Below are positions 1 through 64,000 of a DNA stretch of 64,000 nt, piece after piece. Source of the stretch: Prolixibacteraceae bacterium (GTDB lineage Bacteria; Bacteroidota; Bacteroidia; Bacteroidales; Prolixibacteraceae); the NCBI GenBank assembly GCA_025355875.1, contig JANXYV010000009.1:1-64000 (forward strand), written 5' to 3'. The notes under the pieces are model-generated. The model saw only the letters and a program-made list of their open reading frames with translations. It was not told the origin of the DNA and searched no databases. Numbering within the stretch: position 1 is the first letter of the stretch; the number at the start of each line of letters is the position of its first letter. The translations under genes were made by a program, and so were the position numbers.

Positions 1-145
1 AGATAATTGCCAAAATAGCAACGAAACTGTCATCTGTCAGGCAGTAGCCTGATAGCGTGTCGATTAGTCAACTACTGAACAGATAATTATGAAACTTAAC
101 ATGCCCTATTATCGGGCTTCAGATATGTGGGAAACTTCAATTTAG
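1..145. other. Non-coding left edge
   Basis: No convincing reading frame is present in this stretch before the insertion sequence. The only visible structure is a small hairpin with six-base arms at 37-42 and 47-52 (TCAGGC/GCCTGA) and a four-base loop. It may be the terminator or leader of a gene beyond the window edge, but it has no T-run. Confidence 0.4.
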
Positions 146-150
146 TAATA
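146..150. repeat. Left copy of IS target-site duplication
   Basis: TAATA directly abuts the left inverted repeat of the IS982-family element and is repeated exactly at 1192-1196. Confidence 0.7.
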
Positions 151-1191
151 ACCTGAGTTCGATTCTAAAAAAGCACCAATTGGTTTGATTCCACGGTCTG
201 ATACTTGATTGCTGGTTTCTTAGGGAAAAACGAATAAGCAATAAGTGCAGACATTAAGTTGGTCATAAAGTTTCCAAAAGATCTGTGTCTGGAATGTTCC
301 ACCGAACAGATGTTTTTCAATTCATCGTTAATTGTCTCAATAATTGAGCGTTTCCTCAACAATAGCTTGTCTTTCATTTCCATCAAGACGTTTTTCATGT
401 TGTTTCGTATATGAGTGATCAGGTGCAATCCGTCAACGAAAAGTATATCAGTAAGTGATTGAGAGATATACCCTTTGTCAGCATAGAGTTTGCCTTTGAT
501 TTTCTCTACAAATGCTTTATTTTTTAAAGGCTCTCTATCATCTGTATTGCCAGGGGTTACGACAAAATTCAAGATTTCACCTTTGTCATTAACCACGTAA
601 TGAAGTTTAAAGCCAAAGAAATAACCCATTGTAGACTTTCCTCTTTGAGCAATCCCATCAAAAACTTTGTGGCGGGGAATTCGTTTATTCTTGCACACAC
701 TGATCGAGGTTGAATCAATAAAGGAAATTCCGGTACATTGCCCCATACAACAAGTTTTCAAAAACAGGGCCATCGGCAGAATTGCTCCCTGCAATAATTC
801 AGTGAACCTGTTATATGACACTGTTTTAGGAAAATAACTGAACAAATGGGTTTGAACATAGCTCAGATAAAAGTGCTTCAGGTTCTTGAATGCTCCATAA
901 TGAAACAACACCATAATGGTGATAACCTCACTTTGGCTCATTATTGGCTTTTTCTTAGGCTCATTGCCCAATGAATGATTTGAAACAGTTTTATCAAATT
1001 CCTGGCAAAATTCATCTGCCAAATAGAAAATTTCAATAATTTTATCTTCGATTAAATACATGGGTTTTGCTTCTAATTATTTGTTTGTCAGACTTTTAAA
1101 TTAGCAAAATCCATGTTGTTTTCCAAATGATTGTTCAAATATTTTTAACCCTATTGTCTTATTTTCAATTAGTTAATAATCGAACTCAGGT
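151..1191 (-). mobile_element. IS982-family insertion sequence, apparently complete
   Basis: The element is 1041 bp with one transposase gene. Its ends are a perfect 14-bp inverted repeat, ACCTGAGTTCGATT at 151-164 and its complement at 1178-1191. It is flanked by identical 5-bp direct repeats TAATA at 146-150 and 1192-1196, which fit a target-site duplication. The transposase stop codon lies directly against the left inverted repeat. Perfect ends, an intact reading frame and preserved flanking repeats suggest a recent insertion. It lies about 55 bp upstream of the sugar transferase start, so it may separate that gene from its original promoter. Confidence 0.9.
165..1061 (-). CDS. IS982-family transposase
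   Basis: A 298-residue DDE transposase that would cut and join the ends of its own element. Family hallmarks are visible: the first catalytic Asp in FIDSTSISVCKNKRI, the following HKVFDGIAQRGKSTMG-type stretch and FGFKLH, a second Asp in YADKGYI, and a Glu in RSIIETINDELK. The length is normal for the family and the frame is uninterrupted, so it is probably active. It is the only gene in the element and reads opposite to the polysaccharide gene next door. The AUG at 1061 follows the right-end non-coding leader, and the TAG stop at 165-167 touches the left inverted repeat. Confidence 0.92.
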   Translation of the reverse strand: MYLIEDKIIEIFYLADEFCQEFDKTVSNHSLGNEPKKKPIMSQSEVITIMVLFHYGAFKNLKHFYLSYVQTHLFSYFPKTVSYNRFTELLQGAILPMALFLKTCCMGQCTGISFIDSTSISVCKNKRIPRHKVFDGIAQRGKSTMGYFFGFKLHYVVNDKGEILNFVVTPGNTDDREPLKNKAFVEKIKGKLYADKGYISQSLTDILFVDGLHLITHIRNNMKNVLMEMKDKLLLRKRSIIETINDELKNICSVEHSRHRSFGNFMTNLMSALIAYSFFPKKPAIKYQTVESNQLVLF

Positions 1192-1196
1192 TAATA
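1192..1196. repeat. Right copy of IS target-site duplication
   Basis: TAATA directly follows the right inverted repeat and matches the left copy at 146-150. Five bases is short, so chance identity is not excluded, but the position is exact on both sides. Confidence 0.7.
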
Positions 1197-1245
1197 CCTA
1201 TTTTTTGAAACCCTATAATTTACAGGCAATTTTGCACTAACTACC

Positions 1246-2622
1246 ATGAAATCAAGAGACCTTGAACTCGCTTCATTTTATCTGTTATTTGATCTGCTTA
1301 TACTAAATGTGGCTATAGTAGTTGTAGGCATCTTTGATATTGGCTATTCAGCAGATAGATATACCGGAATAACCATATACTTGCTTCAAGGAAACCTGGC
1401 AGCCTTGATTTCCTATCTAACATTCAACCGGTCGAATCCGTATCTTCAGGATTCGTTTAAAAAGAGGGCTTTTTTAAACCTAAAACGAACGGTAGTTTTC
1501 ATCTTCTTTTCTTCTATCATTTCATTGTTGTTTATTCCACTTGACTATTCAGGAATATTCTTCTTAAAATATACAATTCTGTTCTATGTAGGTGAACTTA
1601 GTTTCCATTGGGCTCTGTTCAACTACTTTAAGTACATGCGATCTAAAGGGATAAACACAAAACATATCCTGATTATTGGATACAACGAAACAGCCTGGGT
1701 TCTTCGGAAAGCATTGGAAAGCGATTTTCTAATGGGCTATAAATTTGTTGGATTTGTTTCAGACGAGAATACGGAATATCCCGATTGGGTAGGTTATCCC
1801 GATCAACTTTTAAGCCTGATCTCAAAACATCATATTGAGATGATCTTTGTAACCATGTCGATGTTCTCTGAGGAAAATAAATTGGATGAATATTACAGAA
1901 TCTGTACTTCCAACGGCATACATCTTAGACTAATTCCTGAAGACCAGCATTGGGATAAGACCCGCCTCAACAGAGTATCGGCTGACAAACTTGTGGTTAT
2001 TAATCCACAGGAAGTTCCACTGGACAATTCATTGGCACGGATTTCAAAGCGCTTGTTCGATATTCTTTTTTCAAGCTTTTGCATCCTGTTCATTTTTTCG
2101 TGGCTATTTCCCATTCTGACTCTGATTATCAAATTGAGCTCAAAAGGTCCTGTCTTTTTTGTCCAGAAACGAACCGGCATCAACAACCGGATCTTCAATT
2201 GCATTAAATTCAGGAGCATGTATGTAAACGAGCACTCCGACAGCAAACAAGCGACAAAAAATGACAGCCGGATTACGCCAATCGGAAAATTTATGCGTAA
2301 ATCCAATCTGGATGAAATGCCCCAGTTCTTCAATGTTTTTTTAGGTCAGATGTCAGTAGTCGGACCACGCCCGCACATGTTAAACCACACCAAAGAATTC
2401 TCAGAATTAGTCAGATTCTATCTGATTCGACATTATGTGCGACCTGGAATTACCGGTTGGGCCCAGGTAAATGGGTTTCGTGGAATTACCGATGAAGTCT
2501 GGAAACTGGAAAAACGGGTTGAATACGATATGCAGTACATAGAAGGCTGGAATTTCTGGTGGGATATCAAAATTATCCTGTTGACGGTGTTCAACAGAAA
2601 AATATATTGGAATGCAGGTTAG
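1246..2622 (+). CDS. Undecaprenyl-phosphate glucose phosphotransferase-like sugar transferase (WcaJ type)
   Basis: A 458-residue polyprenyl glycosylphosphotransferase that would start a surface polysaccharide repeat by moving a sugar-1-phosphate from a UDP-sugar to undecaprenyl phosphate at the inner membrane. The first ~140 residues carry several hydrophobic helices. A Rossmann-like CoA-binding_3 region follows (from about ILIIGYNETAW). The C-terminal catalytic domain has SKGPVFFVQKRTG, FNCIKFRSMY, the catalytic Asp-Glu pair at about 356-357 in NLDEMPQFFNV, then MSVVGPRPHM and RPGITGWAQVNGFRG. Length and architecture are those of full-size WcaJ/WbaP-like enzymes. The sugar (glucose, galactose or an amino sugar) cannot be read from the sequence. 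The IS element ends about 50 bp upstream of the ATG. Confidence 0.9.
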   Translation: MKSRDLELASFYLLFDLLILNVAIVVVGIFDIGYSADRYTGITIYLLQGNLAALISYLTFNRSNPYLQDSFKKRAFLNLKRTVVFIFFSSIISLLFIPLDYSGIFFLKYTILFYVGELSFHWALFNYFKYMRSKGINTKHILIIGYNETAWVLRKALESDFLMGYKFVGFVSDENTEYPDWVGYPDQLLSLISKHHIEMIFVTMSMFSEENKLDEYYRICTSNGIHLRLIPEDQHWDKTRLNRVSADKLVVINPQEVPLDNSLARISKRLFDILFSSFCILFIFSWLFPILTLIIKLSSKGPVFFVQKRTGINNRIFNCIKFRSMYVNEHSDSKQATKNDSRITPIGKFMRKSNLDEMPQFFNVFLGQMSVVGPRPHMLNHTKEFSELVRFYLIRHYVRPGITGWAQVNGFRGITDEVWKLEKRVEYDMQYIEGWNFWWDIKIILLTVFNRKIYWNAG

Positions 2623-3003
2623 TCAATGTTTTATTTATATGGTTTAAAATCTTCATGCATTCCTTTTAAATTAAGGTACGAGAATCTCTTTCAAGTTAGC
2701 TCTCTGTATCTATTAACGGTCTAATAATTAACGAGTCCTCTTACTCAAAATTATAATTAAAAAACGTGACTCATTCTTAGTGACTGTTTAAATTTCCCAG
2801 AGGGAAAACATTTGGGTAGAGAAGCAGTCATTTACCGATTCATTTTGTCTCGTACGAGACAAAAGATCATCTGAAATCATTCCTTTCCTACCCACATTTT
2901 GTTCCTAACGGAACGATAAAATAGAATTTTAACAGTTTCTAAGTTTTGCAATCTCAGTTTAACTCCAGTTTATAAAAAAGTTGTAAATATCTCGATCTAT
3001 CTG
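2623..3003. other. Intergenic region with palindromic repeats
   Basis: A 381-bp AT-rich gap between the sugar transferase and the methyltransferase gene. No coding frame is convincing. Its middle and right part, about 2793-2916, is filled by a symmetric set of hairpins described as a separate repeat feature. Confidence 0.6.
2793..2916. repeat. Inverted pair of REP-like hairpin elements around a perfect palindrome
   Basis: The left unit has a hairpin TTTCCC(2793-2798)-AGA-GGGAAA(2802-2807) followed by ACATTTGGGTAG ending at 2819. The right unit is the near mirror image: CTACCCACATTTT from 2888, then the hairpin GTTCC-TAAC-GGAAC at 2901-2914. In the same orientation the two units align along nearly their whole length. 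Between them is a perfect 22-bp palindrome at 2843-2864 made of TTTTGTCTCGT and its complement. Such head-to-head hairpin pairs look like REP/BIME-type elements moved by REP-associated transposases, although no such transposase is in the window. Confidence 0.6.
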
Positions 3004-3909
3004 ATGGAGCAACCCAAGCTATTCTCCTTATTACTTGAAAAACTGAACGCCGAATTGGTCATTTTGCCTGATAAAAACGAGGAAAATCCAAATAATACCC
3101 TTCGGGCGCTATGGCATTTGTCTTTCGGCAACCGGATTTCTCCAATAACGGCAGAGGGAATTGGTCTGCCCGAACTTAGTGACCTTCAACTCGAAAACCT
3201 TAGAGAGTTGATTGACCTTCGACTATCCGGTATGCCATTGGCACATCTTACCGAACGGCAACATTTTATGGGTCTGGATTTTATGCTTAACAAAGGACTT
3301 TATATTCCAAGAAAAGAAACAGAATTGTTGGCCAAAACTGCGATCGATACTGTATTAAAAGATTTTGAGAGCCAGGCAAAGGTAAAAGTCTTGGATTTAT
3401 GCACAGGGATTGGAACAATAGCACTTTCTGTCGTATACCACTGTCCTAATTGTCAGGTGGCTGGTTCCGATATATATGAACCGGCAATCCAGGCAGCCAA
3501 GACAAACGCAGTTCATTTTGAGCTCGAATACAGGACTTCATTCTATCACGCTGATCTTTTTGATCCTTTTGAAAGCACAGGCCACAAAAAGAATACAGAT
3601 GTTATTGTTTGTAATCCTCCCTATATTTCCACAGCAAAAGTCAAAGAGATGAGAATGGAAATTTCAAATCATGAAAATGAAGAAGCATTTGATGCCGGAC
3701 CTTTTGGATTATCCATTTTCAATAAACTCATTTCTGAAGCTCCTGAATACCTCAAAACCAATGGATATCTGATATTTGAATGCGGTGCTGGACAAGGGGA
3801 ATTCCTTACCGGACGCATTAAAAAAAATGGGAATTATAGCGAAATAACTCAGGTTTTCGACAAAAATGGGAACATCCGGGTTATAAAGGCAAAAAAGATA
3901 AATCCTTAA
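3004..3909 (+). CDS. HemK/PrmC-like class I methyltransferase
   Basis: A 301-residue SAM-dependent methyltransferase of the HemK/PrmC type. PrmC methylates the glutamine of the GGQ motif in peptide release factors. The SAM-binding loop is visible as LDLCTGIGTIALS near residue 137, and the signature NPPYIS, which binds the target amide, is near residue 200. The N-terminal part also resembles PrmC (GMPLAHLTERQHFMGLDF, then IPRKETELL). It is somewhat divergent and stands between polysaccharide genes rather than with release-factor genes. It could therefore be a paralogue with another N-methyl target, and I give no gene symbol. The ATG at 3004 follows a long untranslated stretch with no clear ribosome-binding site. 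Confidence 0.8.
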   Translation: MEQPKLFSLLLEKLNAELVILPDKNEENPNNTLRALWHLSFGNRISPITAEGIGLPELSDLQLENLRELIDLRLSGMPLAHLTERQHFMGLDFMLNKGLYIPRKETELLAKTAIDTVLKDFESQAKVKVLDLCTGIGTIALSVVYHCPNCQVAGSDIYEPAIQAAKTNAVHFELEYRTSFYHADLFDPFESTGHKKNTDVIVCNPPYISTAKVKEMRMEISNHENEEAFDAGPFGLSIFNKLISEAPEYLKTNGYLIFECGAGQGEFLTGRIKKNGNYSEITQVFDKNGNIRVIKAKKINP

Positions 3910-3940
3910 ATAAATAACCTCCAACTTATTTTCCTACAAC

Positions 3941-4471
3941 ATGATCGAAAGTTTAATTACTTCAAAAACCAGAATTAAGCTTCTGCTTAAATTCTTTTTG
4001 AATAGTCAAACAAAAAGCTACCTGAGAAGCCTGGAAACTGAACTTGGTGAATCGAGTAATTCCATCCGTGTGGAATTAAACCGCATGGAGAATGCCGGAC
4101 TACTCGACTCTGCTATCGAAGGAAATAAAAAAATGTTCTTTGCCAACATAAAACATCCACTTTTTGATGACATCAACAATATTCTGAAAAAGTTTATTGG
4201 TATCGACCAGATTACCGAACAGATAACCAGCCGTATCGGCGACCTTCAGGAAGCATATCTAACCGGTGATTTTGCCATTGGCAAAGATTCGGAAATCATT
4301 GATATGACCTTAATTGGCGAGCACCTCGACCGCCCGTTCATTGAAACTCTGGTAGAGAAAGCCGAAAGCTACATTCATCGAAGAATAAAATATATTATTC
4401 TGACCAAAGAAGAAATGATTCAGTTCTACACCAACAAACCAGTTCTCCTGATCTGGAAATCGCATATTTAA
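3941..4471 (+). CDS. Winged-helix regulator with nucleotidyltransferase-like C-terminal domain
   Basis: A 176-residue protein. Residues 1-75 look like an ArsR/MarR-type winged helix (LLLKFFLNSQTKSYLRSLE, then SSNSIRVELNRMENAGLL). The second half has GDFAIGKDSEIIDMTLIGE, which recalls a minimal nucleotidyltransferase fold but lacks the Gly-Ser motif expected of an active enzyme. Proteins of this build are often found beside UDP-sugar dehydrogenases and other capsule genes in Bacteroidota. A role in regulating the adjacent polysaccharide gene is inference. It lies 31 bp after the methyltransferase stop and 50 bp before the dehydrogenase. Confidence 0.7.
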   Translation: MIESLITSKTRIKLLLKFFLNSQTKSYLRSLETELGESSNSIRVELNRMENAGLLDSAIEGNKKMFFANIKHPLFDDINNILKKFIGIDQITEQITSRIGDLQEAYLTGDFAIGKDSEIIDMTLIGEHLDRPFIETLVEKAESYIHRRIKYIILTKEEMIQFYTNKPVLLIWKSHI

Positions 4472-4484
4472 TTTTTAAATAACA

Positions 4485-4492
4485 TATATTTG
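4485..4492 (+). promoter_or_regulatory. Candidate -7 promoter box for the UDP-sugar dehydrogenase
   Basis: TATATTTG matches the Bacteroidota -7 consensus TAnnTTTG and lies 30 bp before the ATG at 4522. No clear TTTG -33 box is present at the right distance, so the call rests on one element. Confidence 0.45.
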
Positions 4493-4521
4493 CTGTTCAA
4501 TCTTGTCTTTCTAACATTTTT

Positions 4522-5811
4522 ATGCTTAATCAACTTCTACATAAAAAACAGCATTTAGCTCTGATAGGACTTGGATATGTAGGTCTTCCAATTGCATTAG
4601 AATTTGCTCGTTTCATGTCGGTCATTGGATTCGATATTAACGATCAACGGGTTCAAATGATGAAAAAAAGCATCGATCCATGTAAGGAATTGTCCTCCGA
4701 AGCCTTCAATAATACAATGATAGCGTTCACATCAAATCCAGAAGATCTGCGTAAAGCAAGCTTTTTCATTGTTGCTGTTCCTACGCCGATTAATGAGTAT
4801 AACCAGCCTAACCTTAAACCTCTCATTAGTGCTAGTATAACGGTTGGAAAGGCTCTTAAAAAAGGGGATTACGTAGTGTATGAATCGACTGTATATCCTG
4901 GATGTACTGAGGAAGATTGTATTCCTGTACTCGAACAAGAGTCCGGACTCAAATGCGGAACCGATTTCAAAGTAGGTTATTCGCCGGAAAGAATAAATCC
5001 CGGAGATAAAGTTCACACGCTCACCAATACAAAAAAAATCGTCTCGGGTTGCGATGCCGATTCATTGGAAGTCATTGCCAGCGTTTATGAACAGGTTATC
5101 ACAGCTGGTGTTCATCGTGCAACGAGTATAAAGGTTGCGGAAGCCGGCAAGATCATTGAAAACACTCAGCGCGATGTGAATATTGCCCTGATGAACGAAT
5201 TATCCATCATCTTTAACCGAATGGGCATAAACACCTATGATGTGATTGAAGCTGCCGGAACAAAATGGAATTTCCTGAAATTTTATCCGGGGTTAGTCGG
5301 TGGTCATTGCATTGGAGTAGATCCGTATTATCTGGTGCACAAAGCGAAACAGTTGGGTTATCATGCCCATCTTATTGACGCCGGACGTTTTGTAAACGAC
5401 TCGATGGGTGGATACATTGCCAAGCAGGCTGTCAAGCGCATTCTGGCGGCAGACAAGCACCTGAGCGAATCACGTATCCTGGTAATGGGGTTTACCTTTA
5501 AGGAAAATGTTTCTGACATTCGTAATACAAAAGTCGCCGACATCATCAATGAACTTCAGTCGTATCGGGTGCAGGTCGATTTAGTCGATCCTTATGCTGA
5601 TGCCGATGAAGTGAAGCACGAATATGGCATTGAACTAAACATTCAGCCTCAGGGGACCTATGATGCAATTATTGTAGCTGTTGCTCACAGGCAATACCGG
5701 AAAATGTCTGAACAGGACTTTTTGAAACTGGCCAACGAAACTTGTTTGCTTGTTGATATTAAAGGCCTATACTCAAATCAAATCGAAAAGCTTGAATACT
5801 GGAGTTTGTAG
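4522..5811 (+). CDS. UDP-sugar 6-dehydrogenase (Vi antigen TviB/WbpO-like)
   Basis: A 429-residue nucleotide-sugar dehydrogenase that oxidises C6 of a UDP-hexose, probably UDP-GlcNAc, UDP-GalNAc or UDP-ManNAc, in two NAD-dependent steps to a uronic acid for capsule or O-antigen. The NAD fold starts at LIGLGYVGLP, the middle domain has YESTVYPGCTEEDC and YSPERINPGD, and the catalytic Cys is at about 263 in GGHCIGVDPYYLV. The C-terminal UDP-binding domain has VMGFTFKENVSDIRNTKV. The signature around SPERINPGD and FYPGLVGGH fits the UDP-N-acetylhexosamine group better than UDP-glucose dehydrogenase, but substrate is not proven. It works in the cytosol and supplies the polysaccharide pathway started by the 1246-2622 gene. 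Confidence 0.9.
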   Translation: MLNQLLHKKQHLALIGLGYVGLPIALEFARFMSVIGFDINDQRVQMMKKSIDPCKELSSEAFNNTMIAFTSNPEDLRKASFFIVAVPTPINEYNQPNLKPLISASITVGKALKKGDYVVYESTVYPGCTEEDCIPVLEQESGLKCGTDFKVGYSPERINPGDKVHTLTNTKKIVSGCDADSLEVIASVYEQVITAGVHRATSIKVAEAGKIIENTQRDVNIALMNELSIIFNRMGINTYDVIEAAGTKWNFLKFYPGLVGGHCIGVDPYYLVHKAKQLGYHAHLIDAGRFVNDSMGGYIAKQAVKRILAADKHLSESRILVMGFTFKENVSDIRNTKVADIINELQSYRVQVDLVDPYADADEVKHEYGIELNIQPQGTYDAIIVAVAHRQYRKMSEQDFLKLANETCLLVDIKGLYSNQIEKLEYWSL

Positions 5812-5867
5812 CAGGTTTATCGTCAAAATCTGACATTTATTCCTGACCATTCATTTCCTTTCATTCA

Positions 5868-5916
5868 TCTCCTGTCTCCCGACTCCTGACTTCCGACTTC
5901 CGACTCCGGTCTTCCT
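5868..5916. repeat. Heptamer tandem repeat
   Basis: Seven imperfect copies of a 7-bp unit close to ACTTCCG lie between two convergent genes: TCTCCTG, TCTCCCG, ACTCCTG, ACTTCCG, ACTTCCG, ACTCCGG, TCTTCCT. Related heptamers, sharing the word CGGTCTTCC, recur at 62873-62904. Confidence 0.75.
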
Positions 5917-5920
5917 TTTC

Positions 5921-7768
5921 CTACATCTCCACCACGATCCCAATACTTCCGGTGATTAAGCTCTTGCTTTCAGGAGCAACCACACCACTTTCATTGGATT
6001 CCCACCAGGTTTTTGCATAACCCAAACTTCCCACCAGACGATAATAATTCAGCAATCCAGAATTGCGAAGCTTCCAGTCAAACTTAAATTCCGACTGCAT
6101 CGTCCAGTCATAAATCCCATCTTTTGTAAAACTTAACAGTGGATACTTAAGTACATCATCTCCCATCTGGTAGCGATAGACATCCCCGTAAATCTGATAA
6201 ACATTGGTGCTGGCCAAATCATTGGTCCCATGAATGATCAATCGGTTGTCCAAGGATAAAACCAAATCAGGAACAGCTACATTGACAAGCTTCCACTGGA
6301 ATTCACCCGAATTGGGCGGAAGATAAAACCCTAAATTAAATTCATCGTGCGTATAGGTCATATCATTGGGCCGGTCGCCAAAGGTGTTGAATTTAGCATC
6401 AGGATAATGAGTATAAACAAATGGCGTAAGCCGGGTGTATTTCAAGGTGGAACTGGTTCCCGGAATCAATCCGGATAAAAGCGCAGTCTTCCATCCCACT
6501 TGCCAGGCATACCGGTTTCTCGGCATTTTTAACAGATTTCCTGAACTGGTAAAGCTGAATTCATCCACAAAAAAACTTCCCCATACCTTTCCAAGCTTCG
6601 GAATCATTCCAGCCACATCAAAAAACATCGACAAATTATCGTGATCGCCTACATCGATCTGGGTAAAATGCGGCATGACAAAAGGCACCAAATAGGCCAG
6701 TTCCAATCGTTTTGACCAGATATTTCCACCGCCCATCGTTAACTCAATCCATCGCGAAGGAATGATTTCAAGCATCTGGAAAGAAAAATTCTTTTGAACC
6801 TGCCCCAAATCATATCCATAAATAGCTTTTCGGTAATCTGAACTCTGATTGGCATATGAAAACAATGAACCATACAGATAGGAATATCTTATCCATTTTG
6901 CAGGCTGTATCTTCAACTCGATGCCGGGGAACCTCCTGGCTGTTGCTGAAAGCACCAGATTGTCATCATCATGTCCCCAGGCCCTTCGCTGATTGTTCAT
7001 ATTAAATTGAACAGCGCCATCCAGCCACGAACCGTTCAGTTCAGTATGATAAATCATTCCTGCGGTCATTGATTCAGAGACTGGTTTTCCTTCTCCGGAA
7101 GTGGCATCAGTTAAAACATGAGCCCACATGGTTTCAAAATTAAACCGGTAAGGCAAATAGGAATAGCCAACTGCCTCGCCAGGAAAAACAACGTGTTGAT
7201 CTCGTGTATACGACTGATAAAACATATCCGGCGACAGTCGTTCAACAGCAAGTCCCATGCCGCCGGTGAATGTCCAGTGTTCACCCAGATCTCCTGAGAT
7301 ATAGGGTTCACCTATCAGGCTGGTTGACCAGGTTGCATTGTCGCCCATTCCGGAGCGGACCGAAACATCGGCGCTGAAACCTGCAAGTGCAAAGGTATTT
7401 TTCGATGCGGATTTATAAATTGTCAAACCATTGGTATCCTCGCTAAAATCAGCAATATATCGGTTTAACGATTTTCTTTCCTTTTCAGACAAATTCTCTT
7501 TTGAAGCCAGTTTCTTTAAAAGATCTGCAATAAAAACTTTCGTATAAGGTTTGGCCTGAGGCAAAAAACCCAATTCACCTTTGGCTTCATAGAATGACAA
7601 AAACTGGTAGACCGAATTGGTGATCGGGACAATTTTATTTTTCAACCGAAGAACTTTGGTCTCCTGATCCTGTCCTGAATTTTGTTTCGCATTTACTGGT
7701 TGAGCCATCAAAAGCCCAATTTGACTCAAGCTCAATATTAGAACGGAAGTAAAGATTCTCAAATTCAT
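5921..7768 (-). CDS. Capsule assembly Wzi-like outer-membrane protein
   Basis: A predicted outer-membrane beta-barrel of 615 residues that resembles the Bacteroidota relatives of Wzi, the lectin-like porin that anchors capsule at the surface. I start it at the internal ATG 7768, which places a clean signal peptide at the N-terminus (MNLRIFTSVLILSLSQIG, then Ala-Gln). The upstream in-frame ATG at 7807 would put a Phe-rich tail before the signal. The body shows alternating, Trp/Tyr-rich beta-strand patterns with turns, such as GEPYISGDLGEHWTFTGG, MFYQSYTRDQHV and RYSYLYGSLFSY. Its position next to the UDP-sugar dehydrogenase and downstream of the sugar transferase supports a role in polysaccharide display. 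Confidence 0.75.
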   Translation of the reverse strand: MNLRIFTSVLILSLSQIGLLMAQPVNAKQNSGQDQETKVLRLKNKIVPITNSVYQFLSFYEAKGELGFLPQAKPYTKVFIADLLKKLASKENLSEKERKSLNRYIADFSEDTNGLTIYKSASKNTFALAGFSADVSVRSGMGDNATWSTSLIGEPYISGDLGEHWTFTGGMGLAVERLSPDMFYQSYTRDQHVVFPGEAVGYSYLPYRFNFETMWAHVLTDATSGEGKPVSESMTAGMIYHTELNGSWLDGAVQFNMNNQRRAWGHDDDNLVLSATARRFPGIELKIQPAKWIRYSYLYGSLFSYANQSSDYRKAIYGYDLGQVQKNFSFQMLEIIPSRWIELTMGGGNIWSKRLELAYLVPFVMPHFTQIDVGDHDNLSMFFDVAGMIPKLGKVWGSFFVDEFSFTSSGNLLKMPRNRYAWQVGWKTALLSGLIPGTSSTLKYTRLTPFVYTHYPDAKFNTFGDRPNDMTYTHDEFNLGFYLPPNSGEFQWKLVNVAVPDLVLSLDNRLIIHGTNDLASTNVYQIYGDVYRYQMGDDVLKYPLLSFTKDGIYDWTMQSEFKFDWKLRNSGLLNYYRLVGSLGYAKTWWESNESGVVAPESKSLITGSIGIVVEM

Positions 7769-7901
7769 AAAACAAAATTTAGGTTCATTAAAAGTAAAGA
7801 TAAACAAATGAGCCGGAAAATTGCCTCAACCAGAATAAAAGTAAATTGTTAATTCAGGATAAGAGCTTGAATGATATTCCGCAGGCCAATTTAAAAAACA
7901 A

Positions 7902-7909
7902 TACTTTTG
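7902..7909 (+). promoter_or_regulatory. Candidate -7 promoter box for gpmI
   Basis: TACTTTTG matches TAnnTTTG and lies 38 bp upstream of the gpmI ATG. The -33 element is not obvious. Confidence 0.45.
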
Positions 7910-7947
7910 CAATTCAATTTAGTTCATACTTAAAACAAAAATAAAGC

Positions 7948-9480
7948 ATGGCAACACATAAAAAAGCACTTTTAATGATTCTCGACGGTTGGGGAATCGG
8001 CGATGGCACAGCGAAAGACATTATTTCGACTGCTCCCACGCCCTTCATGGATTATCTGAATGCCAATTATCCGCATTCGCAGTTGCTCACTTGCGGCGAA
8101 TATGTTGGCTTGCCCGACGGTCAAATGGGAAACTCGGAAGTTGGCCACCTTAATATTGGCGCTGGCCGCGTCATTTACCAGGATATGGTAAAAATTACCA
8201 AAGCCATCCGTGAAAAAACGCTCTGGAACGAGCCGCAAATTGTGAAAGCGTTCACCTATGCCAAAGAGAACAATAAAAATGTTCATCTCATTGGATTGAT
8301 TGGCCCTGGCGGTGTTCACGCCTTGAGTGCACACATGGTCGCTCTTTGTCAGATTGGAACTGATTTTGGCTTGAAAAACACATTCATTCATGGTTTGACC
8401 GATGGACGCGATACTGATCCCCGTTCAGGACTAGGATTCCTCGAAGAAGATCTTGAAAATCTGAAAGGCACAAACGGAAAATTTGCGTCACTCATTGGCC
8501 GGTATTTCGGAATGGATCGGGATAAAAACTGGGACCGGATGAAATTGGCGTACGATTTATATACCGAAGGAAAAGGAACTCCATCAACCGATCTTTTGAA
8601 AACAGTCAAAGAATCGTATGATACAGGAGTCACCGACGAATTCCTGAAACCAATCGTAATGGTTGACGAAAATAGAAAACCGCTGGCAACCATTCAGGAG
8701 AACGATGTGGTCATCTGTTTTAACTTCCGCACCGACCGGCTTCGTGAATCAACAATTGCATTTACTCAACAGGATTTTCCTGAATTTGGAATGAAAACCA
8801 TGCCTCTGCAATGGTACACGATGACCAACTACAAAGCTGATTTCAAAAATGTACATGTCATTTTTGACAAACCAAACCTGGATAATACCTTGGGAGAAAT
8901 CATTTCGAAAGCCGGAATGAAACAAATCAGGATTGCCGAAACCGAAAAATATGCCCACGTTACCTTCTTTTTCAGCGGGGGCCGTGAAGATGTTTTTGAA
9001 GGCGAAACCCGTCTGATGGCTCAATCACCGAAGGTTCCAACCTACGATTTTCAACCCGAGATGTCGGCGCCACTGGTTCGCGATCTCATTGTTCCTGAAT
9101 TAATCAATCATACCGCTGATTTTGTGTGCCTGAATTTTGCAAACGGCGACATGGTAGGTCACACCGGTCTATACGAAGCAATTTCAAAGGCAGTCACTGC
9201 CGTCGACAGTTGTGCTAAAGCGGTGGTAGAAGCTGCTCAAAAAGGTGGCTACGAAATACTCATCATTGCCGACCATGGAAATGCCGACAATGCAGTGAAC
9301 GAGGATGGATCGCCGAACACGGCTCATTCGCTGAACCCGGTTCCCTGCATCTACATTTCTGAAAATAAAAATATTAAAATCAAAAATGGCATTTTGGCAG
9401 ATGTGGCTCCTACCCTGCTTAAAATCATGGGTTTGGAAATCCCTTCAGAAATGACCGGAAATGTTTTGATTGAAGAATAA
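7948..9480 (+). CDS. gpmI: 2,3-bisphosphoglycerate-independent phosphoglycerate mutase
   Basis: A 510-residue Mn-dependent glycolytic enzyme that interconverts 3- and 2-phosphoglycerate without a bisphosphoglycerate cofactor. The alkaline-phosphatase-type metal site begins at LMILDGWGIGDG, and the phosphorylated Ser lies in QMGNSEVGHLNIGAGR near residue 63. Other family blocks are HGLTDGRDTDPRSG, the Arg-rich CFNFRTDRLRE, the metal ligands in NFANGDMVGHTG and IADHGNADN, and the final HSLNPVPCIY. Full length for the family (about 510). It is probably transcribed from its own promoter and is followed 86 bp later by a DUF3109 gene, with a large hairpin in between. Confidence 0.97.
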   Translation: MATHKKALLMILDGWGIGDGTAKDIISTAPTPFMDYLNANYPHSQLLTCGEYVGLPDGQMGNSEVGHLNIGAGRVIYQDMVKITKAIREKTLWNEPQIVKAFTYAKENNKNVHLIGLIGPGGVHALSAHMVALCQIGTDFGLKNTFIHGLTDGRDTDPRSGLGFLEEDLENLKGTNGKFASLIGRYFGMDRDKNWDRMKLAYDLYTEGKGTPSTDLLKTVKESYDTGVTDEFLKPIVMVDENRKPLATIQENDVVICFNFRTDRLRESTIAFTQQDFPEFGMKTMPLQWYTMTNYKADFKNVHVIFDKPNLDNTLGEIISKAGMKQIRIAETEKYAHVTFFFSGGREDVFEGETRLMAQSPKVPTYDFQPEMSAPLVRDLIVPELINHTADFVCLNFANGDMVGHTGLYEAISKAVTAVDSCAKAVVEAAQKGGYEILIIADHGNADNAVNEDGSPNTAHSLNPVPCIYISENKNIKIKNGILADVAPTLLKIMGLEIPSEMTGNVLIEE

Positions 9481-9497
9481 CATAAAAGAAATTCCAG

Positions 9498-9547
9498 GTT
9501 CCAAATTTCAAATTCCGAGTGGATACCTGGAATTTGAAATTTGAAAC
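9498..9547. terminator. Long imperfect hairpin after gpmI, possible terminator or repeat
   Basis: AAATTTCAAATTCC at 9503-9516 pairs perfectly with GGAATTTGAAATTT at 9529-9542 around a 12-base loop, and the stem extends outward with one mismatch. There is no downstream T-run, and the arms have heptamer-like periodicity (TTGAAAT). It may be a repeat-derived hairpin rather than a classical terminator. It lies between two genes on the same strand. Confidence 0.5.
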
Positions 9548-9566
9548 TTGAAACCTTTTCCCTGCC

Positions 9567-10151
9567 ATGCTCGAAATCGGCCGTGCCATTGTTAGTTTGG
9601 ACATTCTGGAAAAACAATTCCTTTGCGATTTGCTAAAGTGCAAAGGCGCCTGCTGTGTGGAAGGTGATTCGGGCGCTCCGGTTACGCTGGAAGAGGCGAA
9701 AGCAATTGAAGATGCCTATCCTGAAGTTGAAACCTATATTCCTGAAAATCATCGAGTTGAAATTCGTAAACAAGGTTTTTCGGTGATTGATATGGACGGG
9801 GATTTGGTTACGCCATTGGTCAATAACAAACAATGTGCTTATACTTTCGTAGAAAAAGGTATCCTGAAATGTGGCATCGAAAAAGCTTTCCTGGACGGAA
9901 AAATCCAGTTTCGTAAACCTGTTTCATGCCATCTGTTTCCAATTCGGATTACTGAATACAAACGGTTTGATGCCGTAAACTATCAGAAAATCGACATTTG
10001 TAAACCCGGGCGTGAATGTGGAAAAAGCGCTAAACTACCGCTCTATATTTTCCTGAAAGAGCCACTTATCCGGAAATACGGCGAAGAATGGTACGAACAG
10101 CTCGCTTATGCGGGAGAAAACTTCGCAAGAAAAAGCAAAGAGGAATGTTGA
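9567..10151 (+). CDS. DUF3109-family cysteine-rich protein
   Basis: A 194-residue protein of the DUF3109 family, whose function is not known to me. The conserved cysteines are visible: CKGACCVEGDSGAP near residues 26-32, CAYTF near 91, CGIEKAF near 101, then CHLFPIR, and CKPGRECG in the second half. The spacing recalls YkgJ-type zinc or iron-sulfur binding proteins, so metal binding is likely but unproven. It has no signal peptide and is presumably cytosolic. It follows gpmI on the same strand and converges with the VOC gene seven bases later. Confidence 0.8.
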   Translation: MLEIGRAIVSLDILEKQFLCDLLKCKGACCVEGDSGAPVTLEEAKAIEDAYPEVETYIPENHRVEIRKQGFSVIDMDGDLVTPLVNNKQCAYTFVEKGILKCGIEKAFLDGKIQFRKPVSCHLFPIRITEYKRFDAVNYQKIDICKPGRECGKSAKLPLYIFLKEPLIRKYGEEWYEQLAYAGENFARKSKEEC

Positions 10152-10158
10152 ATGACTT

Positions 10159-10548
10159 TTATGCCAATATTTCTATCCGGTTTTTCTCAGGATCAAAAAC
10201 AGCGCTTTCGTAGTAGCCATCTCCGGTCATTCTTCCCGGGCTGATTATTTCAAATCCATCTTCACGAAGCATTTCGGTAATTTGATCGACACGCTCACGC
10301 GAACCAACTTTAAAGGCAAAATGTGCAATTCCGGTATGATGTTTCCGGTAATCATTTTTATTGGTGGTCACGGTGGGCATTTCCATCAGTTCAAGCCGGC
10401 AATCACTTCCGAAAGAAAGAAAATAGGATCTGAACTCTTTTGAATGATTATAATATCCTGATCCTGAAACTGCATCGAAATAATGCGTGTAAAAGTTACG
10501 CATGCCTTCCAGATCGCGGGTCCAAATTGCCAGATGTTCAATTTTCAT
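10159..10548 (-). CDS. VOC-family (glyoxalase/bleomycin-resistance fold) protein
   Basis: A 129-residue single-domain vicinal oxygen chelate protein. The start is placed at the ATG at 10548 (MKIEHLAIWTRDLE), because the upstream in-frame ATG at 10584 would add a 12-residue polar tail not usual in the family. The typical metal ligands are plausible: His in IEHLAIW, Glu in CRLELMEM, His in GIAHFAFKVG, and a Glu in the last strand KNRIEIL. It could be a lactoylglutathione-lyase-like or dioxygenase-like enzyme, and the substrate is not evident. It is monocistronic and convergent with the DUF3109 gene. Confidence 0.8.
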   Translation of the reverse strand: MKIEHLAIWTRDLEGMRNFYTHYFDAVSGSGYYNHSKEFRSYFLSFGSDCRLELMEMPTVTTNKNDYRKHHTGIAHFAFKVGSRERVDQITEMLREDGFEIISPGRMTGDGYYESAVFDPEKNRIEILA

Positions 10549-10912
10549 AAATGAAGTATTTGTATTTGTTAATTTGATTCTCATCCATTTCTATCCAAAT
10601 TTATACTATTTATGGCCTTTCCTGAAAATTCGTCCGAATTTATTTTACATCCATAAAATAAAATTCAGGTACTGAACCAAGAAAGCTACTTCAAATCACT
10701 TGACATTCCATAATAACAATGGAGATAGTCAACCTAAACTGGCAAAACTCCGACGCGATGATTCCAGAATTCGAACAAATTAAATCTTTGCTGCATTTTC
10801 GACTTTCAAATTTTAAATTCATGCAAATCCTTAGCGAAGGAAAAAGCAATTTTATACTTTTACAATCTAATTGGTTCAATATAGATTTGATCCGAAGTTT
10901 TGATGTGAATTT
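10549..10912. other. Intergenic region between VOC gene and acyl-CoA synthetase gene
   Basis: A 364-bp divergent AT-rich spacer. It contains a candidate -7 box for the VOC gene at 10596-10603 and, for the plus-strand gene, a weaker TATACTTTTA stretch near 10853. A 71-codon open frame from 10719 overlaps the synthetase start and has no protein-like pattern. Confidence 0.5.
10596..10603 (-). promoter_or_regulatory. Candidate -7 promoter box for the VOC gene
   Basis: On the minus strand this reads TAAATTTG, a match to TAnnTTTG, about 48 bp upstream of the ATG at 10548. Confidence 0.4.
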
Positions 10913-12550
10913 ATGGGGAAATTGGAAGTTTTGACAATTCCTGCCATGTTGCAGGCGAGTTTTAAAGATTTTGGCAATCGGCAGTCATTGATATTTGCAG
11001 GTGAAGAAAATCGGACATATTCTCAACTTGAAAACGAGATTAAAAAAGCAGCTCTTCAGTTAAAATCTGTTGGAGTTGAAAAAGGGGAAAAAATCGCAAT
11101 TCTGAGTTTGAACATGCCTCAATGGGGAATTGCTTTTTTTGCTGCCAGCGTTATTGGAGCGGTTGTAGTTCCTGTACTTCCCGACTTTCATCCGAACGAA
11201 ATAAAAAATATTCTTGAGCATGCCGATGTATCGGTCGTTTATGTCTCCGAAACCTTAAGGTTAAAATTGGGTACGCCTGAAAATATGACAGTCATTTCCA
11301 TCGAAAATTTCGTTCTTAGTTCTGAGGCTTCGAATTGTTCCATTGACGATATGGATGAGCGGAAATTTGAATACGAGAAAGTTCAGGAAAATGATCTGGC
11401 TTCCATTATTTATACTTCGGGTACTACCGGAACTTCAAAAGGGGTTATGCTGAGCCACAAAAACATCGTTTGGACGGCCCAACAATGCTGGATTATTCAA
11501 AATATTATCCCTTCCGACCGGTTTCTTTCTGTACTTCCATTGTCACACACCTTCGAAAATACGATTGGACTTATTTTACCCATTAAATACGGGGCTTCGG
11601 TCAGCTATCTTCAGAAACCTCCGGTGGCCTCAGTATTGATATCCGCTTTGCAGCAGGTAAAGCCAACCATGATGCTGGTTGTGCCATTAATCATCGAGAA
11701 AATTTACAAATCCAAAATATTACCGGAAATCAACCGGAAAATGATTACCAGGGTACTTTATAAAATGCCTGCTTTCCGCAAAATCCTGAACAAGGTTGCA
11801 GGGAAGAAACTCTATGAAACCTTTGGTGGCCAGTTGAAGTTCTTTGGGGTCGGCGGTGCAAAACTCGATGATAATGTTGAACGGTTCCTGATGGAAGGTG
11901 GTTTTCCACTGGCCATTGGTTATGGAATGACCGAATCTTCGCCTCTTCTGGCTGGCGCAGGTGTTGGCAAAACCCGTTTCCTGTCAACCGGGACTCCAAT
12001 GGCCGGAGTAAAAATTCGGATTTCAGGGGCAGATCCCAAAACCGGACGGGGCGAAATTCAGGCTAAAGGCCAAAACGTGATGCTTGGCTATTACAAGGAA
12101 ACCGAAATTACCCGGCAAGCATTTACTGAAGACGGATGGCTGAAAACCGGCGACCTTGGCTATTTTGACCAGGATGGCAATCTGTTTATCAAAGGCCGGA
12201 TGAAAAATATGATCGTCGGATCCAGCGGAGAAAACATTTATCCTGAAGAAATTGAATCGGTAATCAACCGGATGGAATATGTTCTTGAATCGCTGGTTAT
12301 GCAAAAAAAAGGCAGACTGGTCGCTCTGGTACATCTGAATATGGAAGAACTTGAACAAAAATACCAGGATTTAAAATCCGAAACCGTATCATTTCTAAAC
12401 GACAAAGCGGATGAAATTCTTCAGGAGATTCAGAAAAAGGTGAACGACGAATTGAACAAGTTTTCACAAATACAGCGTTTTGTCCTGCATCCCGACCCTT
12501 TCGAAAAAACACCGACTCAGAAAATCAAACGATTTCTGTATTATGCATGA
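10913..12550 (+). CDS. Long-chain acyl-CoA synthetase-like AMP-binding enzyme
   Basis: A 545-residue ANL-superfamily enzyme that activates a carboxylic acid, probably a fatty acid, to an acyl-adenylate and then an acyl-CoA thioester. Visible core motifs are the P-loop-like YTSGTTGTSKGVMLSH near residue 170, IGYGMTESSPLL near 335, LKTGDLGYFDQDG near 410 and the C-terminal KGRMKNMIVGSSGENIYPEE hinge region. The catalytic Lys is expected in the final TPTQKIKRFLYY. Overall it resembles FadD/Aas-type synthetases. It appears to be a single gene with the sensor kinase 170 bp downstream. Confidence 0.87.
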   Translation: MGKLEVLTIPAMLQASFKDFGNRQSLIFAGEENRTYSQLENEIKKAALQLKSVGVEKGEKIAILSLNMPQWGIAFFAASVIGAVVVPVLPDFHPNEIKNILEHADVSVVYVSETLRLKLGTPENMTVISIENFVLSSEASNCSIDDMDERKFEYEKVQENDLASIIYTSGTTGTSKGVMLSHKNIVWTAQQCWIIQNIIPSDRFLSVLPLSHTFENTIGLILPIKYGASVSYLQKPPVASVLISALQQVKPTMMLVVPLIIEKIYKSKILPEINRKMITRVLYKMPAFRKILNKVAGKKLYETFGGQLKFFGVGGAKLDDNVERFLMEGGFPLAIGYGMTESSPLLAGAGVGKTRFLSTGTPMAGVKIRISGADPKTGRGEIQAKGQNVMLGYYKETEITRQAFTEDGWLKTGDLGYFDQDGNLFIKGRMKNMIVGSSGENIYPEEIESVINRMEYVLESLVMQKKGRLVALVHLNMEELEQKYQDLKSETVSFLNDKADEILQEIQKKVNDELNKFSQIQRFVLHPDPFEKTPTQKIKRFLYYA

Positions 12551-12720
12551 TTCTAAAGTTTCATTTCCATGAGCTTTCTAGCTGAATTTCAGGCACTCAG
12601 TGTATACCGAAAGAACTTCCGGATCTTTTTCAGCGCCTGAAAAGAAAAAAAATGAAACGCCGATTATTAGGTAACACTTTAAATGATTAAATTTAAGGTG
12701 TTGAAATACAAGATTCCACT
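12551..12720. other. Spacer with possible gene remnant
   Basis: This 170-bp gap contains a 23-codon frame at 12569-12640, whose translation (ending YRKNFRIFFSA) recalls the first residues of major facilitator transporters. It also has a weak TTTTCAG/CTGAAAA hairpin near 12627-12643. Neither is strong evidence of a functional gene. Confidence 0.3.
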
Positions 12721-15315
12721 ATGCTTTCTCAAGGCCACAAAACCGAATATCTTTCGGGTTATATTAAAATTAACGAAAACCTTCAGATTGAAGAGTTTTC
12801 CGGACAGGTCAATCAGATACTCAGGCATGAGAACCTGGATATGGACATGGATTTTTCTCAGATTATTCAGGGCCTGAAAAAGAACCTTAGCTTATTTTTC
12901 GAAAATGAAGTGTTTCCGGCCATCCAGGAAAATAAAATCAAACATTTAATTTTTAAACGAAAAAACAGCATCCTCTCCATTTCAATTACACCTCTTTGTT
13001 CAGGCCTGACAATTCTCAGCTTCGAGGAAACCTATCAGGCCAATAAACAAATTGAACAAACTCTGCCCGATCAGTTGCAGGAAATCATGATCCGGATTAA
13101 TCCTGACATGCAACTGGTATTTATTTCGAAAAGCTGCAATGCCAAACTGGGGATCAAAGCATCAGAAATAATTGGCAAAACCCTGGAAGAAAATCAACTA
13201 TTCAAGGAAAATACGGCACTGATTACCGGTCTGGTTTCGAAAGTTTTTCAGCAGCAAAAACCACTGGAAGACGAGATTAAGCTAAAAAAAGGAGAAACCC
13301 AGCTTTGGTGGAATGTTCTGATCATTCCGGAAAATGACAGCCTGAATAAACATCAGTCAGTATTGCTTATCCTCAAAAATATTACCCGATACAAAGCGAT
13401 TGAAGATAAGTTATTCGAAAGTGAGCAACGGTACCAAATGGCTATCGAGGCCGCCGACTTAGGAATTTGGGATTATGAGGTTCTTACCAACAAGACATTT
13501 TATTCGCGCCGTTGGAAATCAATCCTGGGTTATTATCCCGATGAATTGAGTGATAGTTATTTGGAATGGGAAGAATTGCTTCATCCGGAAGACAAAGACA
13601 GGATGACCCGTTTCATGAACAGTTTTCTGGAAAGTGATTTGCGTGTGTTTGAAGCCGAATTCAGGATGAAGCATAAAAACGGGCATTACGTCTGGATTAA
13701 AAGCCGTGCCTCTGCCTCGCGCGATGAGAACGGAAAAGTGATCAGGATGCTCGGCACTCACCGCGATATTTCGGAAGAAAAAAAATCAGAAAGTGAATTA
13801 AAAAAGCTGCACCAGGCCATTCTTCAAAGTCCAATAGCCGTGGTCATTACCGATCAATTAGGATATATCGAGTTTTGCAATCCGGCCTTTTGCAAAATTA
13901 CCGGGTGGAACGATCAGGAAGTAATCGGTAAAAAACCAGGCATCCTCCGATCAGGATTTCAAACTCAGGGATTTTACGCCAAGCTTTGGGAAACAATAAG
14001 TTCGGGCAACGAATGGCAGGGAGAATTCAAGAACAAAAAGAAAAACGGCGAATTCTATTGGGAGCTTGCCAGCATTTCACCTATCCGGAATAACTTCGGA
14101 ACCATTACCCATTATGTAAAAATAGCCGAAAACATTACCTATCTGAAAAAAATTGAAAAGGATTTAAAAAAGGCCAAACAGGATGCTGAAGTAGCCAACA
14201 ATTATAAAAATCATTTTCTGGCCAACATGAGCCATGAAATCCGAACCCCGATAAACACGATCATTGGATTTAGTGAGCTGATCAAAAATGAAGGTCTGCA
14301 ACCCCAGAAACGCAATAAATATTCCGAGATCATTGAAGAAAACAGTCAGTCTCTGTTACGTTTGATCGACGACATCATCGACGTCTCCAAAATCGAAGCC
14401 AACGAACTGAAGATTAAGAAAGAAGCCTGTCCTCTGGGCGAATTGTTCACAGAGCTCGAAATGACTTATAATAATTTTCTGAAGCGGAAACAAAAGCGAA
14501 ATCTTAAACTTGACTTCCGTATTCCCGAAGAGCCACATCATGACATCATTTTTACGGACCCATACCGGCTTCGTCAGATCCTTAACAACCTGTACCTAAA
14601 TGCATTGAAATATACCGAAAAAGGTAAGATAGAAGTTGGATATAGCATTGTCAACGAAACCAAACTCCGGTTCTTTGTTTCCGACACAGGGACCGGAATA
14701 CCGGCAAACAGGCTAAACAATATCTTCAAACGGTTCAATTACAACGAAGATTCAATGGTAACCGATTCAGGTGCATCCGGATTAGGTTTATCTATTTGTA
14801 AGGATCTTTCGGTTTTGCTGGGAGGTGATATTTCCGTGAAATCGGTCGAGGGCGAAGGCAGTGTCTTTTACCTCAGCCTTCCTTACGACAAAATCAAAAT
14901 CCCGATGGCGCGCACAGCAGTCAAATCGACCCATCAGGCAAGGTATAACTTCAGCAATTTCACCATCATGGTGGCCGAAGACACACACTACAATTATGAA
15001 TACCTCTATAGCATTCTTGAAAAAACCGGGGCAAATGTGGTTTGGGCAAAAGATGGGATTGATGTTTTGAAACTGTATAACAACAGCAAAATTGATCTCA
15101 TCCTGATGGATATCCAGCTTCCCGAAATCAGTGGTTACGAAGCAACGGCACAGATCAGGCAGAGCAACAAAGACATCCCGATTATTGCTCAGACTGCCTA
15201 TGCCATGGCCGAAGACCGACAAAAATGTCTGGATGCCGGCTGTAACGAAGTGTTGGTGAAACCCATGCGCATGGATGAAGTTTTAATAACCGTGGCCCGT
15301 TTCCTGAACAAATAA
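12721..15315 (+). CDS. Multi-PAS hybrid sensor histidine kinase/response regulator
   Basis: An 864-residue signalling protein without obvious membrane segments, so probably cytosolic. The N-terminal part is divergent PAS-like sequence. Clear PAS/PAC units follow: one around residues 120-225, a PAS_3-type unit around 235-355 (ADLGIWDYEV, ending RMLGTHRDISE) and one around 360-480 (ending YVKIAENITYLKK). The kinase core has the phospho-acceptor His at about 505 in NMSHEIRTPINTIIGFSE, an N box near NNLYLNALKYTEKG, DTGTGIP and SGLGLSICKDLS. A C-terminal receiver domain has the phospho-acceptor Asp at about 797 in LILMDIQLPEISGYEA and the conserved Lys in VLVKPM. It would phosphorylate its own receiver. 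No output-domain partner is adjacent. Confidence 0.92.
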   Translation: MLSQGHKTEYLSGYIKINENLQIEEFSGQVNQILRHENLDMDMDFSQIIQGLKKNLSLFFENEVFPAIQENKIKHLIFKRKNSILSISITPLCSGLTILSFEETYQANKQIEQTLPDQLQEIMIRINPDMQLVFISKSCNAKLGIKASEIIGKTLEENQLFKENTALITGLVSKVFQQQKPLEDEIKLKKGETQLWWNVLIIPENDSLNKHQSVLLILKNITRYKAIEDKLFESEQRYQMAIEAADLGIWDYEVLTNKTFYSRRWKSILGYYPDELSDSYLEWEELLHPEDKDRMTRFMNSFLESDLRVFEAEFRMKHKNGHYVWIKSRASASRDENGKVIRMLGTHRDISEEKKSESELKKLHQAILQSPIAVVITDQLGYIEFCNPAFCKITGWNDQEVIGKKPGILRSGFQTQGFYAKLWETISSGNEWQGEFKNKKKNGEFYWELASISPIRNNFGTITHYVKIAENITYLKKIEKDLKKAKQDAEVANNYKNHFLANMSHEIRTPINTIIGFSELIKNEGLQPQKRNKYSEIIEENSQSLLRLIDDIIDVSKIEANELKIKKEACPLGELFTELEMTYNNFLKRKQKRNLKLDFRIPEEPHHDIIFTDPYRLRQILNNLYLNALKYTEKGKIEVGYSIVNETKLRFFVSDTGTGIPANRLNNIFKRFNYNEDSMVTDSGASGLGLSICKDLSVLLGGDISVKSVEGEGSVFYLSLPYDKIKIPMARTAVKSTHQARYNFSNFTIMVAEDTHYNYEYLYSILEKTGANVVWAKDGIDVLKLYNNSKIDLILMDIQLPEISGYEATAQIRQSNKDIPIIAQTAYAMAEDRQKCLDAGCNEVLVKPMRMDEVLITVARFLNK

Positions 15316-15361
15316 ATTCCTGAAAAATGAAGGCATGTTCCAATAATTCAATTTTGCTGAC

Positions 15362-15369
15362 TAAATTTG
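15362..15369 (+). promoter_or_regulatory. Candidate -7 promoter box for recR
   Basis: TAAATTTG matches TAnnTTTG 22 bp before the recR ATG. The short distance and the absence of a -33 box make this tentative. Confidence 0.3.
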
Positions 15370-15391
15370 AAGCAACCAAAAGAAATGGGAT

Positions 15392-16018
15392 ATGCACCTT
15401 GATCGGTTTCCTTCCAGATTACTTGAAAATGCAGTGAACGAATTTGCCAAACTGCCTGGCATAGGACGAAAATCGGCCTTGCGGCTGGTGCTGCACCTGC
15501 TCAAACAGGATATTCACGAAGTTGAGATATTCGGGAACAGCCTCATCCAGTTGCGTTCCGAAATCAGGCATTGTAAATGCTGCCACAACATCTCGGATAC
15601 CGATATCTGTAACATCTGTGCCAATCCGTCGCGAAACCCTTCGCTCATCTGCGTGGTTGAAAATATCAAAGATGTGATGTCAATCGAAAATACCCATCAG
15701 TTTAGCGGATTATACCATGTTTTAGGTGGAATTATCTCACCAATGGACGGGATCGGCCCATCTGATCTGGAAATTGAATCCCTGATAAGCCGCGTGAATG
15801 AAGGAAATACCGAAGAAATTATATTGGCCCTCAGCACCACTATGGAAGGTGACACCACCAATTTTTTCATCTATAAAAAGCTCAAAAATACCAACGTAAA
15901 AATTTCGACTTTGGCTCGTGGTGTTTCAATTGGCGACGAACTCGAATATACTGACGAAGTCACCCTGGGCCGATCGATCGTTAACCGGATGAACTTTGAA
16001 GATTCGATTGTTCGATAG
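15392..16018 (+). CDS. recR: Recombination mediator RecR
   Basis: A 208-residue RecR, which with RecO/RecF loads RecA at gaps during recombinational repair. The helix-hairpin-helix is at [12 protein letters not shown] near residue 21. The zinc finger is [16 protein letters not shown] near 57-72, and the Toprim domain follows ([30 protein letters not shown]). The C-terminal [20 protein letters not shown] is the usual RecR tail. Length is typical. It is followed 17 bp later by a glycosyltransferase gene and likely shares a transcript with it and the GNAT gene. Confidence 0.97.
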
Positions 16019-16035
16019 AAATAAGAAAAAAGAAA

Positions 16036-17982
16036 ATGAAGCTATCCATCATCATAGTCAATTACAACGTCAAATATTTTCTCGAACAGTGCCTTCATGC
16101 CACTCAGAAAGCGGCACTGAAAGTAAGTTCTGAAATCTTTGTGGTTGACAACGATTCCGTTGACGGGTCTTGCCTGATGGTCGCCGAAAAATTTCCGGAG
16201 GTAAAAATCATCAGTAACAAGGAAAACCTTGGTTTTTCGAAGGCCAACAATCAGGCCATACGGATTTCAAAAGGCGAATATATTTTATTGCTGAATCCGG
16301 ACACAGTGGTTGAAGAAGACAGTTTTCTAAAGATCATCGGTTTTATGGATCGGACTCCGGATGCCGGCGGATTGGGCGTGAAAATGATTGATGGCAAAGG
16401 CCGGTTTTTGCCTGAATCGAAACGCGGCTTGCCCACTCCGGAAGTTGCATTCTGGAAAATGTTTGGCTTTTCAAGGCTTTTCCCGCATTCCAAACGCTTT
16501 GGCCGATATCATTTGGGGTATCTGAGCAACGATCAGGTTCATGAAGTGGAAGTGCTGGCCGGAGCATTCATGCTTCTGCGGAAGAAAACTCTCGATGAGG
16601 TTGGATTGCTCGACGAAGATTACTTTATGTACGGAGAAGATATCGACCTGTCGTACCGGATAACTTTGGGAGGATATAAAAATTACTACTTCCCGGAAAC
16701 GACCATCATTCATTACAAAGGCGAAAGCACCAAAAAGGGCAGCGTCAACTATGTGAAGGTGTTTTACAATGCCATGATTATTTTTGCCAAAAAACATTTT
16801 TCGAAAGGAAATGCACGCCGCTACAGCATTCTGATCAATCTGGCCATCTATTTCCATGCCTTGCTTACCATTTGCGGACAATTTTTAAAATCAGCTTTCC
16901 TGCCAGCTGTCGATGCCCTTTTGATTTACCTTGGTTTCGCGATTCTTTTGCCAAACTGGGAAGCATACAAATTCGAACGTGGATACTACCCGCCGGAATA
17001 TCTTCACATTGCTGTCCCGATTTACCTGCTGATTTGGATCGGAAGTATCTGGCTAAATGGCGGATACCGAAAGAACATTGAATTTGGAAGAATTTTCAAA
17101 GGATTATTCTGGGGAACGCTTTCCATTTTGGTGTTTTATTCGCTGGTGAACGAAAGTCTGCGCTATTCACGGGCAATGCTCCTACTTGGCTCTGCCTGGG
17201 CATTCCTCATTCTTCCGACATACCGGTTTATTCTATCTAAAATCCGGTTTTCAGGACTTGAACTTGAATTGAAAAGCCAAAAGCGCATCGCCATTGTCGC
17301 CGCCGAAAACGAGTCGAAACGAATTTCAGAACTCATTATCAGTTCTGGCCTGAAAATCGACACGGTCGGATTTGTAGCCCCCGACGAATTGATGCACCAT
17401 CCGTTTTACCTTGGAAACATCAAACAGCTTTCAGAAATTATCCGGATTAACAAAATTGACGAACTGATTTTTTCTTCGGAAGATATTCCATCGCAGGAAA
17501 TTATCCGGATCATGCTCGATTTGAACGACCTCAACATCGACTATAAAATTGCGCCACCCGAAAGCCTTTCCATCATTGGTAGCAACTCAATCTCGACCGC
17601 CGGAGATTTATACGTGGTACACATCAACTCCATTGCCCGTGAAAACAACAGGAAGAATAAACGAGCCTTCGATTTGGTATTTTCAATTTGCTTGTTTTTT
17701 CTTTCTCCGGTTCTGATCGGATTTGCAAATCAAAAATCAGGCTTCTTCCGAAGCATTTTTGAAGTTTTTTCCGGCAAGAAAAGTTGGGTTGGATACTGCT
17801 CCGGAAATCACAGTCATCTGCCTACCATCAAAAAAGGTATTCTCTCACCCGCTTCCATATTTCCTGAAAATATTCCGGATAAAAAGAAAGAGGAATTGGA
17901 CATTGTTTATGCCAAGGATTACCGGATCCTGAACGATTTTGAAATTGTATTCAAAACCTGGAGAAAAATCGGAAGATCATGA
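16036..17982 (+). CDS. GT2 glycosyltransferase fused to membrane and degenerate sugar-phosphotransferase-like domains
   Basis: A 648-residue three-part protein. Residues 1-230 are a GT2 domain of the rhamnosyltransferase type (SIIIVNYNVKYFLEQ, VDNDSVDGS, LLNPDTVVEED, and YGEDIDLSYRI). Several hydrophobic helices follow at about 250-400. A Rossmann-like segment at 415-530 starts KRIAIVAAENESKR. The last ~105 residues resemble a polyprenyl sugar phosphotransferase: NKRAFDLVFSICLFFLSPVL matches its membrane helix, SGKKSWVGY its GEMSLVGPRP block, and VYAKDYRILNDFEIV its tail. However, the stretch that should carry the catalytic Asp-Glu (DELPQ) is missing. The GT2 part is probably active and the tail a non-catalytic membrane module. 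The neighbours recR and GNAT give no pathway clue. Confidence 0.8.
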   Translation: MKLSIIIVNYNVKYFLEQCLHATQKAALKVSSEIFVVDNDSVDGSCLMVAEKFPEVKIISNKENLGFSKANNQAIRISKGEYILLLNPDTVVEEDSFLKIIGFMDRTPDAGGLGVKMIDGKGRFLPESKRGLPTPEVAFWKMFGFSRLFPHSKRFGRYHLGYLSNDQVHEVEVLAGAFMLLRKKTLDEVGLLDEDYFMYGEDIDLSYRITLGGYKNYYFPETTIIHYKGESTKKGSVNYVKVFYNAMIIFAKKHFSKGNARRYSILINLAIYFHALLTICGQFLKSAFLPAVDALLIYLGFAILLPNWEAYKFERGYYPPEYLHIAVPIYLLIWIGSIWLNGGYRKNIEFGRIFKGLFWGTLSILVFYSLVNESLRYSRAMLLLGSAWAFLILPTYRFILSKIRFSGLELELKSQKRIAIVAAENESKRISELIISSGLKIDTVGFVAPDELMHHPFYLGNIKQLSEIIRINKIDELIFSSEDIPSQEIIRIMLDLNDLNIDYKIAPPESLSIIGSNSISTAGDLYVVHINSIARENNRKNKRAFDLVFSICLFFLSPVLIGFANQKSGFFRSIFEVFSGKKSWVGYCSGNHSHLPTIKKGILSPASIFPENIPDKKKEELDIVYAKDYRILNDFEIVFKTWRKIGRS

Positions 17983-18506
17983 GCGGCAAAAAACTAGAAC
18001 ATGGCAAAATTCGTTTCAGGGCTATGGAACCTGAAGATGTCAATTTGTTGTACGAGTGGGAAAACGATGCCGAAATATGGGAAATCAGCAATACGATGGA
18101 GCCATTTTCAAAATACATCCTGAATAAATACATCAAGGATTCGCAGCGCGATATCTATGAAGCAAAGGAAATGCGGATGATTATTGAAACGAATGAAGGA
18201 GAACCAGTTGGAGCGATCGACCTGTTCGATTTCGATCCGTTTCATTTTAGGGCCGGAGTCGGTATCCTGATTCATGATGAAAAAGACCGTAAACTGGGTT
18301 ATGCAACTGATGCCTTGCAACTGCTTTGCAGCTATGCCGCTGATTATCTCCGCTTGCACCAGCTGTATGCCAACATCGGCGAGGATAATGAAGCCAGCAT
18401 TCAACTGTTTACCGGCAACGGCTTTGAACTTTGCGGTTCAAAAAAAGACTGGCGCCGAACAGCCAATGGCTGGAAAGCGGAGCTGATGTTTCAGAAGATT
18501 CTATAA
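17979..18506 (+). CDS. GNAT-family N-acetyltransferase (RimJ/SpeG-like)
   Basis: A 175-residue acetyltransferase that would move an acetyl group from acetyl-CoA to an amine. The layout is that of RimJ/RimL/SpeG proteins: IRFRAMEPEDVNLLYEWEND at the start, the acetyl-CoA region around HDEKDRKLGYATDALQLLC, and YANIGEDNEASIQLFTGNGF near the end. The ATG overlaps the stop of the preceding glycosyltransferase by four bases (ATGA), which indicates translational coupling. The target (ribosomal protein, polyamine or sugar amine) is not known; coupling to a glycosyltransferase makes a sugar amine worth considering. Confidence 0.85.
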   Translation: MSGKKLEHGKIRFRAMEPEDVNLLYEWENDAEIWEISNTMEPFSKYILNKYIKDSQRDIYEAKEMRMIIETNEGEPVGAIDLFDFDPFHFRAGVGILIHDEKDRKLGYATDALQLLCSYAADYLRLHQLYANIGEDNEASIQLFTGNGFELCGSKKDWRRTANGWKAELMFQKIL

Positions 18507-18572
18507 AAAACCGGTTAATTGCCTGAAAATTCCTTTCAGACAAATAGCCGGATAATCTCTTTAAAACCAGAC

Positions 18573-19001
18573 CTATTTAGCTACCGAACGCAAATATTCA
18601 ACCACTGAGCGGGCCTTGTCCTGAGTCAATTCAGGATTGGTCATAACAATGTTGTTGTACTTTTTAATCAGCGCTTTGATATTCGCGTTTTCCTTTTGCA
18701 TCTGTGAAGTATTTAATAGCAGATTCATGATGTATTCAGGAGCGCGGTCCTTGGTGATATTCCTCAACGGCGGGCCAATTTTCACCTGATCCAGTTCATG
18801 GCAAAGCATACATTTCTCATTGAAAATGCCTTTCCCCTGGGAGACCATTTTCGGGTCGAGAGCGGCATCAATTTTCACACTTTTTATGGGCCCGATGCCT
18901 AAATCCTTTGCCTGCGCAAAAGACTGATTCAGTCCTAAGGTTAAACAAACGATCGAAACAAACACGAAGGAAAAGATTGGAAAGCGAAATTTGGTTCTCA
19001 T
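18573..19001 (-). CDS. Small periplasmic c-type cytochrome
   Basis: A 142-residue class I-like cytochrome c. It has an N-terminal hydrophobic export signal (about residues 8-30, ending SFAQA) and one haem motif CMLCH at residues 64-68. The sixth haem ligand is probably the Met in NIVMTNPELT. It would shuttle electrons in the periplasm. It starts 18 bp after the stop of the Cyc2-like gene upstream on the same strand, so the two are almost surely one operon and may exchange electrons. The C-terminal helix (QDKARSVVEYLRSVAK) is typical of mono-haem cytochromes. Confidence 0.85.
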   Translation of the reverse strand: MRTKFRFPIFSFVFVSIVCLTLGLNQSFAQAKDLGIGPIKSVKIDAALDPKMVSQGKGIFNEKCMLCHELDQVKIGPPLRNITKDRAPEYIMNLLLNTSQMQKENANIKALIKKYNNIVMTNPELTQDKARSVVEYLRSVAK

Positions 19002-19019
19002 ATAGTTGATTTTTAAGTT

Positions 19020-20375
19020 TTAAAAATTAAACCAGGCTAATAAATATAAGGTATTGTTGTGTGCAGCATTCCTGCCAGCCCCGTCGTAATTACTTGAACT
19101 TCCGTCAAATTTACCATAGGTAACATATTGAATAGAGAATTTTGTATTGTACCAGGGCAAATATTCAAGCTGATAGATGATTCCACTACTGTTTGGCTTA
19201 TTCGTTGCGCTGGCCACTACATCTGCATCTTCGGTACCTGAGGAATTAAAGTAACCAATCGTACCACCCAATCCATTTCTAAAATAAAGGTTTCCATCGA
19301 TTTTAAAGGAAGTGAAATCGAAGTTCTTAACATCCGAATTTCGGTTTTCAGATTCTTTTATCAGAGCGGAATGCAAAGTGAATGAACCCACTCGTAAGGT
19401 TTTTGCATAAGAAAAATCAAACCCAAGGTCGGTAAAACTGTCCATCTCACCTTTAATTCCGGAGATATAATGGTTCGACGACATTCCAAAAGTACCCAGT
19501 TCGAAATAATTACTATCCCAAGTGTGCTGAAGCGCAATGCGCCAATAAGGCGCTATTCCTTTTAGAGTCATGGAACTGGTCGAATCTGCAGGATTGGCCG
19601 CACCCTGGGGCGACGATCGGTAAACGGTTAATTCTGCAAAAACAAGGTTTCCAAATAAACCGTAGGCTCCGAGTCCGGCAACCTGCATCCCAAGGTTTTC
19701 AATAATGGTCGATTTTGCCGGCGTCGGAGCTGCAGGGGAAGATGCATAAGGAAATCCCCAGGCGGGAGTGGTATTCCAACCGTCCTGAACAGTTGGATTA
19801 TTGTTCAAGGTTAAGCCCCAGGCCAGACTTTTCGATCCGATGGAGGTTGAGTTCGAATAACGGATGTCAGCATTGTCCATCCCAAAGGTTTTACCATCAT
19901 AGGTAGTTTGTATGAATGTACCGATATGTGGGGTAATTTGTCCTGCATAAAACAAGCTCAATTGCTGAGGAAAGGCCACCGAATTGTTTTGTTGCCCGGG
20001 AACATCCTTGGCAATGTGGGTAAACGAGGTTTGCAGCATGGCTGATAATGGCAATGCACTAAGTAATTTCAAACGGGTTACCCGGTCGCTGTCCTCCTTG
20101 GCATCAATAGTATTCATCATCGTCATGGTGTAGCCGTTCAATTTAAACTGCCTCCCGAAAGGAGTAAGTTCAGGAAACGAATAATGACAGGCTGTACACG
20201 ACATTCCTGTTTGTCGCGCAAAACTTGGCAAAGCATCTGCCACACCAGCATTCACAAGCAGGACAAGCGAAATGATGATCAGTTTGTACATGGATCTACG
20301 CGATTGGCAGGAACCCTCCCTTTTCATGGCATCTGTCTTGAGGCCAACTTTACCTGACTGAATTTTTTCTTTCAT
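19020..20375 (-). CDS. Cyc2-like fused outer-membrane cytochrome-porin
   Basis: A 451-residue protein with a single haem motif CTACH at residues 60-64 right after the signal peptide, then a long beta-rich region ending in an aromatic residue (LLAWFNF), as outer-membrane barrels do. The segment around the haem, LPSFARQTGMSCTACH then FPELTPFGRQFKLNGYT, matches the hallmark of Cyc2, the fused cytochrome-porin of iron oxidisers (FARQTG before CxxCH, a P-x-L motif after it, then FGRxFKLxGY). It may carry electrons across the outer membrane. ATG 20375 gives a 28-residue tail before the signal core; ATG 20291 (MYKLIIISLVLL) would begin exactly at the signal and is an alternative. Substrate unknown: distant Cyc2 relatives are not all iron oxidases. 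Confidence 0.72.
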   Translation of the reverse strand: MKEKIQSGKVGLKTDAMKREGSCQSRRSMYKLIIISLVLLVNAGVADALPSFARQTGMSCTACHYSFPELTPFGRQFKLNGYTMTMMNTIDAKEDSDRVTRLKLLSALPLSAMLQTSFTHIAKDVPGQQNNSVAFPQQLSLFYAGQITPHIGTFIQTTYDGKTFGMDNADIRYSNSTSIGSKSLAWGLTLNNNPTVQDGWNTTPAWGFPYASSPAAPTPAKSTIIENLGMQVAGLGAYGLFGNLVFAELTVYRSSPQGAANPADSTSSMTLKGIAPYWRIALQHTWDSNYFELGTFGMSSNHYISGIKGEMDSFTDLGFDFSYAKTLRVGSFTLHSALIKESENRNSDVKNFDFTSFKIDGNLYFRNGLGGTIGYFNSSGTEDADVVASATNKPNSSGIIYQLEYLPWYNTKFSIQYVTYGKFDGSSSNYDGAGRNAAHNNTLYLLAWFNF

Positions 20376-20984
20376 TTTAACAGTTTTAAGGTTATCAATA
20401 GGAATCTGTTATCAATGGCAAGAGTACAATAATTTAAGGATTTTTTAATCTTTTTATCTAAATAAAATCAAAATCCGAATATAATAGAGTAAATATCTGA
20501 CATCATGCAAGTTGACTAAATATTTCAAAATCAGGTCTTGAAAAATTTTCAAAAATATATCTACATAAACCTGAATTGATTGATAAACAAACTGAGAGAC
20601 AATAAGTTTAATATTTATCCATTCAACTGGATATAATTTTCACCTGAACCTCCTTGGCTGGTTAACCTTGGGTTGAAAAGCTCCTTCAGGCAATGCCATG
20701 CAACTTTCAAAACGAATTCTTATATTCATTTGCAACTTCAAGATAGTTTAGAAATGGAGCCGACTTCTTGCAATTAACCTGAATCCTGAATCTTTCTAAA
20801 ACTTATCGAATGATGTACTTGCGTTGATCATTGCAGGTACCATGGGATTTCTCCTGAAAAAGGAATAGTCACTGCAATGGTTTCAAGTTCGAGTTTTCCC
20901 GGCAGAGAGGCGGCCAAGCCAGACTGATGATGGAAGTTGAATGAAAGGAATAATGATTTGATATTTCAGAAGAAACTTTGAATA
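20376..20984. other. Long intergenic region between Cyc2-like and Ehr-like operons
   Basis: A 609-bp AT-rich spacer with no believable reading frame, RNA gene or strong hairpin that I can see. On the minus strand CAAGAGTA at 20419-20426 reads TACTCTTG, one base off TAnnTTTG, and could be the promoter of the Cyc2-like/cytochrome operon. Scattered stop-ridden frames may be the remains of lost sequence. Confidence 0.5.
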
Positions 20985-21746
20985 CTACTTTTGGACTTTC
21001 CTCTTTCTCGTCAAATCCAGCAACCCATTTATAATCGTTAGCGGATGGGCCGGATTACCAGGAATATATAAATCAATAGGATATTTATCCAAAAAGCTGC
21101 GGTCAACAGCCGAACCTTTTCCCAAAATTCCTCCGCTTATTGCATCAGTTCCAACCAACACAATGATCTTGGGTTCGGGAATGGCATCGTAACAAATCTG
21201 TAAAGGAACAGCCATGTTTTCAGTAATCGGTCCGGTAATCACAATCCCGTCAGCATGACGCGGCGAGGCCACAAAATCGATCCCGAATCGGCTCATGTCG
21301 AACTGAACATTGTTGGCTGCATTGAGTTCCATTTCGCAACTATTATCGCCGCCGGCACTCACCTGCCTGAGTTTTAAAGAACTTCCCAGCACCTGACGGA
21401 TATCCTTTCGGATAGTTTCCAAATTCACTTCAATGGGTTTTTCTTCGCCTTCTTTGACAATGAGACCTAGGCGATCATTACTTGCAAGTTTATAATCGGT
21501 TGTAAATCGGATCTTATTTGGAAATTGCCGGGCACATTCGCCACAGAAGGAACATTTCCCCAGGTCGATGCTCACCGGATTTGCCGTAATTGCATCCAGC
21601 GGGCACAATTCAAGCAGTTCGGCCTCATTCACTTTTTCAAGACTGATGACAGGTCGCCCCCTGAAAATACCTGGAACTTTGGCCGTGGTAACATCAGGAA
21701 TGAACTGTTTGCCCTGATGATAGACTATTTTTACATTATCGAACAT
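20985..21746 (-). CDS. Ehr/hydrogenase-4-type small subunit (ferredoxin + NuoB-like), cluster ligands lost
   Basis: A 253-residue fusion of a ferredoxin-like part and a HyfI/HycG (NuoB-like) domain. Residues C48, C65, C68 and C71 (CPLDAI, then KCSFCGEC) can hold one 4Fe-4S cluster. In the NuoB-like part the fold motifs are clear (SPRHADGIVITGP, AISGGI, YIPGNPAHP). However, three of the four ligands of the proximal cluster are replaced: Asp134 and Asp201 stand where HycG has Cys, and Asn231 is in the PGCP position; only C137 remains. So it probably lacks the N2-type cluster. I start at 21746 (MFDNVKIVYHQ), because the extra 27 residues from 21827 look untranslated. Last gene of the seven-gene operon. 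Confidence 0.82.
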   Translation of the reverse strand: MFDNVKIVYHQGKQFIPDVTTAKVPGIFRGRPVISLEKVNEAELLELCPLDAITANPVSIDLGKCSFCGECARQFPNKIRFTTDYKLASNDRLGLIVKEGEEKPIEVNLETIRKDIRQVLGSSLKLRQVSAGGDNSCEMELNAANNVQFDMSRFGIDFVASPRHADGIVITGPITENMAVPLQICYDAIPEPKIIVLVGTDAISGGILGKGSAVDRSFLDKYPIDLYIPGNPAHPLTIINGLLDLTRKRKVQK

Positions 21747-21870
21747 GGTGTCGTGTTTTATTTTTTTCTCATTGGGCAAAGCCCATTTTTTTGTGTTTTC
21801 ATTCCCGCTGACTGAAGCCAACAGCAAAGGATATCGCTTTGATGATTAGTTCAGCGATATTCCTGAACCA

Positions 21871-21915
21871 GACTCCCTAAAGCTTTCCCCTGTCGGGGGA
21901 ACGGGAAGGGGGCTT
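21871..21915. repeat. GC-rich hairpin element inside the Ehr-like operon
   Basis: In otherwise moderate-GC DNA, TTCCCC at 21885-21890 pairs with GGGGGAA at 21895-21901 around TGTC, nested between AAGC and GCTT. The sequence reading CCCTAAAG then the C- and G-rich arms resembles dispersed palindromic repeats in Bacteroidota. It sits in the 174-bp gap between the large and small subunit genes, where it could reduce expression of the last gene. Confidence 0.45.
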
Positions 21916-21920
21916 CATTT

Positions 21921-23420
21921 TTATAAATCGTGGCCTGAATACGACAGGTTGAAACTCTTGTTGCAAATAGGAAAATCAGAAATCTCGTTATTCCTGACTG
22001 CTAATGCCAATGCCAGCCAGTTGTGAAACGACGGATCTTTCACTTTATACAAAATCAGTTCACCCTGACTATCGGTAATCGTGCAATGGCAGATTTCGCC
22101 TCGCCAGCCTTCAACCAGTGAAAGCGTAAATGAATTCGGTTTCGGACTTTCAAAAGAAGCTTCATTTTCAGAAACTTCAGGAACATTCTGTATCAGGTTC
22201 CGGATGTATTGCATCGATTGTTTCACTTCCGCCTTTCTGATCTGAACCCGGGAATAGACATCGCCATGGTGCTTGATGATCGGTTCGTGCGCGATCTCCG
22301 GATAAAGTCCAAACGGATGCGATGAACGAATATCCCGGTTCAGCCCACTCATCCGGGCGGCCATTCCAACGGTTCCGACCGATAAAACATCGTCATACGA
22401 AACTACCCCGGTCCGTTCAAATCGCGACAGCGCACTGGGCAGCTGAAACAACTGCACATTCATTTCCAAAAAATGAGGCTCATAAATATCAAGAACTCCT
22501 GTAAGCCGGTTCGCCAGTTCCGGTGAAAAAGGAAACGGATTTCGACCCGGCCTGATCAATCCTTTGGACAAACGATTACCACACCATTCCTGCATGAAAT
22601 TGATGATTGGTGTGCGCAGACGACCGAAAACTGAACTTCCAAGCTGATAGGCAATGTCGGTACAAACAGCACTTAAATCGCCGGTATGAACCGCCATTCG
22701 TTCCAATTCAAGTGCCAAGGTTCTGGAAAATTCAATGTCATGCGAAACTTGTATTCCGCATATACTTTCCCATACCTGTGAAAAAGCAGTAGTGTGACCC
22801 ACGACGGTATCTCCGGCAATAGATTCTGCGATAGTGCTGCGCTGAAGCAGTTTCTTTTTTTCCAGAAATTGTTGTTCAATGCCGCGATGCTGGTATCCCA
22901 GTTGTATTTCGAGATGAAGAATTTGCTCGCCATTGCAGATAAACCGGAAATGTCCGGGTTCAATAATTCCGGCGTGAATGGGCCCGACGCCAACTTCGTG
23001 CAGTTCGTCGCTTTCGATGGAGAAAAACGGATAATTGGCAATGGTTTTAGATTGATCGGCCCGGTTATGCGCATAACGAACCGGTTTCAACCACGGATGA
23101 TCAGTATAATTGATACCGAAATTTTCACAAATCTCTCGTTCAAACTTTTCGAAGTTGAAATTCTTTGCCGTGAATGAATCAAGGGTATCCGACGCTTTGA
23201 CTAAACACGAAGACAGGTAAATCTGATGCGTTTGATCGTCGGCAATGCAGCAAATCAGTTTAATATGTGAATCAACCGGATACCCAAAATAGTTGACGCA
23301 ATGCCGTTCAGGAGCACCGGTCAGAAAACCGGTATTCAGCCCGAAAAATTCATAGTAACCTACTTCCGGAATTTCAGCCACCGAGATGGTCTGTTTGTTT
23401 ACTATCGTAGTGTAATTCAT
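21921..23420 (-). CDS. Ehr/hydrogenase-4-type large subunit (NuoC-NuoD fusion) without Ni-Fe ligands
   Basis: A 499-residue HycE/HyfG homologue. Residues 1-125 are NuoC-like (FEREICENFGINYTDHPWLK). The rest is NuoD/hydrogenase large-subunit-like (GPIHAGIIEPGHFRF, LGYQHRGIEQ, LELERMAVHTGDLSA, EGWRGEICHCTI). The four cysteines that bind nickel in true group 4 hydrogenases are absent: the first pair is Ala202 and Thr205 (ESIAGDTVVGH), and the second is Ser493 and Gly496 at the very C-terminus (NLSYSGHDL). It cannot be a Ni-Fe hydrogenase in the usual sense. This matches the Ehr (energy-converting hydrogenase-related) class known from Geobacter. The start is six bases after the upstream gene, with probable translational coupling. 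Confidence 0.88.
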   Translation of the reverse strand: MNYTTIVNKQTISVAEIPEVGYYEFFGLNTGFLTGAPERHCVNYFGYPVDSHIKLICCIADDQTHQIYLSSCLVKASDTLDSFTAKNFNFEKFEREICENFGINYTDHPWLKPVRYAHNRADQSKTIANYPFFSIESDELHEVGVGPIHAGIIEPGHFRFICNGEQILHLEIQLGYQHRGIEQQFLEKKKLLQRSTIAESIAGDTVVGHTTAFSQVWESICGIQVSHDIEFSRTLALELERMAVHTGDLSAVCTDIAYQLGSSVFGRLRTPIINFMQEWCGNRLSKGLIRPGRNPFPFSPELANRLTGVLDIYEPHFLEMNVQLFQLPSALSRFERTGVVSYDDVLSVGTVGMAARMSGLNRDIRSSHPFGLYPEIAHEPIIKHHGDVYSRVQIRKAEVKQSMQYIRNLIQNVPEVSENEASFESPKPNSFTLSLVEGWRGEICHCTITDSQGELILYKVKDPSFHNWLALALAVRNNEISDFPICNKSFNLSYSGHDL

Positions 23421-23425
23421 CTCTC

Positions 23426-24853
23426 TTAAATTGGTAATAACATGACACTTTCCTTGATTAGCTGAACAAATTCAGCTGGAGGGTTTAATCCCAGATAAAC
23501 AGCAAGCGCAAAAAGAAAGAACTGGGTCGAAGATTCCCATGGGCTGATGACCGGCACATGTGAATCGTCAAATCCGACCGGCGGAACAAAAAGTATTTTC
23601 ATGATATTTTTTCCGAATGCCCAGATAATCATGGTCAGCAGAATCAGAACAATCACAAGGAGGACGATCTGATGCGCTTCGAAAAGTGATCTGAAAATCA
23701 GGAATTCGCTCACAAACATTCCGGAAGGAGGCATAGCCGTTACACTGATGAATCCCAGTAAAAGCACCATGGCACCGGCGGTATTGTATTTGAAATAATT
23801 GCCGACATGGTAAATGCTTTTATTCTGAAATACGCGGTACAACTGGGTGAATTGAAAGAACATCCCTGATTTTACCAGTGCATGAAGAATAATGTGAAGG
23901 ATAGCTGCATAATAACCGATTCCTCCCGCAGCAACCCCAAGCATCACTAAACCCATGTGTTCGATGCTCGAATAAGCCATCATACGCTTGATGTTTTTGA
24001 CTTTGATCATGTAAACCGTCGCTACAAAAACCGACAGAAATGCGGCAATTCCGATCACGAGGTTAGCCCAATGATGCAATGGAGTGTTGGCAACAACAAT
24101 GTAAAATCGGAATATCCCAACAAACCCGAGGTTCATCAATACGCTCGAAAGCAAAGCGCCTGCCGGAGCCGGAGCCTTGTCTTTGGCGTCGATACCGGCC
24201 GTAAACATCGGCACAAGTCCCAGTTTGGCCGTAAAACCTGTAAAGATAAAGAGAAACGAAAGTTTCAGCCAGAATGGATTTAAACGGGCACTGTTGGACA
24301 GGAGGTTTTTAAACGACAAATCGTCGGAACCGGCATGTTCCAGGGAAAGGCTTAAAAACAAAATGCCAATGAACACAAAGGTAATGCTGATGGCACATAT
24401 AAACACATATTTCCAGGTTCCTTCGAGCGCCAGCTTATTTCTATGGTGATAAATGAGTGCCGATGCGCTTAAGGTGGTGATTTCAGTAAAAATCCAGGTA
24501 ACGGCAATGTGATTCGACAGGTAACCGGCACTGATTGCCGTGAGCAACAAAACAATCGCACCATAATAGATTGCCCTGGCATCGGGAGGTGCAGGCTGAT
24601 CTTCCAGATAAATATGGCTATGAATGACTGCCGGGATTGAAATGATAAACAAGGTGCCCAAGAGTAGGATCGCCAGTGAATCATAGGTGAAATAGCTCCA
24701 CTCGGTGGAATGAAAATTAAAGTAGGCGTGAAACGTTAATGCTCCCTGAAGGATCAGGAAAAAGCCAAGCAACACAAACGACACGATTTTATTCCTGTTC
24801 AGAAATAAAGCCAGTGCGATTGATAATGCTCCTATCAGATAAATCCCTATCAT
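23426..24853 (-). CDS. Ehr/hydrogenase-4 HyfF-like membrane subunit (Mrp/NuoN type)
   Basis: A 475-residue, roughly 14-helix antiporter-like subunit. The conserved Glu of the proton channel is in VTWIFTEITTLSASALIYHH. The discontinuous-helix region contains FTAKLGLVPMFTAGIDAKDKAPAPAGALLS... with Lys and His residues, and IKRMMAYSSIEHMG follows. It should translocate protons or sodium. Its length (475-526 is usual) and its place directly before the large subunit match HyfF. All expected charged residues seem to be kept, in contrast to the redox subunits. Confidence 0.85.
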   Translation of the reverse strand: MIGIYLIGALSIALALFLNRNKIVSFVLLGFFLILQGALTFHAYFNFHSTEWSYFTYDSLAILLLGTLFIISIPAVIHSHIYLEDQPAPPDARAIYYGAIVLLLTAISAGYLSNHIAVTWIFTEITTLSASALIYHHRNKLALEGTWKYVFICAISITFVFIGILFLSLSLEHAGSDDLSFKNLLSNSARLNPFWLKLSFLFIFTGFTAKLGLVPMFTAGIDAKDKAPAPAGALLSSVLMNLGFVGIFRFYIVVANTPLHHWANLVIGIAAFLSVFVATVYMIKVKNIKRMMAYSSIEHMGLVMLGVAAGGIGYYAAILHIILHALVKSGMFFQFTQLYRVFQNKSIYHVGNYFKYNTAGAMVLLLGFISVTAMPPSGMFVSEFLIFRSLFEAHQIVLLVIVLILLTMIIWAFGKNIMKILFVPPVGFDDSHVPVISPWESSTQFFLFALAVYLGLNPPAEFVQLIKESVMLLPI

Positions 24854-24888
24854 GTTTTTTTATTTAAATCTTTATTTTTTGCTGATCA

Positions 24889-25521
24889 TCAATAGTCTTT
24901 CAAACTACTCAACTGGTCGACATCCACATCTTTGAATACATCACCGATTTTATTCAGGAAGATGCCCAAAATAAGCACGCTGGCGAAAATATCGAGCATG
25001 ATTCCAAGGTTCACCAACATCGGCATTTCATTTCCTACCGCGAGTGAAAGGACAAACACACCATTTTCAATGATCAGGTAGCCGATGACGTGAGTGATAA
25101 TTTTACGCCGAGTGGCAATGAAATACAAACCGGTGAAAAGCGACGACAAAGCGACGACAAAAAAGATCTTTTCCAGGTGATCGTCTTTCACCCCGTTGGC
25201 CAGCAAAATGGTAACCACAACAATTAAAGTGGTGATAATCAGCGAAACGAAATTCGGCAGATATGGCTCCGCTTCACGGGTTATATTGTTACGCTTCAGC
25301 ACATAGGCCATAAAAAGCGGTACTGCCACCGATTTGAAAACAATGGTTTCAAGCAAAATTAAGGCAAGGTTTACCGGATTAATTTCATTCAACTGAATGA
25401 ATACTACGACAAAAAGCAGCACACCCTGAAAAGCAAGTACTTTCAGATAAGTCAGCATTCGGTTGGCTATCGCGATATAGAACAGCGTAATAATGAAGGT
25501 GATAAGCAATACATCTATCAT
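24889..25521 (-). CDS. Ehr/hydrogenase-4 HyfE-like membrane subunit
   Basis: A 210-residue polytopic membrane protein corresponding to HyfE (about 216 residues), which contains a NuoK-like segment. About six to seven hydrophobic helices are visible, with few charges (a Glu in LILLETIVFKSVAVPLF, and ENGVFVLSLAVGNEMPMLV, the NuoK-like part). It would be part of the ion channel of the complex. The gene is 35 bp after its upstream neighbour's end on one side and 18 bp on the other, all on the minus strand. Confidence 0.8.
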   Translation of the reverse strand: MIDVLLITFIITLFYIAIANRMLTYLKVLAFQGVLLFVVVFIQLNEINPVNLALILLETIVFKSVAVPLFMAYVLKRNNITREAEPYLPNFVSLIITTLIVVVTILLANGVKDDHLEKIFFVVALSSLFTGLYFIATRRKIITHVIGYLIIENGVFVLSLAVGNEMPMLVNLGIMLDIFASVLILGIFLNKIGDVFKDVDVDQLSSLKDY

Positions 25522-25539
25522 GAGTATAGAATTTACAGG

Positions 25540-26445
25540 TTAAGCAAACTTTCCTAAAATCAGCAAAACGCCAAAGAAAATCAGCAGACTGACCGAAGTC
25601 AGGACGAAAATAAACTGGGCATTGTGGCTCATCCGGAAACGGGCCATAAACGATTCAATCAAACCAACGCCGGAAGCCAGTACCAACTGAATGACAAAAA
25701 ACATTGGAATCGAGTACTGGTAAGGGAAGACTCCAATAAACAGATTGACTACCAATGCTCCATACAAAGCAAATTTCAGGTATCCGGCAGTGAGAATCAG
25801 TCCAAGATCAAATCCGCTGTTGTCGAGAATCATCACTTCGTGAACCATCGTCAGTTCAAGGTGCGTTTTTGGATCGTCAATCGGCATCCGACTGTTTTCG
25901 ACCATCGCCACCATCATCAGCACAAAAGCTCCCAGAATAGCCAGCGCATAGCTGATGTACGAACCGATGTGCAAAGCAGCGAACATTTCCTGAAAAGAAG
26001 TGTGTCCGGTGAGCAAAGCCAGTGATCCCATCAGAATAAAAAAGGCAGGTTCGGCAAACATGGAATAAAGCGCCTCGCGGCTGGCACCCATTCCTTCAAA
26101 ACTGCTACCGGTATCCATGGCCGAAATGATGCTGAAAAACTTTCCCAGCGCCAGCACATAGGCGAAAAAGATAAAGTCGCCGTTGAAACTGATGATTCCT
26201 TTGGATTGCCCGAATGGAACGACCAACATAGCCATAACCACCGATGAAAAATAAATGGTTGGCGCGATCTGGAACACAAAACTTGTCGTTTCGCTGTACA
26301 CAACTCCTTTTTTAAAGAGCCGGGACACATCTTTCAAAGGCTGAAAAACACCTGGTCCCTTGCGCCCTGAAGCCAGACTTTTTACCCGGATGATAATCCC
26401 GGTGAAAAAACTTGCAGCGATAATGATTAGTATTAAACTCAGCAT
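25540..26445 (-). CDS. Ehr/hydrogenase-4 HyfC/HycD-like subunit (NuoH type)
   Basis: A 301-residue membrane subunit of the NuoH/HycD family, which links the redox arm to the ion channels. Visible landmarks are the cytosolic loop RKGPGVFQPLKDVSRLFKK near residue 30, GMGASREALYSMFAEPAFF near residue 122, and VENSRMPIDDPKTHLELTMV near residue 185. These acidic loops line the quinone or redox end of complex I-like machines and are intact here. It begins one base after the stop of the preceding HyfB-like gene, indicating tight coupling. Confidence 0.88.
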   Translation of the reverse strand: MLSLILIIIAASFFTGIIIRVKSLASGRKGPGVFQPLKDVSRLFKKGVVYSETTSFVFQIAPTIYFSSVVMAMLVVPFGQSKGIISFNGDFIFFAYVLALGKFFSIISAMDTGSSFEGMGASREALYSMFAEPAFFILMGSLALLTGHTSFQEMFAALHIGSYISYALAILGAFVLMMVAMVENSRMPIDDPKTHLELTMVHEVMILDNSGFDLGLILTAGYLKFALYGALVVNLFIGVFPYQYSIPMFFVIQLVLASGVGLIESFMARFRMSHNAQFIFVLTSVSLLIFFGVLLILGKFA

Positions 26446-26446
26446 A

Positions 26447-28474
26447 TTAGATTTGCTTTATAAATTCAAAAAACAAGACGATCTGATCGTAAAAGTATGG
26501 GATACAAATGATTGAAACAATAAAAATGATCCCGTATAAAATATAGAATTGCAACCGGCCATTCTGAAGGAACAAAAACCTTCCGAGAAAAGCCTTGTAA
26601 GCCGCAATCGGATTATCGATAAAATATTTTTCAATCCGGTCGTAGATGTGTGTTTCATACATTCCACCGGTTGGGAAAATCCCTTCAACTTCCTTTTCGG
26701 TCTTGGAAGTCATCAGGATGGGCCGGAAAAGTTTGCTGTATGCCCTTACAAAAGAACTGGCTGTGTATTGAATTTTCACGGTTGGCTGAACATATCCACA
26801 TCCCCAGGTTGTATTGACGACCACTTTCCGGTTTTGCATAGCGAACTTTCGGATGACGAAAGTTGCTAAAATAATTAGGATAAATATCCAGATTCCCCAG
26901 TTCAGAGGCTGAAGAATTCCGGTAATCTGATCCTGAAAAGGCAAACCGGCATTGACCGAAAATCCGGCGAGCAGATTAACCGGCAAAGCAAGTGCATTCA
27001 GGAAAATTTGCGGTATAACTCCGATCGAAATGATTAAAAATGCGATCAGGTAAAGCGGTAAAAGTTGCATTGCCGGAACTTCCTTCACTTCGTGATGAAA
27101 CTTCTGACGGGGATTTCCAAGGAAAACGATTCCGAAAGCTTTGGTGAAACACAACATCGCCAAACCACCGATCAGAACCAAAGCCAATACTGAAAATATG
27201 ATGGTCATCAGCGGGCCCACCAATCCATCCTTCATCCAGTGATAAAATCCGTTGTAAATGATGAATTCCGAAATAAACCCGTTAAAAGGTGGAATACCAC
27301 AAATGGCAATCGCAGCGATCAGAAACAACAAAGCGGTTTGCGGCATCTTTTTGATCAGACCTCCCAAATGCTCGATATGAAGCGTGTGGGTCGCCTGGTA
27401 AACATTTCCCGCGGTAAAAAACAAAAGCGATTTAAACAGGGCATGGTTTAATGTATGGAACAAGGCACCGGCAAATCCAAGCGAGGCCAGCCATGCATTC
27501 CCATTTCCGATACCGATGCAGCCAATTCCGATACCCATCCCGATGATGCCAATGTTTTCGATGCTGTGGTAGGCCAGAAGCTTTTTCAGGTTGTGCTGAA
27601 CAATGGCCAGCATCACACCATACAAACCTGAAATTACTGAAAATATCAGGATAATCAGGCCAATGGTATAAAAATCAACTTTAATTAAAGTGATCATCCG
27701 CAGTATTCCGAAAATCCCGATTTTAATGATCACGCCCGACATGATTCCAGAAACGTGTGCCGGAGCGGCTGGGTGTGCGTATGGAAGCCAGGTATGAAAA
27801 GGTACAAATCCGGCCTTGATGGCAAAGGCAACGAAGAAACACAAAAACAACAAAAGCCCTGGCGCGCCCTGATTGGCTGAGGTGTATGCGGTGATAGCAA
27901 TAAAATCATAACTTCCGGTTTTGAAAGCCACCCAGATAAAACCAATCATCAGGAAAACAATTGAAACGTGCGATTGAATGAGGTAGTTCCAGCCGGCCCT
28001 GAGAGTAGCCATTTTTTCGTGCTCAAAAATGACCAAAAGAAATGCTGAAAACGCCATAATCTCCCAGGCAACCAGAAAGACGATGCTGTTCTGGATTACG
28101 CAAAGGCTAACCAGAGCCGTGTGCAAAAGAACGAAAGCGATGCTGTGCAGCGAAAGGTTATTGGTCTGATTCCGGTAAGTTTTCATGTAAAACAAACCGT
28201 AAAAACCTCCGGTAATAAACACAAAATTGATGATCAGGATAAACCATCCGGCAAGCGCATCAATCCGGATATTCACCGGTCCGGTTACCAGACTTCCCGA
28301 AAAGGCAAATGCTGAAAGTTCTTCGGAAAGGGATTCAATGGCCAGATAACCGGAAAGAAAAGCATTTAAAACGATAGCCGTTAACAATACTACGCCCTTA
28401 CCCTTTGCTTGCAGAAAGGGAATCAGCAATATGGTAATTACTGCTATCGCCAAAAATACTGTAATCAGGTTCAT
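26447..28474 (-). CDS. Ehr/hydrogenase-4 HyfB-like subunit (NuoL type), copy 1
   Basis: A 675-residue antiporter-like subunit. The NuoL-type channel Glu is in VFLVAWEIMAFSAFLLVIFEH near residue 136. The Lys and His motifs are in FAIKAGFVPFHTWLPYAHPA and SGIMSGVIIKIGIFGILR, and HNLKKLLAYHSIENIG follows. The C-terminal ~150 residues include a HyfB-like tail with TTWGCGYVQPTVKIQYTASS. It should carry out ion translocation. Its start overlaps the stop of the upstream copy by four bases, and the two proteins are clearly paralogous. Confidence 0.87.
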   Translation of the reverse strand: MNLITVFLAIAVITILLIPFLQAKGKGVVLLTAIVLNAFLSGYLAIESLSEELSAFAFSGSLVTGPVNIRIDALAGWFILIINFVFITGGFYGLFYMKTYRNQTNNLSLHSIAFVLLHTALVSLCVIQNSIVFLVAWEIMAFSAFLLVIFEHEKMATLRAGWNYLIQSHVSIVFLMIGFIWVAFKTGSYDFIAITAYTSANQGAPGLLLFLCFFVAFAIKAGFVPFHTWLPYAHPAAPAHVSGIMSGVIIKIGIFGILRMITLIKVDFYTIGLIILIFSVISGLYGVMLAIVQHNLKKLLAYHSIENIGIIGMGIGIGCIGIGNGNAWLASLGFAGALFHTLNHALFKSLLFFTAGNVYQATHTLHIEHLGGLIKKMPQTALLFLIAAIAICGIPPFNGFISEFIIYNGFYHWMKDGLVGPLMTIIFSVLALVLIGGLAMLCFTKAFGIVFLGNPRQKFHHEVKEVPAMQLLPLYLIAFLIISIGVIPQIFLNALALPVNLLAGFSVNAGLPFQDQITGILQPLNWGIWIFILIILATFVIRKFAMQNRKVVVNTTWGCGYVQPTVKIQYTASSFVRAYSKLFRPILMTSKTEKEVEGIFPTGGMYETHIYDRIEKYFIDNPIAAYKAFLGRFLFLQNGRLQFYILYGIIFIVSIICIPYFYDQIVLFFEFIKQI

Positions 28475-30477
28475 TTCAAGATATTAACAACTGTCATCAG
28501 AAAAATGGCCAGCATAAACACAATTCCATACCAAACGTACGATTGTATCCGGCCATTCTGAATAAATTTAAAATAATTTGTTGCATAAACGAGATGATGG
28601 GTCACAAAGTTGATCACACGATCTTCAAAGAAATCGAGGTAATGTGAGGCATGTTTCCGGGGTTTTGGAAAAATTTCGCCAACACTCAGTTCCTTGTATT
28701 TTTTTTCTTCGATCAGGAGAAAACCAAACATTTTCCCGAGTGATTTCGAAAAAGATTTGCCGGTATATTGCATGCGACTGTTTGGCGCGACATAAGCACA
28801 TCCCCAGGAGGGCTGTATTTGCTTTGATTTTCCTTTTGCAATATAGGCACGCAGAATCCAGATCAAAGCTGCCAACCCGATAAACAACATTGAATAGATG
28901 TTGACATTTGCTATTGTTCCTGCTGATTCTGTAAATCCTGATGCTCCGCCATGGACAAATCCCGGAATAAAATTTCCAAGCAATGAACTAAGAATATTCA
29001 GGTAAAACTGCGGAACAAAAGCCACGCTCAACATAACGGCAACAATCAGGTATTGAGGCACCAGCATGATCTTTGAAACTTCTAACGGCTTATGTTCGTG
29101 GGATTCTCTTTCCGATCCCAGAAAAATCGTTCCAAAAGTTTTGGTAAAAGTCAATACTGAAATTCCACCGATAATGCTTAATCCGGCCAAAGTAAAAACG
29201 AGCAGACTGATCTGGCTGAGATTATCCGATTTCAGACCTTCGAGAAGTCCGCTGTATAAAATGAATTCAGAAATAAAACCATTAAAAGGTGGCAAGCCGC
29301 CAATGGCTATGGCTCCAATCAAAAAAAGAATCGCTGTTTTTGGCATTCTTTTGATTAATCCGCCCAGTTTATCCATATCTCGGGTATGTGTTTGCTGGTA
29401 TACCGAACCAGCGGAATAAAAAAGCAACGATTTGAACAACGAATGATTTAAGACATGCAGCAGTGCACCACCAAATCCGAGGTAGTACAAAACCGGCGAC
29501 CCGGTTCCCATCCCAATCAATCCCAAACCCATGCCAATACCAATAATTCCAATGTTTTCGATGGTGCAATAAGCAAGCATTCGTTTGAAATCGCGATGAA
29601 CTGCAGCATTCAGGATTCCGTAAATTCCGGTTAAAACCGAAACGGTAACCACTATTTCGCCCAGAAGTAAGAAATCGCTTTCCAGGAATGAAATCATCCG
29701 GAAAATCCCGTAGATTCCAAGTTTTACGATCACTCCCGACATTACGCCGGAAACATGCGATGGAGCTGCCGGGTGCGCATGAGGCAACCAGGAATGCAAA
29801 GGAACAAATCCGGCTTTGATCCCAAAACCGACGAAAAAAATCAGGAAAAGCCAGAGATTGCTGTTCGAACCAAAGAAAGTCCGGACTGCCAAAAAGCTAA
29901 ACGACCCTGTTTGAAAGTAAACCCAAATGAATGCAACGGTTAAAAACGTCACGCTGATGTGCATCTGTACCAGGTAATTGATCCCGGCCTTGAGCGTTTT
30001 GGGCTTGTCGTAATCGAAGATAACCAGCAACATCGACGACAATGACATCACTTCCCAGGCCACCAAAAATACCAGGCTGTGCTGCAACATGCACACCCAA
30101 ACCATGGAAAGATGAAAGAGAATAAACAAAGTCCAGTGCAGATTAAGCTTAGATGCCGGATTATCGTAGGCTTTCAGGTATCCGGAACCATACAGGGCGC
30201 CGGTAATGGAGGTGAAATTTATTATCAGGATAAACCAGGCTGATAAAGTATCAACCACAATCTGAACATTGCCGAGCATGGCTCCGGCATAAAAGTTAGA
30301 TTCAAAAGTTCCTTCAGTCAGGACGTGGTAAGCTATAAAACTGGTCAGAATTGAATTCAAAAATATGACTAATACAGCCAGATTGGCCTTTAACCTGATT
30401 GGTAAAAAAAACAGGCTGAGTATGCCTAATAAGCTTATTGCAAACGAATAATATAAAAATGATCCCGAGATTCCCAT
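28471..30477 (-). CDS. Ehr/hydrogenase-4 HyfB-like subunit (NuoL type), copy 2, first gene of operon
   Basis: A 668-residue paralogue of the next gene. It has the same motifs: channel Glu in FLVAWEVMSLSSMLLVIF, GIKAGFVPLHSWLPHAHPA, SGVMSGVIVKLGIYGIFR, RDFKRMLAYCTIENIG, and the tail QPSWGCAYVAPNSRMQYTGK. Two tandem HyfB-like subunits plus the HyfF-like one give three antiporter-type modules, as in complex I. The ATG at 30477 opens a minus-strand operon of seven genes with gaps of 174 bp or less. A minus-strand TTACTTTG at 30509-30516 is a near match to TAnnTTTG and may be its promoter. Confidence 0.87.
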   Translation of the reverse strand: MGISGSFLYYSFAISLLGILSLFFLPIRLKANLAVLVIFLNSILTSFIAYHVLTEGTFESNFYAGAMLGNVQIVVDTLSAWFILIINFTSITGALYGSGYLKAYDNPASKLNLHWTLFILFHLSMVWVCMLQHSLVFLVAWEVMSLSSMLLVIFDYDKPKTLKAGINYLVQMHISVTFLTVAFIWVYFQTGSFSFLAVRTFFGSNSNLWLFLIFFVGFGIKAGFVPLHSWLPHAHPAAPSHVSGVMSGVIVKLGIYGIFRMISFLESDFLLLGEIVVTVSVLTGIYGILNAAVHRDFKRMLAYCTIENIGIIGIGMGLGLIGMGTGSPVLYYLGFGGALLHVLNHSLFKSLLFYSAGSVYQQTHTRDMDKLGGLIKRMPKTAILFLIGAIAIGGLPPFNGFISEFILYSGLLEGLKSDNLSQISLLVFTLAGLSIIGGISVLTFTKTFGTIFLGSERESHEHKPLEVSKIMLVPQYLIVAVMLSVAFVPQFYLNILSSLLGNFIPGFVHGGASGFTESAGTIANVNIYSMLFIGLAALIWILRAYIAKGKSKQIQPSWGCAYVAPNSRMQYTGKSFSKSLGKMFGFLLIEEKKYKELSVGEIFPKPRKHASHYLDFFEDRVINFVTHHLVYATNYFKFIQNGRIQSYVWYGIVFMLAIFLMTVVNILK

Positions 30478-30508
30478 ATCCGTCTTCTGAAATTATTACG
30501 GTTTTACG

Positions 30509-30516
30509 CAAAGTAA
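30509..30516 (-). promoter_or_regulatory. Weak candidate -7 box for the Ehr-like operon
   Basis: Minus-strand TTACTTTG differs from TAnnTTTG at one position and lies about 32 bp upstream of the first gene's ATG at 30477. No -33 box is clear. Confidence 0.3.
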
Positions 30517-30648
30517 CAGAATTATTAAAACTTTGGACAGAAAACGAACTATTTATTGAAATCGGGAAAGTTGAAATTAACGTAGGTTCTCCCAAAATCA
30601 AACCCGATTTTTCAGATAACCCGAAACAGAAGTGTGAAGTAGAATTCG

Positions 30649-31110
30649 TTAAACCATCGGAAACACATCAATAAAATCAGGTATTTCAGGAAGGAAGGCG
30701 TAATTGTTGGAAGTATAATTGATTTGGCAGCAGTAATGGTTAAGTCCATTGCTGACAATCAGGAATTTCACTTTCAGCTGCATGTTGTACCTGACGATCT
30801 GATCGAATGTGTCCTGACTGATTTTAACTTCCGGAGCTTTAAATTCTGCAACTAAAACCGGGTTTCCTGAGCGATCGAAAACAACCAGATCGGCCCGCTG
30901 CGGATTGTTGTTCACTTTTAAACCAGCTTCAACAACGATTAGCGAAGGAGAATAATTCTTCTCATTCAACAGAAATTGTACAAAATTCTGGCGAACCCAT
31001 TCTTCCGGAGTAAGGCGGACAAATTTTTTTCGGAAGGAATCAAAAATCATGGATTTTCCTTCCTTGGTTTTGATCCGGAAAGAATATTCGGGCAAATTCA
31101 ATTTTTGCAT
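30649..31110 (-). CDS. Stand-alone HsdR_N-like PD-(D/E)xK nuclease-fold protein
   Basis: A 153-residue protein resembling the N-terminal nuclease domain of type I restriction R subunits. The active-site pattern is visible as QRADLVVFDRSGNPVLVAEFKAP near residues 72-91: Asp, then Glu-x-Lys after a beta strand. An upstream Glu in IVVEAGLKVN may complete it. There are no helicase, methylase or specificity genes nearby, so it is not a restriction system in this context. Short proteins of this kind near amn and holA are a frequent Bacteroidota arrangement in my recollection, with no known role. It is divergent from amn. Confidence 0.75.
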   Translation of the reverse strand: MQKLNLPEYSFRIKTKEGKSMIFDSFRKKFVRLTPEEWVRQNFVQFLLNEKNYSPSLIVVEAGLKVNNNPQRADLVVFDRSGNPVLVAEFKAPEVKISQDTFDQIVRYNMQLKVKFLIVSNGLNHYCCQINYTSNNYAFLPEIPDFIDVFPMV

Positions 31111-31130
31111 GACGAAGCCAACAAAGTTTG

Positions 31131-31138
31131 TATTTTTG
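31131..31138 (+). promoter_or_regulatory. Candidate -7 promoter box for the amn-holA operon
   Basis: TATTTTTG matches TAnnTTTG, with a TTTG at 31104-31107 about 23 bases before it as a possible -33 box. The 5' leader would be about 80 nt and would hold the hairpin at 31146-31227. Confidence 0.5.
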
Positions 31139-31145
31139 TAAAGCT

Positions 31146-31227
31146 ATAAAAAAGTTCGGAGTGAGCTAAAGTTCGTTCGGATGTAACTCTAGGCACTTCG
31201 AACTCCCAACTTTAGGCACTTTTTTAT
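31146..31227 (+). promoter_or_regulatory. Leader inverted repeat covering the amn start codon
   Basis: ATAAAAAAGT at 31146-31155 pairs perfectly with ACTTTTTTAT at 31218-31227, whose last two bases are the A and T of the amn ATG. Inside it, CTAAAGTT at 31166-31173 pairs with AACTTTAG at 31208-31215. The region also holds a direct repeat, AACTCTAGGCACTT at 31185-31198 and AACTTTAGGCACTT at 31208-31221. Folding would hide the start codon. It could be a regulatory leader or a decayed repeat element that landed there. Confidence 0.45.
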
Positions 31228-31996
31228 GAAGACAAAAGAAGAAATTGTATCAAACTGGCTTCCAAGATATACCGGTAGACCTCTGGATGAGTTCGACGAT
31301 CTGATTCTGCTGACCAATTTCCATGCCTATGTGGATCTTTTTGCCGAAAGATTTGGCGTTCCGGTCGTTGGCGAAAACAAAAATATGCCCAATGCCAGCG
31401 CTGAAGGAATTACCATTATCAATTTCGGGATGGGAAGCCCGAATGCCGCCACGATGATGGATTTATTGAGCGCCATTCATCCAAAAGCAGTGCTTTTCCT
31501 GGGCAAATGCGGTGGCCTGAAACCTAAAAATCAACTTGGCGATTTCATCCTTCCGATTGCTGCCATCCGGAGTGAAGGTACCTCGAACGATTATCTGCCT
31601 CCCGAAATACCCGCATTACCTGCTTTCAACCTGCAGCGGGCAGTTTCGACAGCCATTCGCAACCGGAAGCACGATTATTATACCGGAGTTGTTTATACCA
31701 CCAATAAACGGGTTTGGGAATACGACGAACGGTTTAAAAAATATCTTGAAAAATCGCGGGCAATGGCCATAGATATGGAAACAGCGACTATTTTTACCGT
31801 TGGTTTTTGCAACCAGATTCCTTCCGGAGCATTACTTTTGGTTTCCGACCAACCGATGATCGAGGCAGGCGTAAAGACCGAAGCCAGCGATCAGATTGTA
31901 TCAAACAACTTTGTAAGAGAACATCTGGAAACAGGAATTGATGCCTTACTTGAAATAAAAAACAACGGCGAATCGGTTAAACACCTGAAATTCTAA
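31226..31996 (+). CDS. amn: AMP nucleosidase
   Basis: A 256-residue nucleosidase that splits AMP to adenine and ribose 5-phosphate, in the short form typical of Bacteroidota. The phosphorylase fold is seen in IINFGMGSPNAATMMDLLS and VLFLGKCGGLK, then IDMETATIFTVGF, which holds the Met-Glu ribose-binding pair, and LLVSDQPM, with the base-contacting Asp. The gene starts an operon with holA (8 bp gap), a rhomboid, a HAD phosphatase and a class IV PLP-fold protein. Its start codon lies in the arm of a leader hairpin. Confidence 0.9.
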   Translation: MKTKEEIVSNWLPRYTGRPLDEFDDLILLTNFHAYVDLFAERFGVPVVGENKNMPNASAEGITIINFGMGSPNAATMMDLLSAIHPKAVLFLGKCGGLKPKNQLGDFILPIAAIRSEGTSNDYLPPEIPALPAFNLQRAVSTAIRNRKHDYYTGVVYTTNKRVWEYDERFKKYLEKSRAMAIDMETATIFTVGFCNQIPSGALLLVSDQPMIEAGVKTEASDQIVSNNFVREHLETGIDALLEIKNNGESVKHLKF

Positions 31997-32004
31997 TAGT
32001 TGAT

Positions 32005-33060
32005 ATGGCATTTACCTTTGAAGAAATAATCGGCAATCTCCAAAAAAAAATCTACCACCCTATCTATTTCCTGATGGGTGAAGAATCGTATTTCATCGAC
32101 AAAATCAGCGATTACATCACCGAGCATGTCCTCACGGAGGCCGAAAAAGGTTTCAACCAAACCATTCTGTACGGGAAAGACCTGGAGCCCAGCACAATAA
32201 TTGGCCATGCACGCCGGTTCCCGATGATGGCTAATTACCAGGTCATTATTGTTCGTGAAGCTCAAAACATCAAAGATCTGGTTACAAAGGAAACAAAAGC
32301 CAAAAAGGAAAAGGCTGATGAAAAAGGGAAATTACCTTTTGAGCAATATCTTGAAAATCCATTAAAATCAACGATTTTAGTAATCTGTTACAAATACAAA
32401 ACTATTGATAAGCGGACCAATATCGCGAAACAACTTGACAAAACAGCTGTTCTTTTCGAATCAAAAAAAATCTACGACAATCAGCTTCCTGCCTGGATCT
32501 CCTCGTACCTGAAAAGTCAACATTACACCATTTCTCCTCAGGCTGCTGCCATGATTGCAGAATATCTGGGAGCAGATCTCAGCAAGGTAACCAACGAATT
32601 GGACAAACTGATTATTTCTCTTCCGGCAGGAACCCAGATCACTCCGGAACACATTGAGAAAAATATTGGGATCAGCAAAGAATTCAATGTATTTGAACTT
32701 CAGAATGCGCTGGGTGAACGCGACTTACTCAGGGCAAACCGGATCATTAACTATTTTGGGGCAAATCCTTCGAGCAATCCATTTCCGGTAATAATTTCAT
32801 CCCTTTTTTCCTATTTTTCCAAACTGTTGAATTATCACTTTCTGGAAGACAAATCACAGAACAATGTGGCATCGGTACTCGGTGTTCATCCGTTCTTTGT
32901 AAAAAGCTATGTGCTCGCCGGAAAGAATTATAACATCAAAAAGCTCGTGGAGATTGTAGCCATTTTGCGGGAATACGACATGAAATCGAAAGGCTGGGAC
33001 AATGTTTCTGCCACAGCTTCCGACTTGCAAAGGGAAATGATCTATCGGATTTTACATTAA
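32005..33060 (+). CDS. holA: DNA polymerase III subunit delta
   Basis: A 351-residue clamp-loader delta subunit, the one that opens the beta sliding clamp. It follows the HolA layout: N-terminal PIYFLMGEESYFIDKISDYI, domain I with TILVICYKYKTIDKRTN, the domain II segment LGADLSKVTNELDKLIIS, and the C-terminal collar domain with FFVKSYVLAGKNY. It has no functional Walker motif, as is normal for delta. Length is typical. It lies 8 bp after amn and 10 bp before the rhomboid gene. Confidence 0.92.
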   Translation: MAFTFEEIIGNLQKKIYHPIYFLMGEESYFIDKISDYITEHVLTEAEKGFNQTILYGKDLEPSTIIGHARRFPMMANYQVIIVREAQNIKDLVTKETKAKKEKADEKGKLPFEQYLENPLKSTILVICYKYKTIDKRTNIAKQLDKTAVLFESKKIYDNQLPAWISSYLKSQHYTISPQAAAMIAEYLGADLSKVTNELDKLIISLPAGTQITPEHIEKNIGISKEFNVFELQNALGERDLLRANRIINYFGANPSSNPFPVIISSLFSYFSKLLNYHFLEDKSQNNVASVLGVHPFFVKSYVLAGKNYNIKKLVEIVAILREYDMKSKGWDNVSATASDLQREMIYRILH

Positions 33061-33070
33061 ATACTTAACT

Positions 33071-33679
33071 ATGACCATTATTCTTATCGCAATCACTGTT
33101 GCCGTATCATTTGCTTGTTTTAAAAATGCAAAACTGATGGATTCGCTTCAGTTCAATGCCAGTAAAATCATTTATAAAAAAGAATATCACCGGCTGATTA
33201 CTCATGCATTCGTCCATGCAAACTGGGAACATCTCTTTGTAAATATGATCGTTCTGTTTTCGTTTGGAACTGCTATCGAAGAATATTTTAAGTTCACTTT
33301 CGGCAATAAAGAAATTCAATACTATTTTCTGCTGTATTTTGGAGGTATCCTGGTTTCAAATGCCTATGCCCTTATAAAGTACCGCAACAATTATTTCTAC
33401 AATTCGGTTGGCGCTTCGGGTGCAGTATCTGCCGTGCTGTTTTGTGCCATTTTCTTCAACCCATGGAATAGTATCTATTTTTTTGGAATCCTGCCCATTC
33501 CGGGGATCATCTTTGCAGGTCTCTACTTGCTATATTCCTACCAAATGAGTATGAAGAAGAAGGACAATGTCGCCCATGATGCACATTTCCTGGGAGCCTT
33601 GTACGGATTTCTGTTTCCGATTATGCTGAATCCGGTGCTCTTTGGAGAATTCATCGATAAACTTTTCCGGTTAAAATGA
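33071..33679 (+). CDS. Rhomboid-family intramembrane serine protease
   Basis: A 202-residue six-helix membrane protein of the rhomboid family. The catalytic Ser is in YNSVGASGAVSAVLFC near residue 116, and the His partner is in the last-helix motif AHDAHFLGALYGF near residue 176. The helix-2 His/Asn pair (HANWEHLFVNMIVL) that forms the oxyanion site is also present. It should cut transmembrane substrates in the inner membrane. Its stop codon overlaps the start of the next gene by four bases. Confidence 0.88.
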   Translation: MTIILIAITVAVSFACFKNAKLMDSLQFNASKIIYKKEYHRLITHAFVHANWEHLFVNMIVLFSFGTAIEEYFKFTFGNKEIQYYFLLYFGGILVSNAYALIKYRNNYFYNSVGASGAVSAVLFCAIFFNPWNSIYFFGILPIPGIIFAGLYLLYSYQMSMKKKDNVAHDAHFLGALYGFLFPIMLNPVLFGEFIDKLFRLK

Positions 33680-34167
33680 GCAGGAAAGCCATCTTTCTGG
33701 ACCGTGACGGTGTTTTAGTGAATAACAGTGAGAACTATTATATCTGGAAATACGATCAACTTCAGCTCGTTGACGGGGTGAATGAAAATTTGAAATTGCT
33801 GACCGACTGCGGATTTCTATTATTTGTGGTCAGCAATCAGGGTGGAATATCGAAAGGCAACTATTCAAAAAATGATGTCCGGAAACTTCATGCCAGAATG
33901 ACCGAAAACTTCCGGAATCAAGGTATAGAAATTCAGGAGATTGTTTTTTGCCCTCATCATCCTGAAGTTGAAAAATGCATGTGCCGGAAACCGGAATCAT
34001 TGCTGATCGACAAACTGATTGCCAAATACAGGCTGAACCAGGCAGTTTCATTCCTGATCGGTGACAGTGAATCTGATATGGAAGCCGCACAGGCAGCTGG
34101 AGTTCAGGGAATAAAAATTGAGCCAAACCAAAATATGTATCCATATATTTCATTCCTGATAAAATGA
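33676..34167 (+). CDS. HAD-IIIA phosphatase (GmhB/HisB-N-like)
   Basis: A 163-residue HAD phosphatase. The nucleophile Asp and acid/base Asp are in AIFLDRDGVLVNN, motif II Ser/Thr is in FVVSNQGGISKG, and motif III/IV are CRKPESLL and FLIGDSESDMEAA. A zinc-binding loop is visible as FCPHHPEVEKCMCRKPE. These features match D-glycero-D-manno-heptose-1,7-bisphosphate 7-phosphatase and the HisB phosphatase domain. The heptose route is likelier here, but no other heptose or histidine gene is adjacent. Translation is coupled on both sides by ATGA overlaps. Confidence 0.85.
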   Translation: MSRKAIFLDRDGVLVNNSENYYIWKYDQLQLVDGVNENLKLLTDCGFLLFVVSNQGGISKGNYSKNDVRKLHARMTENFRNQGIEIQEIVFCPHHPEVEKCMCRKPESLLIDKLIAKYRLNQAVSFLIGDSESDMEAAQAAGVQGIKIEPNQNMYPYISFLIK

Positions 34168-34994
34168 GCATCGGAAAATACACCTTGGTAAACGGATCAT
34201 TCGTTCCAACCGATGAATTCCGGATTTCACTGGCAGAATGTGAAGCGATTCTGTTTTCTGAAAGAATCAGGTCGGTGCGCACTGCGTTCCCATTTTTCGG
34301 GGAAACTTTAGAACTCATAAAAATCAAACTCCGGTTATTTGGTCAATCTTATCCTGATTTTACCGGTAACTCCGGATCAGGTCTGAAGCGGCAACTGGAA
34401 CGTACACTCACCAAAAACAAACATTTCCTCGGGGCAGTTTTTACTGTTTCCTTCCGGTTTTACGACCAAAAAATGCAATATACTATCCAGTCAGAAAAAC
34501 TCAAAAACACTGATTACGAGCTGAATGAAAAGGGTTTGTATGTCGAAGTTTTTGACGAAATACACAAGCCAGCTTCCATTATATCTCATTTATCAATTGG
34601 GTCGGAAATTTTCTGGAACCTGGCTGGAAATCAGCAGACCAACCCGATGATTGATCATTTTCTGATTGCAAGTATAAAAGGTTATATTCTTGAAATTCAG
34701 GAGGCAAATATCTATTTAATCAAAGGGGAACTGGTTCGTGGTGCCAGTCGCAGTCAGGGCGCCTATCAGGATATCTCACGCCCGATCGTAATTGAAATCT
34801 TCAGGAAACTGGATTTAGAATACAGTGAGGAGAAAGGAATAAGTATTCAGGATTTGAAAGAAGCCGACGAAATCATGACAGTAAACACGATTGATGGCAT
34901 CCGTTGGATCGTAGGATTCGAAGGGAAACGCTTTTTCAACAATACAATCCGTAAAATCAGCGAGCTATTCCATCGCAGCATTCTAGTTGAGTGA
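34164..34994 (+). CDS. Class IV aminotransferase-fold protein lacking the catalytic lysine
   Basis: A 276-residue relative of aminodeoxychorismate lyase and branched-chain or D-amino acid transaminases. The fold signatures are present: VNGSFVPTDEFRISLAECE at the start, the cofactor-loop Glu in GYILEIQEANIYLIKG, and the final ADEIMTVNTIDGIRWI. But where active members have a Lys in a motif such as NFKTLN, this protein reads SHLSIGSE near residues 141-148, with Ser144 at the lysine position. It may therefore not form the PLP Schiff base, or may act by another mechanism. It is the last gene of the amn-holA operon and ends 12 bp into the convergent yqgE-like gene. Confidence 0.72.
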   Translation: MSIGKYTLVNGSFVPTDEFRISLAECEAILFSERIRSVRTAFPFFGETLELIKIKLRLFGQSYPDFTGNSGSGLKRQLERTLTKNKHFLGAVFTVSFRFYDQKMQYTIQSEKLKNTDYELNEKGLYVEVFDEIHKPASIISHLSIGSEIFWNLAGNQQTNPMIDHFLIASIKGYILEIQEANIYLIKGELVRGASRSQGAYQDISRPIVIEIFRKLDLEYSEEKGISIQDLKEADEIMTVNTIDGIRWIVGFEGKRFFNNTIRKISELFHRSILVE

Positions 34995-35573
34995 GGGATT
35001 TTCTGGAAAATTTTCCCACATCGAATATCTTCCGCCCATGGCTCGTACCGAATTGATCCACATCGTATTTTCTTCAAAGTTCATTAAATCGGCTTGCGAA
35101 ATATCGGCCACCAGCCAGGAATTTTCCTTGATTTCTTCTTCCAGTTGTCCGGCATCCCAGCCTGAATAACCTAAAAAGAAACGAACCTGATTCTGATTGA
35201 CCAACCCGAGTTTTATCTGGAGTTTTAATGCATCAAAATCACCACCCCAATAGAGTTTTTCCTTAATATGAAGGCTTCCGGGAATGATATCACCAAGCGT
35301 ATGGATGAAATAAATAGAATCGGTTCCGACCGGTCCGCCGATATGAATTTCAGAATCGAATTCCGGAAAGTCGACAAAAAGATCTTCCACCGGATAATCC
35401 ACCTTTTTATTCAGTATAAAACCAATGGCTCCCTTTTCGTTGTATGATGCAAGGATTATAATTGAACGGTTAAAATAACTTCCGCTCAGGAATGGCTCAG
35501 CAATAAGAACATGTCCCTGCCTTGGAGCAACATGGTTGGTTTCAATCCTGAATATGTTTGTGTTAATTTTCAT
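34983..35573 (-). CDS. YqgE/AlgH-family protein
   Basis: A 196-residue protein of the YqgE/AlgH family, of unknown biochemical function. Family blocks are visible: GHVLIAEPFLSGSYFNRSII, GAIGFILNKKV, HIGGPVGTDSIYFIH, RFFLGYSGWDAGQLEEEIKE and NSWLVAD near the C-terminus. It is predicted to be cytosolic. It overlaps the convergent class IV protein gene by 12 bp. Upstream is a 179-bp AT-rich spacer that likely holds its promoter. Confidence 0.9.
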   Translation of the reverse strand: MKINTNIFRIETNHVAPRQGHVLIAEPFLSGSYFNRSIIILASYNEKGAIGFILNKKVDYPVEDLFVDFPEFDSEIHIGGPVGTDSIYFIHTLGDIIPGSLHIKEKLYWGGDFDALKLQIKLGLVNQNQVRFFLGYSGWDAGQLEEEIKENSWLVADISQADLMNFEENTMWINSVRAMGGRYSMWENFPENPSLN

Positions 35574-35752
35574 CCGTCAAACTTGATCGAAGAAATATAA
35601 GAAATCTCAAATTCATTTCAAAGAAATTTTATATTTCTTGAAAAAATATTCAATTATTTAGTTGTAAGCTAGTTAAAAAGAGAAGTACTATTAATCCAGG
35701 GAGACTTTAATGTATCGGAACTGGCAAAATAAAGACACAGGCATCTTAATTT

Positions 35753-36061
35753 CTAATTTTCTTCTACGATGACATAAATATCTTCGTCGGCTTTTTTCAT
35801 CAGGAATTGCTCCCGTGCAAATTTTTCAAGGTTTTCGTCACTGGTTTGCAACTCAAGCAATTTTCGCTTATCAGCAATTATTTTGTGCTTGTAGAAATTC
35901 ACCTGTTCTTCCAAAAGCGCAAGTTCCTTAAGATTCTGCTTATGCTGCACCAGGTTGTTTTCATCAAAGAACATGATCCATACAACAAATACAGCAAATG
36001 CGATAAGATATTTACTAATGAACGGTTTTAGTATCTTGATGAGCAAATCTTTGGCTTTCAT
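35753..36061 (-). CDS. Septum formation initiator, FtsB/DivIC-like
   Basis: A 102-residue single-pass membrane protein with an N-terminal anchor (IAFAVFVVWIMFF near residue 20) and a coiled coil (HKQNLKELALLEEQVNFYKH, then a Lys/Leu-rich stretch). It ends in the segment NLEKFAREQFLMKKADEDIY that is typical of FtsB/DivIC. It would be part of the division complex with FtsL and FtsQ. I choose the ATG at 36061 (MKAKDLLIKILK) because the upstream start at 36100 lies inside the T-run of the pruA terminator. Confidence 0.87.
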   Translation of the reverse strand: MKAKDLLIKILKPFISKYLIAFAVFVVWIMFFDENNLVQHKQNLKELALLEEQVNFYKHKIIADKRKLLELQTSDENLEKFAREQFLMKKADEDIYVIVEEN

Positions 36062-36095
36062 GGCACTTATTTTAAACAAAAATAGATTTTTCCAT

Positions 36096-36136
36096 GACAA
36101 AAAAAAAGGAGATGAATAAATTCATCTCCTTTTGTC
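36096..36136 (-). terminator. Rho-independent terminator of pruA
   Basis: AAAAGGAGATGAA (ending 36116) pairs with TTCATCTCCTTTT (from 36121) around TAAA, and GAC/GTC extends the stem. Read on the minus strand, the hairpin is followed by nine T, and it lies 10 bp past the pruA stop codon. It separates pruA from the ftsB-like gene. Confidence 0.85.
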
Positions 36137-36145
36137 AAAAATTCT

Positions 36146-37783
36146 TTATTCCTTATCGGGGAAAAAATTAGGATACATATAGTCTTTCGGTGAAACAAAC
36201 GTCTCTTTGATGGTTCGGATCGATGTCCAGCGAAGGAAATTAAAAATCGAACCCGCCTTATCGTTGGTTCCTGAGCCTCTTGCCCCGCCAAATGGTTGTT
36301 GTCCGACGACTGCCCCGGTTGGTTTATCGTTGATATAAAAATTTCCGGCAGCATTTTCAAGCCTTTTGGTCAGGCGTTCAATATTGAAGCGGTCCTGTGA
36401 GAAAATGGCACCGGTCAGAGCGTATGCTGAAGTTTTGTCCAGAATATCGAGTGTTTTATCCAAATCTTCATCTTCATAAACAAAAATGGTGAAGACCGGG
36501 CCGAACAATTCTTCAACCATCGTGATATAATCTGGTTTCCTGGCCAATATTACGGTCGGTTCAATAAAATAACCGACTGATTTATCGCACTTTCCACCAA
36601 ATATGACTTCGGCATCCGCGTCAGTTCTTGCTCGTTCAATAAAACCTGCCAGTTTATCAAACGATGATTCATCGATCACTGCATTGACAAAATTGGTAAA
36701 ATCTTCAGGTGGTCCCATTTTCACTGTGGAAAGTTCCTTCCCGAAACGTTCTCGAACTTCGGCCCAGATGCTTTGTGGGATATATGCCCGAGAAGCTGCT
36801 GAGCATTTCTGTCCCTGGTATTCAAAAGCGCCACGTACCATCGCAACGGCAAGGACCTGTGGATCAGCAGTAGGATCGGCAAAGATGAAATCTTTACCTC
36901 CGGTTTCACCAACAATCCGGGGATAGGATTTGTATTTGTAAATGTTTTCGCCAATTGTTTTCCAGATACTTTGAAATACTCCGGTCGATCCGGTGAAATG
37001 AATTCCTCCGAAATCGGGCGATTGAAGTACCACATCGGCTGCGGAAGGTCCACCCACATACACCAGGTTAATTACTCCATCTGGCAAACCAGCTTCCTGC
37101 AAAACTTCCATGATGACTGCCGCAGAGTAAACCGCAGTTTTTGAAGGTTTCCAAACCACCACATTTCCCATCATGGCTGGAGCGGCCGGCAAATTACCAG
37201 CGATAGAGGTAAAATTGAAAGGTGTGAGCGCAAAGACAAAACCTTCCAATGCCCTGAATTCGTTGTAATTCCAGATTCCTGGCGCCGATTCAGGTTGCAT
37301 TTTATAAATGTCGGTCATGCAACGAACTCCAAACCGAAAGAAATCAGCCATTTCGCAAGCCGCATCGATCTCGGCCTGGTATGCATTTTTTGACTGTCCC
37401 AGCATGGTAGCCGCATTGATTTTGGCGCGGTATGGTCCGGCAAATAAATCAGCTGCTTTCAGAAAAATAGCAGCGCGATGGTGCCATGCCATCGAATTCC
37501 AGGCTGCCCTTGCCATCATGGCTGCATCAATGGCCATCTGAACGTGAGAGGCATCGCCCTGATAATAATGTCCCAGCGTGTGTTTAATATCATGCGGCGG
37601 GAAAATCCTTACCCTGCGATCCGTAGTTACTTCCTTTCCTCCGATAATCATGGGAAGCTCGAGCTCAACCGATCTCAAATCCACAAGCATTTTCTTTAAC
37701 TCAGTTCTTTCCGGAGAACCTGGAGCATATGCTTTAATGGGTTCATTCTTTGCAATTGGAATATTAAAAAATCCTTTCGACAT
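36146..37783 (-). CDS. pruA: 1-pyrroline-5-carboxylate (L-glutamate gamma-semialdehyde) dehydrogenase
   Basis: A 545-residue NAD-dependent aldehyde dehydrogenase for the second step of proline breakdown, oxidising glutamate semialdehyde to glutamate. Visible motifs are FALTPFNFTSIAGNLPAAPA, VVWKPSKTA, FTGSTGVFQSIW for NAD binding, the Glu in IVGETGGKDF, and the catalytic Cys in EYQGQKCSAASRAYIP. The end NDKPTGAVVGQQPFGGARGSG is characteristic of the monofunctional, mitochondrial-type P5C dehydrogenase. The partner proline dehydrogenase is at 49804-50715, 12 kb away. It has its own candidate promoter and a strong terminator. Confidence 0.95.
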   Translation of the reverse strand: MSKGFFNIPIAKNEPIKAYAPGSPERTELKKMLVDLRSVELELPMIIGGKEVTTDRRVRIFPPHDIKHTLGHYYQGDASHVQMAIDAAMMARAAWNSMAWHHRAAIFLKAADLFAGPYRAKINAATMLGQSKNAYQAEIDAACEMADFFRFGVRCMTDIYKMQPESAPGIWNYNEFRALEGFVFALTPFNFTSIAGNLPAAPAMMGNVVVWKPSKTAVYSAAVIMEVLQEAGLPDGVINLVYVGGPSAADVVLQSPDFGGIHFTGSTGVFQSIWKTIGENIYKYKSYPRIVGETGGKDFIFADPTADPQVLAVAMVRGAFEYQGQKCSAASRAYIPQSIWAEVRERFGKELSTVKMGPPEDFTNFVNAVIDESSFDKLAGFIERARTDADAEVIFGGKCDKSVGYFIEPTVILARKPDYITMVEELFGPVFTIFVYEDEDLDKTLDILDKTSAYALTGAIFSQDRFNIERLTKRLENAAGNFYINDKPTGAVVGQQPFGGARGSGTNDKAGSIFNFLRWTSIRTIKETFVSPKDYMYPNFFPDKE

Positions 37784-37822
37784 AGCTTCTGTTTTATTTA
37801 ATTTGACTTATTTTTCCTGAGA

Positions 37823-37830
37823 CAAAACTA
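37823..37830 (-). promoter_or_regulatory. Candidate -7 promoter box for pruA
   Basis: Minus-strand TAGTTTTG matches TAnnTTTG and lies about 40 bp upstream of the pruA ATG at 37783. Confidence 0.45.
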
Positions 37831-37960
37831 GGTTTTCGAAAAGGGATAATTCCTAATAAAAATCACATTTCAAAATTTGCCCGAAATTGATATAAATACA
37901 ATTGGAATTTAAATTTTACTATATTTATTGCCTCGAAAGACAGTATGTTGATGCAATTCA

Positions 37961-40048
37961 ATGCTAAAAATATTAACTAGATCAATTATAAGTCGTTATC
38001 ATGTCGAAGCCAGGAATGAAATCCTGAAAATCATAGGGCTTCATGTGTTCATGGTTCTCGGATTCATATCGGGTCTGTTCATGTTCATCACCGATTTGAC
38101 TGGAAACCGGGCTGATCAATGCCTGCCTGGTGACGTTGCGATCATAGTTATATCTGCACTGGGTTTTTATGGTTTACGAAACGTACCGCTCAACTGGGCA
38201 ATCCGTATTTTTTTTCTGACCCCTGTTATTGCCTATTTCTTCTATATTTCCAGCACTTCCTCCATTTTTCCAAACCATCTTTCGGTTTCCTATACGCTCT
38301 GGACACTCCTCCCCTTCTTTGCGGTTTTGCTGATGTTCAGCCACAATAAAAAAGACCTGAGTATCTATTTTGCACTTTCTCTGTTTACACTGATCAGTCA
38401 TATTTATCTGGCTGGCATGACAGATTTATTATTCTCGCTTCAATGGCAAACAGCCGGATTATCGTATAACCCGGTCCTGATCCTTACCACTATATATCTG
38501 ATTTCACTTTTGATTTCCTGGGACTTTCAGTATTCAATCGACCGGCTTACTGAACAAAAGGAAGAAACCGATAAGCTAATTAATCAAACCATCCGCAACC
38601 TGCCGAAAGGAATGATCCTGCTCGAAATTGTCAGCGATGAGTTCGAAACCCCTTCACATTTGGTCGTTCGGAAAACCAACCTGGCCTTTGAAAGGAATTT
38701 CAGGATTACTTCTCGTGAAATCAAGGATCAGTCGGCCGATCTGGTTCTTCCTAAAATTTTCAGGGAATCGTTCGACTGGAACCAACAATTCTTTAAATCT
38801 AAAAAGAATCATTTTTCGTTTTATCTCGACAGGCTTGACAAATATTTTGAGGTCGACACGTTCAAAATTGGGACCAACCTGGTCGTGGGCCTGTTTACCG
38901 ATGTGACGGCAACTCAAAACATGATCCAGGATTTGGAAGTGAACAAAATACGATATCAGGTTCTTCTGGAGGCAATTCCTGATCTGTTTTTCATCATTGA
39001 TAAAGATGGAATTTATGTTGATTTTGTGTTCAAAGCCACAGAAGCCTTGCAAATAAAGCCCGAAGACATTATTGGCAATTCAATTTTCGAGGTTGGATTT
39101 TCAGTAAAGATGTCTAATAAAATTATTCAGTGCATTCAAAATTGTATTGAATTTGATTCCATCGAGACCATCGAATATGCCCTTGAGGTTGAAGGTTCGT
39201 CGGCCTTATTCGAAATGCGCATCGCCCGTTTGAACGACCATTCGGTTATTTCTCTTGCACGCGACATCACCAGCCGGAAATTGGCCGAATTGAAAATGGA
39301 AGAAGCCAAAAATAAGGCAGAAGAAGCCGACCGCCTGAAGACCGCCTTCCTGGCCAACATTTCGCACGAAATCCGAACTCCTATGAATGCCATTATTGGA
39401 TTTTCCAAAATGATCGGATCTTCTGATTTTGACGACGAAGAAAAAAGCAAGTTTGTTGAAATCATCATCACCAATGGCAAATTGCTGCTGACTCTCATCA
39501 ACGACATGATCAGCCTGTCGAAAATTGAAAGCAATACCCTGGTTGTAAAGAAGATACCATTTAAGCTGAACGACATCATGGACGGACTTTACAAGGAATT
39601 CGGTTATGATTTGGAAGACCGTAAAAACATTACCTTAAAGCTGATCATTGACCATTCAAATCCGAAATTTACAATCAATACCGATCCTGTACTGCTTCAG
39701 GCTATTATGCAAAAACTTGTCGATAATGGAATCAAGTTTACTGAAGCCGGAGAAGTTGAATTCGGATACCGGATTCTTGAGTCCAGTCAACTGGAGTTTT
39801 ATGTGCGCGATTCAGGAATTGGAATTGCCGAAAGGGATCAGGAACGTATTTTTGAACGCTTCCATCAACTCGACAACCGTACCATCCGCGCCTACGAAGG
39901 AACAGGGCTTGGTCTGTCGATTGCGCAACATTATGTGCGTTTACTTGGTGGAAGTTTACAGGTGAACTCAAAACTGGGGAAAGGTTCCGTATTTTCGTTC
40001 AGGATACCCTATGTCAGAGAAGAAAGTCCGCTGAAAATAGTCCGGTGA
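37961..40048 (+). CDS. Membrane PAS sensor histidine kinase
   Basis: A 695-residue sensor kinase. Residues 20-200 hold about six hydrophobic helices, and two PAS-like segments follow. The first (about 215-320) is divergent, and the second is at about 325-445 (LEAIPDLFFIIDKDGIYVDF, ending VISLARDITSRK). The kinase core has the phospho-acceptor His at about 469 in ANISHEIRTPMNAIIGFSKM, then QKLVDNGIKFTEAGEVEF, YVRDSGIGI, FERFHQLDN and GTGLGLSIAQHYV. No receiver domain is fused and no response regulator is adjacent, so the partner lies elsewhere. A TATATTTA near 37920 could be part of its promoter. Confidence 0.9.
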   Translation: MLKILTRSIISRYHVEARNEILKIIGLHVFMVLGFISGLFMFITDLTGNRADQCLPGDVAIIVISALGFYGLRNVPLNWAIRIFFLTPVIAYFFYISSTSSIFPNHLSVSYTLWTLLPFFAVLLMFSHNKKDLSIYFALSLFTLISHIYLAGMTDLLFSLQWQTAGLSYNPVLILTTIYLISLLISWDFQYSIDRLTEQKEETDKLINQTIRNLPKGMILLEIVSDEFETPSHLVVRKTNLAFERNFRITSREIKDQSADLVLPKIFRESFDWNQQFFKSKKNHFSFYLDRLDKYFEVDTFKIGTNLVVGLFTDVTATQNMIQDLEVNKIRYQVLLEAIPDLFFIIDKDGIYVDFVFKATEALQIKPEDIIGNSIFEVGFSVKMSNKIIQCIQNCIEFDSIETIEYALEVEGSSALFEMRIARLNDHSVISLARDITSRKLAELKMEEAKNKAEEADRLKTAFLANISHEIRTPMNAIIGFSKMIGSSDFDDEEKSKFVEIIITNGKLLLTLINDMISLSKIESNTLVVKKIPFKLNDIMDGLYKEFGYDLEDRKNITLKLIIDHSNPKFTINTDPVLLQAIMQKLVDNGIKFTEAGEVEFGYRILESSQLEFYVRDSGIGIAERDQERIFERFHQLDNRTIRAYEGTGLGLSIAQHYVRLLGGSLQVNSKLGKGSVFSFRIPYVREESPLKIVR

Positions 40049-40119
40049 TGCAGATTTCATAAAAAGCATCGAGAAACTGTCCGTTTCAAGAATGCAAACC
40101 TTCTGGCAGTCGGCCAATC

Positions 40120-41412
40120 TTATTTTACTACAGCCGAATTAATGGTCTCAAACCCTACCAAACGATCGTATCCGACAGATTTATCGGCGTAATAAGCGAA
40201 GATTTGATACTCATTTTCAGTAATAAAAAAAGATCCTTCAATATTCACCGCATCAGCCTTCATCGAGCCATTTGGGACGTAGACATATTCATAATTGTAG
40301 TAACCCTGCTTCAAAAGCAAAGTCAGTTCATATCCGTCATGCTCAAAATTCCATTTCATTTCATTGGTTTTATTGGCATTCCAGCCCGTCAGCGCCCCAA
40401 ACACATTGACTGATCCTCCAAGCAGCTGACTTTGCATCGGAAGAAAAAAGTGAACAAATTCATAGTCACATTCTGTGTCAAAGTCAGTCACCCGATCCTG
40501 GCTCTCGATAAAGAAATTGCCGTTCATTTCCTTGTACCCGATATAAGGTTTGTTGCTCCTGACTGCATCCGGCAACAAGGTAGCATGAAAGAAGGGCCTG
40601 AAGAATTCGATAGTGCTCACATTCTCACCACTGTGCCGCGACGTACGAATATCAAAAAACCGAAACTCATTTCCGCCCGGGAATACATTTTCCTTGTTGT
40701 AATCATAGTCGAGAAAATTGTCCTGAATATTGCTGGGCTTCAAATTGCGGACAGCATTGTCCCATCGACGGTTTTGCATCAGTACTACTTTTAGCTCATC
40801 GCGCGGGTTCTGGATGCGAACTTTATCCATAAAAATCTTAAAATCAATTTCCTGATTCGAGCCATTAAAGGGATCGAAAGTAGCCTTTTTAACCAGGGCA
40901 TCAATCCTTACCAAAGGTTCCACCACATAAAACCGCTGGATCAAAATCAGGTTGTCGCGATTGTTATCCTGAAACACCAGCAAAGCATAATTTCCCGACA
41001 GCTTCGGCGAACATTCATCATTCGGAATCTGTAACTGATAGTTGACAAATTTCATCGTGGTGTTATTGCTCATGGCATAATCCGAGATCATAATGTCAAG
41101 CTGGCCTTCCAGATACGCGCTTTGCTGCATGTATGATTCATTCCAGTCGGCATCACAATGGATGATTGTATAGGAATAATTCTTGACAGCTTCGGCCAGG
41201 TCATCAAATTTGAACACCAGTTTCGCGTCGCTGCCCAAAATATACTCAGGGTTTGAAAGCTCACTTCCCACCCGGAAAAACTGGACTGTTTTGATTGATT
41301 CACTGTAAACGGCATTCTGGTAGTAGTACCGGTCAGATTTGGCTGACGCCCACGAATTGAACAGTGAAATAGTATTCAGTAAAAGTAAAAAGAGAGCGAT
41401 TCTGATCTTCAT
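40120..41412 (-). CDS. Type IX secretion system plug protein (DUF5103 type)
   Basis: A 430-residue exported protein. The signal peptide is MKIRIALFLLLLNTISL with cleavage near ASA. The sequence has the plug-protein pattern: YYYQNAVYSESIKTVQFFRV, YTIIHCDADWNES near residue 85, FQDNNRDNLILIQRFYVVEP near 155, and NRRWDNAVRNLKPSNIQDN. It is thought to close the SprA translocon pore on the periplasmic side. Its presence implies a type IX secretion system in the organism, although no other T9SS gene is in the window. It converges with the sensor kinase gene. Confidence 0.85.
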   Translation of the reverse strand: MKIRIALFLLLLNTISLFNSWASAKSDRYYYQNAVYSESIKTVQFFRVGSELSNPEYILGSDAKLVFKFDDLAEAVKNYSYTIIHCDADWNESYMQQSAYLEGQLDIMISDYAMSNNTTMKFVNYQLQIPNDECSPKLSGNYALLVFQDNNRDNLILIQRFYVVEPLVRIDALVKKATFDPFNGSNQEIDFKIFMDKVRIQNPRDELKVVLMQNRRWDNAVRNLKPSNIQDNFLDYDYNKENVFPGGNEFRFFDIRTSRHSGENVSTIEFFRPFFHATLLPDAVRSNKPYIGYKEMNGNFFIESQDRVTDFDTECDYEFVHFFLPMQSQLLGGSVNVFGALTGWNANKTNEMKWNFEHDGYELTLLLKQGYYNYEYVYVPNGSMKADAVNIEGSFFITENEYQIFAYYADKSVGYDRLVGFETINSAVVK

Positions 41413-41568
41413 CTTGATTCTGGATTAAAATTCAAATGGGTTGTAATCTCGACGGACAAAATTCTAAAAAACGTACCGTATAAACAAACGATTCAATGCC
41501 GTCGATTATTTCAATTTTTTCTTGATATTTGCCATTGGAAAGTTTTTCCTTTTTGTCACTTGCTTATT

Positions 41569-42375
41569 ATGATCTATCACCGCAAATTTTTACATCCGAA
41601 ATCCAAAACGTGGGTCGTTTTCGTTCATGGAGCAGGAGGCAGTAATGTGGTCTGGTTTCGTCAGCTCAAAGATTTCAAAAAGAATTTTAATGTCTTGCTG
41701 GTCGATCTCCGTGGCCACGGCAAATCAAAACCGGAAATTCAGGATGAAGATTCAGATTATTCATTCGATGAAGTGGCCTTGGATGTGATCCGTACCATGG
41801 ATCATCTGGAAATTAAAAAAGCGCATCTGGTTGGGATTTCATTAGGCTGTATCGTCATCAGGGCCATCGACAAACTGGCTCCGGGCCGGGCAGAATCGAT
41901 TATTTTAGGCGGGGCGATCATTCAATTCAATATGACCCTGAAAGTGTTGATCAGCATGGCCCAAATTCTGAACTCCGTATTGCCGTACATGTGGCTATAC
42001 AAGTTGAATGCCCTGATCCTGATGCCTTACCGGAAGCACCGTGATTCGAGGAATATATTTATTAAGGAAGCCATTAAACTTGGCGAAAATGAATTTCGCA
42101 AGTGGATGAAAATGAACCGGGAAATTAAATCGAACCTGGATGATTTTCTAAATCGCGAACCATCGGCTCCGGTTTTATACCTGATGGGCGATGGCGATCA
42201 TATGTTTTTACCGATGGTGGTTGATTTGGTAAAAAAGCAATTAAATGCCAAGTTGGAAGTCATTAAAAACAGCGGACATTGCTGCAATCTTGATCAGGCA
42301 AACATTTTTAATCAGATCTCTATTCATTTTATTGAAAAGAATTCAGGAAAGCAGGAAGTCATTCATATACAATAG
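41569..42375 (+). CDS. Alpha/beta hydrolase
   Basis: A 268-residue alpha/beta hydrolase with unknown substrate. The oxyanion strand is VVFVHGAGGSNVVW, the nucleophile Ser lies in LVGISLGCIVI (GxSxG), and DLRGHGKSK precedes it. The acid Asp is likely in LYLMGDGDHMFL, and the catalytic His is in NSGHCCNLDQAN near the end. I use the ATG at 41569, since the longer frame needs a TTG at 41560. It converges with the next kinase gene with one base between stop codons. Confidence 0.85.
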   Translation: MIYHRKFLHPKSKTWVVFVHGAGGSNVVWFRQLKDFKKNFNVLLVDLRGHGKSKPEIQDEDSDYSFDEVALDVIRTMDHLEIKKAHLVGISLGCIVIRAIDKLAPGRAESIILGGAIIQFNMTLKVLISMAQILNSVLPYMWLYKLNALILMPYRKHRDSRNIFIKEAIKLGENEFRKWMKMNREIKSNLDDFLNREPSAPVLYLMGDGDHMFLPMVVDLVKKQLNAKLEVIKNSGHCCNLDQANIFNQISIHFIEKNSGKQEVIHIQ

Positions 42376-42376
42376 T

Positions 42377-43657
42377 TTAAACAGGAATGGTGAAATAGAA
42401 TGTTGATCCCTTACCTAAAACTGACTCGACCCAAATCTTTCCACCGAACATTTCTACCAGCTGCTTTGAAATAAACAATCCTATTCCGGTTCCACGGTAC
42501 AAATGCTGTTTGTCGTTTTCGATCTTTATAAACCGGTCGAAGATAATTCGCTGATCTTCTACATGAATTCCAATTCCAGAATCTTTTACCCAGAACGTAA
42601 CGAAATCAGGATCTTTTCGGCAACCTACTTCGATTTGTCCCTCCGCCGTAAATTTCACCGCATTCGATAATAGGTTGCGAATGATCTGTTCAAATCTGAG
42701 TGCATCAAATCTTATCTTAAATATCGGAGTTTTCATCACTGAAACCACCTTCAGTTTCTCTGTCGATTGAACTATCAGTTGAAAAGATTGCAATATCTGG
42801 TTGATGACAGGTATCGAATCAAAATACTGAACCTTGACCGAGAGTTGATTGGATTCAATCTTCGATACATCAATGATGTCTTCGATCAGTCGAAGCAGAT
42901 AATCACTGTTCCTTTGAATCTGTCCTTCAAACAACTTTTTATCTTCCTCCGAAATGGCCGGATCAGACATCAACGAAGAGAAACCAACGATTGCGTTGAG
43001 TGGGGTACGTATCTCATGCGACATGTTGGCCAGAAATGATGATTTCAATTGATCTGACTTTTTTGCCCGCTCAAATTCTTTGATGTAGTTTTTCTTGATC
43101 GCATAGGTAAAAGTAAATATAGCAACCAGGCTGAAAATCATACTAATGTATAGGTCGTTAACTTTAGAATTCTGATCAGGATAGTTGCCAATCATACCCG
43201 GGAAACGTGTTTCGACGAGATACATTCCCAACAAATTGACAAATAAGACAATGGAAATAACTGCAAAATATCGTTTATCGAACATCAAAATAACAAACGA
43301 GTAGTAAATAACCAAAGTAGTCAACATAGGGCCGTTCGATCCGTAATTGATTAACCAAAGGAAATCAAGAAAGGCTAAGGTTGCAATGCTTACCGTTAAA
43401 AAAACAACTTTCGTTCTTTGGGCATATCTGCCAAATACATACAAGCATAAAAAATACACACAGCCAATTGATGTGCCAAAGATTATTATGCTATTGAGAT
43501 TCAGTAAAACATTAAAAACAGTACCAACAAAAAGAATCACTGAAATCATGAGTGAAGTTAGAAGCATCAGTTTTTCTTCAAACCGGATGGTAGTTTTTCC
43601 AAATATCAAGTTCTGAATACGATTCAGATATGTATCTCTTTTCATTCTTCTATTCAA
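42377..43657 (-). CDS. Membrane sensor histidine kinase
   Basis: A 426-residue kinase without a PAS domain. Residues 30-185 carry about six membrane helices, so the membrane region itself may be the sensor. The His phospho-acceptor is residue 214 in NMSHEIRTPLNAIVGFSSLM. The ATPase has RNLLSNAVKFTAEGQIEV, WVKDSGIGIH, FDRFIKIEN and RGTGIGLFISKQLVEMFGG. It ends right after the kinase fold, with no receiver. The partner regulator is unknown. The exact start could also be Met5. Confidence 0.88.
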   Translation of the reverse strand: MNRRMKRDTYLNRIQNLIFGKTTIRFEEKLMLLTSLMISVILFVGTVFNVLLNLNSIIIFGTSIGCVYFLCLYVFGRYAQRTKVVFLTVSIATLAFLDFLWLINYGSNGPMLTTLVIYYSFVILMFDKRYFAVISIVLFVNLLGMYLVETRFPGMIGNYPDQNSKVNDLYISMIFSLVAIFTFTYAIKKNYIKEFERAKKSDQLKSSFLANMSHEIRTPLNAIVGFSSLMSDPAISEEDKKLFEGQIQRNSDYLLRLIEDIIDVSKIESNQLSVKVQYFDSIPVINQILQSFQLIVQSTEKLKVVSVMKTPIFKIRFDALRFEQIIRNLLSNAVKFTAEGQIEVGCRKDPDFVTFWVKDSGIGIHVEDQRIIFDRFIKIENDKQHLYRGTGIGLFISKQLVEMFGGKIWVESVLGKGSTFYFTIPV

Positions 43658-43785
43658 TATTCTGTAATAAAAGGAAATCCAGAAGCAATCTGGCTATCGA
43701 TTTTCATTTCAATCTTTTATCGAGTCAAAAATAGGAGATAAAACCAATATTGCATCTTGAACATGATAAATTTCAATTAAAATCG

Positions 43786-43793
43786 TAATTTTA
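43786..43793 (+). promoter_or_regulatory. Weak candidate -7 box for the small membrane protein gene
   Basis: TAATTTTA differs from TAnnTTTG at the last base and lies 33 bp before the ATG at 43827. Confidence 0.25.
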
Positions 43794-43826
43794 GATCAAC
43801 AAATAACCTTTCAAAAACTTACCAAC

Positions 43827-44204
43827 ATGGAAAAACACATTAATGTTGTTGCCGCCCTTCAAATCGGTCTGAGTATTTTTAGTTTGCTGATTTCTTTCCT
43901 GATATTTACAGTCTTGAAACTGGTTGGAGGCTTTGTGGACGATGCAAATGGAGCGACCATTCTTTCAATGATTGCCGACATCATCGCCATCGTTTTTATT
44001 ATTGTTTCCTTTCCTGGTCTGTTAGCTGGTTTTGGATTATACAAACGGAAGGAATGGGCACGTGTTTTGACTTTGGTTCTCTCAATTATTGAGATTTTCA
44101 ATTTTCCATTCGGAACAGCCATCGGAATTTATTCGATTTGGGCTTTGATTCAGCCTGAAAATGTTGCTGCTTTCCAAAGTGCTTCTTCGACGAATAACAA
44201 TTGA
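43827..44204 (+). CDS. Small integral membrane protein, function unknown
   Basis: A 125-residue protein with about four hydrophobic helices (around residues 10-33, 45-70, 78-95 and 95-112). It has a conserved-looking stretch FPGLLAGFGLYKRKEWARV followed by LNFP-like FNFPFGTAIGIYSIWAL. Similar small membrane proteins are widespread, but I know no function for them. It lies 35 bp before the acylphosphatase gene on the same strand and could be cotranscribed. Confidence 0.7.
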   Translation: MEKHINVVAALQIGLSIFSLLISFLIFTVLKLVGGFVDDANGATILSMIADIIAIVFIIVSFPGLLAGFGLYKRKEWARVLTLVLSIIEIFNFPFGTAIGIYSIWALIQPENVAAFQSASSTNNN

Positions 44205-44239
44205 TATCCAGGTTTTCCCTTTTTAATAATTTGCTTTAG

Positions 44240-44515
44240 ATGCCTTTAAAATCTTTGCATCTGAATATTTCCGGTCGGGTTCAGGGCGTTGGGTTTCGCT
44301 ATTTTGTGAAGCACAAAGCCGATGACTTGCATATCTCCGGATGGGTTCGGAATACACCGGATGGAAACCTGGAAATCGAAGCAGAAGGCGATGACCAAAA
44401 TCTGGAAATATTTACCGATTGGATGAAAATTGGTTCTGCACGGGCTATTGTCCGATTATTTTCGGTGTCAGAAATATCACCCATCCGCAATTTTACCAAT
44501 TTTACCATCCGATAA
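44240..44515 (+). CDS. acyP: Acylphosphatase
   Basis: A 91-residue enzyme that hydrolyses acyl phosphates such as acetyl phosphate or carbamoyl phosphate. The phosphate-binding loop with its catalytic Arg is in GRVQGVGFRYFVKHKA (residues 12-27), and the catalytic Asn is in GWVRNTPDGNLEIEAEG near residue 38. Length is typical for the family. It precedes the PLP decarboxylase gene by 50 bp. Confidence 0.95.
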   Translation: MPLKSLHLNISGRVQGVGFRYFVKHKADDLHISGWVRNTPDGNLEIEAEGDDQNLEIFTDWMKIGSARAIVRLFSVSEISPIRNFTNFTIR

Positions 44516-44565
44516 ATTTTCCCCTTTCATTTTTCCTTTTTACTATTGACCTCTTATTTGAATTT

Positions 44566-45993
44566 ATGAAGAACTACCACATGTCGCCGGACGAATTCCG
44601 CAAACAAGGCAAACAAATGATTGACTGGATTGCCGACTATTATGAAAACCTTGAGAAATATCCGGTTTTATCCCAGGTCAAGCCGGGAGAGATTAAAAAT
44701 CAACTACCGGTAACTGCTCCGGCCAACAGTGAATCCATTGAACAAATCATGGCCGATGTCAATTCGATCATCATGCCCGGAATTACCCACTGGCAATCGC
44801 CCAATTTTTTTGCTTATTTCCCATCCAATTCGTCAGGACCGTCCGTTCTGGGCGATCTTCTTTCGTCCGGACTTGGCGTTCAGGGAATGCTTTGGGCAAC
44901 AAGCCCGTCCTGTACCGAGCTTGAAACCCGCGTGCTCGATTGGCTGGCCGAAATGTTGCAGCTTCCGGAGAGATTCAAATCAAGCTCTGCAGGTGGAGCA
45001 GTCATTCAGGATACCGCCTCAAGTGCGGCTTTAAGTGCAGTGCTGGCGGCCCGCGAAAAGAAAACGAACTATCAAACCAACGATACTGGAAATTTAGGAA
45101 ACCTGGTTGCCTATGTCTCAAGCCAGACCCATTCATCACTTGAAAAAGCCGTCAAAATTGCCGGTATCGGCAAAAACAATTTGCGCCTGATCGAAGTTGA
45201 TGAAAATCTTGCCATGCGTGCCGATTTGCTTGAAGCGGCTATTCAGAAGGATTTACAAGCCGGCTTAATTCCGTTTTTTGTATGTGCCACAGTCGGAAGC
45301 ACGTCGACTAATGCCATGGATCCGCTCACCGAAATCGGGAGAATCTGCCAAACCCATCAGCTTTGGATGCACATCGATGCGGCGATGTCGGGAACTGCAG
45401 CTATTTGTCCTGAACATCGGCATTTCCTGAATGGTATTGAACTGGCCGACAGTTTTTCGTTTAATCCGCACAAATGGATGTTCACCAATTTCGATTGCAA
45501 TTGTTTTTTCGTGGCCGACCGTTCAGCGCTGATAAAAACCCTGAGTATCCTTCCGGAGTACTTGAAAAATCAGGCTACCGAAAGCGGCGCCGTATGCGAT
45601 TACCGCGACTGGCACATTCAGTTGGGTCGCAGGTTTCGCTCACTCAAACTATGGTTTGTTATCAGGCATTACGGGGTAAACGGATTGCGGTATCACATTC
45701 AGGAGCACATCAGGCTGGCACAGCAATTTGCCGGATGGATCCTGTCTTCAAATGATTTTGCATTGGCAGCCCCTGCCCCACTCAATCTGGTTTGTTTCGC
45801 TCATAAAAACGGAAATGATTTTAACCGGAAATTGCTTGAAACCATCAACAATTCCGGAAAAATGTATTTTACCCATACCATTATCGACGGGAAATATATC
45901 CTCCGGATGTGCTTCGGGCAAACCAATACGACCGAAGAACATGTCCGCCAGGCTTGGGAAACCATTCAGGAAACTGCCAAGAAACTGACTTAA
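44566..45993 (+). CDS. Pyridoxal-dependent decarboxylase, aromatic-L-amino-acid decarboxylase-like
   Basis: A 475-residue group II decarboxylase. I place the start at ATG 44566 (MKNYHMSPDEFRKQGKQM), since the longer frame overlaps acylphosphatase and its translation is not protein-like. The PLP lysine is at about 303 in SFSFNPHKWMFTNFDC, and the His stacking on PLP is in YVSSQTHSSLEKA. The motif TVGSTSTNAMDPL and MHIDAAMSG with the Asp that pairs with the pyridine N are present. It resembles tyrosine, DOPA or tryptophan decarboxylases, which make tyramine, dopamine or tryptamine. The exact amino acid is not decidable here. Confidence 0.9.
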   Translation: MKNYHMSPDEFRKQGKQMIDWIADYYENLEKYPVLSQVKPGEIKNQLPVTAPANSESIEQIMADVNSIIMPGITHWQSPNFFAYFPSNSSGPSVLGDLLSSGLGVQGMLWATSPSCTELETRVLDWLAEMLQLPERFKSSSAGGAVIQDTASSAALSAVLAAREKKTNYQTNDTGNLGNLVAYVSSQTHSSLEKAVKIAGIGKNNLRLIEVDENLAMRADLLEAAIQKDLQAGLIPFFVCATVGSTSTNAMDPLTEIGRICQTHQLWMHIDAAMSGTAAICPEHRHFLNGIELADSFSFNPHKWMFTNFDCNCFFVADRSALIKTLSILPEYLKNQATESGAVCDYRDWHIQLGRRFRSLKLWFVIRHYGVNGLRYHIQEHIRLAQQFAGWILSSNDFALAAPAPLNLVCFAHKNGNDFNRKLLETINNSGKMYFTHTIIDGKYILRMCFGQTNTTEEHVRQAWETIQETAKKLT

Positions 45994-46129
45994 CTGACAA
46001 CCAGATTGTAAAAAAGCCTATGCAAAAAAAGTAAGCCACACTGGAATTTTAGAAGTGTACTTCCTACGTTTATTGTTTTTATTTCTCTATTTTTACCCTT
46101 CAAAACAGAATCATTTAAAAATTTCAATC

Positions 46130-47641
46130 ATGATAAACTTAAAAGAACTAGAGGTTTGGTTTGTAACTGGAAGTCAGGATTTGTATGGTCCTAAAGTATT
46201 GGAACAGGTAGCGACAAACTCCAAAGAGATCCCCGCATTTTTCAACAGTTCCCCGAAAATACCAGTCAGTGTTGTTTATAAATCAGTGATGAGAAGCCCT
46301 GACGAAATAACCAATATTTGCATCGAGGCCAATTCGTCAAGACAATGTATCGGGGTCATAACCTGGTGCCACACTTTTTCGCCCTCGAAAATGTGGATAA
46401 ACGGTCTGAAATTGCTGAACAAGCCCATGCTTCAACTACACACCCAGTTTAACCGCGACCTTCCCTGGGCCGAAATTGACATGGATTTCATGAATCTCAA
46501 TCAAAGTGCACACGGCGATCGCGAACACGGCTTTATTTTAACCCGTCTCCGGAAAAGCCGCAAGGTGGTGGTAGGATACTGGAAAGAAGAAGACGTTCAG
46601 GAACGCATAGGTGTTTGGAGTCGTGCAGCCGCTGCCTGGTTCGATATGCAAGGAGCCAAACTTGCCCGTTTTGGCGATAACATGCGCGAAGTAGCCGTTA
46701 CGGAAGGCGATAAAGTTGAAGCTCAGATTAAGCTGGGATTATCAGTGAACACATGGCCTGTTGGCGACATTGTGAAAATTATCGATGGAGTGAGTGAAAC
46801 TGAAATTGACAAACTGGTTCAGGATTACTACGAAACCTACGAGTTCGACAAAGAAGCGATGAAAGGCGGCAAGTACCACGAAAACGTCCGGTATCAGGCA
46901 CGCATTGAAGCTGGTATTAAATCGTTTATGGTAGCCGGTGGATTCAAAGCTTTCACCACCACTTTCGAAGACCTGCACGGACTAAAACAGCTTCCCGGTT
47001 TGGCCTCTCAGCGGTTGATGGCTGCCGGTTACGGTTTCGGCGCAGAAGGCGACTGGAAACATGCTGCCCTTGTACGTGCAGTAAAAGTGATGGGTATTGG
47101 CCTGAAAGGCGGCTGTTCGTTTATGGAAGACTACACCTATCACCTCAATCCTACCAGCGGATATAAAGCACTCGGCTCCCACATGCTCGAAATTTGTCCG
47201 TCCATTGCCGATGGCAAAGCAAAGATTGAAGTGCATCCGTTGGGAATTGGCGGTAAAGATGCACCTGCCCGTCTGGTTTTCAATACCCAAACTGGCCCGG
47301 CAACCTGTACCAGTCTCGTAGACATGGGAACCCGTTTCCGTATGGTAGTGCACGATGTGGAATGTGTCGCTCCGGAAGCAAAACTCGAAAAATTACCGGT
47401 TGCCTGTGCTTTGTGGACGCCAATGCCAAACCTGAAAGTTGGCGCTGCTGCCTGGATTTATGCAGGAGGCGCTCATCACAATGCATTTAGCCAGGTTGTA
47501 ACTGCCGAATACATTGAAGATTTCTGCGATATAGCGGGCATCGAATTGGTACAGATTAACAAAAATACCTGTATCTCCGATTTCAAAAAAGAATTGAAAT
47601 GGAATGATTTGTATTACCTGCTGTCGAATGGACTGAAATAA
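46130..47641 (+). CDS. araA: L-arabinose isomerase
   Basis: A 503-residue enzyme converting L-arabinose to L-ribulose. The start is the ATG at 46130 ([20 protein letters not shown]), since the 25 residues from 46055 are a hydrophobic artefact. The family signature [12 protein letters not shown] and the Mn-binding and catalytic region ([39 protein letters not shown]) are clear. Length is standard. The usual partners araB (ribulokinase) and araD (epimerase), as well as transporters, are not adjacent, so it is isolated here. TACGTTTA at 46065-46072 is a weak promoter-like match. Confidence 0.96.
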
Positions 47642-47654
47642 ATATCCGGAAAAA

Positions 47655-47725
47655 GTCATTGGGAAAGAGGAAAAAGGAAATGTAGATTTCCTTTTTCCTC
47701 TTTCCTTTTTTCCACTTACTAATGA
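47655..47725. terminator. Bidirectional terminator with a 20-bp perfect stem
   Basis: A purine-rich arm at 47662-47681 pairs without a mismatch with 47686-47705 around a GTAG loop, and GTCATT at 47655-47660 pairs with AATGAC near 47720 as an outer clamp. T-rich and A-rich flanks serve both strands. It lies between the convergent araA and GT2 genes. Confidence 0.8.
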
Positions 47726-48909
47726 CTATTTTCCAGAAGTTGGTGAATTGCTTCCGACAGCTTTTGTCTTGGATAGTATTTTTGATGGGCAAGATTCAGG
47801 AAACGCAAAATGAGAAAGGCATCGAAATACTGAAAAAAACGTTTCCGGAAGGAAGCCAAAGAGGAACTATTCCGGTTGATTTCAGCAAGTTTGTATTGAA
47901 AATCAATGGACTGAAGATATTCCTGAACCGAAGGCGGCAATTCTGCAACACTCTTTGAAAAGTCTTCAGCACTAATTCTGAACAACGAATCGACGCGATC
48001 AAACAAGACATTCAAATCCTGAAAAGCGGCGAAATTATAGGTCGAAGTTAGATCTTCTGAATTGTTCATCCACCTGGTCATCGAAGCTCCGGTACCAAAC
48101 GGAACGCGGTCGGAAACCCTCCCAGAAGGAAAAACAAACGCATCTTCAATTTCAGTAATTGAACCAAGTCTGGTGAGTTTATGCAGAAAATAAAAATCTT
48201 CACCAGCCTGACGACGGTTCATTCCACCCTGTTTCACGTATGCATCAGCCCTTACTGCGAATGCCGAGCCGATGGTATAAATCGAATTCGGATATCCGAT
48301 AAAGTCATGCGCTTTCTTATAGTAATGCAAATATTCTTCATAAAGTTGGATCCCCAATTTCTGTTTCGGATCGGCCATCTCATTGATCCGATGTCTGAAA
48401 TTGATGGTGGCCGCGAAACAGGATTTTTTTTCTGCAAAAACAGCTTCAATGCGATGGAGGTAATTGGCTGAGAACAAACAATCAGCATCTGTAGACACGA
48501 TGATTCCTTCAGGTTTATCAACTGCAGCAAATCTTCTGACAGCCTCGTCCATCCCAATTTTGCGGGCCATTCCTGCTCCGGCATGTCGTGCGCTTACCGA
48601 TTTGGCGTAGATTGGATATAAAACCATTCCGGGCCGATCATTTTCATTTTTCCATTCAACCAGATTCTGAAAGGTTTCCTGATTCAAACGTATAACCTCC
48701 GAAGAGCTGCTTTCCGAATCATTCATGGTAACAATTACCTCACAATACGATTGAACAGGTTCACAAGCCCACAACGATTCCAAAGTCCGGAGTATCTCCG
48801 GTTCATTCAGGCACGGAATCATTACAATCATCGAAAGCTGAGGGTTAACCGCGGCATCTATGAAAGCAGGGTAAACGATATTGTTATCAATATACCTTTG
48901 CGCAAACAT
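47719..48909 (-). CDS. Family 2 glycosyltransferase
   Basis: A 396-residue GT2-fold protein. The donor region is IVMIPCLNEPEILRTLES near residue 30, the metal-binding Asp-x-Asp-like motif is IIVSTDADCLFSANYLHR near residue 133, and RRQAGEDFYFLHKLTR near 235 carries the expected acidic ED motif. It has no clear membrane anchor, and the sugar is unknown. The start is the ATG at 48909, since the longer frame would begin with TTG inside the terminator of the upstream gene. No other glycan gene is adjacent. Confidence 0.82.
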   Translation of the reverse strand: MFAQRYIDNNIVYPAFIDAAVNPQLSMIVMIPCLNEPEILRTLESLWACEPVQSYCEVIVTMNDSESSSSEVIRLNQETFQNLVEWKNENDRPGMVLYPIYAKSVSARHAGAGMARKIGMDEAVRRFAAVDKPEGIIVSTDADCLFSANYLHRIEAVFAEKKSCFAATINFRHRINEMADPKQKLGIQLYEEYLHYYKKAHDFIGYPNSIYTIGSAFAVRADAYVKQGGMNRRQAGEDFYFLHKLTRLGSITEIEDAFVFPSGRVSDRVPFGTGASMTRWMNNSEDLTSTYNFAAFQDLNVLFDRVDSLFRISAEDFSKSVAELPPSVQEYLQSIDFQYKLAEINRNSSSLASFRKRFFQYFDAFLILRFLNLAHQKYYPRQKLSEAIHQLLENSH

Positions 48910-48937
48910 ATTTTCAGGATCAATCAGACCAAACAAA

Positions 48938-48961
48938 AAAATCCGGAAGGTCCCGGATTTT
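48938..48961 (-). terminator. Rho-independent terminator of the ompH-like gene
   Basis: AAAATCCGG at 48938-48946 pairs with CCGGATTTT at 48953-48961 around a six-base loop. On the minus strand it is followed by a T-run, about 20 bp past the OmpH-like stop codon. Confidence 0.75.
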
Positions 48962-48982
48962 CTGGATTGTATGTTAGTTTTA

Positions 48983-49582
48983 TTATTTCAGTTTTACCTT
49001 CGAATACCTGGAATTCAGGCCAACCAAAACTTCTTTGGTAATGTTGTGACTTTCCTCTCCAACCAAAACCTCTGCGGCATTAAAAATGTAATTGAATTTT
49101 TTATCCTTGTTGAATATTTTCAGATAATTCATGATACTGTCCAGCAGTTGTTTATTGTTATCCGACTGTATCTGCGCCAGTTTGGCCGATAATTCCTGAT
49201 CAAGTTTCCCGATTTGCTGTTGTTCGCCCATCAAACGGTCGCGCTCCTGCATGGCACGTTCCTCGGTCAAAAATCCTCCGCGTTGCACCTTTTCCTGAAA
49301 AGCTGCAGCCTGGGCTTCAAATTGACTGCGTTTTTCGCTGTATTCCTTTGTATACGATTCTTGCTGTTTAGTGAACACATCGTGCATTTCCTGGGCAAAA
49401 TCGTAATTTACAACCAGAGAGTCAACCTTGATAAATGCAATTTTAAACCCGGAAGAATCATTACCTCCACTTGTGCCAACTTTTCCTGAACTATTTGATT
49501 TATTAGAACTAAAATGCAGAATATATAAACCTGCCACCGCCACAGACAAAACAACAATAAGCACTAAGGATGTATTTTTCAT
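48983..49582 (-). CDS. OmpH/Skp-family periplasmic chaperone
   Basis: A 199-residue exported protein with a signal or anchor (MKNTSLVLIVVLSVAVAGLY), then a Ser/Gly linker and a long helical coiled coil around residues 70-150. The N- and C-terminal strands match OmpH/Skp (GFKIAFIKVDSLVVNYDF, and FNYIFNAAEVLVGE). Skp holds unfolded outer-membrane proteins in the periplasm. An unusually clear ribosome-binding site, GGAGG, lies a few bases before the ATG (plus-strand 49584-49590), which is not common in Bacteroidota. It has its own promoter box and terminator, so it is a single-gene unit. Confidence 0.85.
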   Translation of the reverse strand: MKNTSLVLIVVLSVAVAGLYILHFSSNKSNSSGKVGTSGGNDSSGFKIAFIKVDSLVVNYDFAQEMHDVFTKQQESYTKEYSEKRSQFEAQAAAFQEKVQRGGFLTEERAMQERDRLMGEQQQIGKLDQELSAKLAQIQSDNNKQLLDSIMNYLKIFNKDKKFNYIFNAAEVLVGEESHNITKEVLVGLNSRYSKVKLK

Positions 49583-49607
49583 TTCCTCCGTTACAATTAA
49601 ATTTCGC

Positions 49608-49615
49608 CAAAAATA
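49608..49615 (-). promoter_or_regulatory. Candidate -7 promoter box for the ompH-like gene
   Basis: Minus-strand TATTTTTG matches TAnnTTTG about 26 bp upstream of the ATG at 49582. Confidence 0.45.
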
Positions 49616-49803
49616 AAAATTAATTACCAGTATATACTGATTAGGCAGATTATTTTTCCGGACCCGAAAAGTTTCAAACTATTAAAAGGAATTTCGCTTA
49701 AAAGCTGCTTAAAGTCATAGCTATACCTTGATAAACATCATTGAATCCGATCGCCATTCTAAAGTATTTTTATACCGGAAATTTTAACCCGAACATCACG
49801 GAA

Positions 49804-50715
49804 ATGCTGAATAAAATTATTGCCAACACACTGCCATATATGCCCCAGAATCTGATCTGGATCTTTTCGAAGCGATACATTGCCGGTGAAACCATCGAAG
49901 ACGGGCTGAAAGCCTGCCGCGAATTAAATGCCGAGGGTATTGAGGTTACGGTCGATTTACTGGGCGAATTTATCTCGACCATCGAGCAGGCCGAAGAAAA
50001 TAAAATCAAATACTTCGAAATCATTGAACGGTTTTCTGCGGAAGGCATTATTGGCAATTTCTCGGTCAAACCAAGCATGTTCGGATTATTGATCGACAAA
50101 GATATTTGTTATGCCAACGTGGAAGCTGTGCTGAAAAAGGCCGTCGAAAAGAAAACCTTCATCCGGATCGACATGGAAGATTCGCAATGCGTCGACAACG
50201 AATTGGAAATGTACCGCAAACTTCAGCAAAGATATCCGGCCAACGTTGGTTTGGTTGTTCAGGCTTATTTGCGCCGGACAAAAAATGACCTGACAAACCT
50301 GAGTACTTCTCATATCAACGGCAATCCATTAAATTTCAGGCTTTGCAAAGGTATTTATGTAGAACCCAAACACGTGGCCTACAAAGATTCTGAAGAAATC
50401 CGCGAACATTATCTTGATGACCTGAAATTCATATTCGACCACAAAATGTATGTCGGAATTGCCACGCACGACAAATACCTGGTTGAGAAAGCCATTGAAA
50501 TGATCAAGGAGCAAAAGGTCGAGCCAACGAAATACGAGTTTCAAATGCTGTATGGGGTGACTCCTGAATTACGAACAAGCATTGTTAAACAAGGATATAA
50601 AATGCGCGTGTATGTGCCATTCGGCAAGGACTGGTTCGGTTATTCGACCCGGCGCCTGAAAGAAAACCCGAAAATGGCCTCGCACATTATCAAGGCACTT
50701 TTTTTAAGGGGGTAA
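49804..50715 (+). CDS. Proline dehydrogenase (monofunctional)
   Basis: A 303-residue FAD enzyme oxidising proline to 1-pyrroline-5-carboxylate at the membrane face. The fold is that of the short Thermus-like PRODH: RYIAGETIEDGLKACRELNA, VTVDLLGEF, FIRIDMEDSQ near the FAD site, GLVVQAYLRRT, CKGIYVEPKH, GIATHDKYLVEKA and the C-terminal substrate-binding pair of Arg in YSTRRLKENP. I start at ATG 49804. A longer frame from a TTG at 49741 adds 21 residues and is possible. The next enzyme, PruA, is 12 kb away on the other strand. Confidence 0.88.
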   Translation: MLNKIIANTLPYMPQNLIWIFSKRYIAGETIEDGLKACRELNAEGIEVTVDLLGEFISTIEQAEENKIKYFEIIERFSAEGIIGNFSVKPSMFGLLIDKDICYANVEAVLKKAVEKKTFIRIDMEDSQCVDNELEMYRKLQQRYPANVGLVVQAYLRRTKNDLTNLSTSHINGNPLNFRLCKGIYVEPKHVAYKDSEEIREHYLDDLKFIFDHKMYVGIATHDKYLVEKAIEMIKEQKVEPTKYEFQMLYGVTPELRTSIVKQGYKMRVYVPFGKDWFGYSTRRLKENPKMASHIIKALFLRG

Positions 50716-50733
50716 ATCTAGGGGTGTTTATTG

Positions 50734-50765
50734 AGGGAGGTCCGGAAACGGCCTCCCTTTTTTTT
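50734..50765 (+). terminator. Rho-independent terminator of the proline dehydrogenase gene
   Basis: AGGGAGG(T)CCG pairs with CGGCCTCCCT around GAAA, with one bulged T, and is followed by eight T at 50758-50765. It reaches the stop codon of the convergent gene at 50764. Confidence 0.85.
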
Positions 50766-51525
50766 ACAACAGATACGGAAGGATTGCTTTTCGGTTTTTG
50801 GGATAATCCCCGAATTCCTTCAGATACCATTTATGATGATCGAGCGCCCTGGCTACCAGATTAACCGAAGTCCAGATTAAAAACGAGAAAGCAGGCAAAC
50901 TAAGAGTTACCAGACAAAAGCCCGTCCAGGAAATAATTTCACCCAGGAAATTCGGACAGGATACAAGCCTGAAAAGCCCACCCTCCGGAATATGGTAGCC
51001 TCTTCCGGAGTTCTTCCGGAGTTGGATGAGCAGATTGTCGTGATATTTGTTGATCACAAAACCGGTTAGAAAGATTACCACTCCTGCAATCAGACGGGCA
51101 TTGACAAACACATCCGGTTGATATTCCGGAGCAAAATGAGCCAGCCAAAATCCGTTCAGGAATCCGTTTACAGTGTTAAAGAAAATGGCAAACAATACAA
51201 TCAAAAGAGGAATTTTCTTTCCGGAGGTCTTGATTTGAAACGGAAAGATCAATTCCCGGTGTACATAGTGCAATCCCCAAAGGATTACCGCAATATTTAC
51301 CGGCAGGTTGAAAAAATCGGTTGCAGAACACAGAAAGTATCCAAACACCAACAAAGCCGGTAACTCCATGATAAACCATCCGATCCGGTTTTTAATCGCA
51401 GGGCCCCAGCCGTTTTTGGCATGTTTCCCATAGGGCTGGGCTACCCTCAGAAGTATGGGAAGAAGTATTACTGCCAGCGCAATCCAGAGCCAGCAAATCC
51501 GGTTAAAATCATCGTGTGTCATCAT
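50764..51525 (-). CDS. Steroid 5-alpha-reductase C-terminal-domain membrane protein
   Basis: A 253-residue, about six-helix membrane protein of the 3-oxo-5-alpha-steroid 4-dehydrogenase fold. Visible motifs are HYVHRELIFPF near residue 95, GYHIPEGGLFRLVSCPNFLGEI near residue 176, which is the NADPH-binding core, and the C-terminal HHKWYLKEFGDYPKNRKAI. It should reduce a C=C bond of a lipid-like enone with NADPH. The natural substrate in bacteria is unknown. Its ATG lies 17 bp inside the end of the upstream SDR gene, so the two are cotranslated. Confidence 0.82.
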   Translation of the reverse strand: MMTHDDFNRICWLWIALAVILLPILLRVAQPYGKHAKNGWGPAIKNRIGWFIMELPALLVFGYFLCSATDFFNLPVNIAVILWGLHYVHRELIFPFQIKTSGKKIPLLIVLFAIFFNTVNGFLNGFWLAHFAPEYQPDVFVNARLIAGVVIFLTGFVINKYHDNLLIQLRKNSGRGYHIPEGGLFRLVSCPNFLGEIISWTGFCLVTLSLPAFSFLIWTSVNLVARALDHHKWYLKEFGDYPKNRKAILPYLL

Positions 51526-52504
51526 CCTGGTTCAAATACTGGTTTACCTTATACCAGTCGATTGTTTCACGAAGGGTTTGCATCAGTTCCCGTGGTTTGT
51601 GCCCCAATTCCTTTTTTGCTTTTTCGCACGATATATTGGAAGGCGAACTGACGAGCAAATCAAGAGACTGTTGGGTATAAACAGGTTCTTTTCCAGTCAG
51701 TGCAGAATAAACCTGGAAAAATGGACATGCCAGCCGTGCCAATGCCACGGGGACAAGAACAGGAATCTTACAGTCTGAAATTTTGCTGATCATGGAGGAC
51801 AGCTCTTTCAAACTGCAGAAGTTTCCAGAGAGAATATACGTCTCCCCTTTCCTCCCCGACTCCATCGCCTGAATAGACGAGTCCACCACATCGCGAACAT
51901 CTACCCAGTTGAATCCTCCGTTGACCAAAAACGGAATTTTGCCCTGATAAATGTCGCGGATAGCCTGTCCCAGGAAAGATTCTTTATAATCAAACAGCCC
52001 AATCACTGCAGTCGGGTTTAAAATCACGGCATTCAAACCTTCCCCGACCGCTTTCATCACTTCCCGCTCGCTTTCAGCCTTGGTAAATCCGTAAATTGAT
52101 TTTCGGGTTTCCAGTAATGCCCGGTTTTCATCCAATACCCGGTCGGAAGCTTCAATCCTGAACGCATCGATGCTGCTGAAATGAATAAATTTCTGAACTT
52201 GATTTCTTCTTGCCGCGACGATCATGTTTTTGGTTCCCGTAACATTGGTTGCATAAACCAGCTCCGGAGAACGATTGTCCAGAACAATTTTAGCTGCCAG
52301 ATGAAATACCACGTCGGCCCCTTTGCAAAGCGTATCCAGCGATTCCGGTTCGAGCAGATTTCCCTGGATCAGTTCAACGCCCAATTCATCCAAATTGTTT
52401 CTGAATTCGTGTATCAGAACCTTGACCTGTGCGCCCTGTTTTTTCAATTCTCGCACAAGGCAATTCCCAATATGCCCGCTGGCTCCGGTTACGGCAATCA
52501 TCAT
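51509..52504 (-). CDS. NAD-dependent epimerase/3-beta-hydroxysteroid dehydrogenase-like SDR
   Basis: A 331-residue extended short-chain dehydrogenase. The NAD-binding loop is VTGASGHIGNCLVRELK at the N-terminus, and the catalytic motifs are HFSSIDAF and the YxxxK in SIYGFTKAESE near residue 145. It also has VILNPTAVIGLFDYKESFLG and FNWVDVRDVVDSSIQAM. The overall pattern is like 3-beta-HSD/sterol dehydrogenase relatives and dihydroflavonol reductases. Together with the overlapping 5-alpha-reductase-like gene, it suggests a two-step redox modification of a lipid or isoprenoid. Substrate is inference. Confidence 0.85.
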   Translation of the reverse strand: MMIAVTGASGHIGNCLVRELKKQGAQVKVLIHEFRNNLDELGVELIQGNLLEPESLDTLCKGADVVFHLAAKIVLDNRSPELVYATNVTGTKNMIVAARRNQVQKFIHFSSIDAFRIEASDRVLDENRALLETRKSIYGFTKAESEREVMKAVGEGLNAVILNPTAVIGLFDYKESFLGQAIRDIYQGKIPFLVNGGFNWVDVRDVVDSSIQAMESGRKGETYILSGNFCSLKELSSMISKISDCKIPVLVPVALARLACPFFQVYSALTGKEPVYTQQSLDLLVSSPSNISCEKAKKELGHKPRELMQTLRETIDWYKVNQYLNQDDDTR

Positions 52505-52641
52505 AATTTCTTGGTTACAGATATTCAGTCATAAAGCTAAACTTTTAAAATAAACCTGCAAAGGATATCTCCGAACCTGCTGGTTAATAAAAATATAAAT
52601 CAAAACATTCCGGATGTATCTTCTTATTCATCATTTAGCAC

Positions 52642-52649
52642 TATATTCG
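52642..52649 (+). promoter_or_regulatory. Weak candidate -7 box for the TonB receptor operon
   Basis: TATATTCG is one base off TAnnTTTG, 31 bp before the ATG at 52681. Confidence 0.3.
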
Positions 52650-52680
52650 TTATTTCAGCCAAAACATAAATGAAAATCAA

Positions 52681-55515
52681 ATGAAACCTATTCTCATCCT
52701 GATTTTTCTGGTGATCTTCTTTGTTGTTTCAGGAACAACTTCTGCACAAAATTTTGAAATCAAAGGAAAAGTTTCTGAAGCCAAAACCGGCGAATCCATG
52801 ATTGGGGTAAACATCGTTATTGTGGGCGATGTACACGGTACGGTGAGCGGATATGACGGAGGCTTTTTGCTGAAAAGCAAGATTGCCCCGCCTTTTACCT
52901 TACGTTTTTCGTTTGTGGGTTTCGAGTCGCAGGACGTTCAGGTTACCACTACCGGTAAATTTCTGGAGATCAAAATGAATGAACAGTTTCTTCTGGGGCA
53001 GGAGGTCGTTGTTTCGGCGAGCCGGGTGGAAGAAAGCATCTTGCGATCGCCAGTCAGCGTTGAAAAGATGAACCTCAAGGATATCCAGCAGATTTCGACT
53101 TCCAATTTCTACGACGGATTGTATCAGTTGAAAGGGATTGACATGAATGTGCATGGGCTGACCTTCCGGCTGCCTAATACCAGGGGGTTCAACGATTATA
53201 CCAACTTCCGCATGAACCAGATCATCGACGGCGTTGAAAATGTTTCGCCAGGACTGAGTTTTGCCGCCGGCAATATATTTGGACTATCACAACTTGACGT
53301 TGAAAGCCTTGAAATGGTAGTCGGTGCATCAACTGCGCTCTACGGACCGGGCGGAATGAACGGCACCTTGGTCATGAAAAGCAAGGATCCGTTTAATTAC
53401 CAGGGTTTGTCGGTTTCAATTCAAACCGGGATCATGAACATCAAGAGCCAGACTATTGGCAATCCAACGCCCATGTACGATGCCAACATCAGATACGCCA
53501 AGGCATTTAATGACCGGCTGGCAGTGAAAATTGTCGGGTCATATTTATCGGCCACCGACTGGCAGGCTGACGATACCAGAGACCGCAGTGATTTAAACAA
53601 TCCATCACTGACCCGTTTTACCAATCCCGGATACGATGGTGTAAACACCTATGGCGACGAGTCGATTGTATCGCTGAATTTAAAAGACGTTGGACCCAAG
53701 GTGATCGACGGAATCGCCGCATCACAGGGAATACAACCGGGAACTCCGGAATATGATGCCCTTTACAAAAAAGCCATACCATTTTTTCCTGATCAGTTGG
53801 TTACCCGCACAGGCTGGATTGAGAATGAACTGGCCGATAAAAAAACAAAAAACATCCGGCTTGCCGGAGCTTTGCACTATTATGTAACCGATCGCAGCGA
53901 AGCCATACTTCAGGCAAATTATGCACAGGGAAGCAGTGTGTATACGGCTCAGAACCGGTTTTCGGCCCGGAATTTCAATATCTTCTCCGGAAAAATCGAA
54001 ATCAGGAATCCTGACTATTACATCAGGGCATGGGGTGTGACCGAAAACTCCGGTTCGTCGTACGATATTGGCGGAGCTGCCTTACGGATGAACGAGGAAT
54101 GGAAACCTTCACAAAACTGGTTCAGTGATTACCTTACTGCCTATACGCAAACTGCCCTTACTTCAGGTGATATGACCGGTGCGCATGAGTTCGCACGTTT
54201 GGTGGCCGACAACCGCGACCCAAAAACAGGAAATGTTTTCGACCAGTCAAAACCAGCATTCCCGATTTATGGCTCTCCTGAATTTGAGAAGCTCCTCAAC
54301 AAAATATCTTCAACCTCCATTGACGCAGGCGGCGCAACGGTCACCGACCACAGTAAAATGGCGCAGTTGGAAGGAATGTATAACTTTACCCATTTGATCA
54401 AGTTTATGGAGATGCAGGTTGGACTCTCAGAGCGATTCATTTCGGTGAACAGCAATGGGACCATCTTTTTTGACGAACCGGGTCATCCGATCAATGTCAA
54501 TCAATTCGGATCTTTCCTTCAGGTGAGCAAGAGCCTCCTCAACGACCGTCTGAGATTTACCGGAGCCTTCCGTTACGATAAAAATCAATACTTCAAAGCA
54601 CAATACACACCTAGGGTTTCAATGATTTTATTTCTGGATAAAAATAAGGAACACAGCCTCCGCGGAACCTTTCAGACAGCTTACCGGTTCCCTTCAACTT
54701 CCGACCAATGGGTTGACATCAATGCCGGAATATACCGAACGATTGGAGGAATGCCCGAAGTTCAGAATAAGTACGGATTTAATACCATTCCGCTTTACCC
54801 GCTCTCCGGAAGAAATCCCGTAACCGATAAACCGGTTACCGAGAACGGACCGATAGTCTTGCCACCTTTAGGTCCCGAAAGAGTAAGGTCTTCAGAAATT
54901 GGCTATAAAGGATTGTTTTTGGGAAAGAAACTATTTTTGGATACCTACGCATATTACAACAAATATATGGGATTCGAGGCTGTACAGTTGGTGGCCCAGC
55001 TGGCCAAAGATGCCGGAACTGAAAAAGACCAGTATTACAATACTTATTTTACCTCGAGCGATCCGGTTACATCCTTCGGATGGGTTTTTGGTCTCGATTA
55101 CAAATTGCCCGACGGCATCATGGTCAGGAGTAATGTATCTTACGATAAATTACTGAAAGACATTGAGTCTCCTGGTGTCGAAACCAGGTTCAATACCCCT
55201 GATTACCGGATAAATTTTTCCATAGGTCATCCCGATATTATCCGGAATGTCGGATTCAACATTAACCTTCACTGGCAGGATAGCTTCTGGTGGGAGGCTG
55301 GTTTTGGCGCCGGCGAAATTCCGGCAACCACAACCATCGACGCTCATGTTTCCTATAAAATCTCAGCGATAAAAACAGTGATCAAACTGGGTGGATCAAA
55401 TCTATTAAACAAGTATTATACTACCAGTTTTGGCAGTGCCCAGATTGGTGGCTTGTACTACATTAGCCTTGTTTACGAAGACATCATGGGCTACATAGGC
55501 CGGGGGAAAAAATAA
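52681..55515 (+). CDS. TonB-dependent outer-membrane receptor with carboxypeptidase-like N-terminal domain
   Basis: A 944-residue receptor. A signal peptide (MKPILILIFLVIFFVVSG) is followed by a CarboxypepD_reg-like domain at about 25-105 (FEIKGKVSEAKTGESMIGVN). The plug domain comes next (VVVSASRVEESILRSPVSVE, VESLEMVVGASTALYGPGGM), then a long TonB barrel ending FGSAQIGGLYYISLVYED. No SusD partner is next to it, so it is not a typical SusCD glycan system. The next gene, cysQ, starts at the base after the stop codon, so the two are coupled. The ligand is unknown; the sulfur context suggests a sulfonate or sulfate compound, but this is only inference. Confidence 0.88.
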   Translation: MKPILILIFLVIFFVVSGTTSAQNFEIKGKVSEAKTGESMIGVNIVIVGDVHGTVSGYDGGFLLKSKIAPPFTLRFSFVGFESQDVQVTTTGKFLEIKMNEQFLLGQEVVVSASRVEESILRSPVSVEKMNLKDIQQISTSNFYDGLYQLKGIDMNVHGLTFRLPNTRGFNDYTNFRMNQIIDGVENVSPGLSFAAGNIFGLSQLDVESLEMVVGASTALYGPGGMNGTLVMKSKDPFNYQGLSVSIQTGIMNIKSQTIGNPTPMYDANIRYAKAFNDRLAVKIVGSYLSATDWQADDTRDRSDLNNPSLTRFTNPGYDGVNTYGDESIVSLNLKDVGPKVIDGIAASQGIQPGTPEYDALYKKAIPFFPDQLVTRTGWIENELADKKTKNIRLAGALHYYVTDRSEAILQANYAQGSSVYTAQNRFSARNFNIFSGKIEIRNPDYYIRAWGVTENSGSSYDIGGAALRMNEEWKPSQNWFSDYLTAYTQTALTSGDMTGAHEFARLVADNRDPKTGNVFDQSKPAFPIYGSPEFEKLLNKISSTSIDAGGATVTDHSKMAQLEGMYNFTHLIKFMEMQVGLSERFISVNSNGTIFFDEPGHPINVNQFGSFLQVSKSLLNDRLRFTGAFRYDKNQYFKAQYTPRVSMILFLDKNKEHSLRGTFQTAYRFPSTSDQWVDINAGIYRTIGGMPEVQNKYGFNTIPLYPLSGRNPVTDKPVTENGPIVLPPLGPERVRSSEIGYKGLFLGKKLFLDTYAYYNKYMGFEAVQLVAQLAKDAGTEKDQYYNTYFTSSDPVTSFGWVFGLDYKLPDGIMVRSNVSYDKLLKDIESPGVETRFNTPDYRINFSIGHPDIIRNVGFNINLHWQDSFWWEAGFGAGEIPATTTIDAHVSYKISAIKTVIKLGGSNLLNKYYTTSFGSAQIGGLYYISLVYEDIMGYIGRGKK

Positions 55516-56307
55516 ATGAAACCGGAACTAAAAATCACAGAATTGATTCAAACAGCCATTCGGGCCGCCATTCAAGCCGGAAAAGAAATACTTGAAGTGT
55601 ACCAACGTTCAGATTTTGAACTTGAGTTTAAGTCCGACCAATCTCCGCTAACACTTGCTGATAAAAGAGCTCATCAGGCGATTACCCGCTATTTGGATTC
55701 GACCGGTATTCCTCTGCTAAGCGAAGAAGGACGGAACATTCCATACGATGAACGGAAAGACTGGGATCTTTTCTGGATGGTCGACCCGCTGGATGGCACC
55801 AAGGAATTCGTGAAACGGAACAATGAATTTACAGTCAATATCGCACTTATCCGGAGAAATTCCCCGATGGGTGGTGTCGTTTATGTTCCGGTCAACAAAT
55901 TGATTTACTGGGCGGATAGTTCAGGTTCATTCAAGGCATTGGTTGCTGATGAGAATGTACAGTTGACCACAATTCATCAATTACCTTTAGCCATTCCCCG
56001 GGAGAATTTTGTGGTAGCCGGAAGCAGAACGCACATGAACTCTGAAACTTCAAGTTTTATCCAATCGCTGGATACCAAGGGAAACCCCGTCGAAATCATT
56101 TCTAAAGGCAGCTCGCTGAAGATTTGCATGGTGGCAGAGGGTCTGGCCGATATTTATCCCCGACTGGCACCTACTATGGAATGGGACACTGCGGCCGGGC
56201 ACGCCATCGTAAAATATGCAGGGAAAAACATCTATCAGTTCGGGAAGCAAGAACCGCTAATCTATAATAAAGAAAATCTTCTCAATCCATGGTTTGTAGT
56301 TAAATAG
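55516..56307 (+). CDS. cysQ: 3'(2'),5'-bisphosphate nucleotidase CysQ
   Basis: A 263-residue inositol-monophosphatase-fold enzyme that breaks down PAP (adenosine 3',5'-bisphosphate), the by-product of PAPS-dependent sulfation. Metal motifs are LLSEEGRNIPYDERKDWDLF, WMVDPLDGTKEFVKRN near residue 90, and the C-terminal MEWDTAAGHAIVKYAG. It has the CysQ-type VAGSRTHMNSE rather than inositol-phosphatase features. It follows the TonB receptor without a gap and precedes cysC by 19 bp, in one operon. Confidence 0.93.
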   Translation: MKPELKITELIQTAIRAAIQAGKEILEVYQRSDFELEFKSDQSPLTLADKRAHQAITRYLDSTGIPLLSEEGRNIPYDERKDWDLFWMVDPLDGTKEFVKRNNEFTVNIALIRRNSPMGGVVYVPVNKLIYWADSSGSFKALVADENVQLTTIHQLPLAIPRENFVVAGSRTHMNSETSSFIQSLDTKGNPVEIISKGSSLKICMVAEGLADIYPRLAPTMEWDTAAGHAIVKYAGKNIYQFGKQEPLIYNKENLLNPWFVVK

Positions 56308-56326
56308 TTGATCCAAAATATTGCCA

Positions 56327-56938
56327 ATGAAACATATTTATCCTGATTTTGTCAAAATTGTATCCCGAACAGAAAAAGAGCAAATGCTCCATCAAAAATC
56401 GAGAGTAATCTGGTTTACCGGTCTTTCCGGTTCAGGGAAAACCACACTGGCCACCGCTTTGGAAAGGGATCTCTTCAATAAAGGGTATTTGTCTCAGATT
56501 TTAGATGGCGACAATATCCGTACAGGCATCAACAATAACCTGGGGTTCTCCAATGAAGACCGGGTTGAAAATATCCGGCGTATTGCCGAAATTTCGAAGC
56601 TGCTCGTTAACTCCGGAGTCATTTGTATTTGTGCTTTTGTCAGCCCAACGGAAGAAACCAGGAAAATTGTCCGTGATATTGTCGGGCCGGAAGATTTCCT
56701 CGAGATCTTCGTTAGTACGCCAATTGAAGTTTGCGAAAGTCGCGATGTGAAAGGTCTTTACCGAAAGGCCAGGGCCGGGGTGATCAAAGATTTTACAGGA
56801 ATCGGGTCTCCCTTTGAAATACCTCAACACTCCATTTTATCGATCGACACTTCAGATATAAGCGTGGAAGAATGCCTGAAGATCCTGTTAAACCGCTTAT
56901 TTCCTGAAATATCAATTCAAAAAAATACCACTGAGTGA
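56327..56938 (+). CDS. cysC: Adenylylsulfate kinase CysC
   Basis: A 203-residue APS kinase that makes PAPS from APS and ATP. The P-loop is WFTGLSGSGKTTLATAL near residue 28. The APS-binding segment is DGDNIRTGINNNLGFSNEDR, and AFVSPTEETRKIVRD holds the catalytic Ser region. RDVKGLYRKARAGVIKDFTG is the typical second half. The start is the ATG at 56327 (MKHIYPDF), since the frame would otherwise open with TTG. The hairpin terminator begins just before its stop codon. Confidence 0.94.
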   Translation: MKHIYPDFVKIVSRTEKEQMLHQKSRVIWFTGLSGSGKTTLATALERDLFNKGYLSQILDGDNIRTGINNNLGFSNEDRVENIRRIAEISKLLVNSGVICICAFVSPTEETRKIVRDIVGPEDFLEIFVSTPIEVCESRDVKGLYRKARAGVIKDFTGIGSPFEIPQHSILSIDTSDISVEECLKILLNRLFPEISIQKNTTE

Positions 56939-56952
56939 AGTCAGTGGTATTT
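56923..56952 (+). terminator. Hairpin terminator of the TonB receptor-cysQ-cysC operon
   Basis: AAATACCACTGA at 56923-56934 pairs perfectly with TCAGTGGTATTT at 56941-56952 around a six-base loop that includes the TGA stop. The T-run is short and the preceding A-run suits termination on the minus strand too. Confidence 0.7.
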
Positions 56953-56983
56953 CGCAAATTATTTGTAAAATAAATCTGAGAAT

Positions 56984-57580
56984 CTATTTTTTAACAAAAT
57001 CTAAGTAAAAAGATAAAGAAACAACAGAAGGGGTTGAAGGAGCCAGTGTTAAAGACACACCCATTTTACTAGCCATAGCAGAAACCATAGATGCAATCAT
57101 CTCTTTCGGTAGCGGGACACTCGTTTTTCCCCTCATACCTGTGGTACTTTTAACAATATCAGTAACCGTCAGGAGAAAACCGGTTGGAGAAGATGGAATG
57201 GCCGCATTGTTCATGTTCAGCTTTAAAGTGGTAGCATTCACTTCTTCCCAGGTACCAGCATTTAATTCGTTTTGCAATTCACAACTTGCAAACATTGAAT
57301 TGTCTTTTCTCAACTCAATGTATGATTTATCGGCCGATGAACACTTCACCGAGCTTAATAAGGCATTTTGAATCGCTTCTGTAATATCGGTAGATGGAGG
57401 GATGGGTAAAGCTCCCATTTCCACGGTTGTTATGGTTAAAATATCTGCCGTTTCAGCGTGGCTGATCGTGTAATTTCCTACATAAGCTGACTCGGGAGCG
57501 ACCGTATCACTTTTACATCCTGAAAAATAAGCAAACAACGCAATCAAAACAATTAGTAATTTGAATTTTAGAATTTTCAT
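56984..57580 (-). CDS. Hypothetical lipoprotein
   Basis: A 198-residue predicted lipoprotein of unknown function. From the ATG at 57580 it has a short basic start (MKILKFK), a hydrophobic core and the lipobox AYFSGC with a likely lipidated Cys near residue 22. The rest is Thr/Ser-rich, and two further cysteines (SVKCSSADKS and FASCELQNE) may form a disulfide. It looks like a lipocalin-like or calycin-fold small secreted protein, without firm assignment. It is flanked by the cysC terminator and a START gene and has its own candidate promoter. Confidence 0.65.
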   Translation of the reverse strand: MKILKFKLLIVLIALFAYFSGCKSDTVAPESAYVGNYTISHAETADILTITTVEMGALPIPPSTDITEAIQNALLSSVKCSSADKSYIELRKDNSMFASCELQNELNAGTWEEVNATTLKLNMNNAAIPSSPTGFLLTVTDIVKSTTGMRGKTSVPLPKEMIASMVSAMASKMGVSLTLAPSTPSVVSLSFYLDFVKK

Positions 57581-57613
57581 AAGACTTTCAATTTTTTGAT
57601 TAATACTCATGAC

Positions 57614-57621
57614 CAAATATA
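57614..57621 (-). promoter_or_regulatory. Candidate -7 promoter box for the lipoprotein gene
   Basis: Minus-strand TATATTTG matches TAnnTTTG about 34 bp upstream of the ATG at 57580. Confidence 0.45.
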
Positions 57622-57681
57622 ACAATAAAATGAGAAAATGGTTTCTAAATCATTAATGATTGCAAAAATTAATCAATCTCT

Positions 57682-58281
57682 TTATTTCCTATTCAATCTA
57701 ATTTTTAAGTTGCTCAATGTTTTGAACGGATGGCCATCGATAAAGCCGTTGGCTATCCACGAAGGGATTTCTCCTCCTGGGTCGGGTTGAAACTGATAGC
57801 TTACTTTCACATTTCGCTGATCATCTTCATCCAGTTCCCAAGTCCCGGAGCCCTTTCGAACCCGCACAAAATCTTTGTTTTCGGGAATATAATCAGGCAA
57901 AGGTTTCAAAACAATACGGGCATGTTTTCCATCCTTGTCGAGCTCGGTCTTTTGCTCAAATACGCTGTCCCGGTTTTTTACCGGAAAGGGCGCTTTGGAT
58001 TGGAGGTAGTGAATATCGTACCATTTGCCATCTTGTTTCAGCACTTTGGGATTCATACAATCAGGGAATAAACGATCATAGTTTTTTACATCCAGAATAA
58101 CTTCTAAAACTTCAGCTAAAGTAATATCAGGTATCACGGTCACTCCTTTAAATTCTTCAAACGTTGACCCTTCGACACTTCGCGTGTAAACGCTGATTCC
58201 CAATTTTTCCTTTTTCAGGACCCAATCCGATCCGCTGAAACTATTCAGCAAAAAAAAGCAGATATAGAGAAAGTGTTTCAT
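57682..58281 (-). CDS. START-domain lipid-binding-like protein, exported
   Basis: A 199-residue protein with a signal peptide (MKHFLYICFFLLNSFS) and a START/polyketide-cyclase-type fold. Visible blocks are LEVILDVKNYDRLFPDCMNP, WYDIHYLQSKAPFPVKNRDSV and the last helix region with IANGFIDGHPFKTLSN. START domains carry lipids or sterols in a hydrophobic cavity. Its position between a lipoprotein gene and a sulfotransferase, near steroid-reductase-like genes, is suggestive of lipid handling but unproven. Confidence 0.8.
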   Translation of the reverse strand: MKHFLYICFFLLNSFSGSDWVLKKEKLGISVYTRSVEGSTFEEFKGVTVIPDITLAEVLEVILDVKNYDRLFPDCMNPKVLKQDGKWYDIHYLQSKAPFPVKNRDSVFEQKTELDKDGKHARIVLKPLPDYIPENKDFVRVRKGSGTWELDEDDQRNVKVSYQFQPDPGGEIPSWIANGFIDGHPFKTLSNLKIRLNRK

Positions 58282-58311
58282 GACCTTAACTTAAAAGATT
58301 TGTTTTTCGGC

Positions 58312-59445
58312 TCATTTTACCGTCACTGTTTTAATACGAACATCGGGCGGCAGGTCATACGAATACATTTCTATGAATTTTCCCCAATGTTCGCGTATTA
58401 ATTCAATTTCAGAGGCTTCCACCATATACATATTTTTCCGATGGCCTTTTTGTGTTTTAAAATAATCAGCAAAATAGAATTGCACCGACGAAAAGTCCTC
58501 CTTGAGGAGGAGGGTGTAAATTCTTTTCATCTCTTTCACCGGATCCTGTTCAAATTCCTCAAATCGCAGTTCCATCAAATTTTCCGGAGGAATCAGTGAT
58601 TTCTGTTCCAGGTAATCATTCATCAAACGTGTGTAAACATCAAATATCATCAAATCAATAAATTCACTACCCACCTCCTGAAACCAAAGAGTGGGGTTCA
58701 GTTGCTGAAAGAAGCGCCGGGTGGAATGAAATACAGTGATCGGATTGCGGTAAATGTACAGAAATTTGGCATCAGGATAAAGCTGGAGAAGCTGTTTGAT
58801 TCGGGCGGTATTGACCGGATTTTTTACAATTACACGCTCTCCTTTGGTATCAATCAGTGCTTTCTTAAGTAATTCATCGTATTTCGAATACCATGTTTCC
58901 ATTTCTTTTTTGCTGAGATTCTGATGATGGACAGATTTCTCGTAAAACTCCCGATATTTGATCGGGAAGTAGAAGAAATTGTAGTACGAATAGGGTTGTA
59001 AATTGCAGAAAGCAAACTCATCTTCCTGCGGAAAATCGATATTTAACTCGACACCATCGGAGGGCCGCTTGTCGGGCATATTGATTCTCATAAACGTTCT
59101 AAATAGCCACTTACTGGCCAGGTTGCTGGGGAAAAGCGATTGATAGGTCGTAATGTAGGCTGCCGACGGATCTTTGGTAAGCATATTGTGAAGCAAAGTT
59201 GTTCCACTTCGCCAGTGCCCAAGAATAAACAGAGGCGGTTTCTGAAACTGAAACTGCTGAATCCGGCGACGGAAAGAGATCTTCTCCCAAAGGTGAAACG
59301 GCGTGGCAATCAGCACGATCAGGGTGGTCAGGAATATCTTGAAATAATACCTGGGAGCAATGCGTCCAAGTCGAAGAATCCTGAAATAGTTTCCAATCGT
59401 CGACCCGGCCAATGTAGAAATAGGAGGTATTTTAAATTCATCCAT
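58312..59445 (-). CDS. PAPS-dependent sulfotransferase
   Basis: A 377-residue sulfotransferase that would move sulfate from PAPS to a hydroxyl or amine. The 5'-phosphosulfate loop is FILGHWRSGTTLLHNMLTK near residue 60, and the 3'-phosphate-binding motif is around FLYIYRNPITVFHSTRRFF near residue 215. I start it at ATG 59445 (MDEFKIPP), because the 47 extra residues from 59586 overlap the divergent gene's coding start. The first 50 residues include a hydrophobic, membrane-like segment (FKIFLTTLIVLIATPFHLW). The acceptor may be a lipid or a polysaccharide. The CysC/CysQ genes nearby supply and clear its cofactor. Confidence 0.82.
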   Translation of the reverse strand: MDEFKIPPISTLAGSTIGNYFRILRLGRIAPRYYFKIFLTTLIVLIATPFHLWEKISFRRRIQQFQFQKPPLFILGHWRSGTTLLHNMLTKDPSAAYITTYQSLFPSNLASKWLFRTFMRINMPDKRPSDGVELNIDFPQEDEFAFCNLQPYSYYNFFYFPIKYREFYEKSVHHQNLSKKEMETWYSKYDELLKKALIDTKGERVIVKNPVNTARIKQLLQLYPDAKFLYIYRNPITVFHSTRRFFQQLNPTLWFQEVGSEFIDLMIFDVYTRLMNDYLEQKSLIPPENLMELRFEEFEQDPVKEMKRIYTLLLKEDFSSVQFYFADYFKTQKGHRKNMYMVEASEIELIREHWGKFIEMYSYDLPPDVRIKTVTVK

Positions 59446-59503
59446 GTTATTGTTCAAATTTCGATTATTTTTACCTGAAATGATTTGCAAAGTATAATCA
59501 CCA

Positions 59504-60394
59504 ATGGACAACCGATATTCAAAGATAATTTCATCCGCATTAATTGCAATCATATATTTGCTGGCATTTCTGATTGTTTTCCTCATTTTTCCTCTTTTGC
59601 CTTTTTCTCATTCGATGTTAAAGGTTTTACTCGCCGATGTTTTTTCTACTGCAATAGTTTTCTTCTTCAGTATGATCCTGAAAAACTCAAGTATTTACGA
59701 TCCTTACTGGAGTGTCGTCCCGCCTGTTATCACAATTTATCTCATGAAACTTTTTCCTGAAGGCGATGCTGTCAGGCAGTTGGTCATTCTGGCTTTGGTT
59801 TTGTTTTGGAGCATCCGCTTAACATTCAACTGGCTCCGCGGCTGGAAGGATTTCAGTCAGCAAGACTGGCGGTATACATCCATTGCTCAAAAGACCGGGA
59901 AATGGTATTGGCCGGTCAGTTTTCTGGGGATTCATCTGATGCCCACTCTTTTTGTCTTTATGGGCTGTCTTCCTTTGTGGTATCCAATTTCAAGCAAAGT
60001 TCCGTTCGGGTTCTACGATCTCTTTGCCACCCTTTTTACCTTGATTGCGATCGGAACAGAATGGCTGGCAGACGAACAACTCCTGAAATTCAGAAAGAGT
60101 AATTCCTCGGAAAATTTTATGAAAAACGGTCTCTGGAGCGTTTCAAGGCATCCCAACTACCTGGGCGAAATCAGTTATTGGGCAGGTTTATTTTTATTTG
60201 TCCTGTCCTCAGGCAGATTAATTCGTTTTGACGGTGTTTGGACCATCATAGGTTTGGTTTCTATGATTATACTCTTTAAATTTATCAGCATTCCGTTGAT
60301 GGAAAAAAGGAATAAGATCCGGAAATCAGGATATGAGGTATACATCAGGCACGTACCCGCTTTGTTTCCCGGTTTTATCCTGAAAAATAAATAA
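59504..60394 (+). CDS. DUF1295 steroid-reductase-like membrane protein
   Basis: A 296-residue polytopic protein with the DUF1295 signature. It has about seven membrane helices, NSSIYDPYWSVVPPV near residue 65, and WSIRLTFNWLRGWKDF near 103. WEW-like TEWLADEQLLKFRKS and GLWSVSRHPNYLGEISYW near residue 210 form the NADPH-binding core shared with steroid 5-alpha reductases. It is the second such enzyme in the window. It is divergent from the sulfotransferase and precedes the TolC-type gene by 8 bp. Confidence 0.8.
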   Translation: MDNRYSKIISSALIAIIYLLAFLIVFLIFPLLPFSHSMLKVLLADVFSTAIVFFFSMILKNSSIYDPYWSVVPPVITIYLMKLFPEGDAVRQLVILALVLFWSIRLTFNWLRGWKDFSQQDWRYTSIAQKTGKWYWPVSFLGIHLMPTLFVFMGCLPLWYPISSKVPFGFYDLFATLFTLIAIGTEWLADEQLLKFRKSNSSENFMKNGLWSVSRHPNYLGEISYWAGLFLFVLSSGRLIRFDGVWTIIGLVSMIILFKFISIPLMEKRNKIRKSGYEVYIRHVPALFPGFILKNK

Positions 60395-60402
60395 ATCTGT
60401 TT

Positions 60403-61779
60403 ATGAAACCTAAATTCACGGTTAGTCTCTTCGTTTTATTTATCACTTTAGGCGTGGTGAACCGAAGCCTGATGGCGCAGACTGGGAACGGAAAGTTAAC
60501 GTACAACCTGAAACAACTTTTAACCTTGGCACAGGAAAACAACAAAGACATCCAACTGGTGCGGATGGAACTTCAAAAAGCAAATCAGCAACTGGCTCAG
60601 AAAAAATCGAACTATTTGCCAAAAGTGGATGCCTTTGCCGATTATTACTGGTACTGGGGCCATGTTCCGCTGGCCATTTTCCCTGAAAATGAAGGTAAAA
60701 TATTTTCCGGGGGAAATTCAAATGGCCCGTATCCGGTTTCAATTGGATTGCCCAATAACCTGTTAGCCGGAGTATCCCTGTCACAGCGGCTTTTCGAGTT
60801 TTCATACCTGAGTTCAGGAAAAAGCTCGGAAATTTTTAGTTCCATCGAATCGGCTAAAATCAAGGATAAAAAAGAACAGCTTTTTTATGATATTGCAGTC
60901 TGCTATTACGAGATTTCGCAGCTGGCCACCAAGGAAGATTTTATCGATTTCAATATTGCCCGACTCGACCGGATGATTAAGATTCTGAAAGTTCAATTGA
61001 ACAACCAAATGACGGACAGTCTTCAGCTCATGGACCTGGAACTTAAGAAAGCGGATCTGGACTTGTCGAAAAAGGAATTTAAGTCGGGTCTGAAACGGAA
61101 AACGAACTATTTGAAAATGCTGGTTGGTCTGCCCGATTCGATGGAAATGGATTACGGCAAACTGGATTATTCTTCTGCACTGGAACTCAAACCTGATTCT
61201 GCCAATCCGAAAGAAAATACTCAAATGGAACTTCTCAACTCGGCCCAAGGTATGAATGATTTGTCTCAAAAACAGGTTCAGTCGGAATATTTACCAACGC
61301 TGGATTTTAAGTTCAATTTGCTCTGGAATGCGCAAAGCCCGAATTTAGGATTCTTTTCAAACGAGGCCTATAACAATAACATCAGCACCATGGGGCTAAA
61401 ACTGGATATTCCGATCTATCACGGGGCCGAAAAGAAAAAGAAGTTGCAGGAGCTGGAAATTGGCCGGGACATGCTTGAAGTACAAAAACAAAAACTAAAG
61501 GAAGGATATCAGTTGCAATACACCAATTCAGTCGAGGAACTCGAATTCAAAAAAGCCAGGTTTCAGCAGCAGCAAGAGATTATCCGGTTAAAAAACCGCT
61601 TTCTGGATAAAGCGAACAAACAATTTGAACAAGGAATTTTACCAATCAAGGAAATGCTCGAAGCCCAATCCGGATTGTTGGAGGCGCAAATGAAATCGGC
61701 TGAAATGTTGCTGGAAGTAAAAGTAGCCGAACTGAATTACTATAAATGGAGCAATCAGCTTCTATCCAAATTGGAGTGA
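60403..61779 (+). CDS. TolC-family outer-membrane efflux protein
   Basis: A 458-residue outer-membrane channel. It has a signal peptide (SLFVLFITLGVVNRSLMAQ) and two TolC-type repeats of long coiled coils: LKQLLTLAQENNKDIQLVR in the first, and LELKKADLDLSKKEFKSG and LKNRFLDKANKQFEQGILP in the second. It would carry substrates across the outer membrane for the pump encoded downstream. It is the first gene of a three-gene efflux operon. Confidence 0.88.
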   Translation: MKPKFTVSLFVLFITLGVVNRSLMAQTGNGKLTYNLKQLLTLAQENNKDIQLVRMELQKANQQLAQKKSNYLPKVDAFADYYWYWGHVPLAIFPENEGKIFSGGNSNGPYPVSIGLPNNLLAGVSLSQRLFEFSYLSSGKSSEIFSSIESAKIKDKKEQLFYDIAVCYYEISQLATKEDFIDFNIARLDRMIKILKVQLNNQMTDSLQLMDLELKKADLDLSKKEFKSGLKRKTNYLKMLVGLPDSMEMDYGKLDYSSALELKPDSANPKENTQMELLNSAQGMNDLSQKQVQSEYLPTLDFKFNLLWNAQSPNLGFFSNEAYNNNISTMGLKLDIPIYHGAEKKKKLQELEIGRDMLEVQKQKLKEGYQLQYTNSVEELEFKKARFQQQQEIIRLKNRFLDKANKQFEQGILPIKEMLEAQSGLLEAQMKSAEMLLEVKVAELNYYKWSNQLLSKLE

Positions 61780-61807
61780 TTGGGTTTATTTCTTAAAAAT
61801 CAGAAAG

Positions 61808-62863
61808 ATGAAATATCTATTTCGAATCACCACCTTGTTGTTACTCGTCGCAATCCTGGCGGCGGTTCTGATCAGGAATAAAAAAACTGTTCAATTTGAA
61901 GTTGATCAGGCAAAAACTGTGGTAGATTCCATTCCCGTGCGTGTTTTTAACCTGAAAACCGAACAGGCAAACCTGACCTTCGAAACGGTTGGAAAAGTAA
62001 AATCGTCGGATGAAGTCTACGTGGTTTCGCAGGCTCCTGGAGAAATCAGGCAAGTGGCAGTAAAAATCGGAGAAAAAGTAAAAAAGGGTGACCGAATTGC
62101 CCAAATTGATGACTTCTATGCACGGCAGGAATTTGAAATGGCTAAAAAAGCCTTCGAACAAATACAGAAAGATTACAACCGCTATGCAAATCTCGCCGGA
62201 GTGGAGGCAGTGACCCAACAACAACTGGAACAACTCAGGCTTCAGTTGGAAGGAGCACAAACCAAAATAAACAGCCTTGGACAGCGTTTAAACGATTTTG
62301 TCATTAAAGCTCCAGTCGATGGCGTGATTAACCAGATATTTGTTTCTAGAGGCAATGCGACCGGTTTGGGAACACCAGTTTGCGAAATCATCGGAGGGAA
62401 CTCGGTTAGAATTGAAGCGAAAATAAATCCTGAACAGGCCGGAAATCTGTATGTTGGATTAAAAGGAAAACTAAGCAGCGAGTTTGGCCACGGAGAAGAT
62501 TATCAGGCACTGCTTTCTGAAATTGGCCAGCGGGCAGGAAAGTTTGGAGGTATTGCTGCAATTTTCACCCTTGATCCTGGAGAAAAAAAATCGCCTGAGA
62601 CCGGAAGTATCGTCAATATTCGGATTGATATTCCGGGAGAATCCAAATTGCTGGTGCCAAGGAAGAGTCTCATACTTCGAAATGGCGAAATGGGACTTTT
62701 TGTGCTGCGTCCAAACCATTCCGTTGAATTTAATCCTGTAAAATATCTCGACTTTGACGATGAACGCGTTTCGGTTACTAATGAAAATCTCAACAATACC
62801 CAGGTTGTGGTCGAAGGAAACTACCTGTTGAAAACCGGCGATTTGGTAAAAGTGATGAATTAG
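61808..62863 (+). CDS. RND efflux periplasmic adaptor (membrane fusion protein)
   Basis: A 351-residue adaptor between the inner-membrane pump and the TolC channel. It has an N-terminal membrane anchor (LLLLVAILAAVLI), a lipoyl-like domain (VSQAPGEIRQVAVKIGEKVK near residue 80), a short helical hairpin with LEQLRLQLEGAQTKINSLG, and the second lipoyl half IKAPVDGVINQIFVSRG. Beta-barrel and membrane-proximal domains follow (SKLLVPRKSLILRNGEMGLF). It lies 28 bp after the TolC gene. Confidence 0.88.
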   Translation: MKYLFRITTLLLLVAILAAVLIRNKKTVQFEVDQAKTVVDSIPVRVFNLKTEQANLTFETVGKVKSSDEVYVVSQAPGEIRQVAVKIGEKVKKGDRIAQIDDFYARQEFEMAKKAFEQIQKDYNRYANLAGVEAVTQQQLEQLRLQLEGAQTKINSLGQRLNDFVIKAPVDGVINQIFVSRGNATGLGTPVCEIIGGNSVRIEAKINPEQAGNLYVGLKGKLSSEFGHGEDYQALLSEIGQRAGKFGGIAAIFTLDPGEKKSPETGSIVNIRIDIPGESKLLVPRKSLILRNGEMGLFVLRPNHSVEFNPVKYLDFDDERVSVTNENLNNTQVVVEGNYLLKTGDLVKVMN

Positions 62864-62872
62864 AGTATTAAT

Positions 62873-62904
62873 GGGAGACAGAAGTCGGTCTTCGGTCTTC
62901 CGGC
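62873..62904. repeat. Heptamer repeat between adaptor and pump genes
   Basis: GGGAGAC, AGAAGTC, GGTCTTC, GGTCTTC and CGGCTTA are in seven-base register. It shares the CGGTCTTCC word with the heptamer array at 5868-5916. It sits in the 97-bp gap between the adaptor and the RND pump gene. Confidence 0.6.
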
Positions 62905-62960
62905 TTATTTAAAGTCAACACCAAAATAATGGCAGAATCATTTTGCACTCAGAATAAACT

Positions 62961-64000
62961 ATGAATATAACGCGTCTTTCCATTGATCGCCCTACCCTGC
63001 TTGCGGTATTTTACCTCTTGATTGTACTTTCAGGAATTTACAGCTTCTTTTCGCTGAACTATGAACTGGTCCCGCAGTTCAATCCACCAGTAATTACTGT
63101 CGTCACTGTTTATCCGGGAGCCTCGCCCAAAGAAGTTGAACAGGAAGTTACCGTTCATTTGGAGGACGCACTGTCTTCGCTAGCAGGCATCGAAACCATC
63201 ACCTCGGTTTCGAAGGACAATTTTTCGCTGGTCAAACTCGAATTGAAATCCAATGCCAATGTGGAAGAAGTTTTACAAAATGCTTCCCGGAAATTGCTCA
63301 TTGTAGTGAGCGACCTGCCGGCAGGAATCCGCCATCCGGTATTGACACGTTTCGATTTTAATGATCTACCAATCATCCGTTTAGCCGCATTTTCAGATGC
63401 TGGTGTTTTAAAATTAACCACGTTCTGTAAAGACCAGGTTATCCCTGAAATTTCACAAATCAATGGAGTGGCCAATGTTGACATTACTGGTGGCCTTGAA
63501 AATGAAGTAATGATAAGTGTGGATGCCGACCGGCTGAAAATCTGCAATGTCAGTTTATTACAGGTTTTAAAAGCCGTTGGTCAGGCTAATAAAAACATAC
63601 CCGCCGGAAGTGTGGAATCGATGGATATGAATATTCCGGTCGAAATGAAAGGCCGTTTTAAAACATTGGACGAATTGCGCAATCTGGTCGTTTTCAAGAA
63701 CAACGATTATGGCATCGCCATCAAAATCAAAGATGTGGCAGAGGTCACTGAAACTCAAAAACCAGTTCAGGTTTTCTCCAGACTGAACGGACAACCGGCC
63801 ATCGGTTTAAGCATCAAGAAACAAAGCGGAGCCAACTCGGTCGAAATAAGTGATCAGGTCATAACAGCTTTAATGAGACTCGAAAAAGCTCACGCTAGCG
63901 AAAACCTGAAATTTGAATTCATCCAGGATAATTCTGACTATACCCGTGCCGCCGCGCGCTCGGTTGGCCACGACCTGATTTTAGCCATTATCCTGGTCTC
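62961..64000 (+). CDS. RND efflux transporter permease, partial at the right edge
   Basis: The first 346 codons of an AcrB-like inner-membrane proton antiporter; the frame runs off the window. It opens with RLSIDRPTLLAVFYLLIVLS (helix 1), then LVPQFNPPVITVVTVYPGAS and VEQEVTVHLEDALSSLAGI, the hallmark N-terminal block of RND permeases. The periplasmic porter part with ISQINGVANVDITGG follows, and the sequence reaches the start of helix 2 (GHDLILAIILV) at the edge. It is fed by the TolC and adaptor genes upstream. Substrate class (drug or metal) cannot be judged from this part. Confidence 0.9.
   Translation, partial: MNITRLSIDRPTLLAVFYLLIVLSGIYSFFSLNYELVPQFNPPVITVVTVYPGASPKEVEQEVTVHLEDALSSLAGIETITSVSKDNFSLVKLELKSNANVEEVLQNASRKLLIVVSDLPAGIRHPVLTRFDFNDLPIIRLAAFSDAGVLKLTTFCKDQVIPEISQINGVANVDITGGLENEVMISVDADRLKICNVSLLQVLKAVGQANKNIPAGSVESMDMNIPVEMKGRFKTLDELRNLVVFKNNDYGIAIKIKDVAEVTETQKPVQVFSRLNGQPAIGLSIKKQSGANSVEISDQVITALMRLEKAHASENLKFEFIQDNSDYTRAAARSVGHDLILAIILV

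What the first reader, a model, noticed from the sequence alone, without database searches (positions are those of the whole stretch)
20985..30477. Hydrogenase-4-like ion-pumping complex with its redox sites erased (Ehr-type)
Seven genes encode a complete membrane arm (two NuoL-type, one NuoN/M-type, NuoH-type, HyfE-type) plus large and small hydrophilic subunits. In the large subunit the four Ni-Fe cysteines are replaced (Ala202, Thr205, Ser493, Gly496). In the small subunit three of four proximal-cluster ligands are Asp134, Asp201 and Asn231. The antiporter Glu and Lys motifs remain. This fits the energy-converting hydrogenase-related (Ehr) class described by comparative genomics in Geobacter, for which no reaction is known to me. 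The loss of the small subunit's proximal-cluster ligands as well means electrons could reach at most one ferredoxin-type cluster.
Basis: partly seen in the sequence, partly recalled or inferred. Interest (0 to 1): 0.8.

Follow-up and report, generated by a model that had tools for sequence, protein, structure and literature searches.

The report
Ion pump complex with cut wiring
Some bacteria carry a membrane machine built like the proton pump of respiration, but the sites that should pass electrons on have been replaced by the same acidic residues, so what drives it is an open question that can now be tested.

Summary
Seven minus-strand genes (30477 to 20985) encode a complete group-4-hydrogenase/complex-I-like complex whose four Ni-Fe ligands (A202, T205, S493, G496) and three of four proximal-cluster ligands (D134, D201, N231) are replaced. 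It fits the known Ehr class, whose function a 2025 paper still calls unknown.

New here: losing the proximal cluster is not a general Ehr feature. Of 96 small subunits aligned, 19 keep all four cysteines; 77, mostly from Bacteroidota, share a D-x-D-N site and group together on a tree. D134, D201 and N231 are kept in 74, 75 and 75 of these 77; the leftover cysteine is dispensable (59 of 77); a carboxylate sits at 134 or 137 in all 77. One ferredoxin-type cluster keeps its four cysteines in 96 of 96. The ion-path residues of the membrane arm are intact, and head subunits are under purifying selection.

So the electron path ends at one cluster, facing a conserved acidic pocket where the next cluster used to be. 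Most likely mechanism (0.5): ion translocation coupled to binding or protonation in that pocket, perhaps gated by the cluster. Main rival (0.3): a one-cluster redox pump. Neither is shown. New variant of a known kind.

The parts
28471..30477 (-). HyfB1 (EhrA-like): NuoL/HyfB-type antiporter-like subunit, 668 aa
   Evidence: Proton_antipo_M 186.8 bits; E142, K221, K252, H345, K349 in 44 of 44 loci, K446 in 43 of 44
26447..28474 (-). HyfB2 (EhrA-like): second NuoL/HyfB-type subunit, 675 aa
   Evidence: Proton_antipo_M 183.6 bits; E138, K220, K251, H344, K348, K445 in 44 of 44 loci
25540..26445 (-). HyfC: NuoH-type membrane subunit, 301 aa
   Evidence: NADHdh 122.1 bits; best solved match FHL subunit 4; D90, D111, E132, E183, E197, E203, D208 in 48 of 48 loci
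24889..25521 (-). HyfE: HyfE-type membrane subunit, 210 aa
   Evidence: NCBIfam hydrogenase 4 membrane subunit 73.2 bits, below its cut-off; E152 and D177 in 50 of 50 loci
23426..24853 (-). HyfF: NuoN/M-type antiporter-like subunit, 475 aa
   Evidence: Proton_antipo_M 142.7 bits; E124, K210, H324, K328 in 53 of 53 loci
21921..23420 (-). EhrL: HycE/NuoCD-type large subunit, 499 aa, without Ni-Fe ligands
   Evidence: Complex1_49kDa 109.5 bits; best solved match HycE; model pLDDT 89.3, top fold match 7z0s_E TMq 0.88
22806..22817 (-). EhrL A202-G203-D204-T205 in place of the first Ni-Fe CxxC; D204 conserved in 64 of 64
21933..21944 (-). EhrL S493-Y-S-G496 in place of the second Ni-Fe CxxC, at the C-terminus; S493 and G496 conserved in 64 of 64
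20985..21746 (-). EhrS: ferredoxin domain fused to a HycG/NuoB-type small subunit, 253 aa
   Evidence: Oxidored_q6 74.8 bits; model pLDDT 91.7; 6cfw_J TMt 0.81, rmsd 1.7 over 127 columns
21603..21605 (-). EhrS C48, ligand of the one remaining ferredoxin-type cluster
   Evidence: 96 of 96 rows
21534..21554 (-). EhrS C65, C68, C71, other three ligands of that cluster
   Evidence: 96 of 96 rows
21336..21347 (-). EhrS D134 and C137: first two proximal-cluster positions (C-x-x-C to D-x-x-C)
   Evidence: D134 74 of 77, C137 59 of 77; D or E at 134 or 137 in 77 of 77
21144..21146 (-). EhrS D201: third proximal-cluster position
   Evidence: D 75, E 1, H 1 of 77
21054..21056 (-). EhrS N231: fourth proximal-cluster position
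   Evidence: N 75, H 1, S 1 of 77

Best explanation
It is an Ehr-type complex from a distinct group in which the electron wire has been cut back to one [4Fe-4S] site. Shown by sequence: Ni-Fe ligands, proximal-cluster ligands, the first ferredoxin cluster and the two residues that hold quinone in complex I are all absent; one ferredoxin-type cluster site, a complete ion-path residue set in the membrane arm and a conserved acidic site (carboxylate at 134/137, D201, N231) are present. Inferred: it is an ion (H+ or Na+) translocating or exchanging complex driven by an event in that acidic pocket (binding or release of a proton, cation or small ligand, in place of a change of cluster charge). The pocket lies where the coupling chamber of complex I begins; the change would be passed through HyfC to the three antiporter-like subunits. 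The one cluster would act as a redox gate or a structural element, not as part of a through wire.
For: No electron sink remains: in 83 EhrL rows none has a CxxC at the first Ni-Fe site (205 is never Cys) and 493/496 are Ser/Gly in all 83. In 77 EhrS rows at most one proximal cysteine is left, and 18 of 77 have none. Complex I His38 and Tyr87 (Nqo4 numbering) align with I153 and G203, while Asp139 aligns with the conserved D255 (roles recalled). The acidic site is selected: D134 74, D201 75, N231 75 of 77; in the three rows without D134, the carboxylate is at 137 (GD, AD) or is Glu134 (EH), so 77 of 77 have one. Membrane-arm charged residues are conserved. EhrS and EhrL are at least as constrained as the antiporter-like subunits: median identity to the window over 48 DxDN loci 66.8 and 62.7% against 46.5 to 58.0% for HyfB1, HyfB2 and HyfF, HyfC highest at 71.5%; pN/pS of EhrS and EhrL 0.15-0.20 in three comparisons. 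25 of 36 genomes with this type, the window's own included, have no HypD, so Ni-Fe maturation is not needed.
Against: The four cysteines of the remaining cluster are kept in 96 of 96 rows, more than a purely ion-driven machine would seem to need unless the cluster is structural or a gate. No ligand, ion or activity is shown. That the pocket stays open and connected to HyfC is inferred; only the fold of single subunits was modelled.
Confidence: 0.5

Rival explanations
1. One-cluster redox pump. A soluble carrier such as ferredoxin or flavodoxin reduces the remaining cluster, which passes electrons in one hop to a substrate or cofactor bound in the emptied proximal/Ni-Fe cavity; the reaction drives ion pumping.
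For: The remaining cluster's cysteines are kept in 96 of 96 rows, while the other ferredoxin cluster is broken in 73 of 77. The kept one corresponds to N6b, the one nearer the old proximal site (alignment; cluster names and distances recalled). Head subunits and HyfC are strongly conserved.
Against: No partner oxidoreductase gene recurs next to the operon: in neighbour clusters over 80 loci, the most shared families occur at 6 loci each. No acceptor site of a known kind remains.
Confidence: 0.3
2. A metal or Fe-S cluster still sits at the proximal site, held by Asp, Asp, Asn and partly Cys, so that it works like other Ehr complexes.
For: Asp can be one ligand of a [4Fe-4S] cluster in known proteins (recalled); D, D and N are conserved at exactly the ligand positions; the predicted fold is kept.
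Against: 18 of 77 rows have no cysteine at any of the four positions (Ala, Ser, Thr, Gly, Val, Asp or His at 137), so a thiolate is not needed; I recall no all-oxygen/amide-ligated [4Fe-4S] cluster. A non-cluster metal site is not excluded.
Confidence: 0.1
3. Vectorial chemistry on CO2 or bicarbonate coupled to ion flow, like the DAB complex, where a NuoL-type subunit drives carbonic anhydrase chemistry without electron transfer.
For: SulP transporter genes lie directly downstream on the same strand in L081, L088, L091, L098 and L109 (6 to 285 bp), and 7.7 kb away in L085; L088 has next a weak carbonic-anhydrase-like protein (22.9 bits, cut-off 25.7). DAB2 shows that such coupling exists (PMC13144422, passages).
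Against: 21 of 36 genomes with this complex, the window's own included, have no SulP match; EhrL/EhrS have no carbonic anhydrase fold. SulP proteins also carry other anions (recalled).
Confidence: 0.08
4. A decaying relic.
For: Several redox sites were lost; some genomes have the small-subunit gene apart from the operon, and one L035 EhrL reads in two frames.
Against: Conserved replacements, purifying selection and complete operons with intact ion-path residues in many genomes.
Confidence: 0.02

Closest known systems
Ehr (energy-converting/Ech hydrogenase-related complex) of Geobacter, Nitrospirales and others
   Same: Group-4-type subunits, NuoL-like and HyfE-like membrane subunits, EhrL and EhrS, no Ni-Fe ligands (PMC7894505, PMC10284858, PMC12342949, passages).
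   Different: In the 19 rows here with four proximal cysteines the proximal cluster site is intact; in the window's group it is replaced by D-x-D-N, and 73 of 77 rows have also lost the first ferredoxin cluster. Geobacter EhrS itself was not seen.
E. coli formate hydrogenlyase / hydrogenase 4 (Hyc, Hyf)
   Same: Closest solved relatives of EhrL and HyfC, second closest of EhrS by sequence and first by fold; same subunit types.
   Different: No Ni-Fe, no proximal cluster, one instead of two clusters in the ferredoxin part, ferredoxin fused to the small subunit, no C-terminal extension after the second Ni-Fe motif.
Complex I (NuoB/D/H/L/M/N)
   Same: Folds and ion-path residues; Nqo4 Asp139 position is conserved as D255.
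   Different: No NADH module in the operon, no N2 site, and the Nqo4 His38 and Tyr87 positions are I153 and G203.
Mbh / Mbs of Pyrococcus (6cfw, 6u8y)
   Same: MbhJ is the best solved sequence match of EhrS; EhrS model superposes on 6cfw_J at TMt 0.81.
   Different: The proximal cysteines seen in the MbhJ alignment (CNGC, GAC, PGC) are replaced.
DAB (DabA/DabB)
   Same: Works without a through-wire of electrons on a NuoL-type subunit, if the leading reading is right.
   Different: Not homologous in the head; not a member (PMC13144422).

Membership tests
Ehr | homology to group 4 [NiFe] hydrogenase subunits | tested here: met
Ehr | no Ni-Fe coordinating cysteines in the large subunit | tested here: met
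Ehr | subunit set: NuoL-like EhrA, HyfE-like EhrC, EhrL, EhrS | tested here: met
   against the legend passages of PMC7894505
Ehr | groups on a tree with Geobacter or Nitrospira Ehr | not tested
   no named Geobacter or Nitrospira sequence was fetched
Ehr | intact proximal cluster in the small subunit (seen in 19 of 96 rows; whether part of the class definition is not known to me) | tested here: not met
[NiFe] hydrogenase group 4 (Hyf/Hyc) | two CxxC Ni-Fe motifs | tested here: not met
[NiFe] hydrogenase group 4 (Hyf/Hyc) | proximal [4Fe-4S] ligands in the small subunit | tested here: not met
[NiFe] hydrogenase group 4 (Hyf/Hyc) | Ni-Fe maturation genes in the genome | tested here: not met
   HypD: no match in the window's genome (97.93% complete); 11 of 36 genomes of the group have it
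Complex I | quinone-holding His38/Tyr87 (Nqo4) and N2 ligands | tested here: not met
   residue roles recalled
Mrp-type ion exchanger | ion exchange without redox chemistry | not testable with these tools
   needs vesicle assays
DAB | DabA-type carbonic anhydrase partner | tested here: not met
   no such fold among matches of EhrL or EhrS shown

The most novel reading that the evidence does not exclude
A complex-I-type machine that has stopped being an electron-transfer enzyme: the emptied N2 site became a proton/cation or ligand site (carboxylate-Asp-Asn) that drives, or is driven by, the ion pumps, so that conformational coupling works without a redox reaction.
Probability: 0.35. Interest if true: 0.9.

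Novelty: new variant of a known kind. Interest (0 to 1): 0.62.

Why it matters
How complex I couples a reaction in its head to distant ion pumps is a long-standing question. Here evolution has removed the Ni-Fe site, the proximal cluster and the quinone ligands but kept the coupling subunits and pumps under selection, with three fixed replacements at the old N2 site. If it moves ions without a redox reaction, it separates coupling from electron transfer. It also gives Ehr, a widespread class with no known function, a subgroup with a sharp, testable signature and three named isolates (Chryseolinea serpens, two Arcticibacter).

Tried and rejected
Hydrogenase: rejected (Ni-Fe ligands absent; HypD absent in 25 of 36 genomes). 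Quinone reductase: disfavoured (His38/Tyr87 positions not kept). Dedicated partner enzyme: neighbour clustering over 80 loci gave no general partner; an apparent absence of EhrL or HyfE at some loci was partly an ORF-picking artefact, corrected by tblastn. Free-standing EhrS (L077, L079, L080, L083, L087) looked like a new use of the subunit; EhrL was found elsewhere in 3 of these 5 genomes, and not found in the other two. SulP as general partner: rejected (absent in 21 of 36). Literature: nine searches; two searches were mostly swamped by 'electronic health record'; two searches gave nothing relevant. None of what I saw describes an Ehr group without the proximal cluster, but the key comparative papers (Marreiros 2013 and 2016, Coppi 2005, recalled) are not held, so I cannot say it is unpublished.

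Limits: the 77 of 96 is not a frequency: the scan kept the best 80 of 541 relatives of the window's own protein, and one of its two search patterns fixes Cys or Asn at position 231. The other pattern does not touch 134, 201 or 231. Rows dropped: L021 has no EhrS row in the alignment; 5 of 89 EhrL rows were dropped as shorter than about 430 aa. The tree is a quick one without bootstrap; the DxDN rows fall with one four-Cys row (L007, long branch) in an unresolved fork, so one origin is compatible, not shown; no AU test was run. In one search, loci with a single HyfB gene can be counted under both HyfB1 and HyfB2.
Full report
The window encodes, on the minus strand from 30477 to 20985, two HyfB/NuoL-type subunits, a NuoH-type, a HyfE-type and a NuoN/M-type subunit, then a large subunit (EhrL, 499 aa) and a small subunit (EhrS, 253 aa) with a fused ferredoxin domain. 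The genome is 5.18 Mb in 230 contigs, 97.93% complete, and has two further NuoD-type genes. The closest relatives of EhrL and EhrS are Bacteroidota, among them Prolixibacteraceae (L102, 82% for EhrL), and L102 and L035 also share neighbouring genes with the window.

Ligand positions. Profile alignment with E. coli HycE puts A202 and T205 on its first CxxC and S493 and G496 on its second; HycG, HyfI and NuoB put D134, C137, D201 and N231 on the proximal-cluster cysteines. HycF, HyfH and NuoI have two four-cysteine motifs; EhrS keeps only the last cysteine of the first and the first three of the second, the set that by recalled complex I numbering holds cluster N6b. The residues aligned with Nqo4 His38 and Tyr87 are I153 and G203; that aligned with Asp139 is D255. 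EhrL stops just after the second Ni-Fe motif position, whereas the solved HycE chain has 33 residues after its matched stretch, the kind of extension that a maturation protease removes in hydrogenases (recalled).

Survey. In 395 genomes of the phylum, drawn evenly, 16 besides the window's own have an Ehr-like large subunit at 36% identity or more (L006-L021); further matches in the list are complex-I-like, 30% or less. Of their small subunits (15 aligned), only L006 shares D-C-D-N with the window; 14 have four cysteines. A scan of the genome collection then gave the 80 best loci. Over all 96 rows the four positions read DCDN 58, CCCC 19, other 19 (DADN 5, DTDN 3, DSDN 2, DGDN 2, and DCEN, DADH, GDDN, ADDN, DDHS, DVDN, EHDN one each). 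In the 77 non-CCCC rows D134 is kept in 74, D201 in 75, N231 in 75, C137 in 59; D or E is at 134 or 137 in 77 of 77. This count is enriched for relatives of the window by design, and one of the two scan patterns requires Cys or Asn at 231. Titles place 71 of the 75 such loci of the scan in Bacteroidota; four are called Phycisphaerae, Spirochaetes, Spirochaetia and Brocadiaceae, mostly assembled from metagenomes.

Large subunit. In 64 rows of the window's group and 19 four-Cys rows, D204, S493 and G496 are invariant; 205 is never Cys; 202 is Cys in 1 of 64 and 5 of 19, which leaves no complete CxxC anywhere.

Order of loss. The remaining ferredoxin-type cluster has its four cysteines in 96 of 96. 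The other is complete in 10 of 19 four-Cys rows but in 4 of 77 of the window's group (L093, L096, L100, L109, which group together). This fits a stepwise loss: Ni-Fe, then proximal cluster, then the first ferredoxin cluster, with independent losses of the last among four-Cys rows. On a quick EhrL tree of 86 rows the group needs at most two changes, and starred branches force one; the four-Cys L007, a long branch, sits in an unresolved fork with it.

Selection and structure. Median identity to the window over 48 loci with the five shared subunits is HyfC 71.5, EhrS 66.8, HyfE 64.8, EhrL 62.7, HyfF 58.0, HyfB2 52.4, HyfB1 46.5%. pN/pS of EhrS and EhrL against L102, L037 and L040 is 0.15-0.20, that of the HyfB subunits 0.26-0.38; synonymous changes are near saturation. 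Charged residues of the ion paths are conserved, e.g. HyfB1 E142, K221, K252, K349 in 44 of 44 and HyfF E124, K210, K328 in 53 of 53. Models: EhrS pLDDT 91.7, pTM 0.89, matching 6cfw_J at TMt 0.81 and rmsd 1.7 over 127 columns; EhrL pLDDT 89.3, pTM 0.91, matching 7z0s_E at TMq 0.88. So the predicted fold is kept without the cluster. Residues 146-152 and 495-499 of EhrL, near the old active site, are modelled with low confidence.

Context. HypD has no match in the window's genome and in 24 more of 36 genomes of the group; 11 have one, and some of these genomes are incomplete assemblies. No neighbour is general. A SulP transporter lies directly downstream in five loci (L081, L091, L088, L098, L109) and 7.7 kb off in L085, but 21 of 36 genomes have no SulP. 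In the window the downstream genes are a small c-type cytochrome and a porin-like protein with a CxxCH motif; matches to them were not found in the 80 loci.

Mechanism. Shown: no Ni-Fe, proximal or complex-I-type quinone ligands; one cluster site; a conserved acidic site; an intact ion arm; selection. Inferred: with no wire past that cluster, the event that moves the pumps is binding or protonation in the acidic pocket, possibly gated by the cluster (0.5). The one-cluster redox pump (0.3) explains the invariance of the four cysteines better but needs an unseen acceptor. An unusual cluster or metal (0.1), CO2 chemistry (0.08) and decay (0.02) are less likely.

Known. Ehr complexes are described as lacking Ni-Fe ligands and of unknown function (PMC12342949 of 2025, PMC10284858, PMC6349859: passages seen); HydDB excludes Ehr as not metabolising H2 (PMC5037454, passage). 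In Geobacter, Ehr proteins were more abundant on formate (PMC7894505, passages). I saw no description of the group reported here, but key papers were not held.

Noticed in passing
window 18573-20375, minus strand: Small c-type cytochrome (Cytochrom_C 32.6 bits) next to a 451-aa porin-like protein with a CxxCH motif and no Pfam or NCBIfam match; not found next to the other 80 Ehr loci.
   Followed up: partly
L085 and L088, EhrS positions 134/137: The acidic residue has moved from 134 to 137 (G-x-x-D and A-x-x-D), which suggests that a carboxylate is needed in the pocket but not at a fixed position.
   Followed up: partly
L077, L079, L080, L083, L087: EhrS stands apart from the rest of the operon; EhrL is elsewhere in three of these five genomes and was not found in two.
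   Followed up: partly
L092 1-10759 (Brocadiaceae): A second Ehr-like large/small pair lies directly upstream of the DxDN operon; its small subunit keeps the four proximal cysteines and its large subunit has no CxxC motifs.
   Followed up: partly
L088 5998-10140: SulP transporter, weak carbonic-anhydrase-like protein and a porin-like protein follow EhrS in one direction.
   Followed up: partly
L006 against L011, L013-L016, L019: Same family code (f18) holds both the DxDN and the four-Cys type of Ehr, which suggests horizontal transfer.
   Followed up: no
window 30649-31110, minus strand: Stand-alone HSDR_N_2 protein (134.4 bits) directly upstream of the operon on the same strand.
   Followed up: no
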